Assembly: GCF_018122625.2 (NCBI RefSeq)
Contig: NZ_JAGQFT020000002.1
Span: 372,001 to 436,000, forward strand
Length of the DNA stretch: 64,000 bases
DNA from: Coralloluteibacterium stylophorae
Lineage (GTDB): Bacteria; Pseudomonadota; Gammaproteobacteria; Xanthomonadales; Xanthomonadaceae
Direction: 5' to 3'
Part shown: positions 1 to 64,000 of the stretch, one piece after another
Layout: every line of letters begins with the position of its first letter
Position numbering within the stretch: the first letter of the stretch is position 1
Notes under the pieces: generated by a model
Databases searched by the model: none
What the model was told of the DNA's origin: nothing
Seen by the model: only the letters and a program-made list of their open reading frames with translations
Program-made: the position numbers and the translations under genes

Positions 1-285
1 TACTTCGCCGCGGAACGTCCGGTGGTGGAACGCGACGGCGCGCTGGTGATGGTCGACGACGCGCGCCTGCCGCTCGCCCCGGGCGAGGTGCCGCAGCGCC
101 GCCGCGTGCGTTTCCGCACGCTGGGCTGCTACCCGCTGACCGGCGCGATCGAGTCCGGGGCGGACACGCTGGAGAAGGTCATCGCCGAGATGCTGGTCGC
201 CCGCAGCTCGGAGCGCCAGGGCCGGATGATCGACCGCGACCAGGGCGCGTCGATGGAGAAGAAGAAGCTCGAGGGTTATTTCTGA
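1..285 (+). CDS. cysD: Sulfate adenylyltransferase subunit 2, C-terminal part
   Basis: This is the last 94 codons of a gene that begins before the window. CysD is the catalytic subunit of ATP sulfurylase, which makes adenylyl sulfate from sulfate and ATP in the cytoplasm with the GTPase subunit CysN. The visible part carries the family's C-terminal signature: [13 protein letters not shown], then [13 protein letters not shown] and the terminal [10 protein letters not shown]. Its TGA overlaps the ATG of the next gene by one base (TGATG), so translation is probably coupled to cysNC. The N-terminal PP-loop lies outside the window. The identification is firm because this tail is highly conserved. 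Confidence 0.93.
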
Positions 286-2171
286 TGGACATGCACGTCG
301 CCGCGCCGGACGCCATCGACGCCTACCTGAAGCGGCACGAGGACAGCCGTCTGCTGCGCTTCATCACCTGCGGCAGCGTCGACGACGGCAAGAGCACCCT
401 GATCGGGCGCCTGCTGTTCGACAGCAAGCGCCTGTTCGACGACCAGCTCGCCGCGCTGGCCGCCGACAGCCGCCGCCACGGCACCCGCGGCGGCGAGATC
501 GACTACGCGCTGCTCCTCGACGGCCTGGCCGCAGAGCGCGAGCAGGGCATCACCATCGACGTCGCCTGGCGCTACTTCGCCACCGACCGCCGCCGCTTCA
601 TCGTCGCCGACTGCCCCGGCCACGAGCAGTACACGCGCAACATGGCGACCGGCGCCTCGCAGGCGGAGCTGGCGATCGTGCTGGTCGACGCGCGCAGGGG
701 CGTGCTGACCCAGACCCGGCGGCACAGCTACATCCTGTCGCTGTTCGGCGTGCGCCACGTGGTGCTGGCGGTCAACAAGATGGACCTGGTCGACCACTCG
801 CAGCGACGCTTCGACCGCATCGCCTCGGACTACCTCGAGCTCGCCGAGCAGCTCGGCATCTCCCGGGTCACCTGCATCCCTATGTCGGCGCTCGAGGGCG
901 ACAACCTGTCGACGCCCTCGCGGGCCATGCCGTGGTACGCCGGTCCGACCCTGCTCGAGCACCTGGAGACGGTCGAGATCGCCGATCCCGCCGAGGCCGG
1001 CGCGCTGCGCATGCCGGTGCAGTGGGTGAACCGGCCGCACCAGGACTTCCGCGGCCTCGCCGGCACCGTCGCGGCGGGCACGGCGGTGCCGGGCGACGAG
1101 GTGGTCGCGTTGCCCTCGGGCCGGCGCTCGCGCATCGCCCGGGTGCTGCGCGCCGACGGCTCCGACGCGCCGGCGGTGGCCGGCGAGGCGGTGACCCTGG
1201 TGCTCGCCGACCAGATCGACGTCGCCCGCGGCGACGTCATCGCCGCCGCGGCCGACCCGGTGCAGGTGGCCGACGGCTTCGCCGTGCGCCTGCTGTGGAT
1301 GGACGACGCGCCGCTGCTGCCGGGTCGGCGCTACCTGATGAAGCTGGGCACGCGCAGCGTGCCGGCGAGCGTCGGCGAGATCCGCCACCGCGTCGACGTC
1401 AACACCCAGCAGGAGATCGCCGCGCGGCGGCTCGAGCTCAACGAGGTCGGCCTCTGCCACCTCGTCGCCGAGGCGCCGGTCGCCTACGCGCCCTTCGTGC
1501 GCGACCGCACGCTCGGCGGCTTCATCCTGATCGACCGCGAGACCAATGCCACCGCCGCGGTGGGCACCATCGAGCACGCCCTGCGCCGCGCCGAGAACGT
1601 GCACTGGTCGGCGGCCGGCGTGGACGCCGCGGCGCGCGCCCGCATCAAGGGTCAGCGCCCGCGCGTGGTGTGGTTCACCGGGCTGTCGGGGGCAGGCAAG
1701 TCGACCATCGCCGGGCGCGTCGAGGAACGGCTCAACGCGCGTGGACTGCACAGCTTCCTGCTCGACGGCGACAACCTGCGCCACGGCCTCAACCGCGACC
1801 TCGGCTTCGGCGAGGTCGACCGGGTCGAGAACGTGCGCCGCGCCGCCGAGGTGGCGCGGCTGATGGCCGACGCCGGCCTGATCGTGCTGGTCAGCCTGAT
1901 CTCGCCGTTCCGCGCCGACCGCGAGATGGCGCGCGCGCGCTTCGCCGGCGATGAGTTCGTCGAGGCCTTCGTCGACGTGCCGCTGGCGGTGGCGGAGGCG
2001 CGCGATCCCAAGGGCCTGTACCGCAAGGCGCGCTCCGGCGCGATCGCCAACTTCACCGGCATCGGCTCGCCCTACGAACCGCCCGCCGCACCGGAGCTGC
2101 ACCTCGACGCGGCCGCGCGCACGGTGGACGAACTCGCCGACGCCGTGCTCGCCGCGCTCGGCATCGACTGA
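285..2171 (+). CDS. cysNC: Bifunctional sulfate adenylyltransferase subunit 1 / adenylylsulfate kinase
   Basis: A 628-aa fusion of CysN (GTPase that drives ATP sulfurylase) and CysC (APS kinase, making PAPS), so both sulfate-activation steps are joined. The N-terminal GTPase shows the P-loop GSVDDGKS at residues 30-37, DCPGH at 109-113 and NKMD at 164-167, followed by EF-Tu-like beta-barrel domains. The kinase begins near residue 455 and has its own P-loop GLSGAGKST at 466-474, then [10 protein letters not shown] and the substrate-loop region with [12 protein letters not shown]. The start overlaps the cysD stop. The fused form is known from Xanthomonads and some other proteobacteria. The gene converges with metH with only 8 bases between them. 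Confidence 0.95.
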
Positions 2172-2179
2172 CGCCGGCG

Positions 2180-4872
<2,693 letters not shown>

Positions 4873-4876
<4 letters not shown>

Positions 4877-5982
4877 GCCGCTGCTGCCGTGGGCGCGGGC
4901 AGGGCGCGCGGCGGAAGGCCGGCCACCGCCTGCGCGATCGCGGCGATGTGCTCCGGCGTGGTTCCGCAGCAGCCGCCGACGATGTTGAGCAGGCCGCTCG
5001 CGGCGAACTCGCGCAGGGTCTCGGCCATCTGCTCGGGGCTCTCGTCGTACTCGCCGAAGGCGTTCGGCAGGCCGGCGTTGGGATGGCAGGAGATCGCGGC
5101 GTCGGCGACCTGGGCCAGCACGTCGACATGCGGGCGCAGGTCCCTGGCGCCGAGCGCGCAGTTCAGGCCCACCGCCAGCGGTCGCGCATGCGCCAGCGAG
5201 ATCCAGAACGCCTCGGCGGTCTGGCCCGAGAGGGTCCGTCCGGAGCGGTCGGTGATGGTGCCGGAGACCAGCACCGGCACCCGCGCGCCGCGCGCGTGGA
5301 AGCTCTCGGCGATCGCGAACAGCGCGGCCTTGGCGTTGAGCGTGTCGAACACGGTCTCGACCATGAGCACGTCGGCGCCGCCGTCCACCAGCGCGTCCGC
5401 CGCCTCACGGTAGAGCGCGACCAGATCGTCGAAGCCGACCGCGCGGAAGCCGGGGTCGTTGACGTCGGGGCTGATCGAGGCGGTGCGGCTGGTCGGGCCG
5501 ATCACCCCGGCCACGAAGCGCGGTCGCGACGGATCCGCGGCCTCGGCGGCGTCGCAGGCCTCGCGCGCCAGGCGTGCGCCTTCGAGGTTGAGTTCGCGCA
5601 CCAGGTGCTCGAGGTGGTAGTCGGCCTGCGACACCGAGGTGGCGTTGAAGGTGTTGGTCTCCACCATGTCGGCGCCGGCGGCGAGGTAGGCGGCGTGGAT
5701 GTCGCGGATGATCTCCGGCCGGGTCAGGGTCAGCAGGTCGTTGTTGCCCTTGAGGTCGTGGCCGATGCAGCCGCAGCCGGCGCCGTGCACGTGGTCGTCG
5801 AGATGCACCAGCGCGTCGAAGCCGTGGGCGAAGCGCTCGCCGCGGTAGTCGGCCTCCTCCAGCCGGTGGCGTTGGATCATGGTGCCCATCGCGCCGTCCA
5901 GGATCAGGATCCGCTCGCCGAGCGCGGCCTGGAGCGCGGCGACGCGCGCGGGACGCAGCCAGGGCAGGGCGCGCGCGCTCAC
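4873..5982 (-). CDS. Homocysteine S-methyltransferase domain protein (split MetH N-terminal half)
   Basis: A 369-aa stand-alone homocysteine-binding TIM barrel equivalent to the first domain of MetH. It has [18 protein letters not shown] near the N-terminus, [16 protein letters not shown], a Cys in [10 protein letters not shown] and the Cys pair in [15 protein letters not shown] near the end; these three Cys are the expected zinc ligands that activate homocysteine. The GTG start (5980-5982) was chosen because it overlaps the upstream TGA as GTGA and the conserved domain begins about 20 residues later. A longer in-frame extension exists but would run inside the upstream gene. With the following gene it forms a two-subunit methionine synthase, an arrangement seen in Xanthomonadales. 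Confidence 0.9.
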
Positions 5983-6908
5983 GGCTTGCGCGCCGTCATC
6001 GACAGCACCTCGAAATGCGGCGGGCGCTTCTCGCGCGTCACCGTCTCGCACACCAGGACCTGCAGGCCGGCCTTCTCCGCGAGCCGGCGCAGTTCCTTGG
6101 CGCCGAAGCCGAGGTTGGCGTGGCCGTAGGGCTGCACCACCGCGGCGTGCTCGTGGCGGGCGAGGTTGACCGCGACCAGGCGTCCGCCCGGGCGCAGCGC
6201 GCGCGCGGCTTCGGCCACCGCCTGCGCGGGCTTGGCCGCGTAGCTCAGCGCGTGCATCAGCAGCACCAGGTCGAAGCTCGCGTCCGGGACCGGCAGGGCG
6301 TGCATGTCGCCGGTCTCGACGCTGACCTGCTTCAGCGGCGCGAGCCGCTCGCGCGCGGCGGCGACCACGCGCTGGCTGGAGTCGATGCAGACATAGCGGT
6401 GCGAATGCGGGGCCAGCAGCTCGGCGAGCACGCCGTCGCCGGAGGCGATGTCGAGCACGTCGCCGGTCTCGAGCAGGGGCAGGATCGAGCGCGCCATCGC
6501 CTCCCAGGTGCGTCCGGGCGAGTAGTGGCGTTCCATGTCGCCGGCCACCGAATCCGCCCAGTTGCGGTCGGCGGCGCGCGCGGCCAGCACCACCGGCAGG
6601 CGCTCGGCGTCCTGGCGCAGCAGCGGGTCGTCGGCGTCCTGCGACAGCGTGCTCCACAGCGCGCCGGCGGCGCCGTCGAGGCCTTCCGGATCGAAGCGGT
6701 AGTAGGCCGAGACGCCGGCGCGGCGGTCGCGCACCAGGCGCGCCTCCTTGAGCTTGGCCAGGTGCGTGGACACGCGCGGCTGCGCCAGGCGAGTGATCGA
6801 CGACAGCTCGGCCACGGTCAGCTCCTCGCGCTCGAGCAGGGCCAGCAGGCGCACCCGGGTCGCATCCGAGAGCACGCGCAGGCAGGCCGACCAGGCATCG
6901 AGGTCCAT
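5979..6908 (-). CDS. ArsR-family regulator fused to a SAM-dependent methyltransferase
   Basis: A 309-aa protein with two domains. Residues about 1-95 are an ArsR-type winged helix ([20 protein letters not shown], then [19 protein letters not shown]). Residues about 145-300 are a class I methyltransferase, with motif [18 protein letters not shown] and the conserved [15 protein letters not shown]. It is the first gene of the methionine synthase operon (GTGA overlap). This layout resembles the SahR regulators of the SAM/methionine cycle, which respond to S-adenosylhomocysteine; I infer that role from domain order and context. ATG 6906-6908 was chosen because AGAAGGAT sits a few bases upstream; an in-frame start 60 bases earlier has poor support. 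No metalloregulator Cys motif was seen. Confidence 0.85.
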
Positions 6909-7062
6909 GCATATCCTTCTATTCGGATTCGGGGATGGAAGGCTAGGAGCCGGCTCCGGAGGCGTCAAGGCGAGCAGGTCCCGAGATCTCGATACGTCCG
7001 CGTATGGATCTGTAGAATCCGCACTCCCTCACCCGCATTCGCACCCCGCAACGGAGCAGCCC
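6909..7062. promoter_or_regulatory. Divergent regulatory region between the metH operon and the acyl-CoA dehydrogenase
   Basis: This 154-base gap holds three inverted repeats: ATCC-n8-GGAT at about 6913-6928, GGAGCCGGCTCC at 6946-6957 and ATACG-TCCG-CGTAT at 6992-7005. A -10-like TAGCCT on the minus strand (6940-6945) lies 31 bases before the regulator's ATG, so the GGAGCCGGCTCC palindrome falls in its spacer. Any of the repeats could be the operator of the ArsR-type regulator; the sequence alone does not decide which. Confidence 0.4.
6989..7018 (+). promoter_or_regulatory. Putative promoter of the acyl-CoA dehydrogenase gene
   Basis: A -35-like TCGATA (6989-6994) and -10-like TAGAAT (7013-7018) are separated by 18 bases. 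The expected transcript start is near 7025, giving a leader of about 38 bases. The ATACG/CGTAT inverted repeat lies inside the spacer, a position where a bound repressor would block transcription. Confidence 0.4.
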
Positions 7063-8226
<1,164 letters not shown>

Positions 8227-8302
8227 GGGCGGTGGGGCGGGAGCGGGAAGGATGAAGCGGGAACGGGGAACTGGAGGCAGGCGGTAGCTGGCACCACCGC
8301 CC

Positions 8303-8327
8303 CTGTAGGAACGGCTTCAGCCGCGAC
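8303..8327 (+). repeat. Single REP-like unit
   Basis: CTGTAGGAACGGCTTCAGCC, followed by GCGAC, differs at one position from the paired units at 8416-8485. It contains a short internal inverted repeat, the usual build of REP sequences in Xanthomonads and Pseudomonads. Confidence 0.7.
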
Positions 8328-8415
8328 GGGGCATGGAGCGGAGTGGTAGAGCGGGAGTGGTAGAGCGGGAGTCGGGAATCGGGACCCGAAGGCACCGCGC
8401 ATCCGGCGCCGCCTT

Positions 8416-8485
8416 CCTGTAGGAGCGGCTTCAGCCGCGACCCAGCCCAACACGAGGCGGTCGCGGCTGAAGCCGCTCCTACAGG
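8416..8485. repeat. Inverted pair of REP units forming a long hairpin
   Basis: The 27-base unit at 8416-8442 (core GTAGGAGCGGCTTCAGCC) is repeated perfectly in inverted orientation at 8459-8485, with a 16-base loop. The hairpin could act as a transcription terminator or an mRNA stabiliser after the acyl-CoA dehydrogenase gene. REP pairs of this type are mobilised in trans by RAYT transposases in relatives; none is present here. Confidence 0.8.
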
Positions 8486-8606
8486 GGAGGCATGCGCGCC
8501 GGCGGACCGACGCCGCGGGTCCCGATTCCCGCTTCATCCCTCCCGGTTCCCGCTCCACCCACCCTCCATGCTGCTGCGCAGATCGCCTGCCTTCACATCC
8601 GGGCCC

Positions 8607-8612
8607 TAGAAT
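8607..8612 (+). promoter_or_regulatory. Putative -10 box of the glutamate dehydrogenase gene
   Basis: TAGAAT in the context CCTAGAATGTGCGG lies 31 bases before the ATG. The GC-rich stretch after it matches the discriminator seen at several other promoters in this window. No convincing -35 was found. Confidence 0.4.
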
Positions 8613-8643
8613 GTGCGGTCAACCCAGCCGCCCTGACGGACCC

Positions 8644-11600
8644 ATGAGCGCGCAGCCCGCAGCAGCACCGAACGACCCCATCGAGGTCTCCCTCACGCCC
8701 ATCCTGGATGCCCTGCGCGAGGTCGCGCCGGCGGAGCGATACGAGGAGGCGGCGGCGTTCGTGCGCACCTTCTACGTGCGCATGTCCAGCGAGGAATACG
8801 CGGTGCGGTCGCCGGCCGGCTGGGCGGCGCTCGCGCTGGGCGTGCTCGACTTCGCGCGCGAGCGCCAGCGCGGCAGCGCCAAGGTGCGGGTGTTCAATCC
8901 GTCCGAGGAAGGCCACGGCTGGAGTTCGCCGCACAGCGTCGTGCAGATCGTCAACGACGACATGCCGTTCCTGGTCGACTCGGTGAGCATGGCGCTGGCG
9001 CAGTCGAAGGTCGCCATCCACGTGCTCGGCCATCCGGTGCTGACCGTGCGCCGCGACGAGGCGGGCAGGCTGGTCGAGCTCGGCGCGGGCGAGGCCGAGT
9101 CGCTGATGCACATCGAGGTCGACCGCCTCGGCGACGGCGACGAGCTGGAGGCCGTGCGCGACCGCATCTGCGCGGCGCTTGCCGACGTCCGCATCTGCGT
9201 GCGCGACTGGGCCGCGATGCGGCAGGCGATGCGTGCCACCGCCGATGCGCTGCCGGGCTGGGAATCGCCGGTCTCGCCGCAGCTGCGGGCCGAGGCGCAG
9301 GAGTTCCTGCGCTGGGCCGCCGACGACCACTTCACCTTCCTCGGCTCGCGCGAATACGCATTCCGGCCGGTCGACGGCGACGAGATGCTGACCGCGGTGC
9401 CGGACACCGGCCTGGGCATCCTCGCCGACGACGACCGCGCCGGGCGTCCGCGCTCGCTGCGGTCGCTGGCGGCGCAGGGCGTAGTCGCCTCGTCGACGCC
9501 CGAGCCGGTGATCCTGACCAAGACCAATGCGCGCTCGACGGTGCACCGTCCGGGCTACATGGACTACATCGGGGTGCTGCGCTTCGGCACGGACGGCCGG
9601 CCGGTCGGCGAGGTGCGCTTCGTCGGTCTGTTCACCTCCAGCGCCTACAACCGCCGGCCCTGGGACATCCCGCTGGTGCGGCACCGCTACGAGTACGTGA
9701 TGGAGCGCTCCGGCCTGCGCTCCGACAGCCACAGCGGCAAGGCGCTGCGGCACATCCTCGAGACCCTGCCGCGCGACGAGCTGTTCCAGGCCTCCGACGA
9801 GGAGCTCTACCGCACCGCGATGGGCATCCTCGGCCTGCAGGAACGCGTGCGCTCCAAGCTGTTCCTGCGCCGCGACCGCTACGGCCGCTTCTATTCGGCC
9901 CTGGTCTACATCCCGCGCGACCGCTTCAACACGGAGGTGCGCCAGCGCATCGAGGCGCTGCTGATGGAGGCGATGGGCGGCCAGCGCATCGACACCACCC
10001 TGCAGATCGGCGAGTCGCCGCTCGCCCAGCTGCACCTGATCGTGCGCCCGAAGGCGGGCACGCACGCGGTGGACCAGGCCGAGATCGACGCGCGCCTGGC
10101 CGAGATCGTGCGCAACTGGCACGACGAGCTGCGCGACCTGCTGGTGCGTCGCTGCGGCGAGGCCGAGGGCCTGCGCCTGGCCCGCGTCTACGGCCGCGCG
10201 CTGCCGGCCGGCTACATCGAGGAGGTCACCCCGGAGGGCGCGGCCGCCGACGTCGAGCGCGTGGCCGCCCTGCGCGGCCCGGACGATCTGCGCCTGAGCT
10301 TCTACCGCGCGCGCCGCGGCGACCGCGAGGGGCTGCGCTTCAAGCTGTTCCGGCAGGGCGACGACATCCCGCTCTCCGACGTGCTGCCGATGATGGAGAA
10401 CATGGGGCTGCGCATCATCAGCGAGCATCCCTACGCGCTGCACACCGAGGACGGCGCGGTCTACATCCAGGACTTCGAGGTCGAGCGCTCCGGCGGCGGC
10501 GACATCGACGAGGCCACCGTGGCGCGCGTGCACGCCCGCTTCGAGGCGGCGTTCGAGCACGTCTGGCGCGGCACCGCGGAGAGCGACGGCTTCAACCGCC
10601 TGATCCTCGCCGCGGGGCTCGACTGGCACCAGGTCGCGATGCTGCGCGGCTACAGCAAGTACCTGCTGCAGACCGGCGTGCCGTTCTCGCAGGCCTACAT
10701 GGAGCAGACCCTGGTCGACTACCCGCTTGCCGCGCGGGTGCTGGCGGAGCTGTTCGCCGCGCGCTTCGATCCCGGCCACGCGGCGCCCGAGCGGCGCGAG
10801 ATGGAGCCGTGCCGGAAGGCGCTGCAGGCCGAGCTCGAGAGCATCGCCTCGCCCGAGCAGCGCGATCAGATCGCGACCGTGATCGAGCAGGTCGCCTATG
10901 CGCGCGGACTCGACCGCGAGGCCCAGGCCGACGCCTGCCGCGACGCGCTGGCGATCCTGCTCGACCGCGTCTCCAGCCTCGACGAGGACCGCATCCTGCG
11001 CAGCTTCCAGGGCGTGATCGAGGCGACCCTGCGCACCAACTACTACCAGTGCGACGACGCGGGCGCGCCGCGCGACTTCATCAGCTTCAAGTTCGACTCC
11101 GCGCAGGTGCCGGACCTGCCGAAGCCGCGGCCCTACCGCGAGATCTTCGTGTATTCGCCGCGGGTCGAGGGCATCCACCTGCGCTTCGGCCCGGTGGCGC
11201 GCGGCGGCCTGCGCTGGTCGGACCGGCGCGAGGACTTCCGCACCGAGGTGCTGGGCCTGGTCAAGGCGCAGATGGTCAAGAACACGGTCATCGTGCCGGT
11301 CGGCGCCAAGGGCGGCTTCATCGTCAAGCGGCCGCCGCCGGCCGGCGACCGCGACGCGGTGCAGGCCGAGGGCATCGCCTGCTACCGCATCTTCATCAGC
11401 GGCCTGCTGCAGATCACCGACAACCTCGTCGACGGCGAGGTGGTGCATCCGCAGGACGTGGTGCGCTACGACGCCGACGACCCGTACCTGGTCGTCGCCG
11501 CGGACAAGGGCACGGCGACCTTCTCCGACATCGCCAACGCGCTGTCCATCGAGCACGGCTTCTGGATGGGCGACGCCTTCGCCTCCGGCGGCTCGGTCGG

Positions 11601-13602
11601 CTACGACCACAAGGCGATGGGCATCACCGCCAAGGGCGCCTGGGAATCGGTGAAGCGGCACTTCCGCGCGCTGGGCGTGGATTCGCAGAGCCAGGACTTC
11701 ACCTGCGCCGGCATCGGTGACATGTCCGGCGACGTGTTCGGCAACGGCATGCTGCTGTCCGGGCACATCCGCCTGGTCGCCGCCTTCGACCACCGCCACA
11801 TCTTCCTCGACCCGGATCCCGACGCGGCGCGCTCGTTCGCCGAGCGCCAGCGCATGTTCGCGCTGCCGCGCTCGAGCTGGGCGGACTACGACACGTCGCT
11901 CATCAGCCGCGGCGGCGGCGTGCACCCGCGCACCGCGAAGTCGATCGCGCTGACGCCGGAGGTCAAGGCCGCGCTCGGCATCGACGCGTCGGTGCAGAAG
12001 ATGACGCCCAGCGAGCTGATGACCGCGATCCTCAGGGCGCCGGTCGACCTGCTGTGGAACGGCGGCATCGGCACCTACGTCAAGGCCTCGACCGAGTCGC
12101 ACGCCGACGCCGGCGACCGCGCCAACAACGCCATCCGCGTGGACGGCTGCGACCTGCGCTGCCGGGTGGTGGGCGAGGGCGGCAACCTCGGCCTGACCCA
12201 GCGCGGTCGCATCGAGGCGGCCCGCAACGGCGTGCTGCTCAACACCGACTTCATCGACAACTCCGCCGGCGTCGACACCTCCGACCACGAGGTCAACATC
12301 AAGATCCTGCTCAACGCCGCGGTGAAGGGCGGCGGGCTGGGCGAGGCCGAGCGCAACGCGCTGCTGGCGGAGATGACCGACGAGGTCGAGCGCCTGGTGC
12401 TGTGGGACAACATCCGCCAGAACCAGGCGATCAGCGTGATGGAGCGCATGAGCGTGCCGCGCCTGGGCTCCAAGCAGCACTTCATCCAGGTGCTCGAGGC
12501 GCAGGGCCTGCTCGACCGCGCGATCGAGTTCCTGCCGACCGACGCGGAGTTCGCCGACCGCCGCGAGCGTGGCGAGGGCCTGACCCGGCCGGAGCTGTCG
12601 GTGCTGCTGTCTTACTCGAAGATCGTGGCCTTCAACCAGCTGCTCGAGTCCGACGTGCCGGAGGATCCCTACCTCTCCAAGGAACTCGCGCGCTACTTCC
12701 CGGTGCCGCTGCAGGAGCGCTACGCCGACCTCATGGAGAACCACCGCCTGCGTCGCGAGATCATCGCCACGGCGGTCACCAACTCCATGGTCAACCGCAT
12801 GGGCGCGACCTTCCTGCTGCGCATGCAGGAGGACACCGGGCGCGGTCCGGCCGACGTCGCCAAGGCCTACTCGATCGCGCGCGAGGCGATGGACGCGCGC
12901 GCGCTGTGGAGCGAGATCGACGAGCTCGACCTGGTCGTGCCGGAGGCCGCCCAGCTCGATGCCCTGCTGGCGGTGTGGAGCCTGCTGCGCAACCTCTGCC
13001 GCTGGCTGCTGAACCGGCCGGGCCTGTCCCTGGACATCGCCGAGGCGGTGGAGCGCATGCATCCGCGCCTGCAGGACCTGCGCGGCGCCTTTCCGGAGGT
13101 GCTGCCGGAGGCCTGGCAGGAGGAGTTCGCCGCCGCGTGCCAGGGCTGGGTCGAGCGCGGCTTCCCCGAGACGCTGGCGCGCCACCTGGCGGTGCTGCCC
13201 TACCTCAACGTCGCGCCGGACATCATCGCCGTGTCGATCGAGCGTGGGCGCCCGGTGGCGGAGATCGCACGCGCCTACTACGCGCTCGGCGAGGCCCTGC
13301 ACCTGCGCTGGATGCTCGAGCGCATGGAGGAGCTGCCGGTCGAAGGGCGCTGGCATGCGAACGCGCGCGGCGTGCTCCGCGACCAGCTGCAGGCCCAGCA
13401 GGGCGCCCTGGTCGGGCAGATGCTCGACGTCGCCGGCGACAGCGCCGATCCGCTCGCCGCCTGGATCGGTCGCGACGACGCCACGCTGGCGCTGACCCGG
13501 GCCACGCTGGACGACATCCGTGCGCAGAAGGCGCTCGACTACCCGACCGCCTTCGTCGCCGTGCGGCGCGTCGCCCAGCTGCTCGGCAACATGACCGGCT
13601 GA
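8644..13602 (+). CDS. gdhB: NAD-specific glutamate dehydrogenase, large (GDH-180) type
   Basis: A 1652-aa protein of the 180-kDa NAD-glutamate dehydrogenase class, which deaminates glutamate to 2-oxoglutarate when amino acids are used as carbon source. The long N-terminal part (about residues 1-700) carries ACT-like regulatory segments. The catalytic core follows, with [39 protein letters not shown] (the substrate Lys region) and [17 protein letters not shown] in the nucleotide-binding part. Then come [20 protein letters not shown] and a helical C-terminal region. Length agrees with the family (about 1600 aa). ATG 8644 was taken as start; an in-frame ATG 33 bases earlier would overlap the promoter motif. 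It is a single-gene unit followed by a hairpin. Confidence 0.93.
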
Positions 13603-13610
13603 GTGCCGCG

Positions 13611-13647
13611 GCGCGATGCGGCGCGGCCACGGCCGCCCGCATCGCGC
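13611..13647 (+). terminator. Hairpin after glutamate dehydrogenase gene
   Basis: GCGCGATGCGG (13611-13621) pairs perfectly with CCGCATCGCGC (13637-13647), and an inner GCGGCC/GGCCGC stem extends it. It starts 8 bases after the stop codon. No T-run follows, so a Rho-assisted or mRNA-protecting role is possible. Confidence 0.5.
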
Positions 13648-13680
13648 GCCGTGCCACGCGATGCCGCCGGCGCGCTGGGT

Positions 13681-13686
13681 TAGGCT
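13681..13686 (+). promoter_or_regulatory. Possible -10 box of nadK
   Basis: TAGGCT in the context GGTTAGGCTTGCGCGGCC lies 34 bases before the GTG start and is followed by the GC-rich discriminator seen elsewhere in the window. No -35 was recognised. Confidence 0.3.
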
Positions 13687-13720
13687 TGCGCGGCCCATTC
13701 CTCCAGGGATCCCGCTCCCG

Positions 13721-14494
13721 GTGCTGCCCGACCATCCCCGCATCGCCTTCCTCGCCAGCCGCGCCGACGATGCGCAGGCGGCGCTCGCCTGGTTCACCGA
13801 GCGCTACGACCAGCACGCCCCGCAGGACGCCGACGTGCTCTGCGCGCTCGGCGGCGACGGCTTCATGCTGCAGACCCTGCATCGCCACGGTGCGCTGGGC
13901 CTGCCGGTGTTCGGGATGAAGCGCGGCACCGTCGGCTTCCTCATGAACCACTACCGCGAGGACGACCTGCACGCGCGTCTCGCCCAGGCGCAGGGCGCCG
14001 TGCTCAAGCCGCTGGAGATGCAGGCGGTGACCGAGAGCGGCGCGAGTGTGCAGTCGCTGGCCTACAACGAGGTCTCGCTGCTGCGGCAGACGCGGCAGGC
14101 CTCGAAGATCGCCATCCACCTCAACGGCCGCCGCCGCCTCGATGAGCTGGTCTCCGACGGCGTGCTGGTGGCCACGCCCGCCGGCAGCACCGCCTACAAC
14201 TACTCGGCGCACGGCCCGATCCTGCCGCTCGGCGCCGGCGTCATCGCGCTGACCCCGATCGCCCCGTTCCGCCCGCGCCGCTGGCGCGGCGCCCTGCTGC
14301 GCGCCGGCACCGAGATCCGCTTCGAGGTGCTCGATCCGGACAAGCGCCCGGTCAGCGCCACCGCCGATTCGCACGAGGTCCGCGACGTGGTCGAGGTCAC
14401 CGTGCGCGAATCCCAGGCGCACACGGTCACCCTCCTGTTCGACCCCGAGCACAATCTCGAGGAGCGGATCATGAACGAGCAGTTCGTGACGTGA
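13721..14494 (+). CDS. nadK: NAD kinase
   Basis: A 257-aa ATP-NAD kinase that makes NADP in the cytoplasm. It has the family's nucleotide-binding GGDG motif in [15 protein letters not shown], then [13 protein letters not shown], the NE-type motif in [12 protein letters not shown], the conserved [21 protein letters not shown] and the C-terminal [15 protein letters not shown]. The GTG at 13721 gives the normal N-terminus ([19 protein letters not shown]) and a length close to relatives; extending to an ATG about 100 bases upstream would add unrelated residues and cover the gdhB hairpin. The following 5'-nucleotidase is separated by a repeat element, so the two genes need not share a transcript. 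Confidence 0.92.
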
Positions 14495-14694
14495 GGGATG
14501 GAGCGGGAAGCGGGCGTGGTGAGGCGGGACTCGGGACCTGGAGGTCGCGCTGAAGCTGGGCGCAGGGTCAGGGGTCCAAGGCTCGAAGCCCGGCATGAAG
14601 TTCCTGCCCGCCTCACGCCCTGGGCCCCGCAGCCCGTTCGGGCCCCGTCATTCCCGATTCCCGATTCCCGCTCCATCCCTCCCGCTTCACCCCA
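14495..14694. repeat. Intergenic GGGAA-type repeat element (copy 2)
   Basis: The left arm (about 14495-14543) runs GGATGGAGCGGGAAGCGGG and ends in CGGGACTCGGGACCTGGAGG. The right arm (about 14649-14693) is its complement type, ATTCCCGATTCCCGATTCCC then CTCCATCCCTCCCGCTTCACC. The middle is unique. It directly follows the nadK stop and precedes the 5'-nucleotidase start. Confidence 0.7.
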
Positions 14695-14701
14695 CGAACC
14701 C

Positions 14702-15700
14702 ATGCCCACTCCCGACCCCAGCCCCATGCCGCCCGCCGAACCCGATCCCGACCGCCTGGTGGTGGCGATCACGGCGCGGGCGCTGTTCGACCTGGAGGAG
14801 AGCCATCGCCTGTTCGAGGCGGAGGGGCTGGATGCCTATTCCGACTACCAGCGCACGCACGAGAACGAGCCGCTGTCGCCAGGCATCGCGTTCCCGCTGG
14901 TGAAGAAGCTGATCGGGCTCAACGCCAACGACGACCCGGAGGCGCCGCGGGTCGAGGTGATCCTGCTGTCGCGCAACTCCTCGGACACCGGCCTGCGCAT
15001 CTTCAACTCGATCGAGCACTACGGCCTGCGCATCATCCGCGCGGTGTTCACCGGCGGCGCGCCGACCACGCCCTATATCCGCCCGTTCGGCGCGCAGCTG
15101 TTCCTGTCGGCGAACCCGGAGTCGGTGCGGCATGCGCTCGACCACGGCGTGGCTGCCGCCACCATCCTGCCGGCGCGGGCGACCTCGATGGAGCCGGCGC
15201 ATCCGCAGCTGCGCATCGCCTTCGACGGCGACGCGGTGATCTTCTCCGACGAGTCCGAGCGCATCTCGCAGGAGCGCGGCGTCGCCGCCTTCCACGCCAA
15301 CGAGCGCGAGCTGGCGAACACGCCGCTGTCGGGCGGCCCGTTCCGCGCCTTCCTCGCCGCACTGCATTCGCTGCAGCAGGCCTTCCCGCCCGAGGACTCG
15401 CCGATACGCACCGCCCTGGTCACCGCGCGCTCGGCACCGGCGCACAAGCGCGTGATCCTGACGCTCCGCGAATGGGGCGTACGCCTGGACGAGGCGCTGT
15501 TCCTCGGCGGCCGCGACAAGGGGCCGTTCCTGCGCGCGTTCGGCGCCGACCTGTTCTTCGACGACTCCCAGCGCAACATCGACAACGCCAGCCTGCACGT
15601 CGCCGCCGGCCACGTTCCGCACGGCGTGTCCAACCCGCGCCCCGCGGCCGCCGACCTCGCCCGCGCCGCCTTCGTCCCGCCCGACCCGGACGGGCCCTGA
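14702..15700 (+). CDS. Cytosolic 5'-nucleotidase (NT5C1-like)
   Basis: A 332-aa protein of the 5'-nucleotidase family related to eukaryotic cytosolic 5'-nucleotidase I, which dephosphorylates nucleoside monophosphates. Recognisable features are LVVAITARALFDLEESHRLF at the start, LSRNSSDTGLRIFNSIEHYGL, FLSANPESVRHAL, IAFDGDAVIFSDESERI with the Asp pair of a HAD-like fold, and FLGGRDKGPFLRAFGADLFFDD. ATG 14702 was chosen as the first start after the repeat element; the Pro-rich first 20 residues are low in complexity, so a slightly later start is possible. It converges with ispA, leaving only four bases between the stops. The physiological substrate is not evident. Confidence 0.85.
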   Translation: MPTPDPSPMPPAEPDPDRLVVAITARALFDLEESHRLFEAEGLDAYSDYQRTHENEPLSPGIAFPLVKKLIGLNANDDPEAPRVEVILLSRNSSDTGLRIFNSIEHYGLRIIRAVFTGGAPTTPYIRPFGAQLFLSANPESVRHALDHGVAAATILPARATSMEPAHPQLRIAFDGDAVIFSDESERISQERGVAAFHANERELANTPLSGGPFRAFLAALHSLQQAFPPEDSPIRTALVTARSAPAHKRVILTLREWGVRLDEALFLGGRDKGPFLRAFGADLFFDDSQRNIDNASLHVAAGHVPHGVSNPRPAAADLARAAFVPPDPDGP

Positions 15701-15704
15701 AGGC

Positions 15705-16583
15705 TCAGCGGTCGCGCTCGACCGCGAGGCGGCCGAGGGCGAGGAGGGCGCCGGCGCGCTCGCCGTCGGCGGCGAGGAGCGCCTGCATGCTCCGCCACTG
15801 CGCCTGCAGGTGGGCGCGGGCGCCGTCGAGGCCGAGCAGGGCGGGATAGGTCGACTTGGCCTGCGCCGCGTCCTTGCCGGCGGTCTTGCCGAGCGCGGCC
15901 GCGTCGCCTTCGACATCGAGGATGTCGTCGCGGATCTGGAAGGCCAGGCCGAGTGCCGCGGCGTAGCGGTCGAGCCGCGCCAGGGTCTCGATGTCGGCCT
16001 CCGCCGCCAACGCGCCCATGCGCACCGCGGCGCGGATCAGGGCGCCGGTCTTGGCGCCGTGCATGCGCTCCAGCGCGGCGAGCGGCTGTGGGCTCCCGGT
16101 CGCCTCGATGTCGAGCGCCTGGCCGCCGCACATGCCCGCCGCGCCGCTGGCGTCGGCCAGCGAGCGCACCAGGGCGACGACCGTCGCCGCCGGCAGCGGC
16201 GCGCGCGCCAGGGTCTCGAAGGCCAGGGTCTGCAGCGCGTCGCCGGCGAGGATGGCGGTGGCCTCGTCGTAGGCCACGTGCACCGTCGGCCGCCCGCGGC
16301 GCAGGGCGTCGTCGTCCATCGCCGGCAGGTCGTCGTGGACCAGCGAATAGGCGTGGACCAGCTCCACCGCCACCGCGGGCGCGTCGAGCAGGGCTTCGTC
16401 GGCGCCGGCGAAGGTGCCCGCGGCGTAGACCAGCAGCGGGCGCAGGCGCTTGCCGCCGCCGAGGCTGGCGTGGCGCATGGCGGCGAGCAGGCGCTCGGGG
16501 ACCGTCCCGGACGCGCCCAGCAACGCCTCGAGGCCGGATTCGGTGCGGACGCGCCAGGCGTCGAACCGCGGCTCAGGTGGCAT
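15705..16583 (-). CDS. ispA: Farnesyl (geranyl) diphosphate synthase
   Basis: A 292-aa trans-isoprenyl diphosphate synthase that condenses dimethylallyl/geranyl diphosphate with isopentenyl diphosphate to give FPP, the precursor for quinones and for undecaprenyl diphosphate (uppS lies in the same window). Both Asp-rich motifs are present: [12 protein letters not shown] and [13 protein letters not shown], with [11 protein letters not shown] and [10 protein letters not shown] between N-terminus and centre. Length is typical for IspA. The ATG at 16581-16583 overlaps the xseB stop by 11 bases, the usual xseB-ispA coupling. Product length (C10, C15 or C20) cannot be read with certainty; FPP is expected from the family and context. 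Confidence 0.93.
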
Positions 16584-16842
16584 CGGGCTCGAACGGCTGC
16601 GCGCTGTCCGGGTCGGCGGCGTCGCTGAGCAGCCTGACCCGCAGCTCGGCCTGTTCCAGCGCGCTGCGGCACTGGCGGTACAGGCCGACGCCGCGCTCGT
16701 AGGCGGAGAGCGATTCGTCGAGCGGGAGATCGCCCTGCTCCATCTTCTGCACCAGGGCCTCGAGCGCGTCGAGCGACTGCTCGAAGGCGGCCACGGCGGA
16801 GGGCGGGGCGGCGCTGGCGTCGTTGTTCGGGGGCGTCGGCAT
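16573..16842 (-). CDS. xseB: Exodeoxyribonuclease VII small subunit
   Basis: An 89-aa protein, the small subunit of exonuclease VII, which with XseA degrades single-stranded DNA to oligonucleotides. The family pattern is clear: [40 protein letters not shown], then an acidic C-terminal tail. The N-terminal [14 protein letters not shown] is low complexity. It lies 4 bases after tilS and overlaps ispA by 11 bases, so tilS-xseB-ispA are probably translated from one mRNA. Confidence 0.9.
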
Positions 16843-16846
16843 GCGC

Positions 16847-18187
16847 CTAATTTTGCCACACCAGCCGCAGTGCCCGGGCGTCGAGCAGGTCGCGCATCCG
16901 TGCGGAGACGACGAGGTCGCCGGCGGCGAGCAGCTCGCCGTCGAGGCTCGACACCAGCGGCAGGCGCGTGCGCTCCCAGGGCGGCACGCCGAGGTCCTGC
17001 AGGACGTGCTTGAGCGCGTGCGAATGGGCGCGGCCTGGCAGGCGGATGCGTTCGCCGCCGCGCCGGGCGTGCACGCGCAGGCGCAGGGGCTCGCCCGTGC
17101 CCGGGGTGGCGCCGGCGACCGGTTCGACATCGAGCCAGCCGCCGCCGGGCAGGGCGAGGCGGCCGCGCGCCTCCCAGGCCAGGTCGAGGTCGGCGGGCAG
17201 GGGCGCACGCGCGGTACCGGCGTGGAGCAGGCCACCCCAGCGCAGGATGCGCACGTCGCGCCAGGCGAAGGCCGGCAGCGCGTCGGCCGGCGCCGGCAGG
17301 AGTTCGCGCTCGATCGCGTCGATCCCCACGGCCGGCAGGGGCGGCAGGCCGAGGCCGGCGACCCAGCGGCGCAGCAGGCGTGCGCGTCGCGGCGCCGGCT
17401 GTGCGGCCAGCGCGTGCACGTGCAGGGTGGCCGGGTCCAGGCCCTGTGCCCGCGCGAGCGCCGCGGCGTCCTCGCGCTCGAGCAGGTCGGCGGCCTCGGC
17501 GCACAGCGCCGCGCTGCGCGCGAACGCCGCGGCCACGTGCGGCCAGCGCGCGGCCAGGCTCGGCATCACCTCGCCGCGCAGGCGGCTGCGGTCGTGGCGC
17601 AGGTCGGCGTTGGCGGGGTCCTCGACCACCGGCAGGGCGTGCGCGCGGACGTAGTCCGCGAGTGTCGCCCGCGACAGATCGAGCAGCGGCCGCCACAGCA
17701 GCCCGCGGCCGAGCGGGCGCAGCGTGCGCATCCCGCGCAGCCCGTCCGGCCCCGAGGCGCGCAGCGCGCGCAGGAGGAAGGTCTCGGCCTGGTCGTCCCG
17801 GTGATGCGCGACGACCAGACGCTCGCCCTCGTGCAGCGCAGCGCCCAGCGCACGGTAGCGGGCGTCGCGGGCGGCGGCCTCGAGTCCGTCGCCGGCATCG
17901 CGTGCGACGTCGACGCGGACCACCTCGAGCGGCACCTCGAGGCGCCGCGCGAGCGTGCGGCAGGCCTGTGCCCACTGCCGGCTGTCCGGCGCAAGGCCAT
18001 GGTCCACATGCAGCGCCCGGAGCCCCAGCGCCCGCGCGCGCGGAAGCGCGGCCAGCGCGTGCAGCAGGGCGGTCGAGTCGGGGCCGCCGCTGTAGCCGAC
18101 GCACAGGCCGGCGTCGACGTCGTCGAGCGCACGGGCCAGATGGGTGCCGAGGGGGCAGGACGCGGCGTCGGCGGGTGGCACGGGCAT
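16847..18187 (-). CDS. tilS: tRNA(Ile)-lysidine synthetase
   Basis: A 446-aa N-type ATP pyrophosphatase that converts C34 of tRNA-Ile(CAU) to lysidine, changing codon reading from AUG to AUA; essential. The PP-loop SGGPDST is at residues 33-39, followed by [30 protein letters not shown], a [20 protein letters not shown] motif and the C-terminal domain that ends with [20 protein letters not shown] and [11 protein letters not shown]. The start is uncertain: ATG 18187 gives the usual length and ATG 18223 would add 12 residues; neither has a clear ribosome site. Elsewhere tilS is often near accA; here two alkylation-repair genes lie between them. Confidence 0.92.
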
Positions 18188-18263
18188 GGGCGGAACGGGG
18201 CGCGGGCTCCTGCGGCCGGCCATGGTGAGCGCGGGCAGGGCCGCCCGCAACGGCGGACGCCGG

Positions 18264-18773
18264 TCAGGCCGCCCGCGCCGCCGCGTGGCGGCGTTCGTGC
18301 TGCAGCAGCCAGCGCTTGACCGGGAGCCCCCACAGGAAGCCACCGAGGCTGCCGTCGCTGCGCAGCACGCGGTGGCAGGGCACGACCACGGCGATGCGGT
18401 TGCCGGCGCAGGCGCCGCCCGCGGCACGCACCGCCGTCGGGCGGCCGGCGCGTGCGGCGAGGTCGCGGTAGCTGAGCGTGGTGCCGGCAGGAATCGCGCG
18501 CATCGCCGCCCGCGCCGCCTGCACGAAGCCGCCGCCCGGCTGCGCGACCGCGAGCGCGCCGACCGCCTCCACGTCGCCCTCGAGGTAGGCGCGCAGCGCC
18601 CGGGTGACGGCGCCGAGCTCGCCCCGCTCCCGCCACCTCGCGTCCGGACGCGGCAGCAGGGCCTGCGGCCGGGCGGTGAAGCCGGCGGCGTGGAGCACGC
18701 CGTCGGCGTCGGCGAGCAGGCTCAGCGGGCCGGCGGGCGTGGCGAGGGTGGTGCCATCGGGACAGGCGGGCAT
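18264..18773 (-). CDS. ogt: Methylated-DNA--protein-cysteine S-methyltransferase
   Basis: A 169-aa O6-alkylguanine-DNA alkyltransferase, a suicide repair protein that takes the alkyl group onto its own Cys. The active site PCHR is at residues 132-135 in VVVPCHRVLRSDGSLGGF, preceded by the DNA-binding helix-turn-helix around [19 protein letters not shown]. The start (ATG 18773) lies 52 bases inside the upstream Ada-AlkA gene, in another frame, so the two are translationally linked. Together they give both repair chemistries of the adaptive response: base excision and direct reversal. The Ogt domain, which is part of Ada in E. coli, is here a separate gene. Confidence 0.92.
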   Translation of the reverse strand: MPACPDGTTLATPAGPLSLLADADGVLHAAGFTARPQALLPRPDARWRERGELGAVTRALRAYLEGDVEAVGALAVAQPGGGFVQAARAAMRAIPAGTTLSYRDLAARAGRPTAVRAAGGACAGNRIAVVVPCHRVLRSDGSLGGFLWGLPVKRWLLQHERRHAAARAA

Positions 18774-20260
18774 GACGGGCTCCGGCGTGCGGTGGAAGCG
18801 GGGCGCGGCGTCGCCGCGGCGAGATGCGCCCACAGGTGCAGGGCGGCGTAGGCGCGCCAGGGTCGCCAGCTTTCGGCGCGCGCCTGCAGGCTGCGCGGAT
18901 CGTCGGGCAGGCAGAGCAGGCGCAGGGCGTTGCGCAGGCCCAGGTCGGTCAGCGGCATCGCGTCCGGGTCGCCGAGCGCGCGCATCGCGATGTAGTCGGC
19001 GGTCCAGGCGCCGAAACCGGGCAGGGCGAGCAGCGCGTGCCGGGTGGCCGCACGATCGGCGCCGGCATCGAGCTGCAGCCGGCCTTCGACCACCGCGTTC
19101 GCCAGCGCATGCAGCGCGCGGATGCGGCCCCCGGTGAGACCGAGGCCGGAGAGGGCGTCGCCGGCGATCGCCGCCGACGTCGGGAAGAGGTGGGTCAGCC
19201 CATCGACCTGCCGTTCGAGCGGCGCACCGAGGCGGGCGACCAGGCGCGCGGCCAGGGTGCGCGCGCCCTGCACCGTGACCTGCTGGCCCAGCACCGCGCG
19301 GACCGCCAGCTCGAAGCCGTCGACGTGTCCCGGCACGCGCAGGCCGGGCCGTGCGGCGACCAGTGGCGCCAGGGCCGGATCGAGGGCGAGCACGCCGGCG
19401 ACGGCCTGCGGATCGGCGTCCATGTCGAACAGGCGCCGGCAGGCGGCGACGGCCGCGCCGAGATCGCGCAGGTCGCCGAGGCGCAGGCGCAGCTGGGCGT
19501 AGCCGCCGTCGCCGTCGGGCGTGACCGCGACCAGCGCCGTGCCATGGGCCAGGCGCAGGCTGCGTCGGTAGGTGCTGCCGTCGCAGGCCTCGATGCCGGG
19601 CACGGCGCGCGTGGCGAGAAACGCCAGCAGGCCGCGCGCGTCGTACGGACGCCGCACCGCGAGCCGCAGCGCCAGCTCGCCGCTGTCGTCGGCGGCAGCG
19701 GGCCGCCGCGCGCGCAGTGCGCCCGGCGCGCAGCCGTAGGCCTCGCGGATGTGCGTGTTGAACTGGCGCACGCTGCCGTAGCCGGCGACGAAGGCGATCT
19801 CGGTGGCCGGCAGCGCCGTGGCCTCGAGCAGCAGGCGGGCGGTCTGCGCGCGTCGGGTGCGGGCAAGCGCCAGTGGACCGACGCCGACCTCGGCCAGCAT
19901 CTCGCGGTGCAGGTGGCGCGGACTCACCGCCAGGCGCGCGGCCAGCGCGCCGACGCCGGCATCGTCCAGCGCGCCGGCGTGGATCAGCCGCAGCGCGCGG
20001 GCGACGCGGTCGGCGCGCACGTCCCAGGCGCTCGAGCCCGGGGTGGCGTCGGGCCGGCAGCGCCGACAGGCGCGAAACCCCGCCGCCTGCGCCGCCGCCG
20101 CGGTGTCGAAGAAGCGCACGTTCTCCGCCCGCGGCGTTCGCGCCGGGCAGCTCGGTCGGCAGTAGATGCCGGTCGTGCGCACCGCGGTGAAGAACACGCC
20201 GTCGTAGCGCTCGTCGCGGCTGGCGATGGCCCGGTAGCGGGTGTCGAAGCTGTCGCTCAT
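18722..20260 (-). CDS. alkA: Ada-type methylphosphotriester sensor / AraC / AlkA 3-methyladenine glycosylase fusion
   Basis: A 512-aa three-part protein. Residues about 1-75 are the Ada zinc domain with four Cys (YCRPSC and ACRRC), whose first Cys accepts methyl groups from DNA phosphotriesters. Residues about 80-185 are an AraC-type helix-turn-helix region (LAARLAVSPRHLHREM, IAFVAGYGSVRQFNTHIREAYG). The rest is AlkA: an N-terminal beta domain, then the HhH-GPD core with LPGFGAWTADYIAMRALG and the expected catalytic Asp in PLTDLGL. It probably senses methylation, activates its own operon and excises 3-methyladenine. The last 30 residues are Pro/Ser/Arg-rich and overlap ogt, so they are probably unconstrained. 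Confidence 0.92.
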   Translation of the reverse strand: MSDSFDTRYRAIASRDERYDGVFFTAVRTTGIYCRPSCPARTPRAENVRFFDTAAAAQAAGFRACRRCRPDATPGSSAWDVRADRVARALRLIHAGALDDAGVGALAARLAVSPRHLHREMLAEVGVGPLALARTRRAQTARLLLEATALPATEIAFVAGYGSVRQFNTHIREAYGCAPGALRARRPAAADDSGELALRLAVRRPYDARGLLAFLATRAVPGIEACDGSTYRRSLRLAHGTALVAVTPDGDGGYAQLRLRLGDLRDLGAAVAACRRLFDMDADPQAVAGVLALDPALAPLVAARPGLRVPGHVDGFELAVRAVLGQQVTVQGARTLAARLVARLGAPLERQVDGLTHLFPTSAAIAGDALSGLGLTGGRIRALHALANAVVEGRLQLDAGADRAATRHALLALPGFGAWTADYIAMRALGDPDAMPLTDLGLRNALRLLCLPDDPRSLQARAESWRPWRAYAALHLWAHLAAATPRPASTARRSPSCPPVPMAPPSPRPPAR

Positions 20261-20320
20261 GGCCGCAGTATCGGCCGCGCCAGGGCGGCGGGCTGGCGGG
20301 TTTCGGACGGGGCGGTGGGG

Positions 20321-20481
20321 GTGAAGCGGGGTGGGAAGGCGGGGGTAAACGGGAATCGGGAATCGGGACCTGGAGGGTCTCGCGCTTGTCGCGGCCGCCC
20401 TTCGTGCGGCGCTGCCCAGAGGCGAAGCGGGTCGGGCGATCGCCGAAGCCGGGGTCCCTATTCCCTATTCCCGATTCCCTC
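20321..20481. repeat. Intergenic GGGAA-type repeat element (copy 3)
   Basis: The left arm has GTGAAGCGGGGTGGGAAGG, then CGGGAATCGGGAATCGGGA ending in CCTGGAGGG; the right arm (about 20453-20481) is GGTCCCTATTCCCTATTCCC and GATTCCC. The core is unique. It sits between accA (stop at 20497, minus strand) and the start of the Ada-AlkA gene, so it is downstream of accA and upstream of alkA. Confidence 0.7.
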
Positions 20482-20496
20482 GCCACCGACGAGGCA

Positions 20497-21456
20497 TCAC
20501 GCCCCCTCGTACGCCCCGTAGGAGCGCAGCCGCTCGTAGCGGCGCTGCAGCAGGACGTCGACGTCGAGCGTCTCCAGCGCCTTGATCTCGTTGAGCAGCA
20601 CTGCCTTCAGGCGGACCGCCATCGAGCGCGGGTTGCGGTGCGCACCGCCGGTGGGCTCGCGCACCACCTTGTCGATCAGGCCCTGCCTGTGCAGGCGCGA
20701 CGCGGTCAGGCCCATGGCCTCGGCGGCGTCCCTGGCCTTGTCGGCCGACTTCCACAGGATCGAGGCGCAGCCTTCCGGCGAGATCACCGAGTAGGTGCTG
20801 AACTCCAGCATCAGGGTGCGGTCGCCGACGCCGATGGCCAGCGCGCCGCCGGAGCCGCCCTCGCCGATCACGGTGCACACGATCGGCACCCGCAGCTCGC
20901 TCATCTCCAGCAGGTTGCGCGCGATCGCCTCGGACTGGCCGCGCTCCTCCGCGCCGACGCCGGGATAGGCGCCGGGCGTGTCGATGAAGGTCAGGATCGG
21001 CAGGCCGAAGCGTTCGGCCAGCTTCATCAGCCGTAGCGCCTTGCGGTAGCCCTCCGGGCGCGGCATGCCGAAGTTGCGGCGGATCTTGCTCTTGGTGTCG
21101 CGGCCCTTCTGGTGGCCGATCAGCACCAGCGGACGCCCGCCGATGCGCGCCAGGCCGCCGACGATGGCAGGGTCGTCGGCGAAGGCGCGGTCGCCGGCCA
21201 GCTCGTGGAACTCGTCGCAGATGAGCCCGACGTAGTCGAGCGTGTAGGGCCGCGCGGGATGGCGCGCGACCTGGGAGACCTGCCAGGGCGCGAGGTTGCG
21301 GAAGATCTCGGCGCTGCGCTGGCGCAGCTTGGCCTCGAGCGTGCGGATCTCGGCGGTGGCGTCGACCTCGGAGCCGGTGCTGGCGTGCCGCAGTTCCTGG
21401 ATGCGTGCTTCTAGGTCGGCGATGGGCTGTTCGAAATCGAGGAAATTCGGGTTCAT
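20497..21456 (-). CDS. accA: Acetyl-CoA carboxylase carboxyltransferase subunit alpha
   Basis: A 319-aa subunit that with AccD transfers the carboxyl group from biotin to acetyl-CoA, the first step of fatty-acid synthesis. It is full length, beginning [20 protein letters not shown]. It has the acyl-CoA carboxyltransferase motifs [57 protein letters not shown] and [21 protein letters not shown]. The gene follows dnaE, as in many gammaproteobacteria, but 380 bases separate them and contain a long GGGAA-type repeat array. It may therefore have its own promoter, although none was recognised. Confidence 0.95.
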
Positions 21457-21544
21457 GCGGTCGTGGATCGCGGCCCGGAGGGCACAAGACGGGCAGGATA
21501 GCCGATCGCCTCCGAGGGCCCCAGTTCGCGGGGGTATGGTGGGG

Positions 21545-21828
21545 GGGCGGGTGAAGCGGGAAGAGGGAAGAGGGAAGAGGGAATCGGGAAGCGGGAACGG
21601 GGAACGGGGAACGGGGAACAGGGAACAGGGAACAGGGAACGGGGAACAGGGAACAGGGAACAGGGAACAGGGAACAGGGAACAGGGGGCCTGCCCAGGCA
21701 CGGAGCTGGCGCCTCTGCGCGACGCTCTGGAAACACGATCGCAGCCGCGCAGCCTCCAGGTCCCGGTTCCCGATTCCCGATTCCCGATTCCCGGTTCCCG
21801 CTCCACCCTTCCCCGTTCCCGCTTCACC
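21545..21828. repeat. Intergenic GGGAA-type repeat element (copy 4), largest
   Basis: This fills most of the 380-base dnaE-accA gap, in which no gene is credible. The left part is an 18-unit heptamer array (21558-21683). The core (about 21684-21750) is unique. The right arm begins CCTCCAGGTCCCGGTTCCC and continues as CGATTCC units to GCTCCACCCTTCCCCGTTCC and CGCTTCACC. Left and right arms are complementary in type, so long-range pairing is possible in single strands. Confidence 0.75.
21558..21683 (+). repeat. 18-copy 7-bp minisatellite (GGGAANN)
   Basis: Eighteen consecutive heptamers of the form GGGAANN are in perfect register. They begin with three GGGAAGA, then GGGAATC and GGGAAGC, three GGGAACG, three GGGAACA, one GGGAACG and six GGGAACA. 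A further GGGGG run follows. The plus strand has a GGG run every 7 bases, which satisfies simple G-quadruplex rules many times over. The minus-strand genes read across it from dnaE to accA, so the G-rich strand is the template strand. Confidence 0.9.
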
Positions 21829-21836
21829 GCCATACC

Positions 21837-25391
<3,555 letters not shown>

Positions 25392-25418
25392 GACGACCGT
25401 GGCGCAGCGCGACCGGAC

Positions 25419-25447
25419 AGCTTAGGTCCGGTGCGGATGCCCCACAA
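25419..25447 (-). promoter_or_regulatory. Putative dnaE promoter
   Basis: On the minus strand a -35-like TTGTGG (25447-25442) and a -10-like TAAGCT (25424-25419) are 17 bases apart. The predicted transcript start is near 25412, leaving a leader of about 20 bases before the dnaE ATG. Confidence 0.45.
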
Positions 25448-25461
25448 GCTTTCCTTTTCGA

Positions 25462-25475
25462 GGGAATGCATTCCC
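25462..25475. promoter_or_regulatory. Perfect 14-bp palindrome upstream of the dnaE promoter
   Basis: GGGAATGCATTCCC is a perfect palindrome lying about 15-28 bases upstream of the putative -35 box of dnaE, a position typical for activator sites. It does not match a regulator site I recognise. Confidence 0.5.
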
Positions 25476-25540
25476 GAACGGGCTACCGATCATGCCGCGG
25501 CGGCGCCGGTCAGCGGGGCAGTGGGTAGTGGCCGTCGGGT

Positions 25541-25573
25541 GCCGGGAATCGGGAACCGGGAATTGGGACCTGA
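25541..25573. repeat. Intergenic GGGAA-type repeat, single arm (copy 5)
   Basis: Heptamers GGGAATC, GGGAACC and GGGAATT are followed by GGGACCTGA, the same inner boundary as in the larger elements. No clear opposite arm is present; GCCCGCCTCACCCC near 25590 may be its remnant. It lies just after the rnhB stop. Confidence 0.65.
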
Positions 25574-25596
25574 GCCCTGAGGAGCCCCGGCCCGCC

Positions 25597-26205
25597 TCAC
25601 CCCACGAACAGGTCCCGCGCCATCCGTTCCCGCACCGGCGCGAAGCTGCGGCGGTGGATCGCGCAGGGCCCGAGCGCCGCCAGCCGCTCGAGGTGCTCGG
25701 GCGTGCCGTAGCCCTTGTGCCGGGCGAAGCCGTAGCCAGGATAGACGCGGTCGAGGTCGCACATCAGGCGGTCGCGGGTGACCTTGGCGAGGATCGAGGC
25801 GGCCATGATCTCGCGCACGCGCGCGTCGCCGCCGACCACGGCCTCGCCGGGGCAGCACAGGGCCTTCGGCACCAGGTTGCCGTCGATCCGTGCGCGCGCC
25901 GCCGCCGGGGCCAGCGCGGCGACCGCGCGGCACATGCCGGCGAAGGTGGCCTGCAGGATGTTGATGCGGTCGATCTCGTCGACGTCGACGATCTCCACCC
26001 GCCAGGCGATGGCGCGCGCCTGGATCTTCGGGAACAGCGTCTCGCGCGCCGCCTCGTTGAGCGCCTTGGAGTCGCCGAGGCCGTGGAAGCGCCGCTTCGG
26101 ATCGAGGATCACCGCCGCCACCACCACCGGCCCGGCGAGCGGCCCGCGACCGGCCTCGTCGACGCCCGCGATCAACGCGCGTGCGGTTTCGATCACGGCA
26201 CTCAT
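25597..26205 (-). CDS. rnhB: Ribonuclease HII
   Basis: A 202-aa RNase HII that nicks at ribonucleotides in DNA. Active-site residues are visible: Asp and Glu in [17 protein letters not shown], a third Asp in ARIDGNLVP and a fourth in [10 protein letters not shown], with the KGYGTPEHL motif near the end. The ATG (26203-26205) overlaps the lpxB stop as ATGA, the common lpxB-rnhB coupling. An in-frame upstream extension is only the antisense-like continuation across lpxB and was not used. Confidence 0.95.
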
Positions 26206-27407
26206 GGCGCCTCCACGAGGTCGACCACCGCGTCCGCCGCGAGCCGGTCGGCGTCGCGGCGCAGGCGCTCGTGCTGGGCGCGGAACACCGGAACCAGCGC
26301 CGCGGCCTCCTCCGGATGCTCGAACCAGCGCGCCACCGCCTCGGCGAGCCTCGGCCCGGTGCAGTCGTCCTGCATCAGCTCCGGGATCACCTCGGCGTCG
26401 GCCAGCACGTTCGGCAGGCTGTAGCGCTGGATCTTGAGCATCCCCAGGCGCCTGACCAGGAAATGGGTCGAGGGCGCGATGCGGTAGCCGACCACGGTCG
26501 GACGCTTGGCCAGCATCGCCTCCAGGGCCGCGGTGCCGGAGGCGAGGAGAACCACGTCCGCGGCGATCATGGCCTCGTGCGAGCGACCGTCGATCACGTG
26601 CAGCGCGGCGGTCAGGGCGTCGCGGGCATGGTGCGCGGACAGCGCGGCCTCGAAGCTCGCCCGTGCCGCCGCACCGGCCATCGGCGCGACCGCCAGCAGG
26701 CCGGGGATGCGGTCGAGGAGCAGGGCGAGCGCATCGAGGAAGGGCGGCGCCAGGCGCTGGATCTCGCCGCCGCGGCTGCCGGGCAGGAGTGCCAGGAGCG
26801 GACGCCCGGCCGGCAGCGCCAGCGCCGCGCGCGCGGCGGCATGGTCGGGCGCCATCGCGAAGCGCTCGGCCAGCGGATGGCCGACGAAGCGCGCGTCGAC
26901 GCCGAAGCGGGCATAGATCTCCGGCTCCATCGGGAACAGGCACAGCACCCGGTCGGCGCTGACGCCGATCTTCTGCGCGCGCTTCTCGCGCCAGGCCCAG
27001 ACCGAGGGACTGACGTAGTGGACGGTGCGGATGCCCCCCGCCTTGAGCCGCTTCTCCAGGCCGAGGTTGAAGTCCGGCGCGTCGATGCCGACGAAGACGT
27101 CAGGGCCCCAGTCGAGCAGGCGGCGGGTCAGGTCGCGGCGCAGCCTCAGCAGGCGAGGCAGGTGGCGCACCACCTCGGCCAGGCCCATCACCGCGAGCGC
27201 CTGGCTGTCGTGCCAGGCCTCGAAGCCCTCGGCGCGCATGCGCTCGCCGCCGATGCCGGCGAACTCCGCGTCCGGCCAGCGCGCGCGCAGGGCGCGGAGC
27301 AGGCCGGCGCCGAGCTGGTCGCCCGAGGCCTCGCCGGCGACGAGCGCCACGCGCCGGGGCCGGCGCGCTGCGGGCTGGAGATCGGTGATCGGGGGTTCGG
27401 GTGGCAT
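26202..27407 (-). CDS. lpxB: Lipid-A-disaccharide synthase
   Basis: A 401-aa peripheral membrane glycosyltransferase that joins UDP-2,3-diacylglucosamine and lipid X into the lipid A disaccharide. It shows [20 protein letters not shown] at the start, [55 protein letters not shown] and [22 protein letters not shown] 27407 was chosen; a longer reading would start inside the promoter-like sequence. The first 20 residues before the conserved core are Pro-rich and variable. It is separated from lpxA by 92 bases, so a separate promoter is possible, while rnhB overlaps its end. Confidence 0.95.
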
Positions 27408-27454
27408 CGCGGGAATCGCAGGAGGCGCCGCGGCGGTCGCGCCGCGGTCCGCGC

Positions 27455-27460
27455 ATCCTA
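27455..27460 (-). promoter_or_regulatory. Possible -10 box upstream of lpxB
   Basis: Minus-strand TAGGAT in CCTAGGATGCGCGGACC lies about 47 bases before the lpxB ATG and matches the -10 plus GC-rich discriminator found at dapE. No -35 was recognised. Confidence 0.3.
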
Positions 27461-27499
27461 GGTCAGGCACGCATGCCGGCGCGACCGGCCGCGGGGTCG

Positions 27500-28270
27500 T
27501 CAGCGCGCGAGCGGGCGCCCGGCGGTGGCGAGGAAGTCGACGAAGCCGCGCACGTCGTCGCTGTCCTCGGCCGCGGCGTGCAGGGCGGTCATCGCCTCGG
27601 CGCGTGGCAGGCCCGACATGTACAGCGTGCGGTAGGCGCGGCGGATCGCGCCGATGCGCTCGGCGTCGAAGCCGCGCCGCTTGAGGCCCTCGGCGTTGAT
27701 CCCGCGCGGGCGGCCGTACTCGTCGGCCACCATCACGAAGGGCGGCACGTCGCCGTTGACCAGGCAGCCCATGCCGATGAAGGCGTGGGCGCCGATCCGG
27801 CAGAACTGGTGCACCCCGGCGAAGCCCGACAGGATGGCGTGGTCGCCGACCTCGACGTGGCCGGCGATCGTGGCGTTGTTGGACATGATCACGTGGTTGC
27901 CGACGCAGCAGTCGTGGGCGACGTGCGCGTAGGCCTGGATCCAGTTGTCGTCGCCGATGCGGGTGATGCCGCCGCCTCCCTCGGTGCCGCGGTTGATGGT
28001 GACGAACTCGCGGATGTGGTTGCGGTCGCCGATCACCAGTTCCGCGCGCTCGCCGTGGAACTTCTTGTCCTGCGCGTCGCCGCCGATCGCGGCGAAGGCG
28101 TGCACGCGGTTGTCGCGGCCGATGCGGGTGGGCCCCAGCACCACGCAGTGCGCGCCGATGTGGGTGCCGTCGCCGATGCGGACGTTCGCGCCGATCACGC
28201 TGAACGCGCCGACGTGGACGTCGGCGCCGAGCTCGGCGGCCGGATCGATCTGCGCGGTGGGATGGATCAT
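27500..28270 (-). CDS. lpxA: UDP-N-acetylglucosamine acyltransferase
   Basis: A 256-aa left-handed beta-helix acyltransferase that puts the 3-OH acyl chain on UDP-GlcNAc, the first step of lipid A synthesis. Hexapeptide repeats run from [20 protein letters not shown] to about residue 190. The catalytic His is expected in [16 protein letters not shown], and the C-terminal helical part includes [18 protein letters not shown]. It starts 2 bases after the fabZ stop, as in the canonical lpxD-fabZ-lpxA-lpxB order. Confidence 0.96.
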
Positions 28271-28272
28271 GG

Positions 28273-28740
28273 TCAGGCGCTCCGGTCGGCGCAGACGATC
28301 TCGGCGCGCGCCGCCTCCTCGCCGTCCACCAGCGCGCGCGCGCTGTAGAAGCCCATCCGGCGCAGCGTGCGGCGCAGCTCGACCTCGAGCACCAGCTGGT
28401 CGCCCGGCACCACCATGCGCGAGAAGCGGACCTCGTCGACCTTGACCAGGAAGTACTGCTTGTTGTCGCAGGCGCTGGCCTGCTCGGAGAGCTGGGTCAG
28501 CAGGCCGCCGGCCTGGGCCATGGCCTCGATGATCAGCACGCCCGGCATCACCGGCTTGTTCGGGAAGTGGCCGTCGAAGAAGGGCTCGTTGCGGGTGACG
28601 TTCTTCAGCGCGCGGATGCGCTTGCCCGGTTCGACCTCGACCACGCGATCCACCAGCAGGAAGGGATAGCGGTGCGGCAGCATCTCCTGGATGCGCGCCG
28701 AGTCGATCGGCAGCGTGATCTGGGGTGCGGTGTCGGTCAT
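28273..28740 (-). CDS. fabZ: 3-hydroxyacyl-ACP dehydratase FabZ
   Basis: A 155-aa hotdog-fold dehydratase that removes water from 3-hydroxyacyl-ACP in fatty-acid elongation and so competes with LpxA/LpxD for the same acyl-ACPs. Conserved sequence includes [19 protein letters not shown], the active-site His in [20 protein letters not shown] (its Glu is in IIEAMAQ) and the C-terminal [17 protein letters not shown]. The start codon overlaps the lpxD stop as ATGA and the stop lies 2 bases before lpxA. Confidence 0.96.
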
Positions 28741-29789
28741 GTCGGGTCCTTCGTGGCCGCGTTGATCCTGCGGGCCAGGGTGTCGAGGTGCTTGAAGCGG
28801 GCGGCGTTGCGGCGCCAGCTGCGGTTGTCCTGGATCGGCGTGCCGGAGGAGTACTCGCCCGGTTCGCGGATCGAATGGGTCACCAGGCTCATCGCGGTGA
28901 TGGTGACGCGGTCGGCGAGTTCGAGGTGGCCGAGCACGCCGGCGCTGCCGCCGATCAGGCAGTAGCGGCCGATCTTCGCCGACCCGGCGACCGCGCTGCA
29001 GCCGGCCAGCGCCGAATGCGCGCCGATGACCACGTTGTGCGCGATCTGGATCTGGTTGTCGAGGCGCACGTCCTCGCCGAGCACGGTGTCGTCGAGGGCA
29101 CCGCGGTCGATGGTGGTGTTGGCGCCGATCTCGCAGTCGTCGCCGACCACGACGCCGCCGAGCTGCGGGACCTTGAGCCAGCGCCCCTGTTCCATCGCCA
29201 GGCCGAAGCCGTCCGCGCCGAGCACGGCGCCCGGATGGACCAGCACCCGCGCGCCCAGGCGCACGCGCGTAACCAGGGTGACGCGGGCGACCAGGCGGCT
29301 GTCCGCGCCGACGGTGCAGTCCTCGCCGATCACGCAGCCCGGTCCGACCACGGCGCCGGCCTCGATCACGCTGCGCGCGCCGATGCTGACGAAGGGGCCG
29401 ATCTCGGCGGCGGGATCGACCCGCGCATCGGCGGCGACGACCGCCGAAGGATGGACACCCGCTCGCGGTGCCGGCGTCGGATCGAACAGCGCGGCGATGC
29501 GGGCGAAGGCGGAGTAGGGGTCGCGCGCGACGAGGCAGGCGACCGGGCACTCGCCGGCATCCTCCTCGCGCAGCACCACCGCTTCCGCGCCGGTGGCCAT
29601 GAGTTCGGCGCGGTAGCGCGGATTGGCGAGGAAGGCGAGCTGTCCCGCCGCGGCGCGCGCCAGCGTGGCCACGCCGGTGACCGGAGTGGCGGGATCGCCG
29701 CGCAGCCCCAGACCAAAACGCTCGGCGAGGGCGCCGAGCGTGTGGGGGGAGCGGACCGCATGCGGCGCCGTGGAGGTCGGCGTCGCCAT
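28737..29789 (-). CDS. lpxD: UDP-3-O-(3-hydroxyacyl)glucosamine N-acyltransferase
   Basis: A 350-aa acyltransferase for the third step of lipid A synthesis. It has the N-terminal uridine-binding domain ([31 protein letters not shown]-like [17 protein letters not shown]), then many hexapeptide repeats ([20 protein letters not shown] onward) with the catalytic His region [18 protein letters not shown], and a C-terminal helix. ATG 29789 begins 2 bases after the bamA stop. In many gammaproteobacteria skp (ompH) lies between bamA and lpxD; here there is no room for it. Confidence 0.95.
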
Positions 29790-29791
29790 CC

Positions 29792-32185
29792 TCAGAACGT
29801 GCTGCCGAAGGTGAACTGGAGGCGCTCGAGCTCGTCGTCGTCCTCCTTCTTCACCGGGTAGGCGTAGCTGATCGAGATCGGGCCGATCGGCGCGCGCCAC
29901 TGCAGCGCGATGCCTGCCGAGGCGCGCAGGTCGCCGGTGTCGAAGTCGTCGGTGTCGCTGTAGACGTTGCCGACGTCGACGAAGGCGGACACGCGCGCGG
30001 CGGGGGTATCGAGCAGGCGCGGGAAGAAGAACTCGAGCTGGCCGACGGTCTTGATCGCGCCACCCAGCGGCTGCCGGTAGCTGGAGCCGGTCGCGTAGGC
30101 GTAGGGGCCGAGCGTGTTGTCGCGGAAACCGCGTACCGAGTTGACGCCACCGGCGTAGAAGTTCTCGAAGAACGGCAGGCCGCTGGCGGTCAGGGTCACC
30201 GTGCAGCTCTCCTCCTCGTCCGGGCAGTCGGCGCGCGGGCCGGTCACGGTGCGGGTGAAGTCGTCGCCGTAGGAGTCGCCGTAGCCGAGGTCGAGGCCGG
30301 TGCGCATCACCAGCCAGGAGGTCAGCGGCCAGTACTTGGAGTACTGGTAGTTGAGCTTGTAGTACTCGACCGTCGAACCCGGCAGCGCGATCTGCGCGCC
30401 CACGCGCTGGTAGGTGCCGCGGGTCGGCTGGAAGAAGTCGTTGCGGGTGTCGCGCGCCCAGGCGAGCTCGAGGCTCCAGGTCTTGAACGTGCGGTTTCCG
30501 ACCGCGTCGATGTAGTCGACGATCTCCTGCGGCGTGTAGCCGGGATAGGCGAAGATCTCGTTGCTCTCGATGCCGAAGTTGGCGGAGACGGTGTCGGTCT
30601 CGGTGATCGGCAGGCCGAACAGCGCGCGGGCGCCGCGCGCGGTCGAGGAGAACTGGGCGATGTTGTAGTTCGACTGGTCGAACTCGCGCCAGTACAGGTT
30701 GTAGCCGAGCGACATGCCGTCGTCGGTGAAGTAGGGATCGAGGTAGGTGAAGTCGTAGCGCTGCAGGTAATCGTTGCGCTGCGCGGCGATCGAGAACTGG
30801 TTGCCCGAGCCCAGGAAGTTGTTCTGCGACAGCTGCACCTGGGTGATCAGGCCGGACAGCTGCGAATAGCCGAGGCCGAACACGAAGCTGCCGGAGGTGG
30901 TCTCCTTGACCGTCACCACCACGTCGACCTGGTCGGGCGAGCCCTCGACGCGCGGGGTCTGCACCTCGACGCCGCCGGACTCGAAGAAGCCCAGCCGCTG
31001 CAGGCGGATCTTGGACCGGTCGATCGCGGCCTGCGAATACCAGCTGCCCTCGAACTGGCGCATCTCGCGGCGCAGGACCTCGTCGGAGGTGCGCGCATTG
31101 CCCTTGAACTCGATGCGGCGCACGTACACGCGCGGGCCCGGCTGCACGTTGAAGTTCAGCGCGACGGTGCGGTTCTCGCGGTCGATCTCGGGGATCGGGT
31201 TCACCTCGGCGAAGGCGTAGCCGATGTTGGCCAGCACCGTGGTGATGCGCTCGGAGGTGGCCTCCAGCAGGCGCCGCGAGAAGATCTGCTCGGGGCGCAC
31301 GATGACCATCTGCTCGATCTGCTCCTGCGGCAGGATGGTGTCGCCGGTGACCTTGACGTCGGAGATCGTGTAGACCTCGCCCTCGCTGACGTTGGCGACC
31401 AGGGACATGTCCTGCTTGTCCGGGCTGATCGAGACCTGGGTGGAATCGATGTTGAAGTCGACGTAGCCGCGGTCGAGGTACCAGCTGTCGAGCTTCTCCA
31501 GGTCGCCGGAGAGCTTTTCCTGCGAGTACTGGTCGTCGCGGCGGTACCACGACAGCCAGTTGCTGGTGTTGGACTCCCAGCTCTCGCGGATCGTCTCGTC
31601 CTCGTAGGTCTCGTTGCCGACCAGGTTGATGTGGCGGATCTTGGCCGCCTTGCCCTCGACGATGACGATGTTGACGTCGACGCGGTTGCGGTCGAGCTGC
31701 TTGACGTCGGGGGTGATGGTGACGCTGTACTTGCCGCGGTTGTTGTACTGGCGCGTGAGTTCCTGGGTGACCCGCTCCAGGCTCAGGCGGTTGAAGGTCT
31801 CGCCCTCGGCCAAGCCGATGTCGCGCAGGCCGCGCTGCAGGTCTTCGGTCTGGATGTCCTTGTTGCCGCTGAGGGTGATCTGGTTGATCGCCGGGCGCTC
31901 GCGCACGTTGACGACCAGGATGTCGCCCTCGCGCGAGAGGGTGATGTCCTCGAAGAAACCGGTGGAGAACAGGGCGCGGATGGCGTCGGCCGAACGCGTC
32001 GCGTCGAGCGTGTCGCCGCGCTCCACCGGAAGGTAGGTGAACACGGTACCGGCGGAGATGCGCTGCAGCCCGTCGACGCGGATGTCGGAGACGGTGAAGG
32101 GGGCCACGTTCTGCGCGGCGACCGGAGCACAGACCGCCGCCGCGAGGGCGAGGGCGAGCAGGCGGCGGTTGACGGTTCGCTTCAT
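29792..32185 (-). CDS. bamA: Outer membrane protein assembly factor BamA
   Basis: A 797-aa Omp85 protein, the core of the machinery inserting beta-barrels into the outer membrane. A signal peptide (MKRTVNRRLLALALAAAVCA, cut after AAQ near residue 25) is followed by five POTRA domains (about 25-345), beginning FTVSDIRVDGLQRISAG. The C-terminal 16-strand barrel carries the conserved loop motif SVRGFRDN and ends in LQFTFGSTF with a terminal Phe. The ATG (32183-32185) was chosen because it gives a clean signal peptide; a longer in-frame reading adds unrelated residues. It follows rseP with a 99-base gap. Confidence 0.96.
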   Translation of the reverse strand: MKRTVNRRLLALALAAAVCAPVAAQNVAPFTVSDIRVDGLQRISAGTVFTYLPVERGDTLDATRSADAIRALFSTGFFEDITLSREGDILVVNVRERPAINQITLSGNKDIQTEDLQRGLRDIGLAEGETFNRLSLERVTQELTRQYNNRGKYSVTITPDVKQLDRNRVDVNIVIVEGKAAKIRHINLVGNETYEDETIRESWESNTSNWLSWYRRDDQYSQEKLSGDLEKLDSWYLDRGYVDFNIDSTQVSISPDKQDMSLVANVSEGEVYTISDVKVTGDTILPQEQIEQMVIVRPEQIFSRRLLEATSERITTVLANIGYAFAEVNPIPEIDRENRTVALNFNVQPGPRVYVRRIEFKGNARTSDEVLRREMRQFEGSWYSQAAIDRSKIRLQRLGFFESGGVEVQTPRVEGSPDQVDVVVTVKETTSGSFVFGLGYSQLSGLITQVQLSQNNFLGSGNQFSIAAQRNDYLQRYDFTYLDPYFTDDGMSLGYNLYWREFDQSNYNIAQFSSTARGARALFGLPITETDTVSANFGIESNEIFAYPGYTPQEIVDYIDAVGNRTFKTWSLELAWARDTRNDFFQPTRGTYQRVGAQIALPGSTVEYYKLNYQYSKYWPLTSWLVMRTGLDLGYGDSYGDDFTRTVTGPRADCPDEEESCTVTLTASGLPFFENFYAGGVNSVRGFRDNTLGPYAYATGSSYRQPLGGAIKTVGQLEFFFPRLLDTPAARVSAFVDVGNVYSDTDDFDTGDLRASAGIALQWRAPIGPISISYAYPVKKEDDDELERLQFTFGSTF

Positions 32186-32284
32186 GTCACGTCCGGTTGA
32201 GCGGATCGCGCTGCGCGCGCCCCGCGGTTGGAGATGGGGAGTCGAGGAATCGGGCATCCGGCGTTCGCTCGGTCGTCGCCGCCG

Positions 32285-33646
32285 TCAGGAGACGACAAGG
32301 CGCAGGATGTCGTTGTAGAAGGCCAGCCCCATCAGGCCGGCGAGCAGCGCCAGTCCGACGTATTGGCCAGCCATGACGGCGCGTTCGCTCAACGGGCTGC
32401 CTTTGATCAGCTCGATAAGGTAATACAGCAGGTGTCCGCCGTCCAAGACGGGGATGGGAAGCAGGTTCATGACCGCCAGGCTCAGCGAGAGCAGGGCGAG
32501 GAAGTTCAGGAACCAGGCCAGGCCGAGCTGCGCCGAGCTGTTGGCGTACTGGGCGATGGAAATGGGCCCGGAGATGTTCTTCAGCGAGGCCCGGCCGTCG
32601 ACCATGCGGGCGAGCATGCCGAAGGTCTCGCGGGTCAGGCGCCAGGTCTCGGCGACGGCGGCCGGCAGCGCGTCGACGACGCCGTGCTCGAGCGTGGTGT
32701 CGTAGGCGGCCTCGCCCTGCGGCGGATCGAGTCCGAGGATCCAGCGTGCGCCGCCGGCGTCGTCCTCGTACCACTCGGGCGTCAGCCACAGGCGACGGCG
32801 CTCGCCGCCGCGCTCGACCTCGACCTCCAGTGCCTGCCCGTCCGCGGCCTGCGCCTGCACCGCCGCGCCGATCTCGTCCCAGGAGCGGACGTCCCGGTCG
32901 CCGATGCGCAGCAGGCGATCGCCGGCCTCGATGCCGGCGCGGGCCGCCGGCGAATCCGCCCTGATCGCGCGGGGGGTGGCCGGCAACAGGAGCTGCTGGC
33001 GCACCAGGCCGATCTCCGACAGCAGGCGCCGCTCCTCGACGCCTTCGGGGATGCGGCTGAGCTCGAGGTCGCGGATCGCGGTACCGCCCGCCGCCGCGCG
33101 CACCTCGACCGCGACGTCGCGCCGATCCATCGCCGCGGTGACCAGGGCGAGGCCGGCGTCGGTCCAGGTCGGCACCGGGGTCTGCCCGATCCGCAGGATG
33201 CGGTCGCCGGGCTCGAATCCGGCCTCGGCGGCGATGCCTTCGGCGCGCCCGACCAGGGGCAGGTAGTCGGGCTTGCCGACCGCGAACATCGCCCACAGCA
33301 GGGCGACGCAGAGCACGAGGTTGGCGCCGGGTCCGGCGGCGACGATGGCGATGCGCTTCCACACCGGCTTGCGGTTGAAGGCGAAGTCGCGCTCCTCCGG
33401 CGCGACCTCGCCCTCGCGCTCGTCGAGCATGCGCACGTAGCCGCCGAGCGGCAGCGCCGCGACCACGTACTCGACGCCGTCGCGCCCGACGCGCTTCCAC
33501 AGCGGACGTCCGAATCCGACCGAGAAGCGCAGCACGCGCACGCCGCAGCGGCGGGCGACCCAGAAGTGGCCGAACTCGTGGAAGGTGACCAGCAGCCCGA
33601 GGCTGACGATCAGCCACCAGACGGAGCCGAAGAAGGTTTGCATCAT
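32285..33646 (-). CDS. rseP: Regulator of sigma-E protease (site-2 protease)
   Basis: A 453-aa inner-membrane zinc metalloprotease that cleaves anti-sigma-E and signal peptide remnants. The zinc motif HEFGH is at residues 23-27 in the first membrane segment. The central part holds two PDZ domains (about 120-310: PGDRILRIGQTPVPTW and AGDRLLRIGDRDVRSW). The last membrane segments carry MNLLPIPVLDGGHLLYY with the third zinc ligand Asp. Two consecutive ATG codons could start it, and the difference is one residue. It stands between dxr and bamA, the common order. Confidence 0.96.
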   Translation of the reverse strand: MMQTFFGSVWWLIVSLGLLVTFHEFGHFWVARRCGVRVLRFSVGFGRPLWKRVGRDGVEYVVAALPLGGYVRMLDEREGEVAPEERDFAFNRKPVWKRIAIVAAGPGANLVLCVALLWAMFAVGKPDYLPLVGRAEGIAAEAGFEPGDRILRIGQTPVPTWTDAGLALVTAAMDRRDVAVEVRAAAGGTAIRDLELSRIPEGVEERRLLSEIGLVRQQLLLPATPRAIRADSPAARAGIEAGDRLLRIGDRDVRSWDEIGAAVQAQAADGQALEVEVERGGERRRLWLTPEWYEDDAGGARWILGLDPPQGEAAYDTTLEHGVVDALPAAVAETWRLTRETFGMLARMVDGRASLKNISGPISIAQYANSSAQLGLAWFLNFLALLSLSLAVMNLLPIPVLDGGHLLYYLIELIKGSPLSERAVMAGQYVGLALLAGLMGLAFYNDILRLVVS

Positions 33647-33659
33647 CGGGCGCGGATCA

Positions 33660-34837
33660 TCAGGCGGCGAACCGGTGGATCAGCGCGTGCGCGGCATCGC
33701 GGGCGCGCGCGTCGGAGGCGAGCAGGGCGTCGAGCCCCTGGTGCGGCGCGTCGTGCAGCGCATCCATCACCGCGGCGATCAGGACAGGGATGTCAAGGAA
33801 ACGCAAACGGCGCTGAAGAAAGGCTGAAACCGCCACCTCGTTGGCGGCGTTGAGCACGGCCGCCGCGGCGCCGCCTTCGTCCAGCGCGCGGTAGGCCAGG
33901 CGCAGGCAGGGAAAGGTGGCGTGGTCGGGCGGTTCGAAGTCGAGGCGGCCGATGCGCGCGAGGTCCAGCGGCTCGACGCCCGACGCGACCCGCTCCGGCC
34001 AGGCCAGCGCATAGGCGAGGGTCGTGCGCATGTCGGGACGGCCGAGCTGCGCGAGCATCGAGCCGTCGACGTAGTCGACCATCGAGTGCACCACGCTCTG
34101 CGGGTGCACCACGACGTCGATCCGCTCCGGCGGCATTGCGAACAGCCAGTGCGCCTCGATCACCTCCAGCCCCTTGTTCATGAGCGTGGCGGAATCCACC
34201 GAGATCTTGCGGCCCATCGACCAGTTCGGATGCGCGCAGGCCTCGTCGGGGCCGATCGCGGCGAGCGACTCGCGGCTGCGGCCGCGGAACGGGCCGCCGG
34301 ATGCGGTCAGCAGCAGGCGGCGCACGCCGCCGCGGTCGGCGTCGCCGTCGTGCGGCAGGCACTGGAAGATCGCGCTGTGCTCGGAATCCACCGGGATCAG
34401 CGTCGCCCCGCCGGCGGCGACCGCATCCATCAGCAGGCGCCCGGCCAGCACCACCGACTCCTTGTTCGCCAGCAGCAGGCGCTTGCCGGCGCGGGCGGCG
34501 GCAAGCGTCGAGGCCACGCCGGCGGCGCCGACGATGGCGGCGACCACGGTGTCGACGGCGGCTTCCGAGGCCAGCGCGCACAGCGCGTCGGTGCCCGCGT
34601 GCGCCCGCGTGGCCAGGCCGGCCTCCGCCAGGCCGTCGCGCAGCCGCGGGTAGTGCGCGGCGTCGACGATCACGGCGTGCTCGGGCCGGAAGCGGCGGCA
34701 CAGCGCCAGCAGCTCCTCGACCCGCGCGTGCGCGCTCAGCACCGTCGCGCGGAAGCGCTCCGGATGGCGGGCGATGACGTCGAGCGCCGAACTGCCGATG
34801 GACCCGGTCGCGCCGAGGACGGCGATGCGCTGCACGC

Positions 34838-34841
<4 letters not shown>
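33660..34841 (-). CDS. dxr: 1-deoxy-D-xylulose 5-phosphate reductoisomerase
   Basis: A 393-aa NADPH-dependent enzyme of the MEP pathway that makes 2-C-methyl-D-erythritol 4-phosphate; the isoprenoid precursors feed IspA and UppS of this window. It has the Rossmann start [82 protein letters not shown] and [16 protein letters not shown]. The GTG at 34839-34841 overlaps the cdsA stop (GTGA); a GTG two codons later is an alternative. It is followed by rseP after 13 bases. Confidence 0.95.
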
Positions 34842-35647
<806 letters not shown>

Positions 35648-35699
35648 CTGGAACGGTCCTCGAAGACGGCGGCGGGAACGGCGATGCCGTCCCCGCGGT

Positions 35700-36446
35700 T
35701 CATGATGCCGGCCCGGCGGCGATCTGCGCACCGGTGAGGCCGAAGCGCCGCTCGCGCATCGCGAAGTCGGCGAGCGCCGCGCGCAGGACGTCCTCGTCCA
35801 GGTCCGGCCACAGGGTCTCGGTGAACCACAGTTCGGTGTAGGCGAGCTGCCACAGCAGGAAATTGCTGATGCGCATGTCGCCGCCGGTGCGGATGAAGAG
35901 GTCGGGCGGGGCGATGTCGGCCAGCGCCACGTGTGCGCCCAGCGCGGCTTCGTCGATCGTCGCCGGGTCGAGCCGGCCCGCCGCGGCCTCGGTCGCCAGC
36001 ATGCGCGCGGCCTGGGCGATGTCCCAGCGCCCGCCATAGCCGGCGGCGATGGTGAGCTCCAGCGCGCGGTTGCCGGCGGTCAGCGCCTCGGCGTCGCGCA
36101 TGCGGGCCACGATCCGCGCCGAGAAGCCGGAGCGGTCGCCGATGAAGCGCAGGCGCACCCCGCGGCGGTGCAGTTCCTCGACCTCGCGCTCGAGCGCCGA
36201 CAGGAACAGGCGCATGAGCGCGCCCACCTCCTCGGCGGGACGGCTCCAGTTCTCGCTGGAGAACGCGAACAGGGTCAGCGCGCCGATGCCCTCGCGCAGG
36301 CAGAAGTCGATGCAGAGGTTGACCGCGCGCGCGCCGGCGCGGTGGCCGATCGAGCGCGGCCGGCGTCGCTGCTGCGCCCAGCGCCCGTTGCCGTCCATCA
36401 CGATCGCGACGTGGCGCGGCACGCGTGCGGGAATCCGTTCGTTCAT
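35700..36446 (-). CDS. uppS: Undecaprenyl diphosphate synthase
   Basis: A 248-aa cis-prenyltransferase that extends FPP to C55 undecaprenyl diphosphate, the carrier lipid for peptidoglycan and O-antigen. It has the catalytic Asp in HVAIVMDGNGRWAQQRRR, then GHRAGARAV, LFAFSSENWSRPAEEV and the C-terminal DLFIRTGGDMRISNFLLWQ and WFTETLWPDL. Length is standard. It lies between frr (31 bases) and cdsA, as in most gammaproteobacteria. Confidence 0.96.
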   Translation of the reverse strand: MNERIPARVPRHVAIVMDGNGRWAQQRRRPRSIGHRAGARAVNLCIDFCLREGIGALTLFAFSSENWSRPAEEVGALMRLFLSALEREVEELHRRGVRLRFIGDRSGFSARIVARMRDAEALTAGNRALELTIAAGYGGRWDIAQAARMLATEAAAGRLDPATIDEAALGAHVALADIAPPDLFIRTGGDMRISNFLLWQLAYTELWFTETLWPDLDEDVLRAALADFAMRERRFGLTGAQIAAGPAS

Positions 36447-36477
36447 GGCATCGCACGGCGGGCGGACCCGCCCGGCC

Positions 36478-37035
36478 TCAGATCGCGAGCAATTCCTGCT
36501 CCTTGGCCTTGACGACTTCGTCGATGTCCTTGACGAACCTGTCGGTCAGCTTCTGCACGTCCTCCTCGGCGCGACGCTGGTCGTCCTCGGTGATCTGCTT
36601 GTCCTTGAGCAGTTCCTTGACCTGCTGGATCGCGTCGCGGCGGATGTTGCGCACGGCGATCTTGGCGTCCTCGCCGTCGGCGGCCACGCGCTTGCCCAGC
36701 TCCTTGCGCCGCTCCTCGGTGAGCGGGGGCAGGTTGATGCGGATGGTGGTGCCGGCGGTGTTGGGGGTGAGGCCCAGGTCGGAGGCGAGGATGGCCTTCT
36801 CGACCGCCTGCACCATCGGCTTCTCCCACGGCGTGATGGTGAGCGAGCGCGCGTCGGTGACCGCGACACTGGCGACCTGGGACAGCGGCACGTCCGAGCC
36901 GTAGTAGTTGACCTTGAGGTGGTCGACCAGGCTGGCCGAGGCGCGGCCGGTGCGCAGCTTGGTGAGCTCGTGCTGCAGCGCCTCGACGCTCTTGGTCATG
37001 CGCTGGCTGGCGTCCTTCTTGATCTCGTCGAGCAT
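36478..37035 (-). CDS. frr: Ribosome recycling factor
   Basis: A 185-aa factor that with EF-G splits post-termination ribosomes. The typical sequence is [20 protein letters not shown], the [20 protein letters not shown] region, [18 protein letters not shown] and the C-terminal [19 protein letters not shown] helix. ATG 37035 was preferred over one 30 bases upstream because GGAGT lies at the right distance and 185 aa is the standard length. A perfect TATAAT -10 box lies about 42 bases before this ATG. Confidence 0.97.
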
Positions 37036-37076
37036 CGGTGACTCCGCGTCGGATTCTGTGGGCATGTCAGCAGGCC

Positions 37077-37082
37077 ATTATA
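37077..37082 (-). promoter_or_regulatory. -10 box upstream of frr
   Basis: The minus strand reads GGCCTATAATGGCC, a consensus TATAAT, between pyrH and frr; the expected start site is near 37070. No good -35 is present: the preceding 25 bases are occupied by a GC hairpin. Confidence 0.45.
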
Positions 37083-37089
37083 GGCCCAC

Positions 37090-37127
37090 GGGCGCGGGCG
37101 CCCACGCCCAGCCGCCAAGCTCGGCGG
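37090..37127 (-). terminator. Tandem GC hairpins after pyrH
   Basis: CCGCC-n6-GGCGG (37112-37127) and GGGCGC-GG-GCGCCC (37090-37103) follow the pyrH stop within 50 bases. There is no T-run, so they may attenuate rather than end the pyrH transcript. Confidence 0.35.
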
Positions 37128-37138
37128 ACGCGCGGCGT

Positions 37139-37870
37139 TCAGGCCTTGGCCGCGTGCACCAGGGTACCGATCGCCTGGCCCTTGAGGATGCGCATGAGAT
37201 CGCCGGGGCGGGTCATGTCGTAGATCCGCAGCGGCATGCCGTAGTCGCGGCACAGGGCGATGGCGGCGGTGTCCATCACCTGCAGGTTGCGCGCGATCAC
37301 CTCGTCGTAGGACAGCTTCTCGTAGCGGCGCGCGTCCTTCTTCTTCTTCGGGTCGGCGTCGTATACGCCGTCGACCTTGGTCGCCTTGAGCAGCAGGTCC
37401 GCGCCGATCTCCACCGCGCGCAGCGCCGCCGCAGAGTCGGTGGTGAAGAAGGGATTGCCGGTCCCAGCCGCGAACAGCACGACCCGGCCCTTCTCGAAGT
37501 GGCGGATCGCGCGGCGGCGGATGAAGTCCTCGCAGACCTCGTTGATCTTGATCGCGCTGGTGGTGCGGACCTCGACGCCCAGCTTCTCCAGCGCGTCCTG
37601 CATCGCCAGGGCGTTCATGACCGTGGCGAGCATGCCCATGTGATCGCCGGTGACGCGGTCCATGCCTGCCTCGGCCAGCCCCGCGCCGCGGAAGATGTTG
37701 CCGCCGCCGATGACCACGCCGACCTCGACGCCGGCCTGCTGCACGTCGCGGATCTCCCGCGCCAGCCGGCCGATCACCTCGGGATCGATGCCGTAGTCCA
37801 TGCTCCCCATGAGCGCTTCGCCGGAGAGCTTGAGGAGGATGCGGCGGTACTTGATCGGCTTGTCGGTCAC
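37139..37870 (-). CDS. pyrH: Uridylate (UMP) kinase
   Basis: A 243-aa hexameric UMP kinase of the amino acid kinase family. It has the start [33 protein letters not shown], the [20 protein letters not shown] helix, [20 protein letters not shown] and [19 protein letters not shown]. The usual order rpsB-tsf-pyrH-frr is interrupted here by an HDOD-GGDEF gene between tsf and pyrH. Confidence 0.97.
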
Positions 37871-37993
37871 GGCAGGGCTCCGGGCAGGCGCCCACCGGGC
37901 CGTTGGAACTGTGCGACGGCGCGGCGGTGGGCAGGGGGCGGCGCGGACGGCGACGGCGGGGTCGACATCGGATCAGGCGCCGGGGGCGCGGGG

Positions 37994-37999
37994 ATTGTA
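37994..37999 (-). promoter_or_regulatory. Putative -10 box of pyrH
   Basis: Minus-strand TACAAT in GCGCTACAATCCCCGCGCC is a good -10 with GC-rich discriminator, about 124 bases before the pyrH ATG. No clear -35 was found. It would drive pyrH and the genes after it. Confidence 0.4.
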
Positions 38000-38034
38000 G
38001 CGCCTCGGTCGCGGCGCGGGTGACCGCGATCGCC

Positions 38035-39546
38035 TCAGGCGTCGGGCGGCGAGGGCGGACGCGTCTCGCGCATCATGCGGTTGCGGCCGGCGCGCTTGGC
38101 GTCGTAGAGCGCCTCGTCGGCGGCGCGCAGCAGCGCCTCGACGCTCTCGTACTGCTCGTGGCCGCCCTGGGTGGCCAGGCCCGCGGACACGGTGATGTGG
38201 ACGATCTCGCCCTCGGCTTCGGCCATCGGCGTCTGCGAGATGATCTCCACCAGCCGCTGCAGCACCGCCGAGGCGGCGTCGGTGGCGGTGCCCGGCAGGA
38301 CCAGAAGGAATTCCTCGCCGCCGTAGCGGGCGACGATGTCGGAGCCGCGCAGGGTGTTCATGACCACCGCCGCGAACGCCCGCAGCACGTCGTCGCCGAC
38401 CAGGTGCCCGAAGCGGTCGTTGATGAGCTTGAAGTCGTCGAGGTCGAGGAACGCCACCGACAGCGGCCAGCCGAAGCGGGCGGCGGAGTCGAACTCGTCG
38501 CGCAGGACCTCCTCCAGCCGCATCCGGTTGTAGAGGCCGGTGAGCGGATCGCGCCGGGACTGCTCCTCCAGCGCGCGGGCGCGGTCGGCCAGGCGCTCGC
38601 TTTCCTGGGCGCGGCGGGTCGATTCCTGGAGCTGGTTGAGGTTGCGCAGGATGATGAGCTCGCGCGCGTGCTCCAGGATCGTCTCCACCCGCTCCGGATC
38701 GGCTCCCTGCCGCTCCAGCTCGAACAGGGCGTTGATCTCCGGCAGCGCGTTGCTGACCTGGGCGAGGATCTCGGCGAAGTCGCCGCGGTCCAGGCCGAGG
38801 CGCTCGCGCAGCATCTGCCCGGCGGCGCGACGCGCGGCGACGGGGTCGTCGCGCAGCCAGATGTCGGCGACCAGGGCGGAGGCGGCGACGCAGGTGGCGA
38901 AGGTGCCGGCGCCGTCGCGGCCGTCGCTGCCGCCGATGGCCTCGACCAGGTAGTCGGGCAGCGACCATTGCCGCGCCATCCAGATGCCGATCTCGACGTG
39001 GTCGGCCTCGAAGTGTTCCAGCTCGAGGCGGCGCAGGTGCGCATCGTCCGTCGCCTCCTGCAGGACGCCGGCATAGATCCGCGGCTCGAGGTGGGCGAGG
39101 GCGAGCATGCCGAGGTCCTGCAGCAGCCCGGCCAGCATCAGCTCCTCTCCCTGCGGCAGGCGCAGGCGGGTGGCCAGCACCCGGCAGGTGGTAGCAGCCA
39201 GCGCCGCGCGCTGCCAGATGCGCGCCATGTCGGGGGAGCCGGCGGCGTCGGGGCTGCGCAGCGAGCGCGCCAGGATGAAGCCGAGCGCCAGGGTGAGTGC
39301 GGCGTTCAGCCCCAGCATCGTCAGCGCCTGGCGCAGGTTGTCGATGCGGCGCTGGGTGCCGTAGAGCGGCGAGTTGGCGATGCGCATGATCTTCGCCGCC
39401 AGCGCAGCATCCCGCGACAGCACCTGGGCGACCTCGGCCAGCTCGGCCTCGGGATTCTCGGCGAGCGCGATCATGCGCAGCGCCGCGCCCGACGGCGAGG
39501 GCAGGTTGCGGGTGTGCAGCAGGCGCGAGGCGATCTCCGGGTGCAT
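38035..39546 (-). CDS. HDOD-GGDEF protein (predicted diguanylate cyclase)
   Basis: A 503-aa cytoplasmic signalling protein. Residues about 5-215 form an HDOD domain (LLHTRNLPSPSGAALRMIAL, IMRIANSPLYGTQRRIDNLR, LLQDLGMLAL). A helical linker (about 250-335) follows, and then a GGDEF domain with RDPLTGLYNRMRLEE and an intact GGEEF active site at 409-413. The product-inhibition motif RxxD (RGSD, 400-403) lies five residues before it. It should therefore make c-di-GMP with feedback inhibition; the HDOD part is likely a sensor or scaffold. ATG 39546 has GCAGGA at the right distance; a GTG 21 bases upstream is less likely. It sits between tsf and pyrH. Confidence 0.9.
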   Translation of the reverse strand: MHPEIASRLLHTRNLPSPSGAALRMIALAENPEAELAEVAQVLSRDAALAAKIMRIANSPLYGTQRRIDNLRQALTMLGLNAALTLALGFILARSLRSPDAAGSPDMARIWQRAALAATTCRVLATRLRLPQGEELMLAGLLQDLGMLALAHLEPRIYAGVLQEATDDAHLRRLELEHFEADHVEIGIWMARQWSLPDYLVEAIGGSDGRDGAGTFATCVAASALVADIWLRDDPVAARRAAGQMLRERLGLDRGDFAEILAQVSNALPEINALFELERQGADPERVETILEHARELIILRNLNQLQESTRRAQESERLADRARALEEQSRRDPLTGLYNRMRLEEVLRDEFDSAARFGWPLSVAFLDLDDFKLINDRFGHLVGDDVLRAFAAVVMNTLRGSDIVARYGGEEFLLVLPGTATDAASAVLQRLVEIISQTPMAEAEGEIVHITVSAGLATQGGHEQYESVEALLRAADEALYDAKRAGRNRMMRETRPPSPPDA

Positions 39547-39591
39547 GCGGGTCCTGCGGAGGGTCACCCGAAGTCGGGACGTCGGTTCTTG

Positions 39592-39599
39592 TTATCGGC
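39592..39599 (-). promoter_or_regulatory. Sigma-28 (FliA)-like -10 element before the HDOD-GGDEF gene
   Basis: The minus strand has GCCGATAA, identical to the consensus -10 of flagellar sigma-28 promoters, about 45 bases before the ATG. At the expected 15-base spacing the -35 is poor (TTCA in place of TAAA). Confidence 0.3.
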
Positions 39600-39643
39600 C
39601 GGATGGACTCCGGCTGAACGTCATTCGACCAAGAGTGGCAGAA

Positions 39644-39677
39644 ACGAAACGACCGCGGAAGTCCGCGGCCGTTTCGT
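39644..39677 (-). terminator. Intrinsic terminator of rpsB-tsf
   Basis: ACGAAACGACCGCGGA and TCCGCGGCCGTTTCGT form a 16-bp stem with one mismatch; in the minus-strand RNA it ends in CGUUUCGUUUCUG, giving a short U-rich tail. It lies 20 bases after the tsf stop and separates tsf from the HDOD-GGDEF gene. Confidence 0.8.
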
Positions 39678-39697
39678 GACGCCATTCGCAGGTCGGA

Positions 39698-40573
39698 TCA
39701 GGCCAGGCCGGCCTGCTTCATCACCTCGGCGGCGAAGTCGTCCTGCTGCTTCTCGATGCCCTCGCCGACGGCCAGGCGCTGGAAGCCGATGACCTCGGCA
39801 CCCTCCTTCTTCAGCGCCTCGCCGACGCTGACGTTGGTGTCGAGCACGTAGGCCTGGCCGGTCAGGGTGATCTCCGAGACGATCTTGTTGACCTTGCCGG
39901 AGACGATCTTGTCGAGGATGTCGGCGGGCTTGGCCTTGTCCTTGTCGGTCATCTGGCCGAGCGCGATCTCCTTCTCCTTGGCCAGGAACTCGGCCGGGAC
40001 GTCCTCGGCGCGGGCGTAGGCCGGGTTCATCGCGGCCACGTGCATGGCCAGGCCGCGGGCCAGCTCCTCGCTGCCGCCCTTGATCTCGAGCAGCACGCCG
40101 ATGCGGCCGCCGTGGACGTAGGCGCCCAGGGTGTTGGCGCTGTCGATGCGGACCAGGCGACGGACCTGCACGTTCTCGCCGACCTTGGCGATCAGCGCCG
40201 AGCGCGCCTCCTCGACCGTCGCGCCTTCGAGCGCGACCGCCTTGAGCGCCTCGGCGTCGGCGGCGCCGCTGGCCAGGGCGGCCTCGGCGACGGCGCGCGA
40301 GAACTTCACGAAGTTCTCGTCCTTGGCGACGAAGTCGGTCTCGGAGTTGATCTCGACCAGCACCGCCTTGCCGGCGTCCTGGGCGAGGACGACCAGGCCT
40401 TCGGCGGCGACGCGGCCGGCCTTCTTGTCGGCCTTGGCCAGGCCGGACTTGCGCAGGTGCTCCATCGCGGCGTCGATGTCACCGTTGTTCTCGGTGAGCG
40501 CCTTCTTGCATTCCATCATGCCGGCGCCGGAACGCTCGCGCAGTTCCTTGACCAGGCTGGCAGTGATTTCCAT
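39698..40573 (-). CDS. tsf: Elongation factor Ts
   Basis: A 291-aa nucleotide exchange factor for EF-Tu. The N-terminal UBA-like domain reads [20 protein letters not shown] and [20 protein letters not shown]; the TDFVAK motif contacting EF-Tu is in [18 protein letters not shown]; and the core ends in [21 protein letters not shown] 40573 has GAGG about 8 bases upstream. It follows rpsB after 136 bases that contain a hairpin. Confidence 0.97.
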
Positions 40574-40674
40574 GGATAACCTCGATGCGTGGATATGTGG
40601 GCTGCGGCATACCGCACGGGTATTGCCGCCGTGGGACCGGCCTTGCGCCGGTCGCGGATTCGAAGCCGGCGCGG

Positions 40675-40696
40675 GCACGGTGGTCGCCCACCGTGC
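40675..40696 (-). terminator. Hairpin between rpsB and tsf
   Basis: GCACGGTGG and CCACCGTGC form a perfect 9-bp stem with a 4-base loop, beginning 13 bases after the rpsB stop. Without a T-run it may be an attenuator or RNA-processing site that lowers tsf relative to rpsB. Confidence 0.5.
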
Positions 40697-40709
40697 CGCG
40701 GGGCGCCGC

Positions 40710-41501
40710 TTACTGCGCGGCGTCGGCCTTGGCGCCGCGCTTGGCGGGGGCGCGGCGGGCGTCGGCGTTGTCCTCGACCTCGACGAACTCGTCGGCGTCG
40801 CTGGCGCCGGCGTTCGGCGCGGCGGCCTTGCCTTCCAGCACCGCATCGGCGGCGGCGCGGGCGTACAGCTGCACCGCACGGATGGCATCGTCGTTGCCGG
40901 GAATCGCGTAGTCGACCAGGCCCGGGTCGTAGTTGGTGTCGACCACCGCCACGACCGGAATGCCGAGCTTCTTGGCTTCCTGCACGGCGATGTTCTCGTG
41001 GCCGATGTCGATCACGAACAGCGCGTCGGGCAGGCGGCCCATGTCCTTGATGCCGCCCAGCGAGCTCTCGAGCTTGTCGCGCTCGCGGCGACGCTGCATG
41101 ACCTCGTGCTTGACCAGGCGCTCGAAGGTGCCGTCGGTCTCGGCGGCCTCGAGCTCCTTGAGGCGCGCGACCGACTGCTTGACGGTGCGGAAGTTGGTCA
41201 GCGTGCCGCCCAGCCAGCGCTGCGAGATGTAGGGCATGCCGGCGCGGGTGGCCTCGTCCTTGATCGCCTCGCGCGCGGAGCGCTTGGTGCCGACGAACAG
41301 GATGGTGCCCTTCTTCTGGGCCAGGCCCGAGAGGAAGTTCATCGCGTCGGTGAACAGCGGGACGGTCTGCTCGAGGTTGATGATGTGGATCTTGCCGCGG
41401 GCGCCGAAGATGTAGGGCGCCATCTTCGGGTTCCAGTAGCGGGTCTGGTGGCCGAAATGCACGCCGGCTTCCAGCATCTGGCGCATGGTGACTTGAGGCA
41501 T
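40710..41501 (-). CDS. rpsB: 30S ribosomal protein S2
   Basis: A 263-aa ribosomal protein. It begins [20 protein letters not shown] and contains [53 protein letters not shown] and the second signature [19 protein letters not shown]. The C-terminal 40 residues are acidic then basic and variable, as in relatives. ATG 41501 was chosen at the conserved N-terminus; upstream in-frame residues belong to the leader. Confidence 0.97.
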
Positions 41502-41693
41502 GGTGCGGTTCTCGCAATGGGGAGCCGGCCGCAGTGAGGGCGCGGGTCGTGGCTCCGGGGTTGGGCCTCCCCGCGACCGCCGTAGCCGAACTCCCTGAGG
41601 GAGCACCCCGGTACGGGTGGATGTCGCGGGTGTGGATTCGCCGGTGACGCCCGGCGTGGGCGGATCCGTCCCGGAACGGGCCGGGAACGAAGC
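41502..41693 (-). promoter_or_regulatory. rpsB mRNA leader, possible S2 autoregulatory region
   Basis: About 190 bases separate the predicted transcript start from the rpsB ATG. The leader can form several stems, including CTCCCTCAGGGAG just before a TTCGGCTACG stretch. In E. coli and relatives S2 represses rpsB-tsf through the rpsB leader. Whether this leader has the same fold was not established. Confidence 0.35.
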
Positions 41694-41699
41694 CGCGGG

Positions 41700-41728
41700 A
41701 TTCTAACGGGTGGCCCGGCTGCCCGCAA
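41700..41728 (-). promoter_or_regulatory. Putative rpsB promoter
   Basis: Minus-strand -35 TTGCGG (41728-41723) and -10 TAGAAT (41705-41700) are exactly 17 bases apart, followed by a GC-rich discriminator (CCCGCGGC), as expected for a stringently controlled ribosomal promoter. It overlaps the divergent map promoter region. Confidence 0.6.
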
Positions 41729-41734
41729 CTGATG

Positions 41735-41740
41735 GATAAT
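41735..41740 (+). promoter_or_regulatory. Putative -10 box of map
   Basis: GATAAT ends 8 bases before the map ATG, so the transcript would start about 2 bases before the start codon. No ribosome binding site is present, which fits a leaderless or near-leaderless mRNA. The -35 (TGGCCC at 18-base spacing) is weak. Confidence 0.45.
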
Positions 41741-41748
41741 CGCCGGTT

Positions 41749-42525
41749 ATGGCCATCACCCTGAAATCCGCAAGCGACATCGAGAAGATGCGCGTCGCCG
41801 GCCGCCTCGCGGCCGAAGTGCTCGACATGATCGGCGAGCACGTCCGCCCGGGCGTGAGCACCGAGGAGCTGGACCGCATCTGCCACGACCACATCGTCAA
41901 CGTGCAGAAGGCGGTTCCCGCCAACGTCGGCTACAAGGGCTACACCAAGACCCTCTGTACCTCGGTCAACAACGTCATCTGCCACGGCATCCCGAGCGAG
42001 GCCAAGGTCCTGCGCGAGGGCGACATCGTCAACATCGACGTCACCGTGATCAAGGACGGCTGGCACGGCGACACCTCGCGCATGTACTTCGCCGGCGAGC
42101 CGTCGGTGATGGCGCGGCGCCTGGTCGAGGTGACCCACGAGGCGATGTGGCGAGGGATCCGCGCGGTACGCCCCGGCGCGACTCTGGGCGACGTCGGCCA
42201 CGCCATCCAGAGCTACGCCGAGGAGCAGCGCTTCTCGGTGGTGCGCGAGTACTGCGGGCATGGGATCGGGCAGGTCTACCACGACGAGCCGCAGGTACTG
42301 CACTACGGCCGTCCCGGCACCGGCGTCGAACTCAAGCCGGGCATGACCTTCACCATCGAGCCGATGATCAACGAGGGCAGCCGCTACACCCGCGTGCTGC
42401 CCGACGGCTGGACCGTGGTGACCAAGGACCGCAAGCTCTCGGCGCAGTGGGAGCACATGGTCGCGGTGACCGAGGGCGGCGTCGAGGTGCTGACGCTCGG
42501 CGCCGGGGACAGCACCCGCCCGTGA
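41749..42525 (+). CDS. map: Methionine aminopeptidase, type I
   Basis: A 258-aa metalloenzyme that removes the initiator Met from nascent proteins. The five metal ligands are recognisable: Asp in GDIVNIDVTVIKDG, Asp in GWHGDTSRMYF, His in EYCGHGIGQVYHDEP, Glu in FTIEPMINEGS and Glu in AQWEHMVAVTEGG. It begins MAITLKSASDIEKMRVAGRL, the standard N-terminus. It is divergent from rpsB, the common gammaproteobacterial layout, and overlaps glnD by 4 bases (GTGA). No Shine-Dalgarno is seen before the ATG. Confidence 0.96.
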   Translation: MAITLKSASDIEKMRVAGRLAAEVLDMIGEHVRPGVSTEELDRICHDHIVNVQKAVPANVGYKGYTKTLCTSVNNVICHGIPSEAKVLREGDIVNIDVTVIKDGWHGDTSRMYFAGEPSVMARRLVEVTHEAMWRGIRAVRPGATLGDVGHAIQSYAEEQRFSVVREYCGHGIGQVYHDEPQVLHYGRPGTGVELKPGMTFTIEPMINEGSRYTRVLPDGWTVVTKDRKLSAQWEHMVAVTEGGVEVLTLGAGDSTRP

Positions 42526-45167
42526 GCGCACCCGCGCCTGCCGATGCGCTGGTGGCGCGGCTGGCGGACGCCGGCGCGGACGACGCGGCATGGCGCGAGG
42601 CGGCGCGCGAGGCGCTGGCGGCGGTCGACGCCGACCTGGCGCGGCGCTACCGCGAGGACGAGGACATCGACGTCCTGCTCGGCGACCGTGCCGCCGCGGT
42701 CGATGCGGTCGTGCGCTCGGCCTGGCTGCACTGCGTCGGCGACGATGCGCCCCTGCACCTGCTGGCGACCGGAGGCTACGGGCGGGGCGAGCTGTTCCCG
42801 CATTCCGACGTCGACCTCCTGGTGCTTGCCGAGCCCATCGCGCAGGCGGCGAACGCGGACGGGCTGGCGCGCTTCTTCACCGCGCTCTGGGACGCCGGCA
42901 TCGCCCCGGGCCATGCGGTGCGCTCGCTCGACCAGTGCACGGAGGTCGCCGCCGTCGACGTGTCGGTGGCCACCGCGCTGATGGAGACGCGGCTCCTGGC
43001 CGGCGACAGCGATGCGCCGGAGTGGCTGGCGCGGGCGATCGCGCCGGATGTGATCTGGCCGGCGCACGCCTACTTCCTGGCCAAGCGCCAGGAGCAGCGC
43101 GAGCGCCACGCGCGCTTCAACGACACCGCCTACAACCTGGAGCCGAACGTCAAGGACGGCCCCGGCGGGCTGCGCGACCTGCACACCGTGCTGTGGATCG
43201 CGCGACGCATCGCCGCGGTCGGCGAACTCGGCGACCTGGTGCCGCTCGGCCAGCTCGGCGCCGACGAGCTGGCGACCCTGCGCCGCGAGCGGCGCGCGCT
43301 GTCGCACCTGCGCTTCGGCCTGCACCTGGTCGCCGGGCGCCGCGAGGAGCGCCTGCTGTTCGACTACCAGAAGCCGCTGGCGGCCTACGTCGGGCTGCGC
43401 GACCTGCGCCGCGACAATCTCGCCGTCGAGCAGATGATGCAGGGCTTCTTCCGCTGCGCGGCGACCGTCCTGCGGCTCAACGACCGCCTGCTGCAGCGCT
43501 TCGAGGAGCAGCTCGAGGGTGCCGGCGAGCAGAAGGCGCTGGATGCGGAGTTCGCGGTCCGCCGCGGCTATCTCTACGCCCGTGAACCGCAGCGGCTGGC
43601 GCGCGATCCGGAGCGGGTGTTCCGCCTGTTCGCGATGTGGGCGGCGCATCCGGAGCTGCGTGGCCTGCATTCGCAGACCGCGCGCGTGCTCGCCGAGGGG
43701 CTGCCGGACTTCCCGCCCTACGAGCGCGCGGCACCCGCGGTACGCGAGGCCTTCATGGCGCTGCTGCGCGGCGAGGGTGCGGTGTCGACCCTGGCGCGGA
43801 TGGCGCGCAGCGGCGTGCTGGCGCGCTACCTGCCGGTGTTCGGCCAGGTCGCCGGGCGCATGCAGTACGACCTGTTCCACGTCTACACCGTCGACCAGCA
43901 CACACTGGTGGTGCTGCGCAACCTGGAGGGCTTCGAGCGCACCGAGCGCGATCCGCGCTTCGTGCTGGCGCAGGAGATCCGCGCCACGCTTCCCGCGCCC
44001 GAGCTGCTGCTGCTGGCGGCGTTGTTCCACGACCTGGCCAAGGGCCGCGGCGGCGACCACTCCGAGCTCGGCGCCGAGGACGTGCGCGCGTTCTGCGCGG
44101 CGCACGGCCTGCCGCAGGCCGATGCTGAGCTCGTGTCCTGGCTGGTCCTGCGCCACCTGCTCATGTCGGTGACGGCGCAGAAGCAGGACATTTCCGACCC
44201 CGGGGTGGTCGCCCGCTTCGCCACCGAGGTGGCCGACCGCGAGCGCCTGGACTATCTCTACCTCCTGACCGTGGCCGACATCGCCGGCACCAGCCCGAAG
44301 CTCTGGAACGCGTGGAAGGACCGCCTGCTGGCCGACCTCTACACCGCCACCCGCCTGGCGCTGCGGCGCGGCCTGGAGAACCCGCTGCGGGCCGAGGAGC
44401 GCATTGCGCAGACGCGGCAGGCCGCGCGCGAGCGCCTGGTCGCCGAGGGCGTCGAGGCGGCACGTATCGATGCGCTGTGGCAGGAGTTCCCGCAGGAGAT
44501 GTTCCTGCGCTGGCGCGCCGACGAGATCGCCTGGCAGACCCGCGGCATCCTCGAGGCGCCGCGCGACCGGCCGCTGGTGCTGGCGCGGCCGCACGTGGCG
44601 GGCAAGGGCGCGCGGCCCGGCGCGCTCGAGGTCTTCGTGCACACCTCCGACCGCGACAGCCTGTTCGCGGCGCTGGTGGCGACGCTGGATCGCATGGGCC
44701 TCAACATCGTGCAGGCGCGGGTGCTGACCTCGCGCGACGGCATGAGCCTCGACGGGCTGCGCGTGCTGGTTCCGGAAGGTCGCGAGATCGCCTGCGAGGA
44801 GGTGGAGCGCGCGCTCGCCGCGGTGCTGCTGCGGCCGCTCGAGGAAGCGCGGCCGACCCGGCGCAGCACCCCGCGCCAGCTCAGGCACTTCCGGGTGCCG
44901 GCGCGGATCGAGTTCAGCCCCTCGCGCACGCCCGGACGTACGCTCATGAGCCTGGTCTGCACCGACCGGCCGGGTCTGCTCGCCGACGTCACCCAGGTCC
45001 TGCGCCGCCATCGGCTGCGCGTGCACGACGCCCGCATCGCCACCTTCGGCGAGCGCGTGGAGGACCTGTTCCAGATCACCGACGAGGGCGACCGGCCCTT
45101 CGAGGATCCCGACCTGCAGCAGGCGCTGCGCGAGGCGCTGTTCGCCAGCGTCGGCGGCGACGCCTGA
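42522..45167 (+). CDS. glnD: PII uridylyltransferase / uridylyl-removing enzyme
   Basis: An 881-aa bifunctional nitrogen sensor that uridylylates PII proteins when glutamine is low and removes UMP when it is high. The nucleotidyltransferase motif [15 protein letters not shown] is at residues 84-98. The HD hydrolase domain has [16 protein letters not shown] with the His-Asp pair at 503-504. Two ACT domains close the protein ([19 protein letters not shown] and [20 protein letters not shown]) and bind glutamine. The GTG start overlaps the map stop; the first conserved residues follow at about 80, so the exact start rests on this coupling and on the normal length. Confidence 0.95.
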
Positions 45168-45174
45168 TCGCATC

Positions 45175-45196
45175 ATCCGCGGCCGCGGCCGCGGAT
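45175..45196 (+). terminator. GC palindrome after glnD
   Basis: A perfect 22-base palindrome (ATCCGCGGCCG and its complement) lies 7 bases after the glnD stop and just before the dapD ribosome site. It would fold into a very stable hairpin, without a T-run, and may limit readthrough from glnD into dapD. Confidence 0.45.
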
Positions 45197-45220
45197 CCCC
45201 ATCCCAGGAGAATGCCCGCA

Positions 45221-46087
45221 ATGCCCCGCAAGACCCCCAGCCGCGTCGCCACCGCCCGCGACGGTACCGAGGAACTGAAGGTGATCATCGAGGGCGCCTT
45301 CGAGCGTCGCGGCGCGCTGACCTCGGCCGAGATCGAAGGCTCGACCCGCCCTGCCGTCGAGCGGGCGCTGGAGGGCCTGGAGTCCGGCGAGTTCCGCGTC
45401 GCCGAGCCGCGTGCGGACGGCGGCTGGCAGGTCAACGAGTGGCTGAAGAAGGCGGTGCTGCTCTACTTCCGCCTGCAGGAGAACCAGCTGGTCGAGGCCG
45501 AACCGTCGAGTTTCTGGGACAAGGTGCCGCTGCGCTTCGCCGGCGCCGACGAGACGACCTTCCGCGATGTCGCCGCGCGCGTGGTGCCCGGTGCGCTGGT
45601 GCGCCGCGGCGCGCACATCGGCCGCGACGTCGTGCTGATGCCGTCCTACGTCAACATCGGCGCCTTCGTCGGCGAGGGCACGATGGTCGACACCTGGGCC
45701 ACGGTGGGCTCCTGCGCGCAGATCGGCCGGCACTGCCACATTTCCGGCGGCGCCGGCATCGGCGGCGTGCTCGAGCCGCTGCAGGCGGCACCGACGATCA
45801 TCGAGGACGGCTGCTTCATAGGCGCGCGCTCCGAGGTGGTGGAGGGCGTGATCGTCGAGGCCGGCAGCGTCATCGGCATGGGCGTGTTCCTGGGCCAGTC
45901 CACCCGCATCTACGACCGCGCGACCGGCGAGATCGGCTATGGCCGCGTGCCCGCGGGCAGCGTGGTGGTCGCCGGTTCGCTGCCGGCGGCGGATGCCAGC
46001 CACTCGCTGTACTGCGCGGTCATCGTCAAGAAGGTCGATGCGCGGACCCGCGCCAAGACCTCGGTCAACGAGCTCCTGCGCGCCTGA
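45221..46087 (+). CDS. dapD: 2,3,4,5-tetrahydropyridine-2,6-dicarboxylate N-succinyltransferase
   Basis: A 288-aa beta-helix succinyltransferase of the succinylase branch of lysine/diaminopimelate synthesis. The N-terminal helical domain is followed by [20 protein letters not shown], then hexapeptide repeats including [40 protein letters not shown] and [20 protein letters not shown]. The start was set at ATG 45221 because AGGAG ends 10 bases before it; the in-frame ATG at 45212 lies only one base after that site. The product feeds dapE further downstream. Confidence 0.94.
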
Positions 46088-46104
46088 CCGGGAGACCCGT
46101 CGCC

Positions 46105-46458
46105 ATGACCACCCTTTACGGCCTCGACAACTGCGACACCTGCCGCAAGGCCCGCAACTGGCTGAAGCGCTTCGGGATCGAGCACCGCTTCGTCGACTAC
46201 CGCGCGGACCGGCCCGCCCCGGACCTGCTCAAGACCTGGGCCTCGCAGCTCGGCGGCTGGGACAAGCTCGTCAACCGCGGCAGTCCGACCTGGCGCAACC
46301 TGCCCGAGGCGCGCAAGACACCGGCCAGCGACCCGGAGTGGACGCTGCTGATCAAGGAGCACCCGACCCTGGTCCGGCGCCCGGTCACGGTGACCGACGA
46401 CGGCGCGGTGAGCGTGGGTTTCAGCGACAACGCCTACAAGAAGCGCTTCGGCCGCTGA
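46105..46458 (+). CDS. ArsC/Spx-family protein (YffB type)
   Basis: A 117-aa thioredoxin-fold protein of the arsenate-reductase-like family. The N-terminus MTTLYGLDNCDTCRKARNWL carries a CxxC pair (Cys 10 and 13), followed by HRFVDYRADRP, LVNRGSPTWRNLPE and HPTLVRRPVTV. Members of this subfamily (YffB) sit next to dapE in many proteobacteria and are not proven arsenate reductases; some bind glutathione. It lies 17 bases after dapD with GGAG at good distance, so it is probably co-transcribed. Its function is unknown. Confidence 0.85.
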   Translation: MTTLYGLDNCDTCRKARNWLKRFGIEHRFVDYRADRPAPDLLKTWASQLGGWDKLVNRGSPTWRNLPEARKTPASDPEWTLLIKEHPTLVRRPVTVTDDGAVSVGFSDNAYKKRFGR

Positions 46459-46504
46459 ACGGGGCGACGGTCGCGAAGGCGGGGTGAGCGGCGCGGCGAC
46501 GCTT

Positions 46505-46525
46505 CCACCACGCGCGGGGTGGTTT
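46505..46525 (+). terminator. Weak hairpin after the ArsC-like gene
   Basis: CCACC and GGTGG pair around an 8-base loop and are followed by TTTGG. The stem is short, so this is a tentative call, but it lies in the expected place before the independently expressed EF-hand gene. Confidence 0.3.
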
Positions 46526-46558
46526 GGTGTCGGCCACATCCCTTGAACGGAGGTCGAG

Positions 46559-46885
46559 ATGAAACTTGCTTCTTCCGCAGCCGCTTTCGCCGCGTTCGCC
46601 CTGGTCGCCGGCGCGTCGTTCGCCAATGAGCAGGACGGCAACGAGATGGACCACAAGCGCCCGTCCAGCATCCAGGCCACGCGCATCCAGTTCAACGAGA
46701 TGGACGACGACCGCAGCGACACGCTCTCCCGCGAGGAGATCGGCTCGGACCTGGTGCTGGGACGCGACTTCATGACCTACGACACCGACGCCAATGGCGA
46801 GATCTCGCCGGCCGAGTTCAACCACTACCTGGAAATGCAGGAAGACAAGGAGCAGCGTCAGAACGCGCACGACGGCCACATGTGA
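46559..46885 (+). CDS. Small secreted EF-hand protein
   Basis: A 108-aa protein with a signal peptide ([20 protein letters not shown], cleavage near AFA-NE at about residue 23). Two canonical EF-hand loops follow: [12 protein letters not shown] and [12 protein letters not shown], each with acidic or oxygen ligands at positions 1, 3, 5, 7, 9 and 12. It is therefore predicted to bind calcium in the periplasm or outside the cell. A strong GGAGG ribosome site precedes the ATG. It breaks the usual dapD-arsC-dapE grouping and has its own terminator. Such short EF-hand proteins are frequent in Xanthomonads, mostly without known function. Confidence 0.85.
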
Positions 46886-46908
46886 CGCTCCGCCTGCATC
46901 GTCCCGCT

Positions 46909-46937
46909 GCCGCGTCCCGCAAGGGGCGCGGCATTTT
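46909..46937 (+). terminator. Intrinsic terminator of the EF-hand gene
   Basis: GCCGCGTCCC and GGGGCGCGGC form a 10-bp stem (one G-T pair) with a GCAA tetraloop, followed by ATTTTC. It lies 23 bases after the stop codon. Confidence 0.85.
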
Positions 46938-46965
46938 CATGTGCGGACGTCGCGCGCACTCGCGC

Positions 46966-46971
46966 TAGGAT
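46966..46971 (+). promoter_or_regulatory. Putative -10 box of dapE
   Basis: TAGGAT in CGCTAGGATGCGCGCCGC lies 26 bases before the dapE ATG and directly after the EF-hand terminator. The -35 is unclear. The GC discriminator matches other promoters in the window. Confidence 0.45.
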
Positions 46972-46997
46972 GCGCGCCGCTCCCGCAGGATCCGTGC

Positions 46998-48128
46998 ATG
47001 TCCGCCGTCTTCGAACTCGCCCACGCCCTGATCGCGCGCCGGTCCGTCACGCCCGACGACGCCGGCTGCCAGGCCCTGATCGCGCAGCGCCTGCGCGCCT
47101 GCGGGTTCCGCATCGAGACCCTGCACCGCGGCGACGTGTGCAATCTGTGGGCGACGCATGGCGAGGAGGGGCCGGTGCTGGCCTTCCTCGGCCATACCGA
47201 CGTGGTCCCTGCGGGCCCCGTGGAGGCGTGGTGCAGCGATCCCTTCGAGCCCAGCGCGCGCGAAGGGCGGCTCTACGGCCGTGGCGCGGCGGACATGAAG
47301 GGCAGCGTGGCCGCGTTCGTGGTCGCGCTGGAGGCGTTCGTCGCCGCGCACCCGCGGCACCCGGGCACGCTCGCGCTGCTGCTCACCTCGGACGAGGAGG
47401 GTGCCGCGATCGACGGGGTGCGCCACGTGGCGCGGGTCTTCGCCGGGCGCGGGCAGCGGATCGACTGGTGCCTGGTCGGCGAGCCGTCCTCGCGCGAGGC
47501 GCTGGGCGACGTGGTGCGTGTCGGCCGCCGCGGCTCCCTGACCGCCACGATGACGGTGCACGGCGTGCAGGGCCACGTCGCCTATCCCGATCTCGCCGAC
47601 AATCCGATCCATCGCGCGCTGCCGGTCCTGGCCGAGCTCGTCGGGCGCGACTGGGATCCGGATCCGTTCCCCGACTTCCCGCCGACCGGCTTCCAGATCG
47701 CCAATGTCGAGGCCGGCACCGGCGCGAGCAACGTGATCCCCGGCACTGCGCGGATCCAGTTCAACCTGCGCTACTCCCCGCGCTGGAGCGCCGATGCGCT
47801 GGTCGCCGAGATCGAGGGCATCGTCGCGCGGCACGGCCTGCGTGCGGACATCGAATGGCACCGCTCGGGCGAGCCGTTCCACACCGCCGAGGGTGCGCTG
47901 CGGTGCGCGGTGCGCGAGGCGCTGGCGGAGGAGGGCGTGGTGCCCGACGAGAACACCGGCGGCGGCACCTCCGACGGGCGCTTCATCGCACCGCTGGGCG
48001 CGGACGTGGTGGAGCTGGGGCCGGTCAACGCGAGCATCCATCAGGTCGACGAGCACATCGCGCTCGCCGACCTGACCCGGCTGCCGGCGATCTACCGCCG
48101 CATCGCCGAGGCGCTTCTCCTGCGCTAG
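46998..48128 (+). CDS. dapE: Succinyl-diaminopimelate desuccinylase
   Basis: A 376-aa di-zinc amidohydrolase of the M20 family, giving LL-diaminopimelate for lysine and peptidoglycan. Metal and catalytic motifs are present: [45 protein letters not shown] and the late His region; the substrate motif [16 protein letters not shown] is intact. ATG 46998 has AGGA 8 bases upstream. It is separated from dapD by two unrelated small genes and has its own promoter-like sequence, so lysine genes here are not one simple operon. Confidence 0.95.
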
Positions 48129-48130
48129 CC

Positions 48131-48153
48131 GGTCGCGCGCGAAACGCGCGACC
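48131..48153. terminator. Bidirectional hairpin between dapE and the 144-aa gene
   Basis: GGTCGCGCG and CGCGCGACC pair around CGAAA. The element fills the 31-base gap between two convergent genes and can serve both. No T-run on either side. Confidence 0.55.
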
Positions 48154-48159
48154 GCGGGG

Positions 48160-48594
48160 TCAGGCGGTGGCGACCTCGATCTCGTGCTCGCGGGCGGCGC
48201 GGGCGGCGTAGCTGCCCTTGAGGTCGCCCAGCATGCCCAGCACCTCGCGGTGCACGCCGGCGAGGCCGGGGTGGGGGCTGTTGAGGGTTTCGTAGTAGGC
48301 GACGGCGATCCACTGCGCGACGCCCTTGACCTTGAGCTGCAGCGCGCCCGACTGGGTGCGCGCCACGGCCTGCTCGGCGACGTCGGACCAGGGCTGCAGC
48401 GGAGGCACCCCGTCCGCGCCGTGCAGGTGCGGGCACTGCAGGCGGCCGGCCTTGTCCATTTCGGCGGTGGCGTGTTCGGCGGCGGCGAGGCGCGCCTCGC
48501 GCGGCAGTGCCTCCACGACGCGACGGATCTCGCGCGCCTGCCGTGAGAGCGCACGTGCGCGCAGGGTCATCAGGACCTTGAAAACCAGGCTCAT
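48160..48594 (-). CDS. Uncharacterised 144-aa protein
   Basis: I do not recognise a family. The protein starts MSLVFKVLMTLRARALSRQA and has a basic amphipathic N-terminus without a clear signal peptide. Its middle has HATAEMDKAGRLQCPHLHG with the only Cys next to two His. The rest is helical and Ala-rich (LKVKGVAQWIAVAYYETLNS; LGMLGDLKGSYAARAARE). A GAGG site lies 8 bases before the ATG, and codon use fits a real gene. It is transcribed alone or with the acylase gene upstream (173 bases away). The Cys-His cluster might bind a metal, which is speculation. Confidence 0.7.
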   Translation of the reverse strand: MSLVFKVLMTLRARALSRQAREIRRVVEALPREARLAAAEHATAEMDKAGRLQCPHLHGADGVPPLQPWSDVAEQAVARTQSGALQLKVKGVAQWIAVAYYETLNSPHPGLAGVHREVLGMLGDLKGSYAARAAREHEIEVATA

Positions 48595-48767
48595 GTTCTA
48601 CCTCGCCATTCGACGTTGGAATGCCGGGTAGATCGCCCCCTACGATCCACACCACCCCCGGACGCCTCGCGCGTGTGACGCAGCGGGTCAGCCGGGCGCG
48701 CGCATTGTGTGCCCAGCGGCAGGTGCTGACAAGATTCGTCGCTGCCGGACGTCGGGCTGCGTGGGTT

Positions 48768-51116
48768 TCAGCCCCCTGGCCGCAGCTGCGGCAGCGGATC
48801 GAGCTGCAGGCGGTGCCTTGCCGCGCCGGGCAGGAACGGCGACGCCCGGCCCTGCGCCCAGTCCGCGTGCCCGGCGCCCCAGAATGGCGACAGCGGATGG
48901 CCGCTCTGGCCGCCGGGCATGTGGAAGAAGCCATCCTCCTCGTGCCCCGGCGCGACCACCATCCGTTCGGATGCGCCGAAGTCCGGACCCTGCACCCGCG
49001 GCATGTTGACGTCGCCCGGCAGCGGCTCGCGCGGCATGCACAGGCGCTCGCCCAGCAACGCCGGCAGCGCCGCCGCGAGGGGGTGGCAGATGGCGGTGGT
49101 GTCGCGCTCGCCCCAGCTGCCCGCCGCTCCGGTGTCGGCGGGGCGCACGGCGGCCCGCGCGTCGGCGAGCAGCGCATCCCAGCTGGCGAAGGCCGGCGGC
49201 AGGAGGTGGGGCGGGCGCTGTTCGACCAGGGCCCAGAGCGTGGTCTCGAACTGCGGCAGGCCCGGCGCCTCGAACTCGGCACCGAGGCGCGCGCGCACCG
49301 GCCCCAGCAGGCCGTCGCGGACGCGCTGCAGCACCTCGCCGCGGAAGGCGCGTACCAGCCGGTAGTCGATCGCGTCGATCGCGGCGCGGCCGCTCCAGGC
49401 ACGGGTGGCCCGGTCGAGGCCGGCATCGGCGGGATCGTCCTCGCGTTCGATGACCTGGCGCAGCAGGCGGTGCCAGCGCGCCAGGAACAGCGCGCGGTCG
49501 TCGAGCTGGATGGCGAGGAGATCGGCCTCGGTGAAGCGTTCGCGCGCGTGCAGGGCGTCGCGGATCTGGCGCTGCCGGGCGCCGAGATCGTAGCCGCCGT
49601 CGCCGATCGCCGCCAGCGCATCGCCGTCGGCCACGCGCGCGTTCGCCGTCCACAGCCGGTCCCGGCCCAGCAGTGCCGGATGTCCGCCCCTGGGCGGAGG
49701 GAAATCGGCGTTCCGGGTCGGATCGATCGGCGCGAGGTCGGGCAGGGCCCGGCCGTCCAGCGTGCGCGGCAGCGCCGGACCGGCGATGGTCCAGGCGATC
49801 GCACCGCCGGTGTCGCCTGCCACCAGGTTCTGGGCCGGGACGCCCAATCGCGGCGCGAGCGCGACGAGGTCCTCGACGCTGCCGGCACGGGCGACGTCGA
49901 GCAGGCCCAGCGCCAGCGCCCCCGGTTCGTGCGCCTGCCAGTGCAGGGCGAGGCGGCGGCCGTCCCCGCTGCGCTCGAGCACCGGCCCGAAGCGGCTTTC
50001 CTCGACCCGCAGCAGGTCGGCGTCGGCGCCGGCCACCTCGATCTCCTCCTCGAACGTCGCCACCGCCGCCCCGTCGGGCAGCGCGATCCAGTCGGCCCAG
50101 TCGCCGTAGCTGTTGGTGAAGCCCCAGGCGACGTGGCGGTTGCTGCCGACGATCACTCCCGGCACGCCCGGCAGGCTGACGCCGGTGACGTCGACCTCGC
50201 CCTGCGGCGCGCGCGGGTCGCGGTAGCGCAGGCGCACGCGGAACCAGATGTTGGGCGCGCGCAGTCCCAGGTGCATGTCGTCGGCGACGATGGCGCGGCC
50301 GTCGGCGGTGAGCGCCCCGGACACGGCGAAGTTGTTGCTGCCGATCGTGCGCGCGTCGGCGTCCGCGGCGGCGCGCGCCACGGCGGTGGGCGCCACGTGG
50401 TCGAGCGTGCGCAGGTCGAGCTGGGCGACGTCCGGCAGGCGCGCCGGCGCGCGCGCAGCGCCCATCAGCGGCGCGTCCCACTCCCCGCCCTCCGGTGCGA
50501 GCAGGCGGTAGAGCGGCGGCGGCACGACCTCGCGCATGCGCCACAGCGCCAGTTCGCGCGCGTTGTCCTCGTCCTGCAGGTCGAAGAACATCGCATAGCC
50601 GACCATGGCGGTGTCCTCCTGCGACCACGGAACCGGTGCCGTGCGGAGCAGCAGGTAGGGCCACGGGCGCACGCGCAGGTCCTCGAGCCCCGCGTTGACG
50701 CCGTCGCGGTAGGCCGCCAGCGCGGCGCGGTGGTCGCCGGCGAAGGCGTCGAAATGTTCGCGCACCCGCGCGCGCAGACGGTGCACGCGCACCCTGCGGT
50801 CGTGCGCCAGCGCGCGCGGACCGAACAGCGCGGCCAGTTCGCCGGCGGCGGCCCGGCGCGCGAGATCCATCCCGAAATAGCGCTCCTGCGCGTGGACGAA
50901 ACCGAGCGCACGCATCGCGTCGGCCTCGCTCGCGGCGACGATGGTCACCGTGCCCTGCGCGTCGCGCTCGACCTGCACCGGGCCGGCGAGGCCGGGCAGG
51001 GTGGCAGCGCCGTCGAGCACGGGCAGGCTGCCGCGCAGCAGCCACCATCCAGCCGCCAGCAGCAGCACGGCCAGCACCAGCACCGCCAGCATCGGGCGGA
51101 GGATCCATCTGCGCAT
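48768..51116 (-). CDS. Penicillin acylase (S45) family protein
   Basis: A 782-aa N-terminal nucleophile hydrolase. An N-terminal hydrophobic segment (LAVLVLAVLLLAAGWWLL) gives a signal or membrane anchor. The family start PVQVERDAQGTVTIVAASEA and FVHAQERYFGMDLARR follow. The nucleophile Ser lies at ARTIGSNNFAVSG, where autocatalytic cleavage would release the beta subunit; further motifs are VADDMHLGLRAPNIWF, NRHVAWGFTNSYGD and the late GMPGG-like FHMPGGQSGHPLSPFWG. ATG 51116 has GGGGA about 7 bases upstream. Relatives cleave penicillins, acyl-homoserine lactones or other amides; the substrate here is unknown. Confidence 0.88.
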   Translation of the reverse strand: MRRWILRPMLAVLVLAVLLLAAGWWLLRGSLPVLDGAATLPGLAGPVQVERDAQGTVTIVAASEADAMRALGFVHAQERYFGMDLARRAAAGELAALFGPRALAHDRRVRVHRLRARVREHFDAFAGDHRAALAAYRDGVNAGLEDLRVRPWPYLLLRTAPVPWSQEDTAMVGYAMFFDLQDEDNARELALWRMREVVPPPLYRLLAPEGGEWDAPLMGAARAPARLPDVAQLDLRTLDHVAPTAVARAAADADARTIGSNNFAVSGALTADGRAIVADDMHLGLRAPNIWFRVRLRYRDPRAPQGEVDVTGVSLPGVPGVIVGSNRHVAWGFTNSYGDWADWIALPDGAAVATFEEEIEVAGADADLLRVEESRFGPVLERSGDGRRLALHWQAHEPGALALGLLDVARAGSVEDLVALAPRLGVPAQNLVAGDTGGAIAWTIAGPALPRTLDGRALPDLAPIDPTRNADFPPPRGGHPALLGRDRLWTANARVADGDALAAIGDGGYDLGARQRQIRDALHARERFTEADLLAIQLDDRALFLARWHRLLRQVIEREDDPADAGLDRATRAWSGRAAIDAIDYRLVRAFRGEVLQRVRDGLLGPVRARLGAEFEAPGLPQFETTLWALVEQRPPHLLPPAFASWDALLADARAAVRPADTGAAGSWGERDTTAICHPLAAALPALLGERLCMPREPLPGDVNMPRVQGPDFGASERMVVAPGHEEDGFFHMPGGQSGHPLSPFWGAGHADWAQGRASPFLPGAARHRLQLDPLPQLRPGG

Positions 51117-51174
51117 CGTCGTCCCCGGTCGCGGCGCGCGGCGACGCCGCCGCGCGCGTCCGCTCCGGATCATA

Positions 51175-51197
51175 CCGTCGCCGCAGGGCGGCGACGG
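51175..51197 (-). terminator. Hairpin after parC
   Basis: CCGTCGCCGC and GCGGCGACGG form a perfect 10-bp stem with a 3-base loop, 15 bases after the parC stop, and the minus-strand RNA continues UAUGAUCC. It lies in the 96-base gap before the acylase gene. Confidence 0.55.
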
Positions 51198-51212
51198 CTA
51201 CCGCTACCGCCC

Positions 51213-53459
51213 TCAGCCGGCGGCGATCGCATCGACGCGCTGGAAGCCGCGCGGCAGCAGGTGCCCGCGCTGCGCGCGGCTGCCGAGGTAGCTCTGCAGG
51301 TCCTTCCAGGTCAGGGTCAGCTTGCGCTGGCCGCAGAACAGGGTCAGCTCGCCGCCCTGGCGTACGCTGGCGATCGCCAGCACGCGCTCGTCCCCCGACT
51401 TCAGCCGCGCCGGCGGGATCTGGATCAGCTTGTTGCCCTTGCCGCGGTCGAGCTCGGGCAGTTCACCGAGCGGGAAGGCGAGCAGGTGCCCCGCGGAGGT
51501 GATCGCCACGGTCAGGTCGTCCGCGCCGTTGACCGTCACCGGCGGCAGCGCCTCGGCGCCGTCGGGCACGCTCAGCAGCGCCTTGCCCGCCTTGTTGCGC
51601 CCGAAGAAGTTCTCAAGCCGGGTCACGAAGCCGTAGCCATGGCTCGAGGCCACGATCTGGCGCGATTCGCCCTCGCCGAAGGCCACGCCGATGAAGGCGG
51701 TGCCGGCGGGCGGCGCGAACCGCCCGGTCAGCGGTTCGCCGTTGCCGCGCGCCGAGGGCAGGGTGTGGGCGAGGGCGGAGTAGGCGCGGCCGCCGGCATC
51801 CAGGAACGCGACCTGCTGGTTGCTGCGCCCGCGCGCGAAGGCGCGCAGGGTGTCGCCCTCCCGGTAGCCGAGCGAGGCCGGGTCGATCTCGTGGCCCTTG
51901 GCCGCGCGCGCCCAGCCCTTCTCCGACAGCACCACGGTCACCGGCTCGCTCGGAGTCAGGTCGGTCTCGGCCAGGGCCTGGGCGGCGCCGCGTTCGACCA
52001 GCGGCGACCGCCGCTCGTCGCCGAACTTCCTGGCGTCGGCGAGCAGCTCCTTCTTGACCAGGTTGCGGAGCTTCGTCTTCGAGCCCAGCGTCGCGATCAG
52101 GTTCTCGCGCTCCCTGGCGAGCTCGGCCTCCTCGCCGCGGATCTTCATCTCCTCCAGGCGCGCGAGCTGGCGCAGGCGGGTCTCGAGGATGTAGTCGGCC
52201 TGCACCTCGTCGAGCCCGAAGCGCGCCATCAGCACCGGCTTCGGCTCGTCCTCGCTGCGGATGATGCGGATCACCTCGTCGAGGTTGAGGAAGGCGACCA
52301 GCAGGCCGGCGAGGAGGTGCAGGCGACGCTCGACCCGCTCGAGCCGGTGGCGCAGGCGGCGGGTCACCGTCTCGATGCGGAACGCCAGCCACTCCGACAG
52401 CATGGCCTTCAGGTCGCGCACGCGTGGACGGCCGTCGATGCCGATCACGTTGAGGTTGACGCGGAAGCTCTTCTCCAGGTCGGTGGTGGCGAACAGGTGC
52501 CCCATCAGGACCTCGGCGTCGACCCGGTTGGATCGCGGCACCAGCACCAGGCGCACCGGGTTCTGGTGGTCGGACTCGTCGCGGAGGTCCTCCAGCCAGG
52601 GCAGCTTCTTGGCCCGCATCTGCTGCGCGATCTGCTCCATCACCTTGGACGGCGAGACCTGGTGCGGCAGCGCGGTGATGACCAGGTTGCCGTTCTCGCG
52701 GGTGTAGACCGCGCGCGCGCGGACCGAGCCGTTGCCGGTCTCGTACATCCTGAGCAGGTCGGCGCGCGGAGTGATGATCTCGGCCGATGTCGGGTAGTCC
52801 GGGCCGAGCACGTGCTCGCACAGGTCGCGCACGCTGGCGCCGGGTTCGTCGAGCAGACGGATGCAGGCGGTCACCACCTCGTTGAGCTGGTGCGGCGGCA
52901 CGTCGGTGGCCATGCCCACGGCGATGCCGGTGGTGCCGTTGAGGAGCAGGTGCGGCAGGCGTGCCGGCAGCCAGGTCGGTTCCTCCAGCGTGCCGTCGAA
53001 GTTCGGCGACCAGTCCACCGTGCCCTGGCCGAGTTCGCCAAGCAGCACCTCGGCGATCGGGGTCAGCTTGGCCTCGGTGTAGCGCATGGCCGCGAACGAC
53101 TTGGGATCGTCCGAGGAGCCGAAGTTGCCCTGGCCTTCGATCAACGGGTAGCGGAAGGAGAAGGGCTGCGCCATCAGCACCAGCGCCTCGTAGCAGGCCG
53201 AGTCGCCGTGCGGGTGGTACTTGCCGATCACGTCGCCGACGGTGCGCGCGGCCTTCTTCGGCTTGGCGGCGGCGTTGAGGCCGAGCTCGCTCATCGCGTA
53301 GACGATGCGCCGCTGCACCGGCTTGAGCCCATCGCCCAGGAACGGCAGGGCACGGTCGAGCACCACGTACATCGAGTAGTCGAGGTAGGCGCGCTCGGCG
53401 TACTCGCGCAGCGGGATCTGCTCGAAACCGTGGAAGGTGGGGCGGACGAGATCGGTCAT
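51213..53459 (-). CDS. parC: DNA topoisomerase IV subunit A
   Basis: A 748-aa type IIA topoisomerase subunit that decatenates daughter chromosomes with ParE. The start [20 protein letters not shown] leads into the breakage-reunion domain; the active-site Tyr is expected in [16 protein letters not shown]. The quinolone-resistance region reads [20 protein letters not shown], with Ser and Glu at the positions equivalent to E. coli Ser80 and Glu84, so no classical resistance change is seen. The C-terminal beta-propeller is present ([20 protein letters not shown]). GGAG lies 8 bases before the ATG, and a good promoter precedes it. Confidence 0.95.
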
Positions 53460-53484
53460 CGGGGACTCCAGGACGCAGCCGCGC

Positions 53485-53512
53485 ATTATCGGGCAGGGGC
53501 GGGCGGGCTCAA
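53485..53512 (-). promoter_or_regulatory. Putative parC promoter
   Basis: Minus-strand -35 TTGAGC (53512-53507), 16-base spacer and -10 GATAAT (53490-53485), followed by GCGCGGC. The ATG is 25 bases further on. Confidence 0.6.
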
Positions 53513-53562
53513 GCACCGTCGCGCGGCGTTGCGACGCTGCGACGCAGCATCTGTCTGCCGCG

Positions 53563-53602
53563 GATATATTTGCCTTGACAATTATATCTGCGGCAGCAGA
53601 AT
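53563..53602 (+). promoter_or_regulatory. emrR: Operator-promoter of the MarR-controlled efflux operon
   Basis: A 26-base near-palindrome (53563-53588) runs GATATATTTG, six central bases, then ACAATTATATC; 20 of 26 positions match the reverse complement. It is strikingly AT-rich for this genome. Consensus -35 TTGACA (53575-53580) lies inside it and a -10-like CAGAAT (53597-53602) follows after 16 bases. A bound MarR dimer would cover the -35, giving autorepression. The start site would be near 53609, two bases before the ATG. Confidence 0.65.
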
Positions 53603-53610
53603 GGGCGGCC

Positions 53611-54060
53611 ATGACCAGTCCCCGCCAGCACAGCCTGTCCAACTTCGGCCTGCTCCTGCGCCAGGTGAAGGACGGCCTCGGACGCCGGCTCGAGCACGAG
53701 CTCACCGCCGGCGGCTACGACCTCAACCTGAGCCAGTACGTGGTGATGAAGCACCTGGCCCAGCGCGGCGAGATGACCGCGATCGAGCTGGCCCGCCACC
53801 TCAACCACAACCCCGGCGCCATGACCCGCCTGCTGGACCGCCTGCAGGCCCGCGGCTGGGTCGAGCGCCGTCCGCACGGCGTCGACCGGCGCGCGCTGCT
53901 GGTCTCCCTGACCGGGGACGGCCGCGCGATGTGGGAGATCGTCCAGGTCTGCGGGCGCCGCGCGATCGACGCCGCGCTCGGGGGTCTGACGGCCGAGGAG
54001 AACGACGCGCTGCAGCGGACGCTGGAACGCATTCGCGACAACCTTTCGGGCACCCCATGA
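53611..54060 (+). CDS. emrR: MarR-family regulator of the efflux operon
   Basis: A 149-aa winged-helix regulator. It shows the MarR fold: [40 protein letters not shown] for the recognition helix and the wing [17 protein letters not shown], with dimerisation helices at both ends. It is the first gene of an operon with an outer-membrane factor, a membrane fusion protein and a 14-TM transporter, the layout of S. maltophilia emrRCAB; it very likely represses its own operon and responds to hydrophobic compounds. The stop overlaps the next ATG (ATGA). No ribosome site precedes ATG 53611, consistent with a leaderless mRNA. Confidence 0.85.
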
Positions 54061-55586
54061 ACACCTTCCGATCTTCCCTCCGGCGCATGCGTCCGCGCCG
54101 CGTCCTGCCGTTGGCCGCGCTGGCGGCGTGCGTGCTGTCGGGCTGCGTCAGCATGGGCGGGCTCGCTCCCGGCGGTCGCGTGCACGATGCCGACGCGCTC
54201 GCGACCGCGGCCTCGTTCGCCGCGGTGCGCGTGTCGCCGGGCGCCTGGCCGCGCCGCGACTGGTGGACCGACCTCGAGGCGCCGGCGCTCGACGGCCTGA
54301 TCGTCGAGGCGCTGCAGGGCAACCCGGACCTCGACCTCGCCGCCGCCCGCGTGCGCCAGGCGCAGGCACGCGCGGCTGCGGCCGACGCCGCGCGGCTGCC
54401 GACCCTCGGCGCTAATGCCGGCCTGGCCACCGTGCACCTGCCGGAATCGCTCGTCCCCGCGCCCATCGGCGGCAGCACCGAGACCAGCGCCATGGTCCGG
54501 CTCGACGCCAACTGGGAGGCCGATCTCTGGGGCGGCCAGCGTGCCGCGTACGCGGCGGCGGTCGGCAGCGCCCGTGCCGCGGAGATCGACGCCAATGCCG
54601 CGCGGCTGACGCTGTCGGTGCAGGTCGCCAGCGCCTATGCGGAGCTGGCGCAGGCCGGCACCGACCGCCGCATCGCCACCGCTGAACTCGAACGCGCGCA
54701 GCACACCCTGTCGCTGGTCGACCAGCGCGTGCAGGCCGGCATCGACAGCCGCCTGCAGCTGCGCCGCGCGGAGGCGGCGGTGCCGGCCGCGCGCCAGGAG
54801 ATCGAGGCCGCCAACCAGCGCATCGACGCCGCCCGCAACGCGCTGGCCGCGCTGCTCGGCGCGGGTCCCGACCGCGGCCAGGCGATCGCGCTGCCGGAGC
54901 CGCTGTCGCCGCTCGATCTCGCGCTGCCGTCGACGCTGCCGAGCGACCTGCTCGCGCGCCGCCCCGACCTCGTCGCCGCGCGCTGGCGCGTGGAGGCGGC
55001 CGACCGCGGCGTCGAGGCCGCCCGCACCGAGTTCTATCCGAGCTTCAACGTGATGGCGATCGTCGGCAGCGTCGCCGGCAGCGCCGGCGACCTGTTCACC
55101 GCGGCCTCGGGCCTGGGCCTGGCGACGCCCGGCTTCAGCCTGCCGCTGTTCGACGGCGGCCGGCTGCGGGCCAACCTCGACGCCGCCGACGCCGACTACG
55201 ACCTTGCCGTGGCCGACTACAACAGCCGCGTGGTCGCGGCGCTGCGCGAGGTCGCCGACCGCGTCAGCGCAATCCGTTCGCTCGACGTCCAGGCCGTGCA
55301 GCAGGCCGACGCGGTCGCCGCCGCGCGATCGGCCTACGACCTTGCCCAGCAGCGCTATGGGGGCGGCGTCGGCAACCTGCTCGACGCCCTCGACGCGCAG
55401 GCCGTGCTGTTCCAGACCGAACGCCGCGCCGCCGCCATCGATGCCCAGCGCATCGAGGCCTCGATCGGGCTGGTACAGGCGCTCGGCGGCGGCTTCGATC
55501 CGGCCGACGCCGGCGACCTCGCCACCCTCGCATCCTCCACCTCGTCGCCACAGCCTGCCGCGGATGCGGCGGCGCAGACGGACTGA
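54057..55586 (+). CDS. emrC: Outer-membrane efflux lipoprotein (NodT/EmrC type)
   Basis: A 509-aa TolC-like outer-membrane factor. A signal with lipobox LSGC (residues 27-30) predicts a lipid-anchored protein. Two copies of the outer-membrane efflux repeat follow: LDGLIVEALQGNPDLDLAAA ... and the second around LPSDLLARRPDLVAARWRVE, with FYPSFNVMAIVGSVAG and FSLPLFDGGRLRANLDAADA in the usual places. The Ser/Ala-rich tail after residue 490 is variable. It overlaps the MarR gene by 4 bases and precedes the EmrA-like gene by 5 bases, so all four genes form one translational unit. Confidence 0.9.
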   Translation: MNTFRSSLRRMRPRRVLPLAALAACVLSGCVSMGGLAPGGRVHDADALATAASFAAVRVSPGAWPRRDWWTDLEAPALDGLIVEALQGNPDLDLAAARVRQAQARAAAADAARLPTLGANAGLATVHLPESLVPAPIGGSTETSAMVRLDANWEADLWGGQRAAYAAAVGSARAAEIDANAARLTLSVQVASAYAELAQAGTDRRIATAELERAQHTLSLVDQRVQAGIDSRLQLRRAEAAVPAARQEIEAANQRIDAARNALAALLGAGPDRGQAIALPEPLSPLDLALPSTLPSDLLARRPDLVAARWRVEAADRGVEAARTEFYPSFNVMAIVGSVAGSAGDLFTAASGLGLATPGFSLPLFDGGRLRANLDAADADYDLAVADYNSRVVAALREVADRVSAIRSLDVQAVQQADAVAAARSAYDLAQQRYGGGVGNLLDALDAQAVLFQTERRAAAIDAQRIEASIGLVQALGGGFDPADAGDLATLASSTSSPQPAADAAAQTD

Positions 55587-55591
55587 CCGCC

Positions 55592-56797
55592 ATGACCACC
55601 GAAGCCAACACCTCCAATCCGACCTCCCCCAAGCCCGGCGGCCGCCGCCGCCTGTTCCTGCGCCTGCTCGGCCTGGTGCTGGTCGTCGCGGCGATCGCGG
55701 CGGCCGCCTGGTACCTGCTGGTCGCGCGCTGGCACGAGGAGACCGACGACGCCTACGTGCAGGGCAACGTCGTGCAGATCACGCCGATGGTCGGCGGTAC
55801 CGTCGTCGGCATCGATGCAGAGGACGGCATGCTCGTGCACGCCGGGCAGCGTCTGGTGCAGCTCGATCCCGCCGACACCGAGATCGCGCTGGAACAGGCC
55901 GAGGCGAATCTCGCCCGGACCGTGCGCCAGGTGCGCGGCCTGTACCGAAACGTCGGCGGCGCCCAGGCCGACGTCGACACCCGCCGCGTCACCCTGTCCC
56001 GCGCCCGTGCCGACTACGAGCGGCGCAGGGCGCTGGTCGAGACCGGTGCGATCTCGGCCGAGGAGCTGGCCCACGCCCGCGACGCGCTGGCCGCCGCCGA
56101 GGCCGCGCTTTCGGCCTCCAGCGAGCAGCTCGAGGTCAGCCAGGCGCTGGTCGAGGATACTGAGGTCCGCAGCCATCCGGACGTGATGGCCGCCGCCGCA
56201 CAGGTACGGCAGGCCTGGCTCGCCCACGAGCGCTCGGAGATCCTCGCGCCGGTCACCGGCTACGTCGCACAGCGTGCGGTCCAGCTCGGCCAGCGCGTGC
56301 AGCCGGGCGCCACGCTGATGGCGGTGGTGCCGCTGGACGAGGTCTGGGTCGACGCCAACTTCAAGGAGACCCAGCTGGAGAAGATGCGCCTCGGCCAGCC
56401 GGTGACCCTGCACGCGGACCTGTACGGCGACGACGTCGCCTACCGCGGCACCGTCGAGAGCCTCGGCCTCGGCACCGGCAGCGCCTTCAGCCTGCTGCCG
56501 GCGCAGAACGCGTCGGGCAACTGGATCAAGATCGTGCAGCGCATCCCGGTGCGCATCGCGCTGGATCCGGAGACGCTGGAGGCCCACCCGCTGCGCATCG
56601 GCCTGTCGATGAACGTCGAGGTCGACCTGCACGGCGAGGGCCGGGGCGTGCTGCCGACCCAGCCGGCGAGCGAGCCGGTGCTGACCACCGACATCTATGC
56701 GCGGCAGCGCCACGAGGCCGATGCCCGCGCGCAGTCGATCATCGACCAGAACCTGCCGTCCGGGGACGGCGAGTCGGTCGCCGCCGCCACGCGCTGA
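55592..56797 (+). CDS. emrA: HlyD/EmrA-family membrane fusion protein
   Basis: A 401-aa periplasmic adaptor. One N-terminal membrane segment (about 22-44, LFLRLLGLVLVVAAIAAAAW) is followed by the typical ETDDAYVQGNVVQITPMVGG, a biotinyl-lipoyl half domain, a long helical hairpin (about 100-205), then EILAPVTGYVAQRAVQLGQR and VVPLDEVWVDANFKETQLEK. It should link the MFS pump in the inner membrane to the outer-membrane lipoprotein encoded just upstream. The gene ends 7 bases before emrB. Confidence 0.92.
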   Translation: MTTEANTSNPTSPKPGGRRRLFLRLLGLVLVVAAIAAAAWYLLVARWHEETDDAYVQGNVVQITPMVGGTVVGIDAEDGMLVHAGQRLVQLDPADTEIALEQAEANLARTVRQVRGLYRNVGGAQADVDTRRVTLSRARADYERRRALVETGAISAEELAHARDALAAAEAALSASSEQLEVSQALVEDTEVRSHPDVMAAAAQVRQAWLAHERSEILAPVTGYVAQRAVQLGQRVQPGATLMAVVPLDEVWVDANFKETQLEKMRLGQPVTLHADLYGDDVAYRGTVESLGLGTGSAFSLLPAQNASGNWIKIVQRIPVRIALDPETLEAHPLRIGLSMNVEVDLHGEGRGVLPTQPASEPVLTTDIYARQRHEADARAQSIIDQNLPSGDGESVAAATR

Positions 56798-56804
56798 GCC
56801 GGTC

Positions 56805-58370
56805 ATGGCCGATACCCCCAATGCCGTGGCGCCCGAGGCGCCGCGCGAGTTCCGGCCGCCGAGCCTGGCGCTGGCGACGATCGGCCTGTGCCTGGCCAGC
56901 TTCATGCAGGTGCTGGACACGACCATCGCCAACGTCTCGCTGCCGACCATCGCCGGCAACCTCGGCGCCAGCGCGAACCAGGGCACCTGGGTCATCACCT
57001 CGTTCGCGGTCTCCAACGCCATCGCGCTGCCGCTCACCGGCTTCCTGAGCCGGCGCTTCGGCGAGAGCCGCCTGTTCATCTGGGCGACGCTGGCGTTCGT
57101 GGCCGCGTCGCTGCTGTGCGGCGTCGCCGCGAGCATGGAGTTCCTGGTCGGCGCGCGCGCGCTGCAGGGCTTCGTCGCCGGGCCGATGTACCCGATCACC
57201 CAGGCGCTGCTGATCTCGATCTATCCGCGTGACAAACGCGGCACCGCGCTGGCGATCCTGGCCATGGTGACGGTCGTGGCGCCGATCGCCGGCCCCATCC
57301 TCGGCGGCTGGATCACCGACAACTACAGCTGGGAGTGGATCTTCTTCATCAACGTGCCGATCGGCATCGTCGCCGCGCTCGTCGTCGGCACCCAGATGCG
57401 CGGCCGGCCCGAGAGGACCGAGCGCCCGAAGATGGACTACGTCGGCCTGGTCACCCTGGTGATCGGCGTCGGCGCGCTGCAGACCCTGCTCGACCTGGGC
57501 AACGAGCGCGACTGGTTCGCCGATCCCTTCATCGTGGTGCTGGCGGTGGTGGCGGCGGTCGCGCTTTCGGTGTTCCTGATCTGGGAGCTCACCGACGAAG
57601 ACCCGATCGTCAACCTGCGCCTGTTCCGGCACCGCAACTTCTCCGCCGGCACCGCTGCGCTGGTGGTGGCCTATGCGGCGTTCTTCAGCGTCGGCCTGCT
57701 GGTGCCGCAGTGGCTGCAGCGCGACCTCGGCTACACCGCGATGTGGGCCGGGTTCGCCACCGCGCCGATCGGCGTGCTGCCGGTGCTGCTGACGCCGCTG
57801 GTGGGCAAGTTCGCGCCGCGTTTCGACCTGCGCATCCTCGCCAGCATCGCCTTCGTGGTGATGGCGATCACCAGCTTCTGGCGCTCGGACTTCAACCTCG
57901 AGGTCGACTTCGCGCGCGTCGCCGAGGTGCAGCTGCTGCAGGGCCTGGGCGTGGCGCTGTTCTTCATGCCGGTGCTGTCGATCCTGCTTTCCGATCTCGA
58001 CGGCAACGAAATCGCCGCCGGCTCGGGCCTCGCGACCTTCGTGCGCACGCTCGGCGGCAGCTTCGCCGCGTCGATCACCACCTACCTCTGGAACGAGCGC
58101 ACCACCGTGCACCATGCGCAGCTCACCGAGCACATCACCCCATACCAGCCGCAGGCCGCGCAGGCGGTGCAGCAGCTGGGGCAGGGCGACGTGCAGCACG
58201 GCGCGGCGATGCTCAACGCGATGATCGGCAACCAGGCCTCGCAGATCGCGTTCAACGAGATCTTCCATCTGCTCGGCTGGGCCTTCCTCAGCGTGATCGT
58301 GATGGTCTGGATCGCGAAGCCGCCGTTCACCGGCCGCGCCGGCGGCGCCGCGGCGGCGGGCGGACACTGA
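56805..58370 (+). CDS. emrB: DHA2-family MFS drug transporter (EmrB type)
   Basis: A 521-aa transporter with 14 predicted membrane segments, a drug:proton antiporter. The DHA2 motif near the start is SFMQVLDTTIANVSLPTIAG, followed by GFLSRRFGESRLFIWATLAF, ARALQGFVAGPMYPITQAL and YSWEWIFFINVPIGIVAALV. With EmrA and EmrC homologues upstream it would pump hydrophobic compounds straight across both membranes. The His/Gln-rich loop TVHHAQLTEHITPYQPQAAQ before the last segment is typical of EmrB. A hairpin follows the stop. Confidence 0.93.
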   Translation: MADTPNAVAPEAPREFRPPSLALATIGLCLASFMQVLDTTIANVSLPTIAGNLGASANQGTWVITSFAVSNAIALPLTGFLSRRFGESRLFIWATLAFVAASLLCGVAASMEFLVGARALQGFVAGPMYPITQALLISIYPRDKRGTALAILAMVTVVAPIAGPILGGWITDNYSWEWIFFINVPIGIVAALVVGTQMRGRPERTERPKMDYVGLVTLVIGVGALQTLLDLGNERDWFADPFIVVLAVVAAVALSVFLIWELTDEDPIVNLRLFRHRNFSAGTAALVVAYAAFFSVGLLVPQWLQRDLGYTAMWAGFATAPIGVLPVLLTPLVGKFAPRFDLRILASIAFVVMAITSFWRSDFNLEVDFARVAEVQLLQGLGVALFFMPVLSILLSDLDGNEIAAGSGLATFVRTLGGSFAASITTYLWNERTTVHHAQLTEHITPYQPQAAQAVQQLGQGDVQHGAAMLNAMIGNQASQIAFNEIFHLLGWAFLSVIVMVWIAKPPFTGRAGGAAAAGGH

Positions 58371-58398
58371 GCGGCCGCAGTGTGGCGCTGCGGCGCCG

Positions 58399-58415
58399 TG
58401 CCGCTACACGCGGCA
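58399..58415 (+). terminator. Hairpin after emrB
   Basis: TGCCGC and GCGGCA pair around TACAC, 28 bases after the emrB stop. There is no T-run; the efflux operon probably ends here. Confidence 0.4.
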
Positions 58416-58467
58416 TGCATGGCGCGCCGGAGAGACTGCACCGCGTTTCGCATACGAGGTGACGGCC

Positions 58468-59568
58468 ATGCCACGGCGACATGCCGCCATGGCGCTTGCG
58501 CTGGGGGCCCTGTGCGCGCCGCCCGAGGCGGCGGCGCAGGACATCGACGAGGGGCTGCGCCTGGGCGGTGCGATCCGCTTCACCACCGGCTGGCGCGACT
58601 ACGGGCCGTCCGAGGGCAACGGCGATGCCGATCTCGAGCTGCTGCGCGTCGATGCCAGCGGTCGCCGCGACGCGCTCGAGTTCTCGCTGCAGTACCGCTG
58701 GTACGAGACCTTCGATGCCGTGCACCACGCCTGGGTCGGCTGGCGCTTCGACGAGGGCCGCGGCCTGCGAGCGGGCGTGCAGCAGGTGCCGATCGGGCTG
58801 CTGCCGACCGCCTCGCACAGCTTCTGGTTCGGGTCCGGCTATTACCTCGGCGTCGAGGACGATTACGACCTCGGCCTGGTCTGGCGCGACATCGGCCCGG
58901 GCTCGAGCTGGCACGTGGGGCTGTTCGCCGGCGACGAGTACGGCACCGGCGACCGCTACGGGCGCTACTCCTTCGATGTCGCCGATGCGGGAGGACTCCG
59001 CTATCGCGAACGCGGGCAGCTCGTGGTCCGGCACGCGCGCCAGTTCGCTGCGGGCGACTGGGACATGGAGTTCGGCGCGACCGGCGGGCTCGGCCGCATC
59101 GAGAACCTCGACGACGGCGGCCACCCGCGGCGCGCGCTGGGCGCGGTGCACGCCCAGGCCACCCGCGGCGGCCTGTCGCTGCAGCTGCAGTGGCTGCGCT
59201 ACCACCATTCGGTGGACGGCGAGCGGATCGCGCTGGCGGCGTTCGACTTCCCGTTCGAGATCGCCGCGCGGGCCGACGTGCACACGTTCAACCTCGCCTA
59301 CGCCTTCGACATGGACGGCCGCTGGCTGGATTCGCTGACCTGCTACAACGACTTCAGCACCACCCAGGCCGGCGGCGGAGAAGGACTCGCCGATTCCTAC
59401 CAGAACGTCACCGGCTGCAGCCTCGGGAAGGGGCCGATGCTGACCTACGTGGACCTCATCACCGGGCGCAACATGTGGTTCGTCGGCGGCCCCGGGGTCG
59501 GCATCGACGCCGGCGACAGCGACCGTTGGCACTCGCGCCTCAACATCAACGTCGGCTTCTATTTCTGA
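58468..59568 (+). CDS. Predicted outer-membrane beta-barrel (porin-like) protein
   Basis: A 366-aa exported protein. A signal peptide (MPRRHAAMALALGALCAPPE, cleavage after AAAQ near residue 24) is followed by alternating amphipathic strands. These include LGGAIRFTTGWRDYGPSEGN and AWVGWRFDEGRGLRAGVQQV. The C-terminus is LNINVGFYF, ending in aromatic residues as required for barrel insertion by BamA. Two Cys (in LTCYND and VTGCSLG) could form a disulfide in a loop. It resembles phosphate-selective or carbohydrate porin-like proteins in general build, but I cannot name the family. ATG 58468 has GAGG at good distance; a GTG 9 bases earlier overlaps that site. Confidence 0.7.
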   Translation: MPRRHAAMALALGALCAPPEAAAQDIDEGLRLGGAIRFTTGWRDYGPSEGNGDADLELLRVDASGRRDALEFSLQYRWYETFDAVHHAWVGWRFDEGRGLRAGVQQVPIGLLPTASHSFWFGSGYYLGVEDDYDLGLVWRDIGPGSSWHVGLFAGDEYGTGDRYGRYSFDVADAGGLRYRERGQLVVRHARQFAAGDWDMEFGATGGLGRIENLDDGGHPRRALGAVHAQATRGGLSLQLQWLRYHHSVDGERIALAAFDFPFEIAARADVHTFNLAYAFDMDGRWLDSLTCYNDFSTTQAGGGEGLADSYQNVTGCSLGKGPMLTYVDLITGRNMWFVGGPGVGIDAGDSDRWHSRLNINVGFYF

Positions 59569-59603
59569 CCCGCGCGGTGCGCAGGGGCGCCATCGCGCGC
59601 TGC

Positions 59604-59609
59604 TATCCT
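59604..59609 (+). promoter_or_regulatory. Possible -10 box of the Bcr/CflA-type gene
   Basis: TATCCT in GCTATCCTGCCGCGCGCC lies 29 bases before the ATG and is followed by the recurrent GC-rich discriminator. No -35 was identified. Confidence 0.35.
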
Positions 59610-59638
59610 GCCGCGCGCCCCGCTCCGCACCCATCCCC

Positions 59639-60886
59639 ATGACCCCACAGCCTGCGGTACCCCGCGGCCGCATCGCCCTGCTGCTCGCCGGGCTGGCGAT
59701 GTTCGGCCCGTTCACCATCGACACCATCTTCCCGGCCTTCGGCGCGATCGGTCGCGACTACGCGGCGGGCAAGGTCGCGGTGCAGCAGACCATCAGCGTC
59801 TATCTCGTCGCCTACGCCGCGACCTGCCTGCTGCACGGGCCGCTGTCGGACGCGTTCGGGCGCAGGCGGGTGATCCTCGTCGGCGTCTCGGTGTTCCTGC
59901 TGGCGTCGATCGGCTGCGCGCTGGCCACCGACCTGCCGATGCTGCTCGGCTTCCGCGCGCTGCAGGGCGTCTCCGCCGGCGCCGGCCTGGTGGTCGGACG
60001 CGCGGTGATCCGCGACCTGTACGAAGGGCAGGACGCGCAGAGGCTCATGAGCCTGGTGATGCTGCTGTTCGGGGTGGCGCCGGGCATCGCGCCGATCATC
60101 GGCGGCTGGATCATGGCCTGGGCGGAATGGCACGCGATCTTCTGGTTCCTCGCGGCCTTCGCCGGGCTGCTGTTCCTGGCGACCGCGCTCGGACTGCCGG
60201 AGACGCATCCGCCGCAGGCGCGCACGCCGCTGCGCATGGGCCTGCTCTGGCGCAACAGTGCGGCGATGGTGCGCGACGGCGTGTTCATGCGCCTGGCCGT
60301 GGCCGGTGCCTTCAACTTCGGCGCGCTCTTCCTCTACATCGCCTCGGCGCCGGAGATCGTGCAGCGCTTCCTGGGATTGAACGAGCAGCAGTACGGCTGG
60401 CTGTTCGTGCCGGTGATCGTGGGGATGATGACCGGGTCGTTCCTGGCAGGACGTCTGTCCGGGCGCGTCGCGCCTACCCGGCTGGCGAACGTGGGTTTCG
60501 GATTCTGCGTGGCCGGCATGGCGCTGAACCTCGCCTACAGCGTGCTGGGCGAGCCGATGCTGCCGTGGACCATCCTGCCGCTGCCGCTGCTCTCCTTCGG
60601 CGTGGCGCTGGCCTTCCCGATCCTCACCCTGGTGCTGCTGGACATGTATCCGCAGCAGCGGGGCGCGGCCTCGTCGATGCAGGCCTTCGTCGGCCTGGTC
60701 AGCAATGCGGTGATCTCGGGCCTGCTGTCGCCGCTGCTGAGCGGTACGCCATTGCGGCTGGCGCTCGGCGCGGCCGCGTTCACGGCGACCGCGTGGGTGC
60801 TGTGGCGCTGGCACGTGGCCCACGCGACGCGCCTGCCGGCGCGGACGGAGCCGCCGGACGCGCTGCAGGCGGCGGACCGGCTCTGA
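59639..60886 (+). CDS. Bcr/CflA-family MFS efflux transporter
   Basis: A 415-aa, 12-segment drug:proton antiporter of the DHA1 family. The start region GLAMFGPFTIDTIFPAFGAI and the motif A loop GPLSDAFGRRRVILVGVSVF are typical, as are FRALQGVSAGAGLVVGRAVI with RDLYEG, and GIAPIIGGWIMAWAEWHAIF. Relatives export bicyclomycin, chloramphenicol or other small molecules; the substrate is unknown here. It has no ribosome site close to the ATG, and lies 70 bases after the porin-like gene. A strong hairpin follows. Confidence 0.9.
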   Translation: MTPQPAVPRGRIALLLAGLAMFGPFTIDTIFPAFGAIGRDYAAGKVAVQQTISVYLVAYAATCLLHGPLSDAFGRRRVILVGVSVFLLASIGCALATDLPMLLGFRALQGVSAGAGLVVGRAVIRDLYEGQDAQRLMSLVMLLFGVAPGIAPIIGGWIMAWAEWHAIFWFLAAFAGLLFLATALGLPETHPPQARTPLRMGLLWRNSAAMVRDGVFMRLAVAGAFNFGALFLYIASAPEIVQRFLGLNEQQYGWLFVPVIVGMMTGSFLAGRLSGRVAPTRLANVGFGFCVAGMALNLAYSVLGEPMLPWTILPLPLLSFGVALAFPILTLVLLDMYPQQRGAASSMQAFVGLVSNAVISGLLSPLLSGTPLRLALGAAAFTATAWVLWRWHVAHATRLPARTEPPDALQAADRL

Positions 60887-60894
60887 GGCGGAAC

Positions 60895-60923
60895 GGAGAC
60901 GCCCGGCATGGCCGGGCGTCTCC
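60895..60923. terminator. Bidirectional hairpin between convergent genes
   Basis: GGAGACGCCCGGC and GCCGGGCGTCTCC form a perfect 13-bp stem with an ATG loop. It lies in the 58-base gap between the Bcr/CflA gene and the M2 peptidase gene and can serve both. Confidence 0.7.
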
Positions 60924-60944
60924 GCAGCACACCGACCGGTGTCC

Positions 60945-62948
60945 TCAGCCGGCGGCGGCCGGCGTCGCCGCGGGATCCCAGCCGCAGGCGCGGCCCTGGT
61001 TCTGCTGGTCGAGCCAGTCGGACAGCGGCTGGAAGTAGTCCAGGATCGCACTGGCGTCGAGCTCGCCCTTGCCGGTCAGCTCCTCGAGCGTCTGCTGCCA
61101 CGGCTGGCTGGCGCCATGGGCGAGCATCGCCTGGAACTTCCGCCCGGCTTCCTCGTTGCCGTAGAAGCTGCAGCTGTGCAGCGGGCCCTCGTGCCCGGCC
61201 GCGTCGCAGAGCGCGCGGTAGAACTGGAACTGCAGGATGTGGGCGAGGAAGTAGCGCGTGTAGGGGGTGTTGCCCGGCACGTGGTACTTCGCGCCCGGGT
61301 CGAAGTAGTCCTCTCCGCGCGGGCCCGGCGGGGCTATGCCCTGGTACTCGGCGCGCAGGCGCCACCACGCGGCGTTGTACTCCTCGGGCGGGATCGACCC
61401 GTCGAACACGCCCCAGCGCCAGCGGTCGATCAGCAGGCCGAACGGCAGGAAGGCCACCTTCTCCAGCGCCATCTTCATCTGCGCGTTGATCAGCGCCTCG
61501 TTGCTCTGCGAGGGCGCGTCGAGCATGTCGATCGAGGCCAGGTACTCGGGCGTCATCGACAGCACGATGGTGTCGCCGATCGCCTCGTGGAAGCCGTCGT
61601 TGGCGCCGCTCTGGAACAGCGGCGGCTGGCCCTCGTAGGCGATGTAGTAATAGACGTGGCCGAGCTCGTGGTAGATGGTCGCGAAGTCCTCCTCGATCGG
61701 GCGGATGCACATCTTGATGCGCACGTCGTCGGCGAAGTCCATCGACCAGGCGCTGGCGTGGCAGACCACGTCGCGGTCGCGCGGCTTGACCAGCTGCGAG
61801 CGCACCCAGAAGCTCTCCGGCAACTCGGGCATGCCGAGCGAGACGTAGAAGTCCTCCGCGCGCTCGGTCATCTCGCGGGCGATGGCGACATCGGCCTCGC
61901 GCTCCAGCGTCATGGTCTCGGCGGGCGAGGGGGCATGGCCGAGCGCACGCCGGCGTTCGCCGAGCAGCGCCTCGCGGCGCGCCTCCAGCGCCGGGGTGAG
62001 GCTGATGCCGGACTCGGCCGGGTAGGGCGCCAGGATCGGCCACAGATTGCCCCACGACTGCGCCCACATGTTGCCGGTGAGGTGGGCCGGGATCATGTCG
62101 CCGACCTGGCCGCGCTCGGGGCCGTACTCCTCGACCAGCTTGGTGCGGGTGTAGCACTGCAGCTTGTCGTAGAGCGGCTTGACCTGGTTCCAGAGACGAT
62201 CGGTCTCGGCCTGGAAGGCGGCGGGCTCCATGTCGTAGCCCGAGCGCCACAGCGCGCCGGTGTCGGCGAAGCCCATCGCCTGCGCGCCCTCGTTGGAGAG
62301 CTCCACGAAGCGGGCGTAGTCGTCGCGCATCGGCACCGAGATCGAGCGCCAGCCGGTCCAGGCGTCGAGCTGATCCTCGTAGCTGCTGTCCGGGTCGGCC
62401 AGCACCTCCTCGAGTTCGCCGAGCTGGCGGCACTGCTGCTGCCCGTCCACCTCGCGGCAGTAGGTGCCGGCGCCGTAGGCCTGGTCGAGTCCGGTGGCGA
62501 TGCGGGTCAGCTCGGCGAGGCGTTCGGGATCCTTCGGCGCCGGCATCGGCGTCGCCAGCTTCAGCAGCGACAGCGCGCGCACGGTCTGCGCGCCGGCCCC
62601 GGCATCCTCGTACTGCCGCGCCTCCTCGACGAACTCGCCGAGCTGCTTCAGTCCGCGCTCGGTGGCCTTGGCGCTGACGGTGGCGCTGTCGGGCCCGATG
62701 TAAGTCTGCGACAGCCACTGCGCCGCGGTCTGCTCCGGATATTCCTCACGCATCGCCTGGTTGACGCGGGCGATGAAGGCGTCGGCGCCGGCGGCATCGC
62801 CTGCCGGGCGATCCGGACCGGCGGCCGACGCCGTGGCGTCCGCGGGCGGGGTGGCGGTGCCGGCCGGCGCGGCGGGTTCGGAGCCGCAGGCGGACAGGAG
62901 CAGGGTGGCGGCGATCGCGAACGCGAGCGGAGAGGATCGGAGAGTCAC
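60945..62948 (-). CDS. M2-family peptidyl-dipeptidase (bacterial ACE homologue), lipoprotein
   Basis: A 667-aa zinc metallopeptidase related to angiotensin-converting enzyme, releasing C-terminal dipeptides from peptides. The N-terminus has a signal with lipobox LSAC (cleavage before Cys 20), followed by a 30-residue Ala/Pro/Gly linker. The zinc site is HELGH at residues 427-431, with the third ligand Glu 455 in [15 protein letters not shown], the same 24-residue spacing as in ACE. The ends of the fold are covered ([20 protein letters not shown]). The start is GTG 62948, with no strong ribosome site. Such enzymes are found in Xanthomonas and Shewanella; the natural peptide substrate is unknown. 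Confidence 0.92.
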
Positions 62949-62964
62949 GGCGCAAATCCGGCGG

Positions 62965-62978
62965 GCGCCTCGAGGCGC
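62965..62978 (-). other. Palindrome in the M2 peptidase leader
   Basis: GCGCCTCGAGGCGC is a perfect 14-base palindrome between the predicted promoter and the GTG start of the M2 gene. In RNA it would fold just ahead of the start codon and could lower or control translation. Confidence 0.4.
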
Positions 62979-62987
62979 GGGACCCGA

Positions 62988-63017
62988 AGGCTAGTGGGCG
63001 GCTCCCGCACCATGCAA
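62988..63017 (-). promoter_or_regulatory. Putative promoter of the M2 peptidase gene
   Basis: Minus-strand -35-like TTGCAT (63017-63012), 18-base spacer and -10-like TAGCCT (62993-62988), with CTAGCCTTC as also seen before the ArsR-type gene. Confidence 0.35.
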
Positions 63018-63034
63018 GACGAGGCGCCGCACGC

Positions 63035-64000
63035 TCAGCCCTGCTGCTGCGCGGCGTCCTGCGCCGCGTCCGGGACCTGGCCGCAGTCGGCGTTCTCGCC
63101 GCCGCCGAAGTCGAGCAGGGCCAGCAGGGCGGCCGGCGGTGCGATGGCGCCCAGGGCCGCGGCCGCAAGACCGCGCCTGGCCAGGCCGCCGGCGTCCGGT
63201 ACGATGGCGGGATCGGCCATCGTGCCGCGGATCCAGATCGGCGTGCGCACGCTCAGGAAGGTGTTGTCCTTGGGCTCGGGCTCGACGCGCAGGTCGATCT
63301 CCTCGGTCGAAAGGTTCACGCTGCCGCTGCCGACGATCAGGGTGTCTGTGGTGTCGAAGGCCAGCGCGCGTGCGCTGGCGGTGCCGTCCTCGACCTCGAG
63401 GTCGGCGAACGCGCAGCGCACGGTGACCTCGCGGTCCCTGCCGAGCCAGTAGCGCACCGACTGCGCGACGTCGAGTCCGGCCAGCTCGAGCAGCAGGTTG
63501 CTCATGTGCCCGCTGCCCATGCCGAGCCTGACCTCGCCGTTCGAGGTGCCCAGCATCTGCGCCACCGAGTTGCCGCGGCCTTCGAGGCTGATGTCCCCGG
63601 CGATGCGTCCGGCCGCCTGCTCCAGGAGGTCGGATGCCGGCACCAGACGCGGCAGTTCCAGGTTGCGCACGCCGATGTCGGCGCGCGTGCGGATCTCGGG
63701 TCGTCCGGCGTCGAGCTGGATCGTGCTGCGCACTTGGCCGCCGGCGACGCCGAAGTTCAGCGGATCCAGGCGCACCAGGCCCTTCTCCAGGGTCAGGTGC
63801 GCCTCCATGTCGTCGATCGGCCACCGCGGGGCCTCGATCCGCTGCGCGCGCAGGCGCACGTCGGCGTCGAGACTGTTGAGCTTCTCGAGGTCGTAGGGCT
63901 CGTCGGGCAACAGGCGGCCGCTGGCTTCCTGCTCGGCGGCGAGCTGCTCCTGTTCCTCGCTGGCGGTCTCGCCCTCGCCGGTCTCCGGCGGTGCGCCGAT
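63035..64000 (-). CDS. AsmA-family protein, C-terminal part
   Basis: The last 321 codons of a gene that continues beyond the right edge; the frame is open to base 64000. The sequence has the AsmA C-terminal pattern: YDLEKLNSLDADVRLRAQRI, PLNFGVAGGQVRSTIQLDAG, GNSVAQMLGTSNGEVRLGMG and GTMADPAIVPDAGGLARRGL. It ends in a Gln/Ala-rich tail with a single Cys in the last 20 residues. AsmA-like proteins are large inner-membrane-anchored periplasmic proteins that bridge towards the outer membrane and probably move phospholipids. An acidic Glu/Gln-rich segment lies at the window edge. The N-terminus is not visible. Confidence 0.8.
   Translation of the reverse strand: MGAPPETGEGETASEEQEQLAAEQEASGRLLPDEPYDLEKLNSLDADVRLRAQRIEAPRWPIDDMEAHLTLEKGLVRLDPLNFGVAGGQVRSTIQLDAGRPEIRTRADIGVRNLELPRLVPASDLLEQAAGRIAGDISLEGRGNSVAQMLGTSNGEVRLGMGSGHMSNLLLELAGLDVAQSVRYWLGRDREVTVRCAFADLEVEDGTASARALAFDTTDTLIVGSGSVNLSTEEIDLRVEPEPKDNTFLSVRTPIWIRGTMADPAIVPDAGGLARRGLAAAALGAIAPPAALLALLDFGGGENADCGQVPDAAQDAAQQQG

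Follow-up and report, generated by a model that had tools for sequence, protein, structure and literature searches.

Among tandem DNA repeats, one survey ranked intergenic heptamers first in abundance in many different prokaryotes, the part of it used here giving no clue to their function (PMC6344855). The closest described systems are the GGGAATC, or (GGGANTN)n, repeats of two Xanthomonas genomes, to which Rehm et al. (2015), in the sections drawn on here and below, assigned no function (PMC4692102). These repeats have 2–26 units, form 70 and 75 convergent pairs in the two genomes, and count dnaE among their associated genes; circular dichroism (CD) showed that repeats of the GGGAATC class form quadruplexes (G4s) (PMC4692102). 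In RNA-seq of Xac, transcripts often start or stop at repeats, and do so more commonly at G4-capable repeats than at those unable to form G4s (PMC4692102). In X. euvesicatoria, according to the portion of the report consulted, heptamer loci of GGGATTT, GGGATTC or GGGAATC (6–18) and of CGATTCC (5–12) are variable-number markers used for typing (PMC8002079). Cyanobacterial heptanucleotide repeats (GGGGA(C/T)T in Nostoc, and those of Calothrix) share the period and the intergenic location, and in Nostoc also the G-richness; the Nostoc repeats differ in having only a few inverted pairs, as PMC4692102 describes them. GTAG-type REP/BIME pairs are likewise convergent, inverted and intergenic but, in the accounts used here, have a short palindromic unit without heptamer period and are linked to Y1 transposases. 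Intrinsic (Rho-independent) terminators also place a hairpin directly past a stop codon, ahead of the next promoter.

Structure of the dnaE-accA spacer

The window, that is, the whole stretch of 64,000 nucleotides from Coralloluteibacterium stylophorae that was analysed, contains a run of heptamers between accA and dnaE, gene names that an earlier note had assigned from the letters and that NCBIfam models bear out. The features of the spacer and its flanking genes are:

20497–21456, minus strand: accA, acetyl-CoA carboxylase carboxyltransferase subunit alpha (NCBIfam NF004344 / TIGR00513)
21495–21501, minus strand: weak accA −10-like motif CTATCCT, 45 nt before the ATG (relatives mostly CTAGACT, CTACACT or CTAAACT, at ~35)
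21550–21562, plus strand: outer clamp GGTGAAGCGGGAA of the accA-side arm, a perfect inverted copy (13 bp) of 21816–21828
21558–21683, plus strand: accA-side arm, 18 tandem GGGAANN heptamers, the expanded arm (sequence, TRF)
21684–21764, no strand: loop or spacer between the arms, 81 bp (sequence, predicted fold)
21765–21799, minus strand: dnaE-side arm, 5 GGGAANN heptamers with the inward end GGGACCT (sequence)
21807–21820, minus strand: dnaE-side arm, outer two heptamers (sequence)
21816–21828, minus strand: outer clamp of the dnaE-side arm, GGTGAAGCGGGAA on this strand (sequence)
21837–25391, minus strand: dnaE, DNA polymerase III subunit alpha (NCBIfam NF004226), followed after its stop codon by the inverted repeat

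The 18 consecutive GGGAANN units claimed in the earlier note are seen directly in the sequence, and TRF reports the array at 21558–21686 with period 7, 18.4 copies, 93% matches, 0% indels and a score of 181. The ordered blocks described there are also real (AGA ×3, ATC, AGC, ACG ×3, ACA ×3, ACG, ACA ×6), with one ACG sitting within the ACA block. Adjacent units are alike in 11 of 17 cases against a shuffle mean of 5.0, a value of 11 being reached by 2 of 20,000 shuffles; this fits stepwise local duplication and supports the stepwise expansion that the note had proposed. The array is not a chance product, because the three-unit GGGAANN pattern has 318 matches (168 + 150, including overlapping matches inside one array) in the 4.0-Mb genome, against a single match (1 + 0) of the reversed control. 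The exact copy number depends on the assembly, since the genome is a 29-contig draft, and by analogy with the typing markers it might plausibly vary between strains.

An inverted partner array, overlooked in the first reading, lies 81 bp from the 18-unit array (21765–21820) and is G-rich on the minus strand. The whole inverted repeat thus spans 21550–21828, beginning a few bases past the dnaE stop and ending upstream of the accA −10-like motif, and its arms are unequal, with 18 units against 5 + 2. Its components recur elsewhere in the same genome: a clamp-type leader, GRTGRAGC, precedes several other arrays, and the inner end GGGAANNGGGACCT (GGGACCT after GGGAANN) has 42 matches against 2 for the reversed pattern. 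The same inner end was found once in one of 11 other genomes.

Like the Xanthomonas repeats, the array has a seven-base period and a GGG start, and its kind is dispersed, mostly intergenic and nearer to the ORF on the 5' side (PMC4692102). With respect to the definition of at least two units including at least one exact GGGAATC, unit 4 of the 18 is GGGAATC and the dnaE-side arm has three; the general form GGGANTN does not describe the array, position 6 being C or G instead of T in 17 of the 18 units. It also differs in its inner end GGGACCT and in lying in a genome outside Xanthomonas. Rehm et al. reported, in the sections used here, finding no such repeats in other gamma-proteobacteria (PMC4692102), whereas we find three-unit GGGAANN in 34 of the 54 genera sampled from this family. 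Because convergent GGGAATC repeats with G4 formation in vitro were described by Rehm et al. in 2015, this kind of array is already known. What is new is the pattern across the family, in which, as judged from the sequences, relatives keep the dnaE hairpin while swapping its heptamer, sometimes without the usual G4 motif.

The hairpin is unlike an intrinsic terminator in its very long, mismatch-interrupted stem and its long loop; a terminator scan of 21400–21900 returned 0 sites, that is, no short GC-rich stem with a T run behind it, and neither a U-tract nor a terminator consensus. The GTAG tag of the REP/RAYT system is absent as well, a GTAG/CTAC search of the 380-bp dnaE-accA spacer finding none. 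Convergent, intergenic palindrome pairs of the TGTAGGAGCGGCTTCAGCCGCGAC type, with the look of GTAG REPs, do occur elsewhere in this genome and in others: at window positions 8416–8485, in L180, L181, L183, L184 and L192, in the G137 and G252 samples, and between dnaE and accA in a Rhodanobacter MAG (L018). L184 (G000:C1:240001-260000) also holds CCTTCCCCCGCAGGCGGGGGAAGG-type inverted pairs, four of them within 7 kb.

The accA −10-like motif lies 57 bp accA-ward of the array. Of 70 spacers (own included), 67 have such a motif in their final 90 bases; it stands 32–51 nt before the ATG in 65, compared with a mean of 0.57 and a maximum of 3 of 70 at that place in 200 shuffles. The median distance to the ATG is 35 overall and 45 in our locus, which also has the weaker match, and a sigma-70 consensus scan there found no promoter-like site. 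Since the motif is accA-ward of the array, the array is probably outside the accA transcript, and transcripts of accA probably start after it.

The spacer in related genera

The dnaE-accA spacer was compared in two sets of relatives, in which g18 denotes Xanthomonas, g17 Pseudoxanthomonas, and g16 a genus that we call Lysobacter-like, by eye, from the resemblance of its accA promoter region to that of Lysobacter sp. yr284 (L009). Direct orthology of the GGGAA arrays was rejected in the first set, where 0 of the 34 spacers from other genomes held two consecutive GGGAA heptamers (3 of the 34 exceed 1 kb; another 16 non-own loci were excluded for want of accA or of a usable dnaE end). The second set, from array-rich genera, yielded them in 7 of 36 (L140, L144, L152–L155 and L157, in Xanthomonas and g7; 40 were fetched, 4 without a dnaE end). 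Two or more consecutive GGGAA heptamers are thus found in 7 of 70 non-own spacers over both sets. Two records are doubled (L019 = L151 and L010 = L169): this count (34 + 36) keeps both pairs, while the −10-like motif count, also of 70 with our own locus included, drops L019 only.

Hairpins past the dnaE stop elsewhere are built from GGGAATC, GGGATTC, GGAGTGA or GGAACGA heptamers, with GGGATTC in Xanthomonas and g7, and GGAGTGA or GGAACGA in g16. Folding of the spacers shorter than 500 bp gave z < −2 in 27 of 48 stretches (own included, both doubled pairs among the 48). From three related genera, 23 loci were picked by eye as the best-developed hairpins; 21 of these have z < −2, and all begin 0–12 nt past the dnaE stop. 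Arms in this chosen set (own included) pair with their own partners at −58.8 kcal/mol and with the arms of other loci at −42.4 kcal/mol, a difference reached in 0 of 20,000 permutations, and in 6 of 20,000 when permutation was confined to genera and all were taken together. Genus by genus, the result was 5 of 20,000 in the Lysobacter-like genus; it is weak or non-significant in Xanthomonas (895 of 20,000) and g7 (3,416 of 20,000). The dnaE hairpin is not essential, because several lineages do without a strong one: at L170–L173, four of the six g17 loci, and at further loci as well, the spacer is short and folds into no strong hairpin. Six g7 loci (L141, L143, L145, L146, L149 and L150) have ~1 kb between dnaE and accA, the extra stretch starting, by eye, like a small lipoprotein gene; five other g7 members have the hairpin in its place.

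For our own 307-nt stretch the predicted folding energy is −160.1 kcal/mol, which corresponds to z −8.4 relative to 100 dinucleotide shuffles. The arms pair with each other in the dnaE sense strand, where the prediction includes no G4 and gives the same energy whether or not G4s are allowed. The antisense strand gains 16.6 kcal/mol when they are allowed (−155.7 to −172.3), and the isolated G strand about 36 (−3.1 to −38.8), both with RNA parameters. The G4 potential announced in the earlier note is therefore real for the isolated G strand, while in the sense strand of dnaE the predicted hairpin leaves no room for a G4. A motif of four G3 runs, the score used here, to which two-tetrad G4s are invisible, is present at our locus and missing from both strands of 15 of the 23 hairpins, including 6 of 7 in the Lysobacter-like genus. 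At the dnaE site, conservation thus reaches further for the mirrored hairpin than for the quadruplex. Mismatches of the G.U and A.C types number 25 and 23 in the 16 loci with an alignment score of at least 40 (one of them not heptamer-built), a null result, and with the two equal, selection acting on the sense RNA is not indicated.

Heptamer arrays across the family

In our own genome, 464 kb (20 stretches plus the window) were surveyed; all but one of the 19 arrays found (18) are intergenic, and 17 of these 18 lie nearer the ORF 5' of their G strand. In a partly overlapping set from the same genome, opposed pairs within 260 bp are convergent in 17 cases and divergent in none. Both features agree with the Rehm repeats. 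Three further arrays or pairs in the window are:

14649–14669, minus strand: intergenic GGGAANN array (TRF, sequence)
20351–20479, no strand: convergent heptamer pair directly downstream of accA (sequence)
25544–25564, plus strand: GGGAANN array between rnhB (ribonuclease HII) and dnaE (TRF, NCBIfam)

Samples of 400 kb from other genomes gave 13 of 13 intergenic and 12 of 13 nearer the 5'-side ORF in G137, and 8 of 12 intergenic and 7 of 8 nearer that ORF in the Xanthomonas genome G063; the G252 sample had no arrays. Pooled, 36 of 39 intergenic arrays have their nearer ORF 5' of the G strand, with gene calls from a simple codon-usage script, also used for the inverted-repeat scan, that missed at least one short gene. 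All 11 opposed pairs in three samples are convergent (this set partly overlaps the 17 above), no divergent pair was seen in the three samples or the own-genome set, and some arrays are unpaired. The adjoining ORF end is a start in 20 cases and a stop in 19, so that no general link to gene 3' ends is shown. Partners in our genome resemble each other weakly in unit type (0.437 against 0.318; 577 of 20,000; 17 pairs). Heptamers were rejected as a rule for hairpins: a de novo scan of long intergenic inverted repeats returned mostly REP-type or other elements, with only a handful of period 7 or 14.

Among 297 genomes of the family (own included), whose counts run from 0 to 673 matches, the three-unit pattern occurs in 133, in the 34 genera given above, often with few matches. 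The matches in G016 (g17) are strongly strand-skewed, 8 forward against 207 reverse, perhaps reflecting one very long array. In L127 (G000:C2:53200-55200), L124, L125 and L131, short G-rich tandem units (GGGACCT, GGGGCTT, GGCTTT, GGGGATT) adjoin GGGAANN arrays.

Units and inner ends differ between lineages. Two-unit GGAGTGA was found in 6 of the 7 genomes of g16, against 0 among 7 tested from elsewhere; for this count the reversed control is not independent, the reversed unit being a rotation of the same heptamer. GGAACGA was found in 4 of the 7 g16 genomes, mostly G251 (18 matches). G251 is without a two-unit GGAGTGA match, and G292 has both units. A second orthologous locus, away from dnaE, has GGAACGA as the inner heptamer of each arm in L260 (G251) and GGAGTGA in L293 (G204), where the outer heptamer of one arm is GGAACGA. 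The inner end GNAAAAGC or GTAAAAGC is common to the GGGAATN arrays of G063, G284, G270, G290, G137 and G204 (15–45 each, control 0–1), and is carried also by GGAGTGA arrays in G137 (4) and G204 (11); other genomes, including our own and the dense G019, have 0–6 such matches. Shared inner ends are not general, as neither GNAAAAGC nor GGGACCT follows arrays in G019, the densest genome, or G240, and GAGTGAGTAAAAGC is confined to 2 of 12 genomes. In the Lysobacter-like genus, arms built much like GGAACGA-GTGNAGA-GGAGTGA-GGAGTGA-GTAAAAGC recur. We found no literature on the Lysobacter-like units within the one library searched.

Possible role and origin of the hairpin

We tentatively prefer, at a little short of an even chance, the reading that the 18-unit array is the overgrown arm of the heptamer-built inverted repeat at 21550–21828 after the dnaE stop, and that its arms fold as a boundary of the dnaE transcript. 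The observations behind it are the head-to-head arrays, the 13-bp clamp, the place between the dnaE stop and the accA −10-like motif, and equivalent hairpins with matching arms in other genera; the frequent starts and stops of Xac transcripts at repeats also speak for a boundary. Against it stand the missing U-tract, the equal G.U and A.C mismatches, the lineages in which the hairpin is dispensable, arrays beside gene starts as often as beside stops, and arrays that stand alone. When transcribed through, the arms would fold into one long, register-tolerant stem, which might mark the end of the dnaE transcript by slowing read-through into accA, by blocking 3' exonucleases, or by both. Slippage in one arm, here to 18 units, would be tolerated because units with a GGGAA core let one heptamer pair with many others, and occasional template switching or selection would keep both arms alike.

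A serious rival, which we nevertheless regard as rather unlikely, is functionless slippage DNA: heptamers would expand in spacers, the arms would be made alike by quasi-palindrome template switching, and selection would only clear genes. The blocks of identical units in the 18-unit array, its excess over the partner arm, the equality of G.U and A.C mismatches, the rarity of consecutive GGGAA heptamers in other dnaE-accA spacers and the patchy genome counts all suit this account. Slippage alone leaves unexplained the convergence of opposed pairs, the bias towards the 5'-side ORF, and the inner ends (GNAAAAGC, GGGACCT) common within some genomes. The mechanism put forward in the earlier note, a quadruplex in the G-rich template that holds up RNA polymerase between dnaE and accA, appears improbable, also when extended to replication. 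It gains from the folding energies of the isolated G strand and the antisense strand, from the CD evidence on repeat oligonucleotides, and from the Xac transcript ends, which favour G4-capable repeats, these being under-represented mid-transcript (PMC4692102); because that trend concerns G4-capable repeats, it fits a quadruplex at least as well as our hairpin reading. Against the mechanism are the predicted sense-strand hairpin, the probable start of accA past the array, and the majority of equivalent hairpins without the four-run motif, a score that leaves two-tetrad G4s aside.

Still less probable, in our estimate, is that the arm pair is a non-autonomous mobile element, REP- or MITE-like, spread by a transposase. 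Dispersed copies with common inner ends in some genomes and the recurring arm layout of the Lysobacter-like genus would agree with such an element; the spacers, however, differ between loci as judged by eye, and the Y1 (RAYT) family has 0 matches in G019, with 673 array matches, and two in G252, with 0. No association of RAYT with arrays was found, its presence not tracking them in the 8 genomes tested. Our own genome has five Y1 (RAYT) transposase matches; four Y1_Tnp (RAYT-like) matches lie within ~10 kb at G000:C4:399096-409204, and a fifth at C5.

Two readings that are inseparable in a single genome come apart when the same orthologous site is followed through several genera, the mirrored arms often being kept without the G4 motif, and this contrast directs experiments to arm pairing and transcript ends as well as to G4s. 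A wider proposal, which we consider unlikely, is that the heptamer hairpins of the family are one dispersed type of element whose unit is largely a property of the lineage, swapped in both arms at the same loci while period 7 and the mirror layout persist. This reading draws on two orthologous sites, dnaE and L260/L293. If true, it would call for an active homogenising process, for instance a trans-acting enzyme or gene conversion between the dispersed copies, and the period, not G-richness, would be the kept feature. Elsewhere in the window, at 18722–20260, a protein matches two families, Ada (AraC-like, in its N-terminal part) and DNA-3-methyladenine glycosylase 2, with scores below the curated cut-offs.
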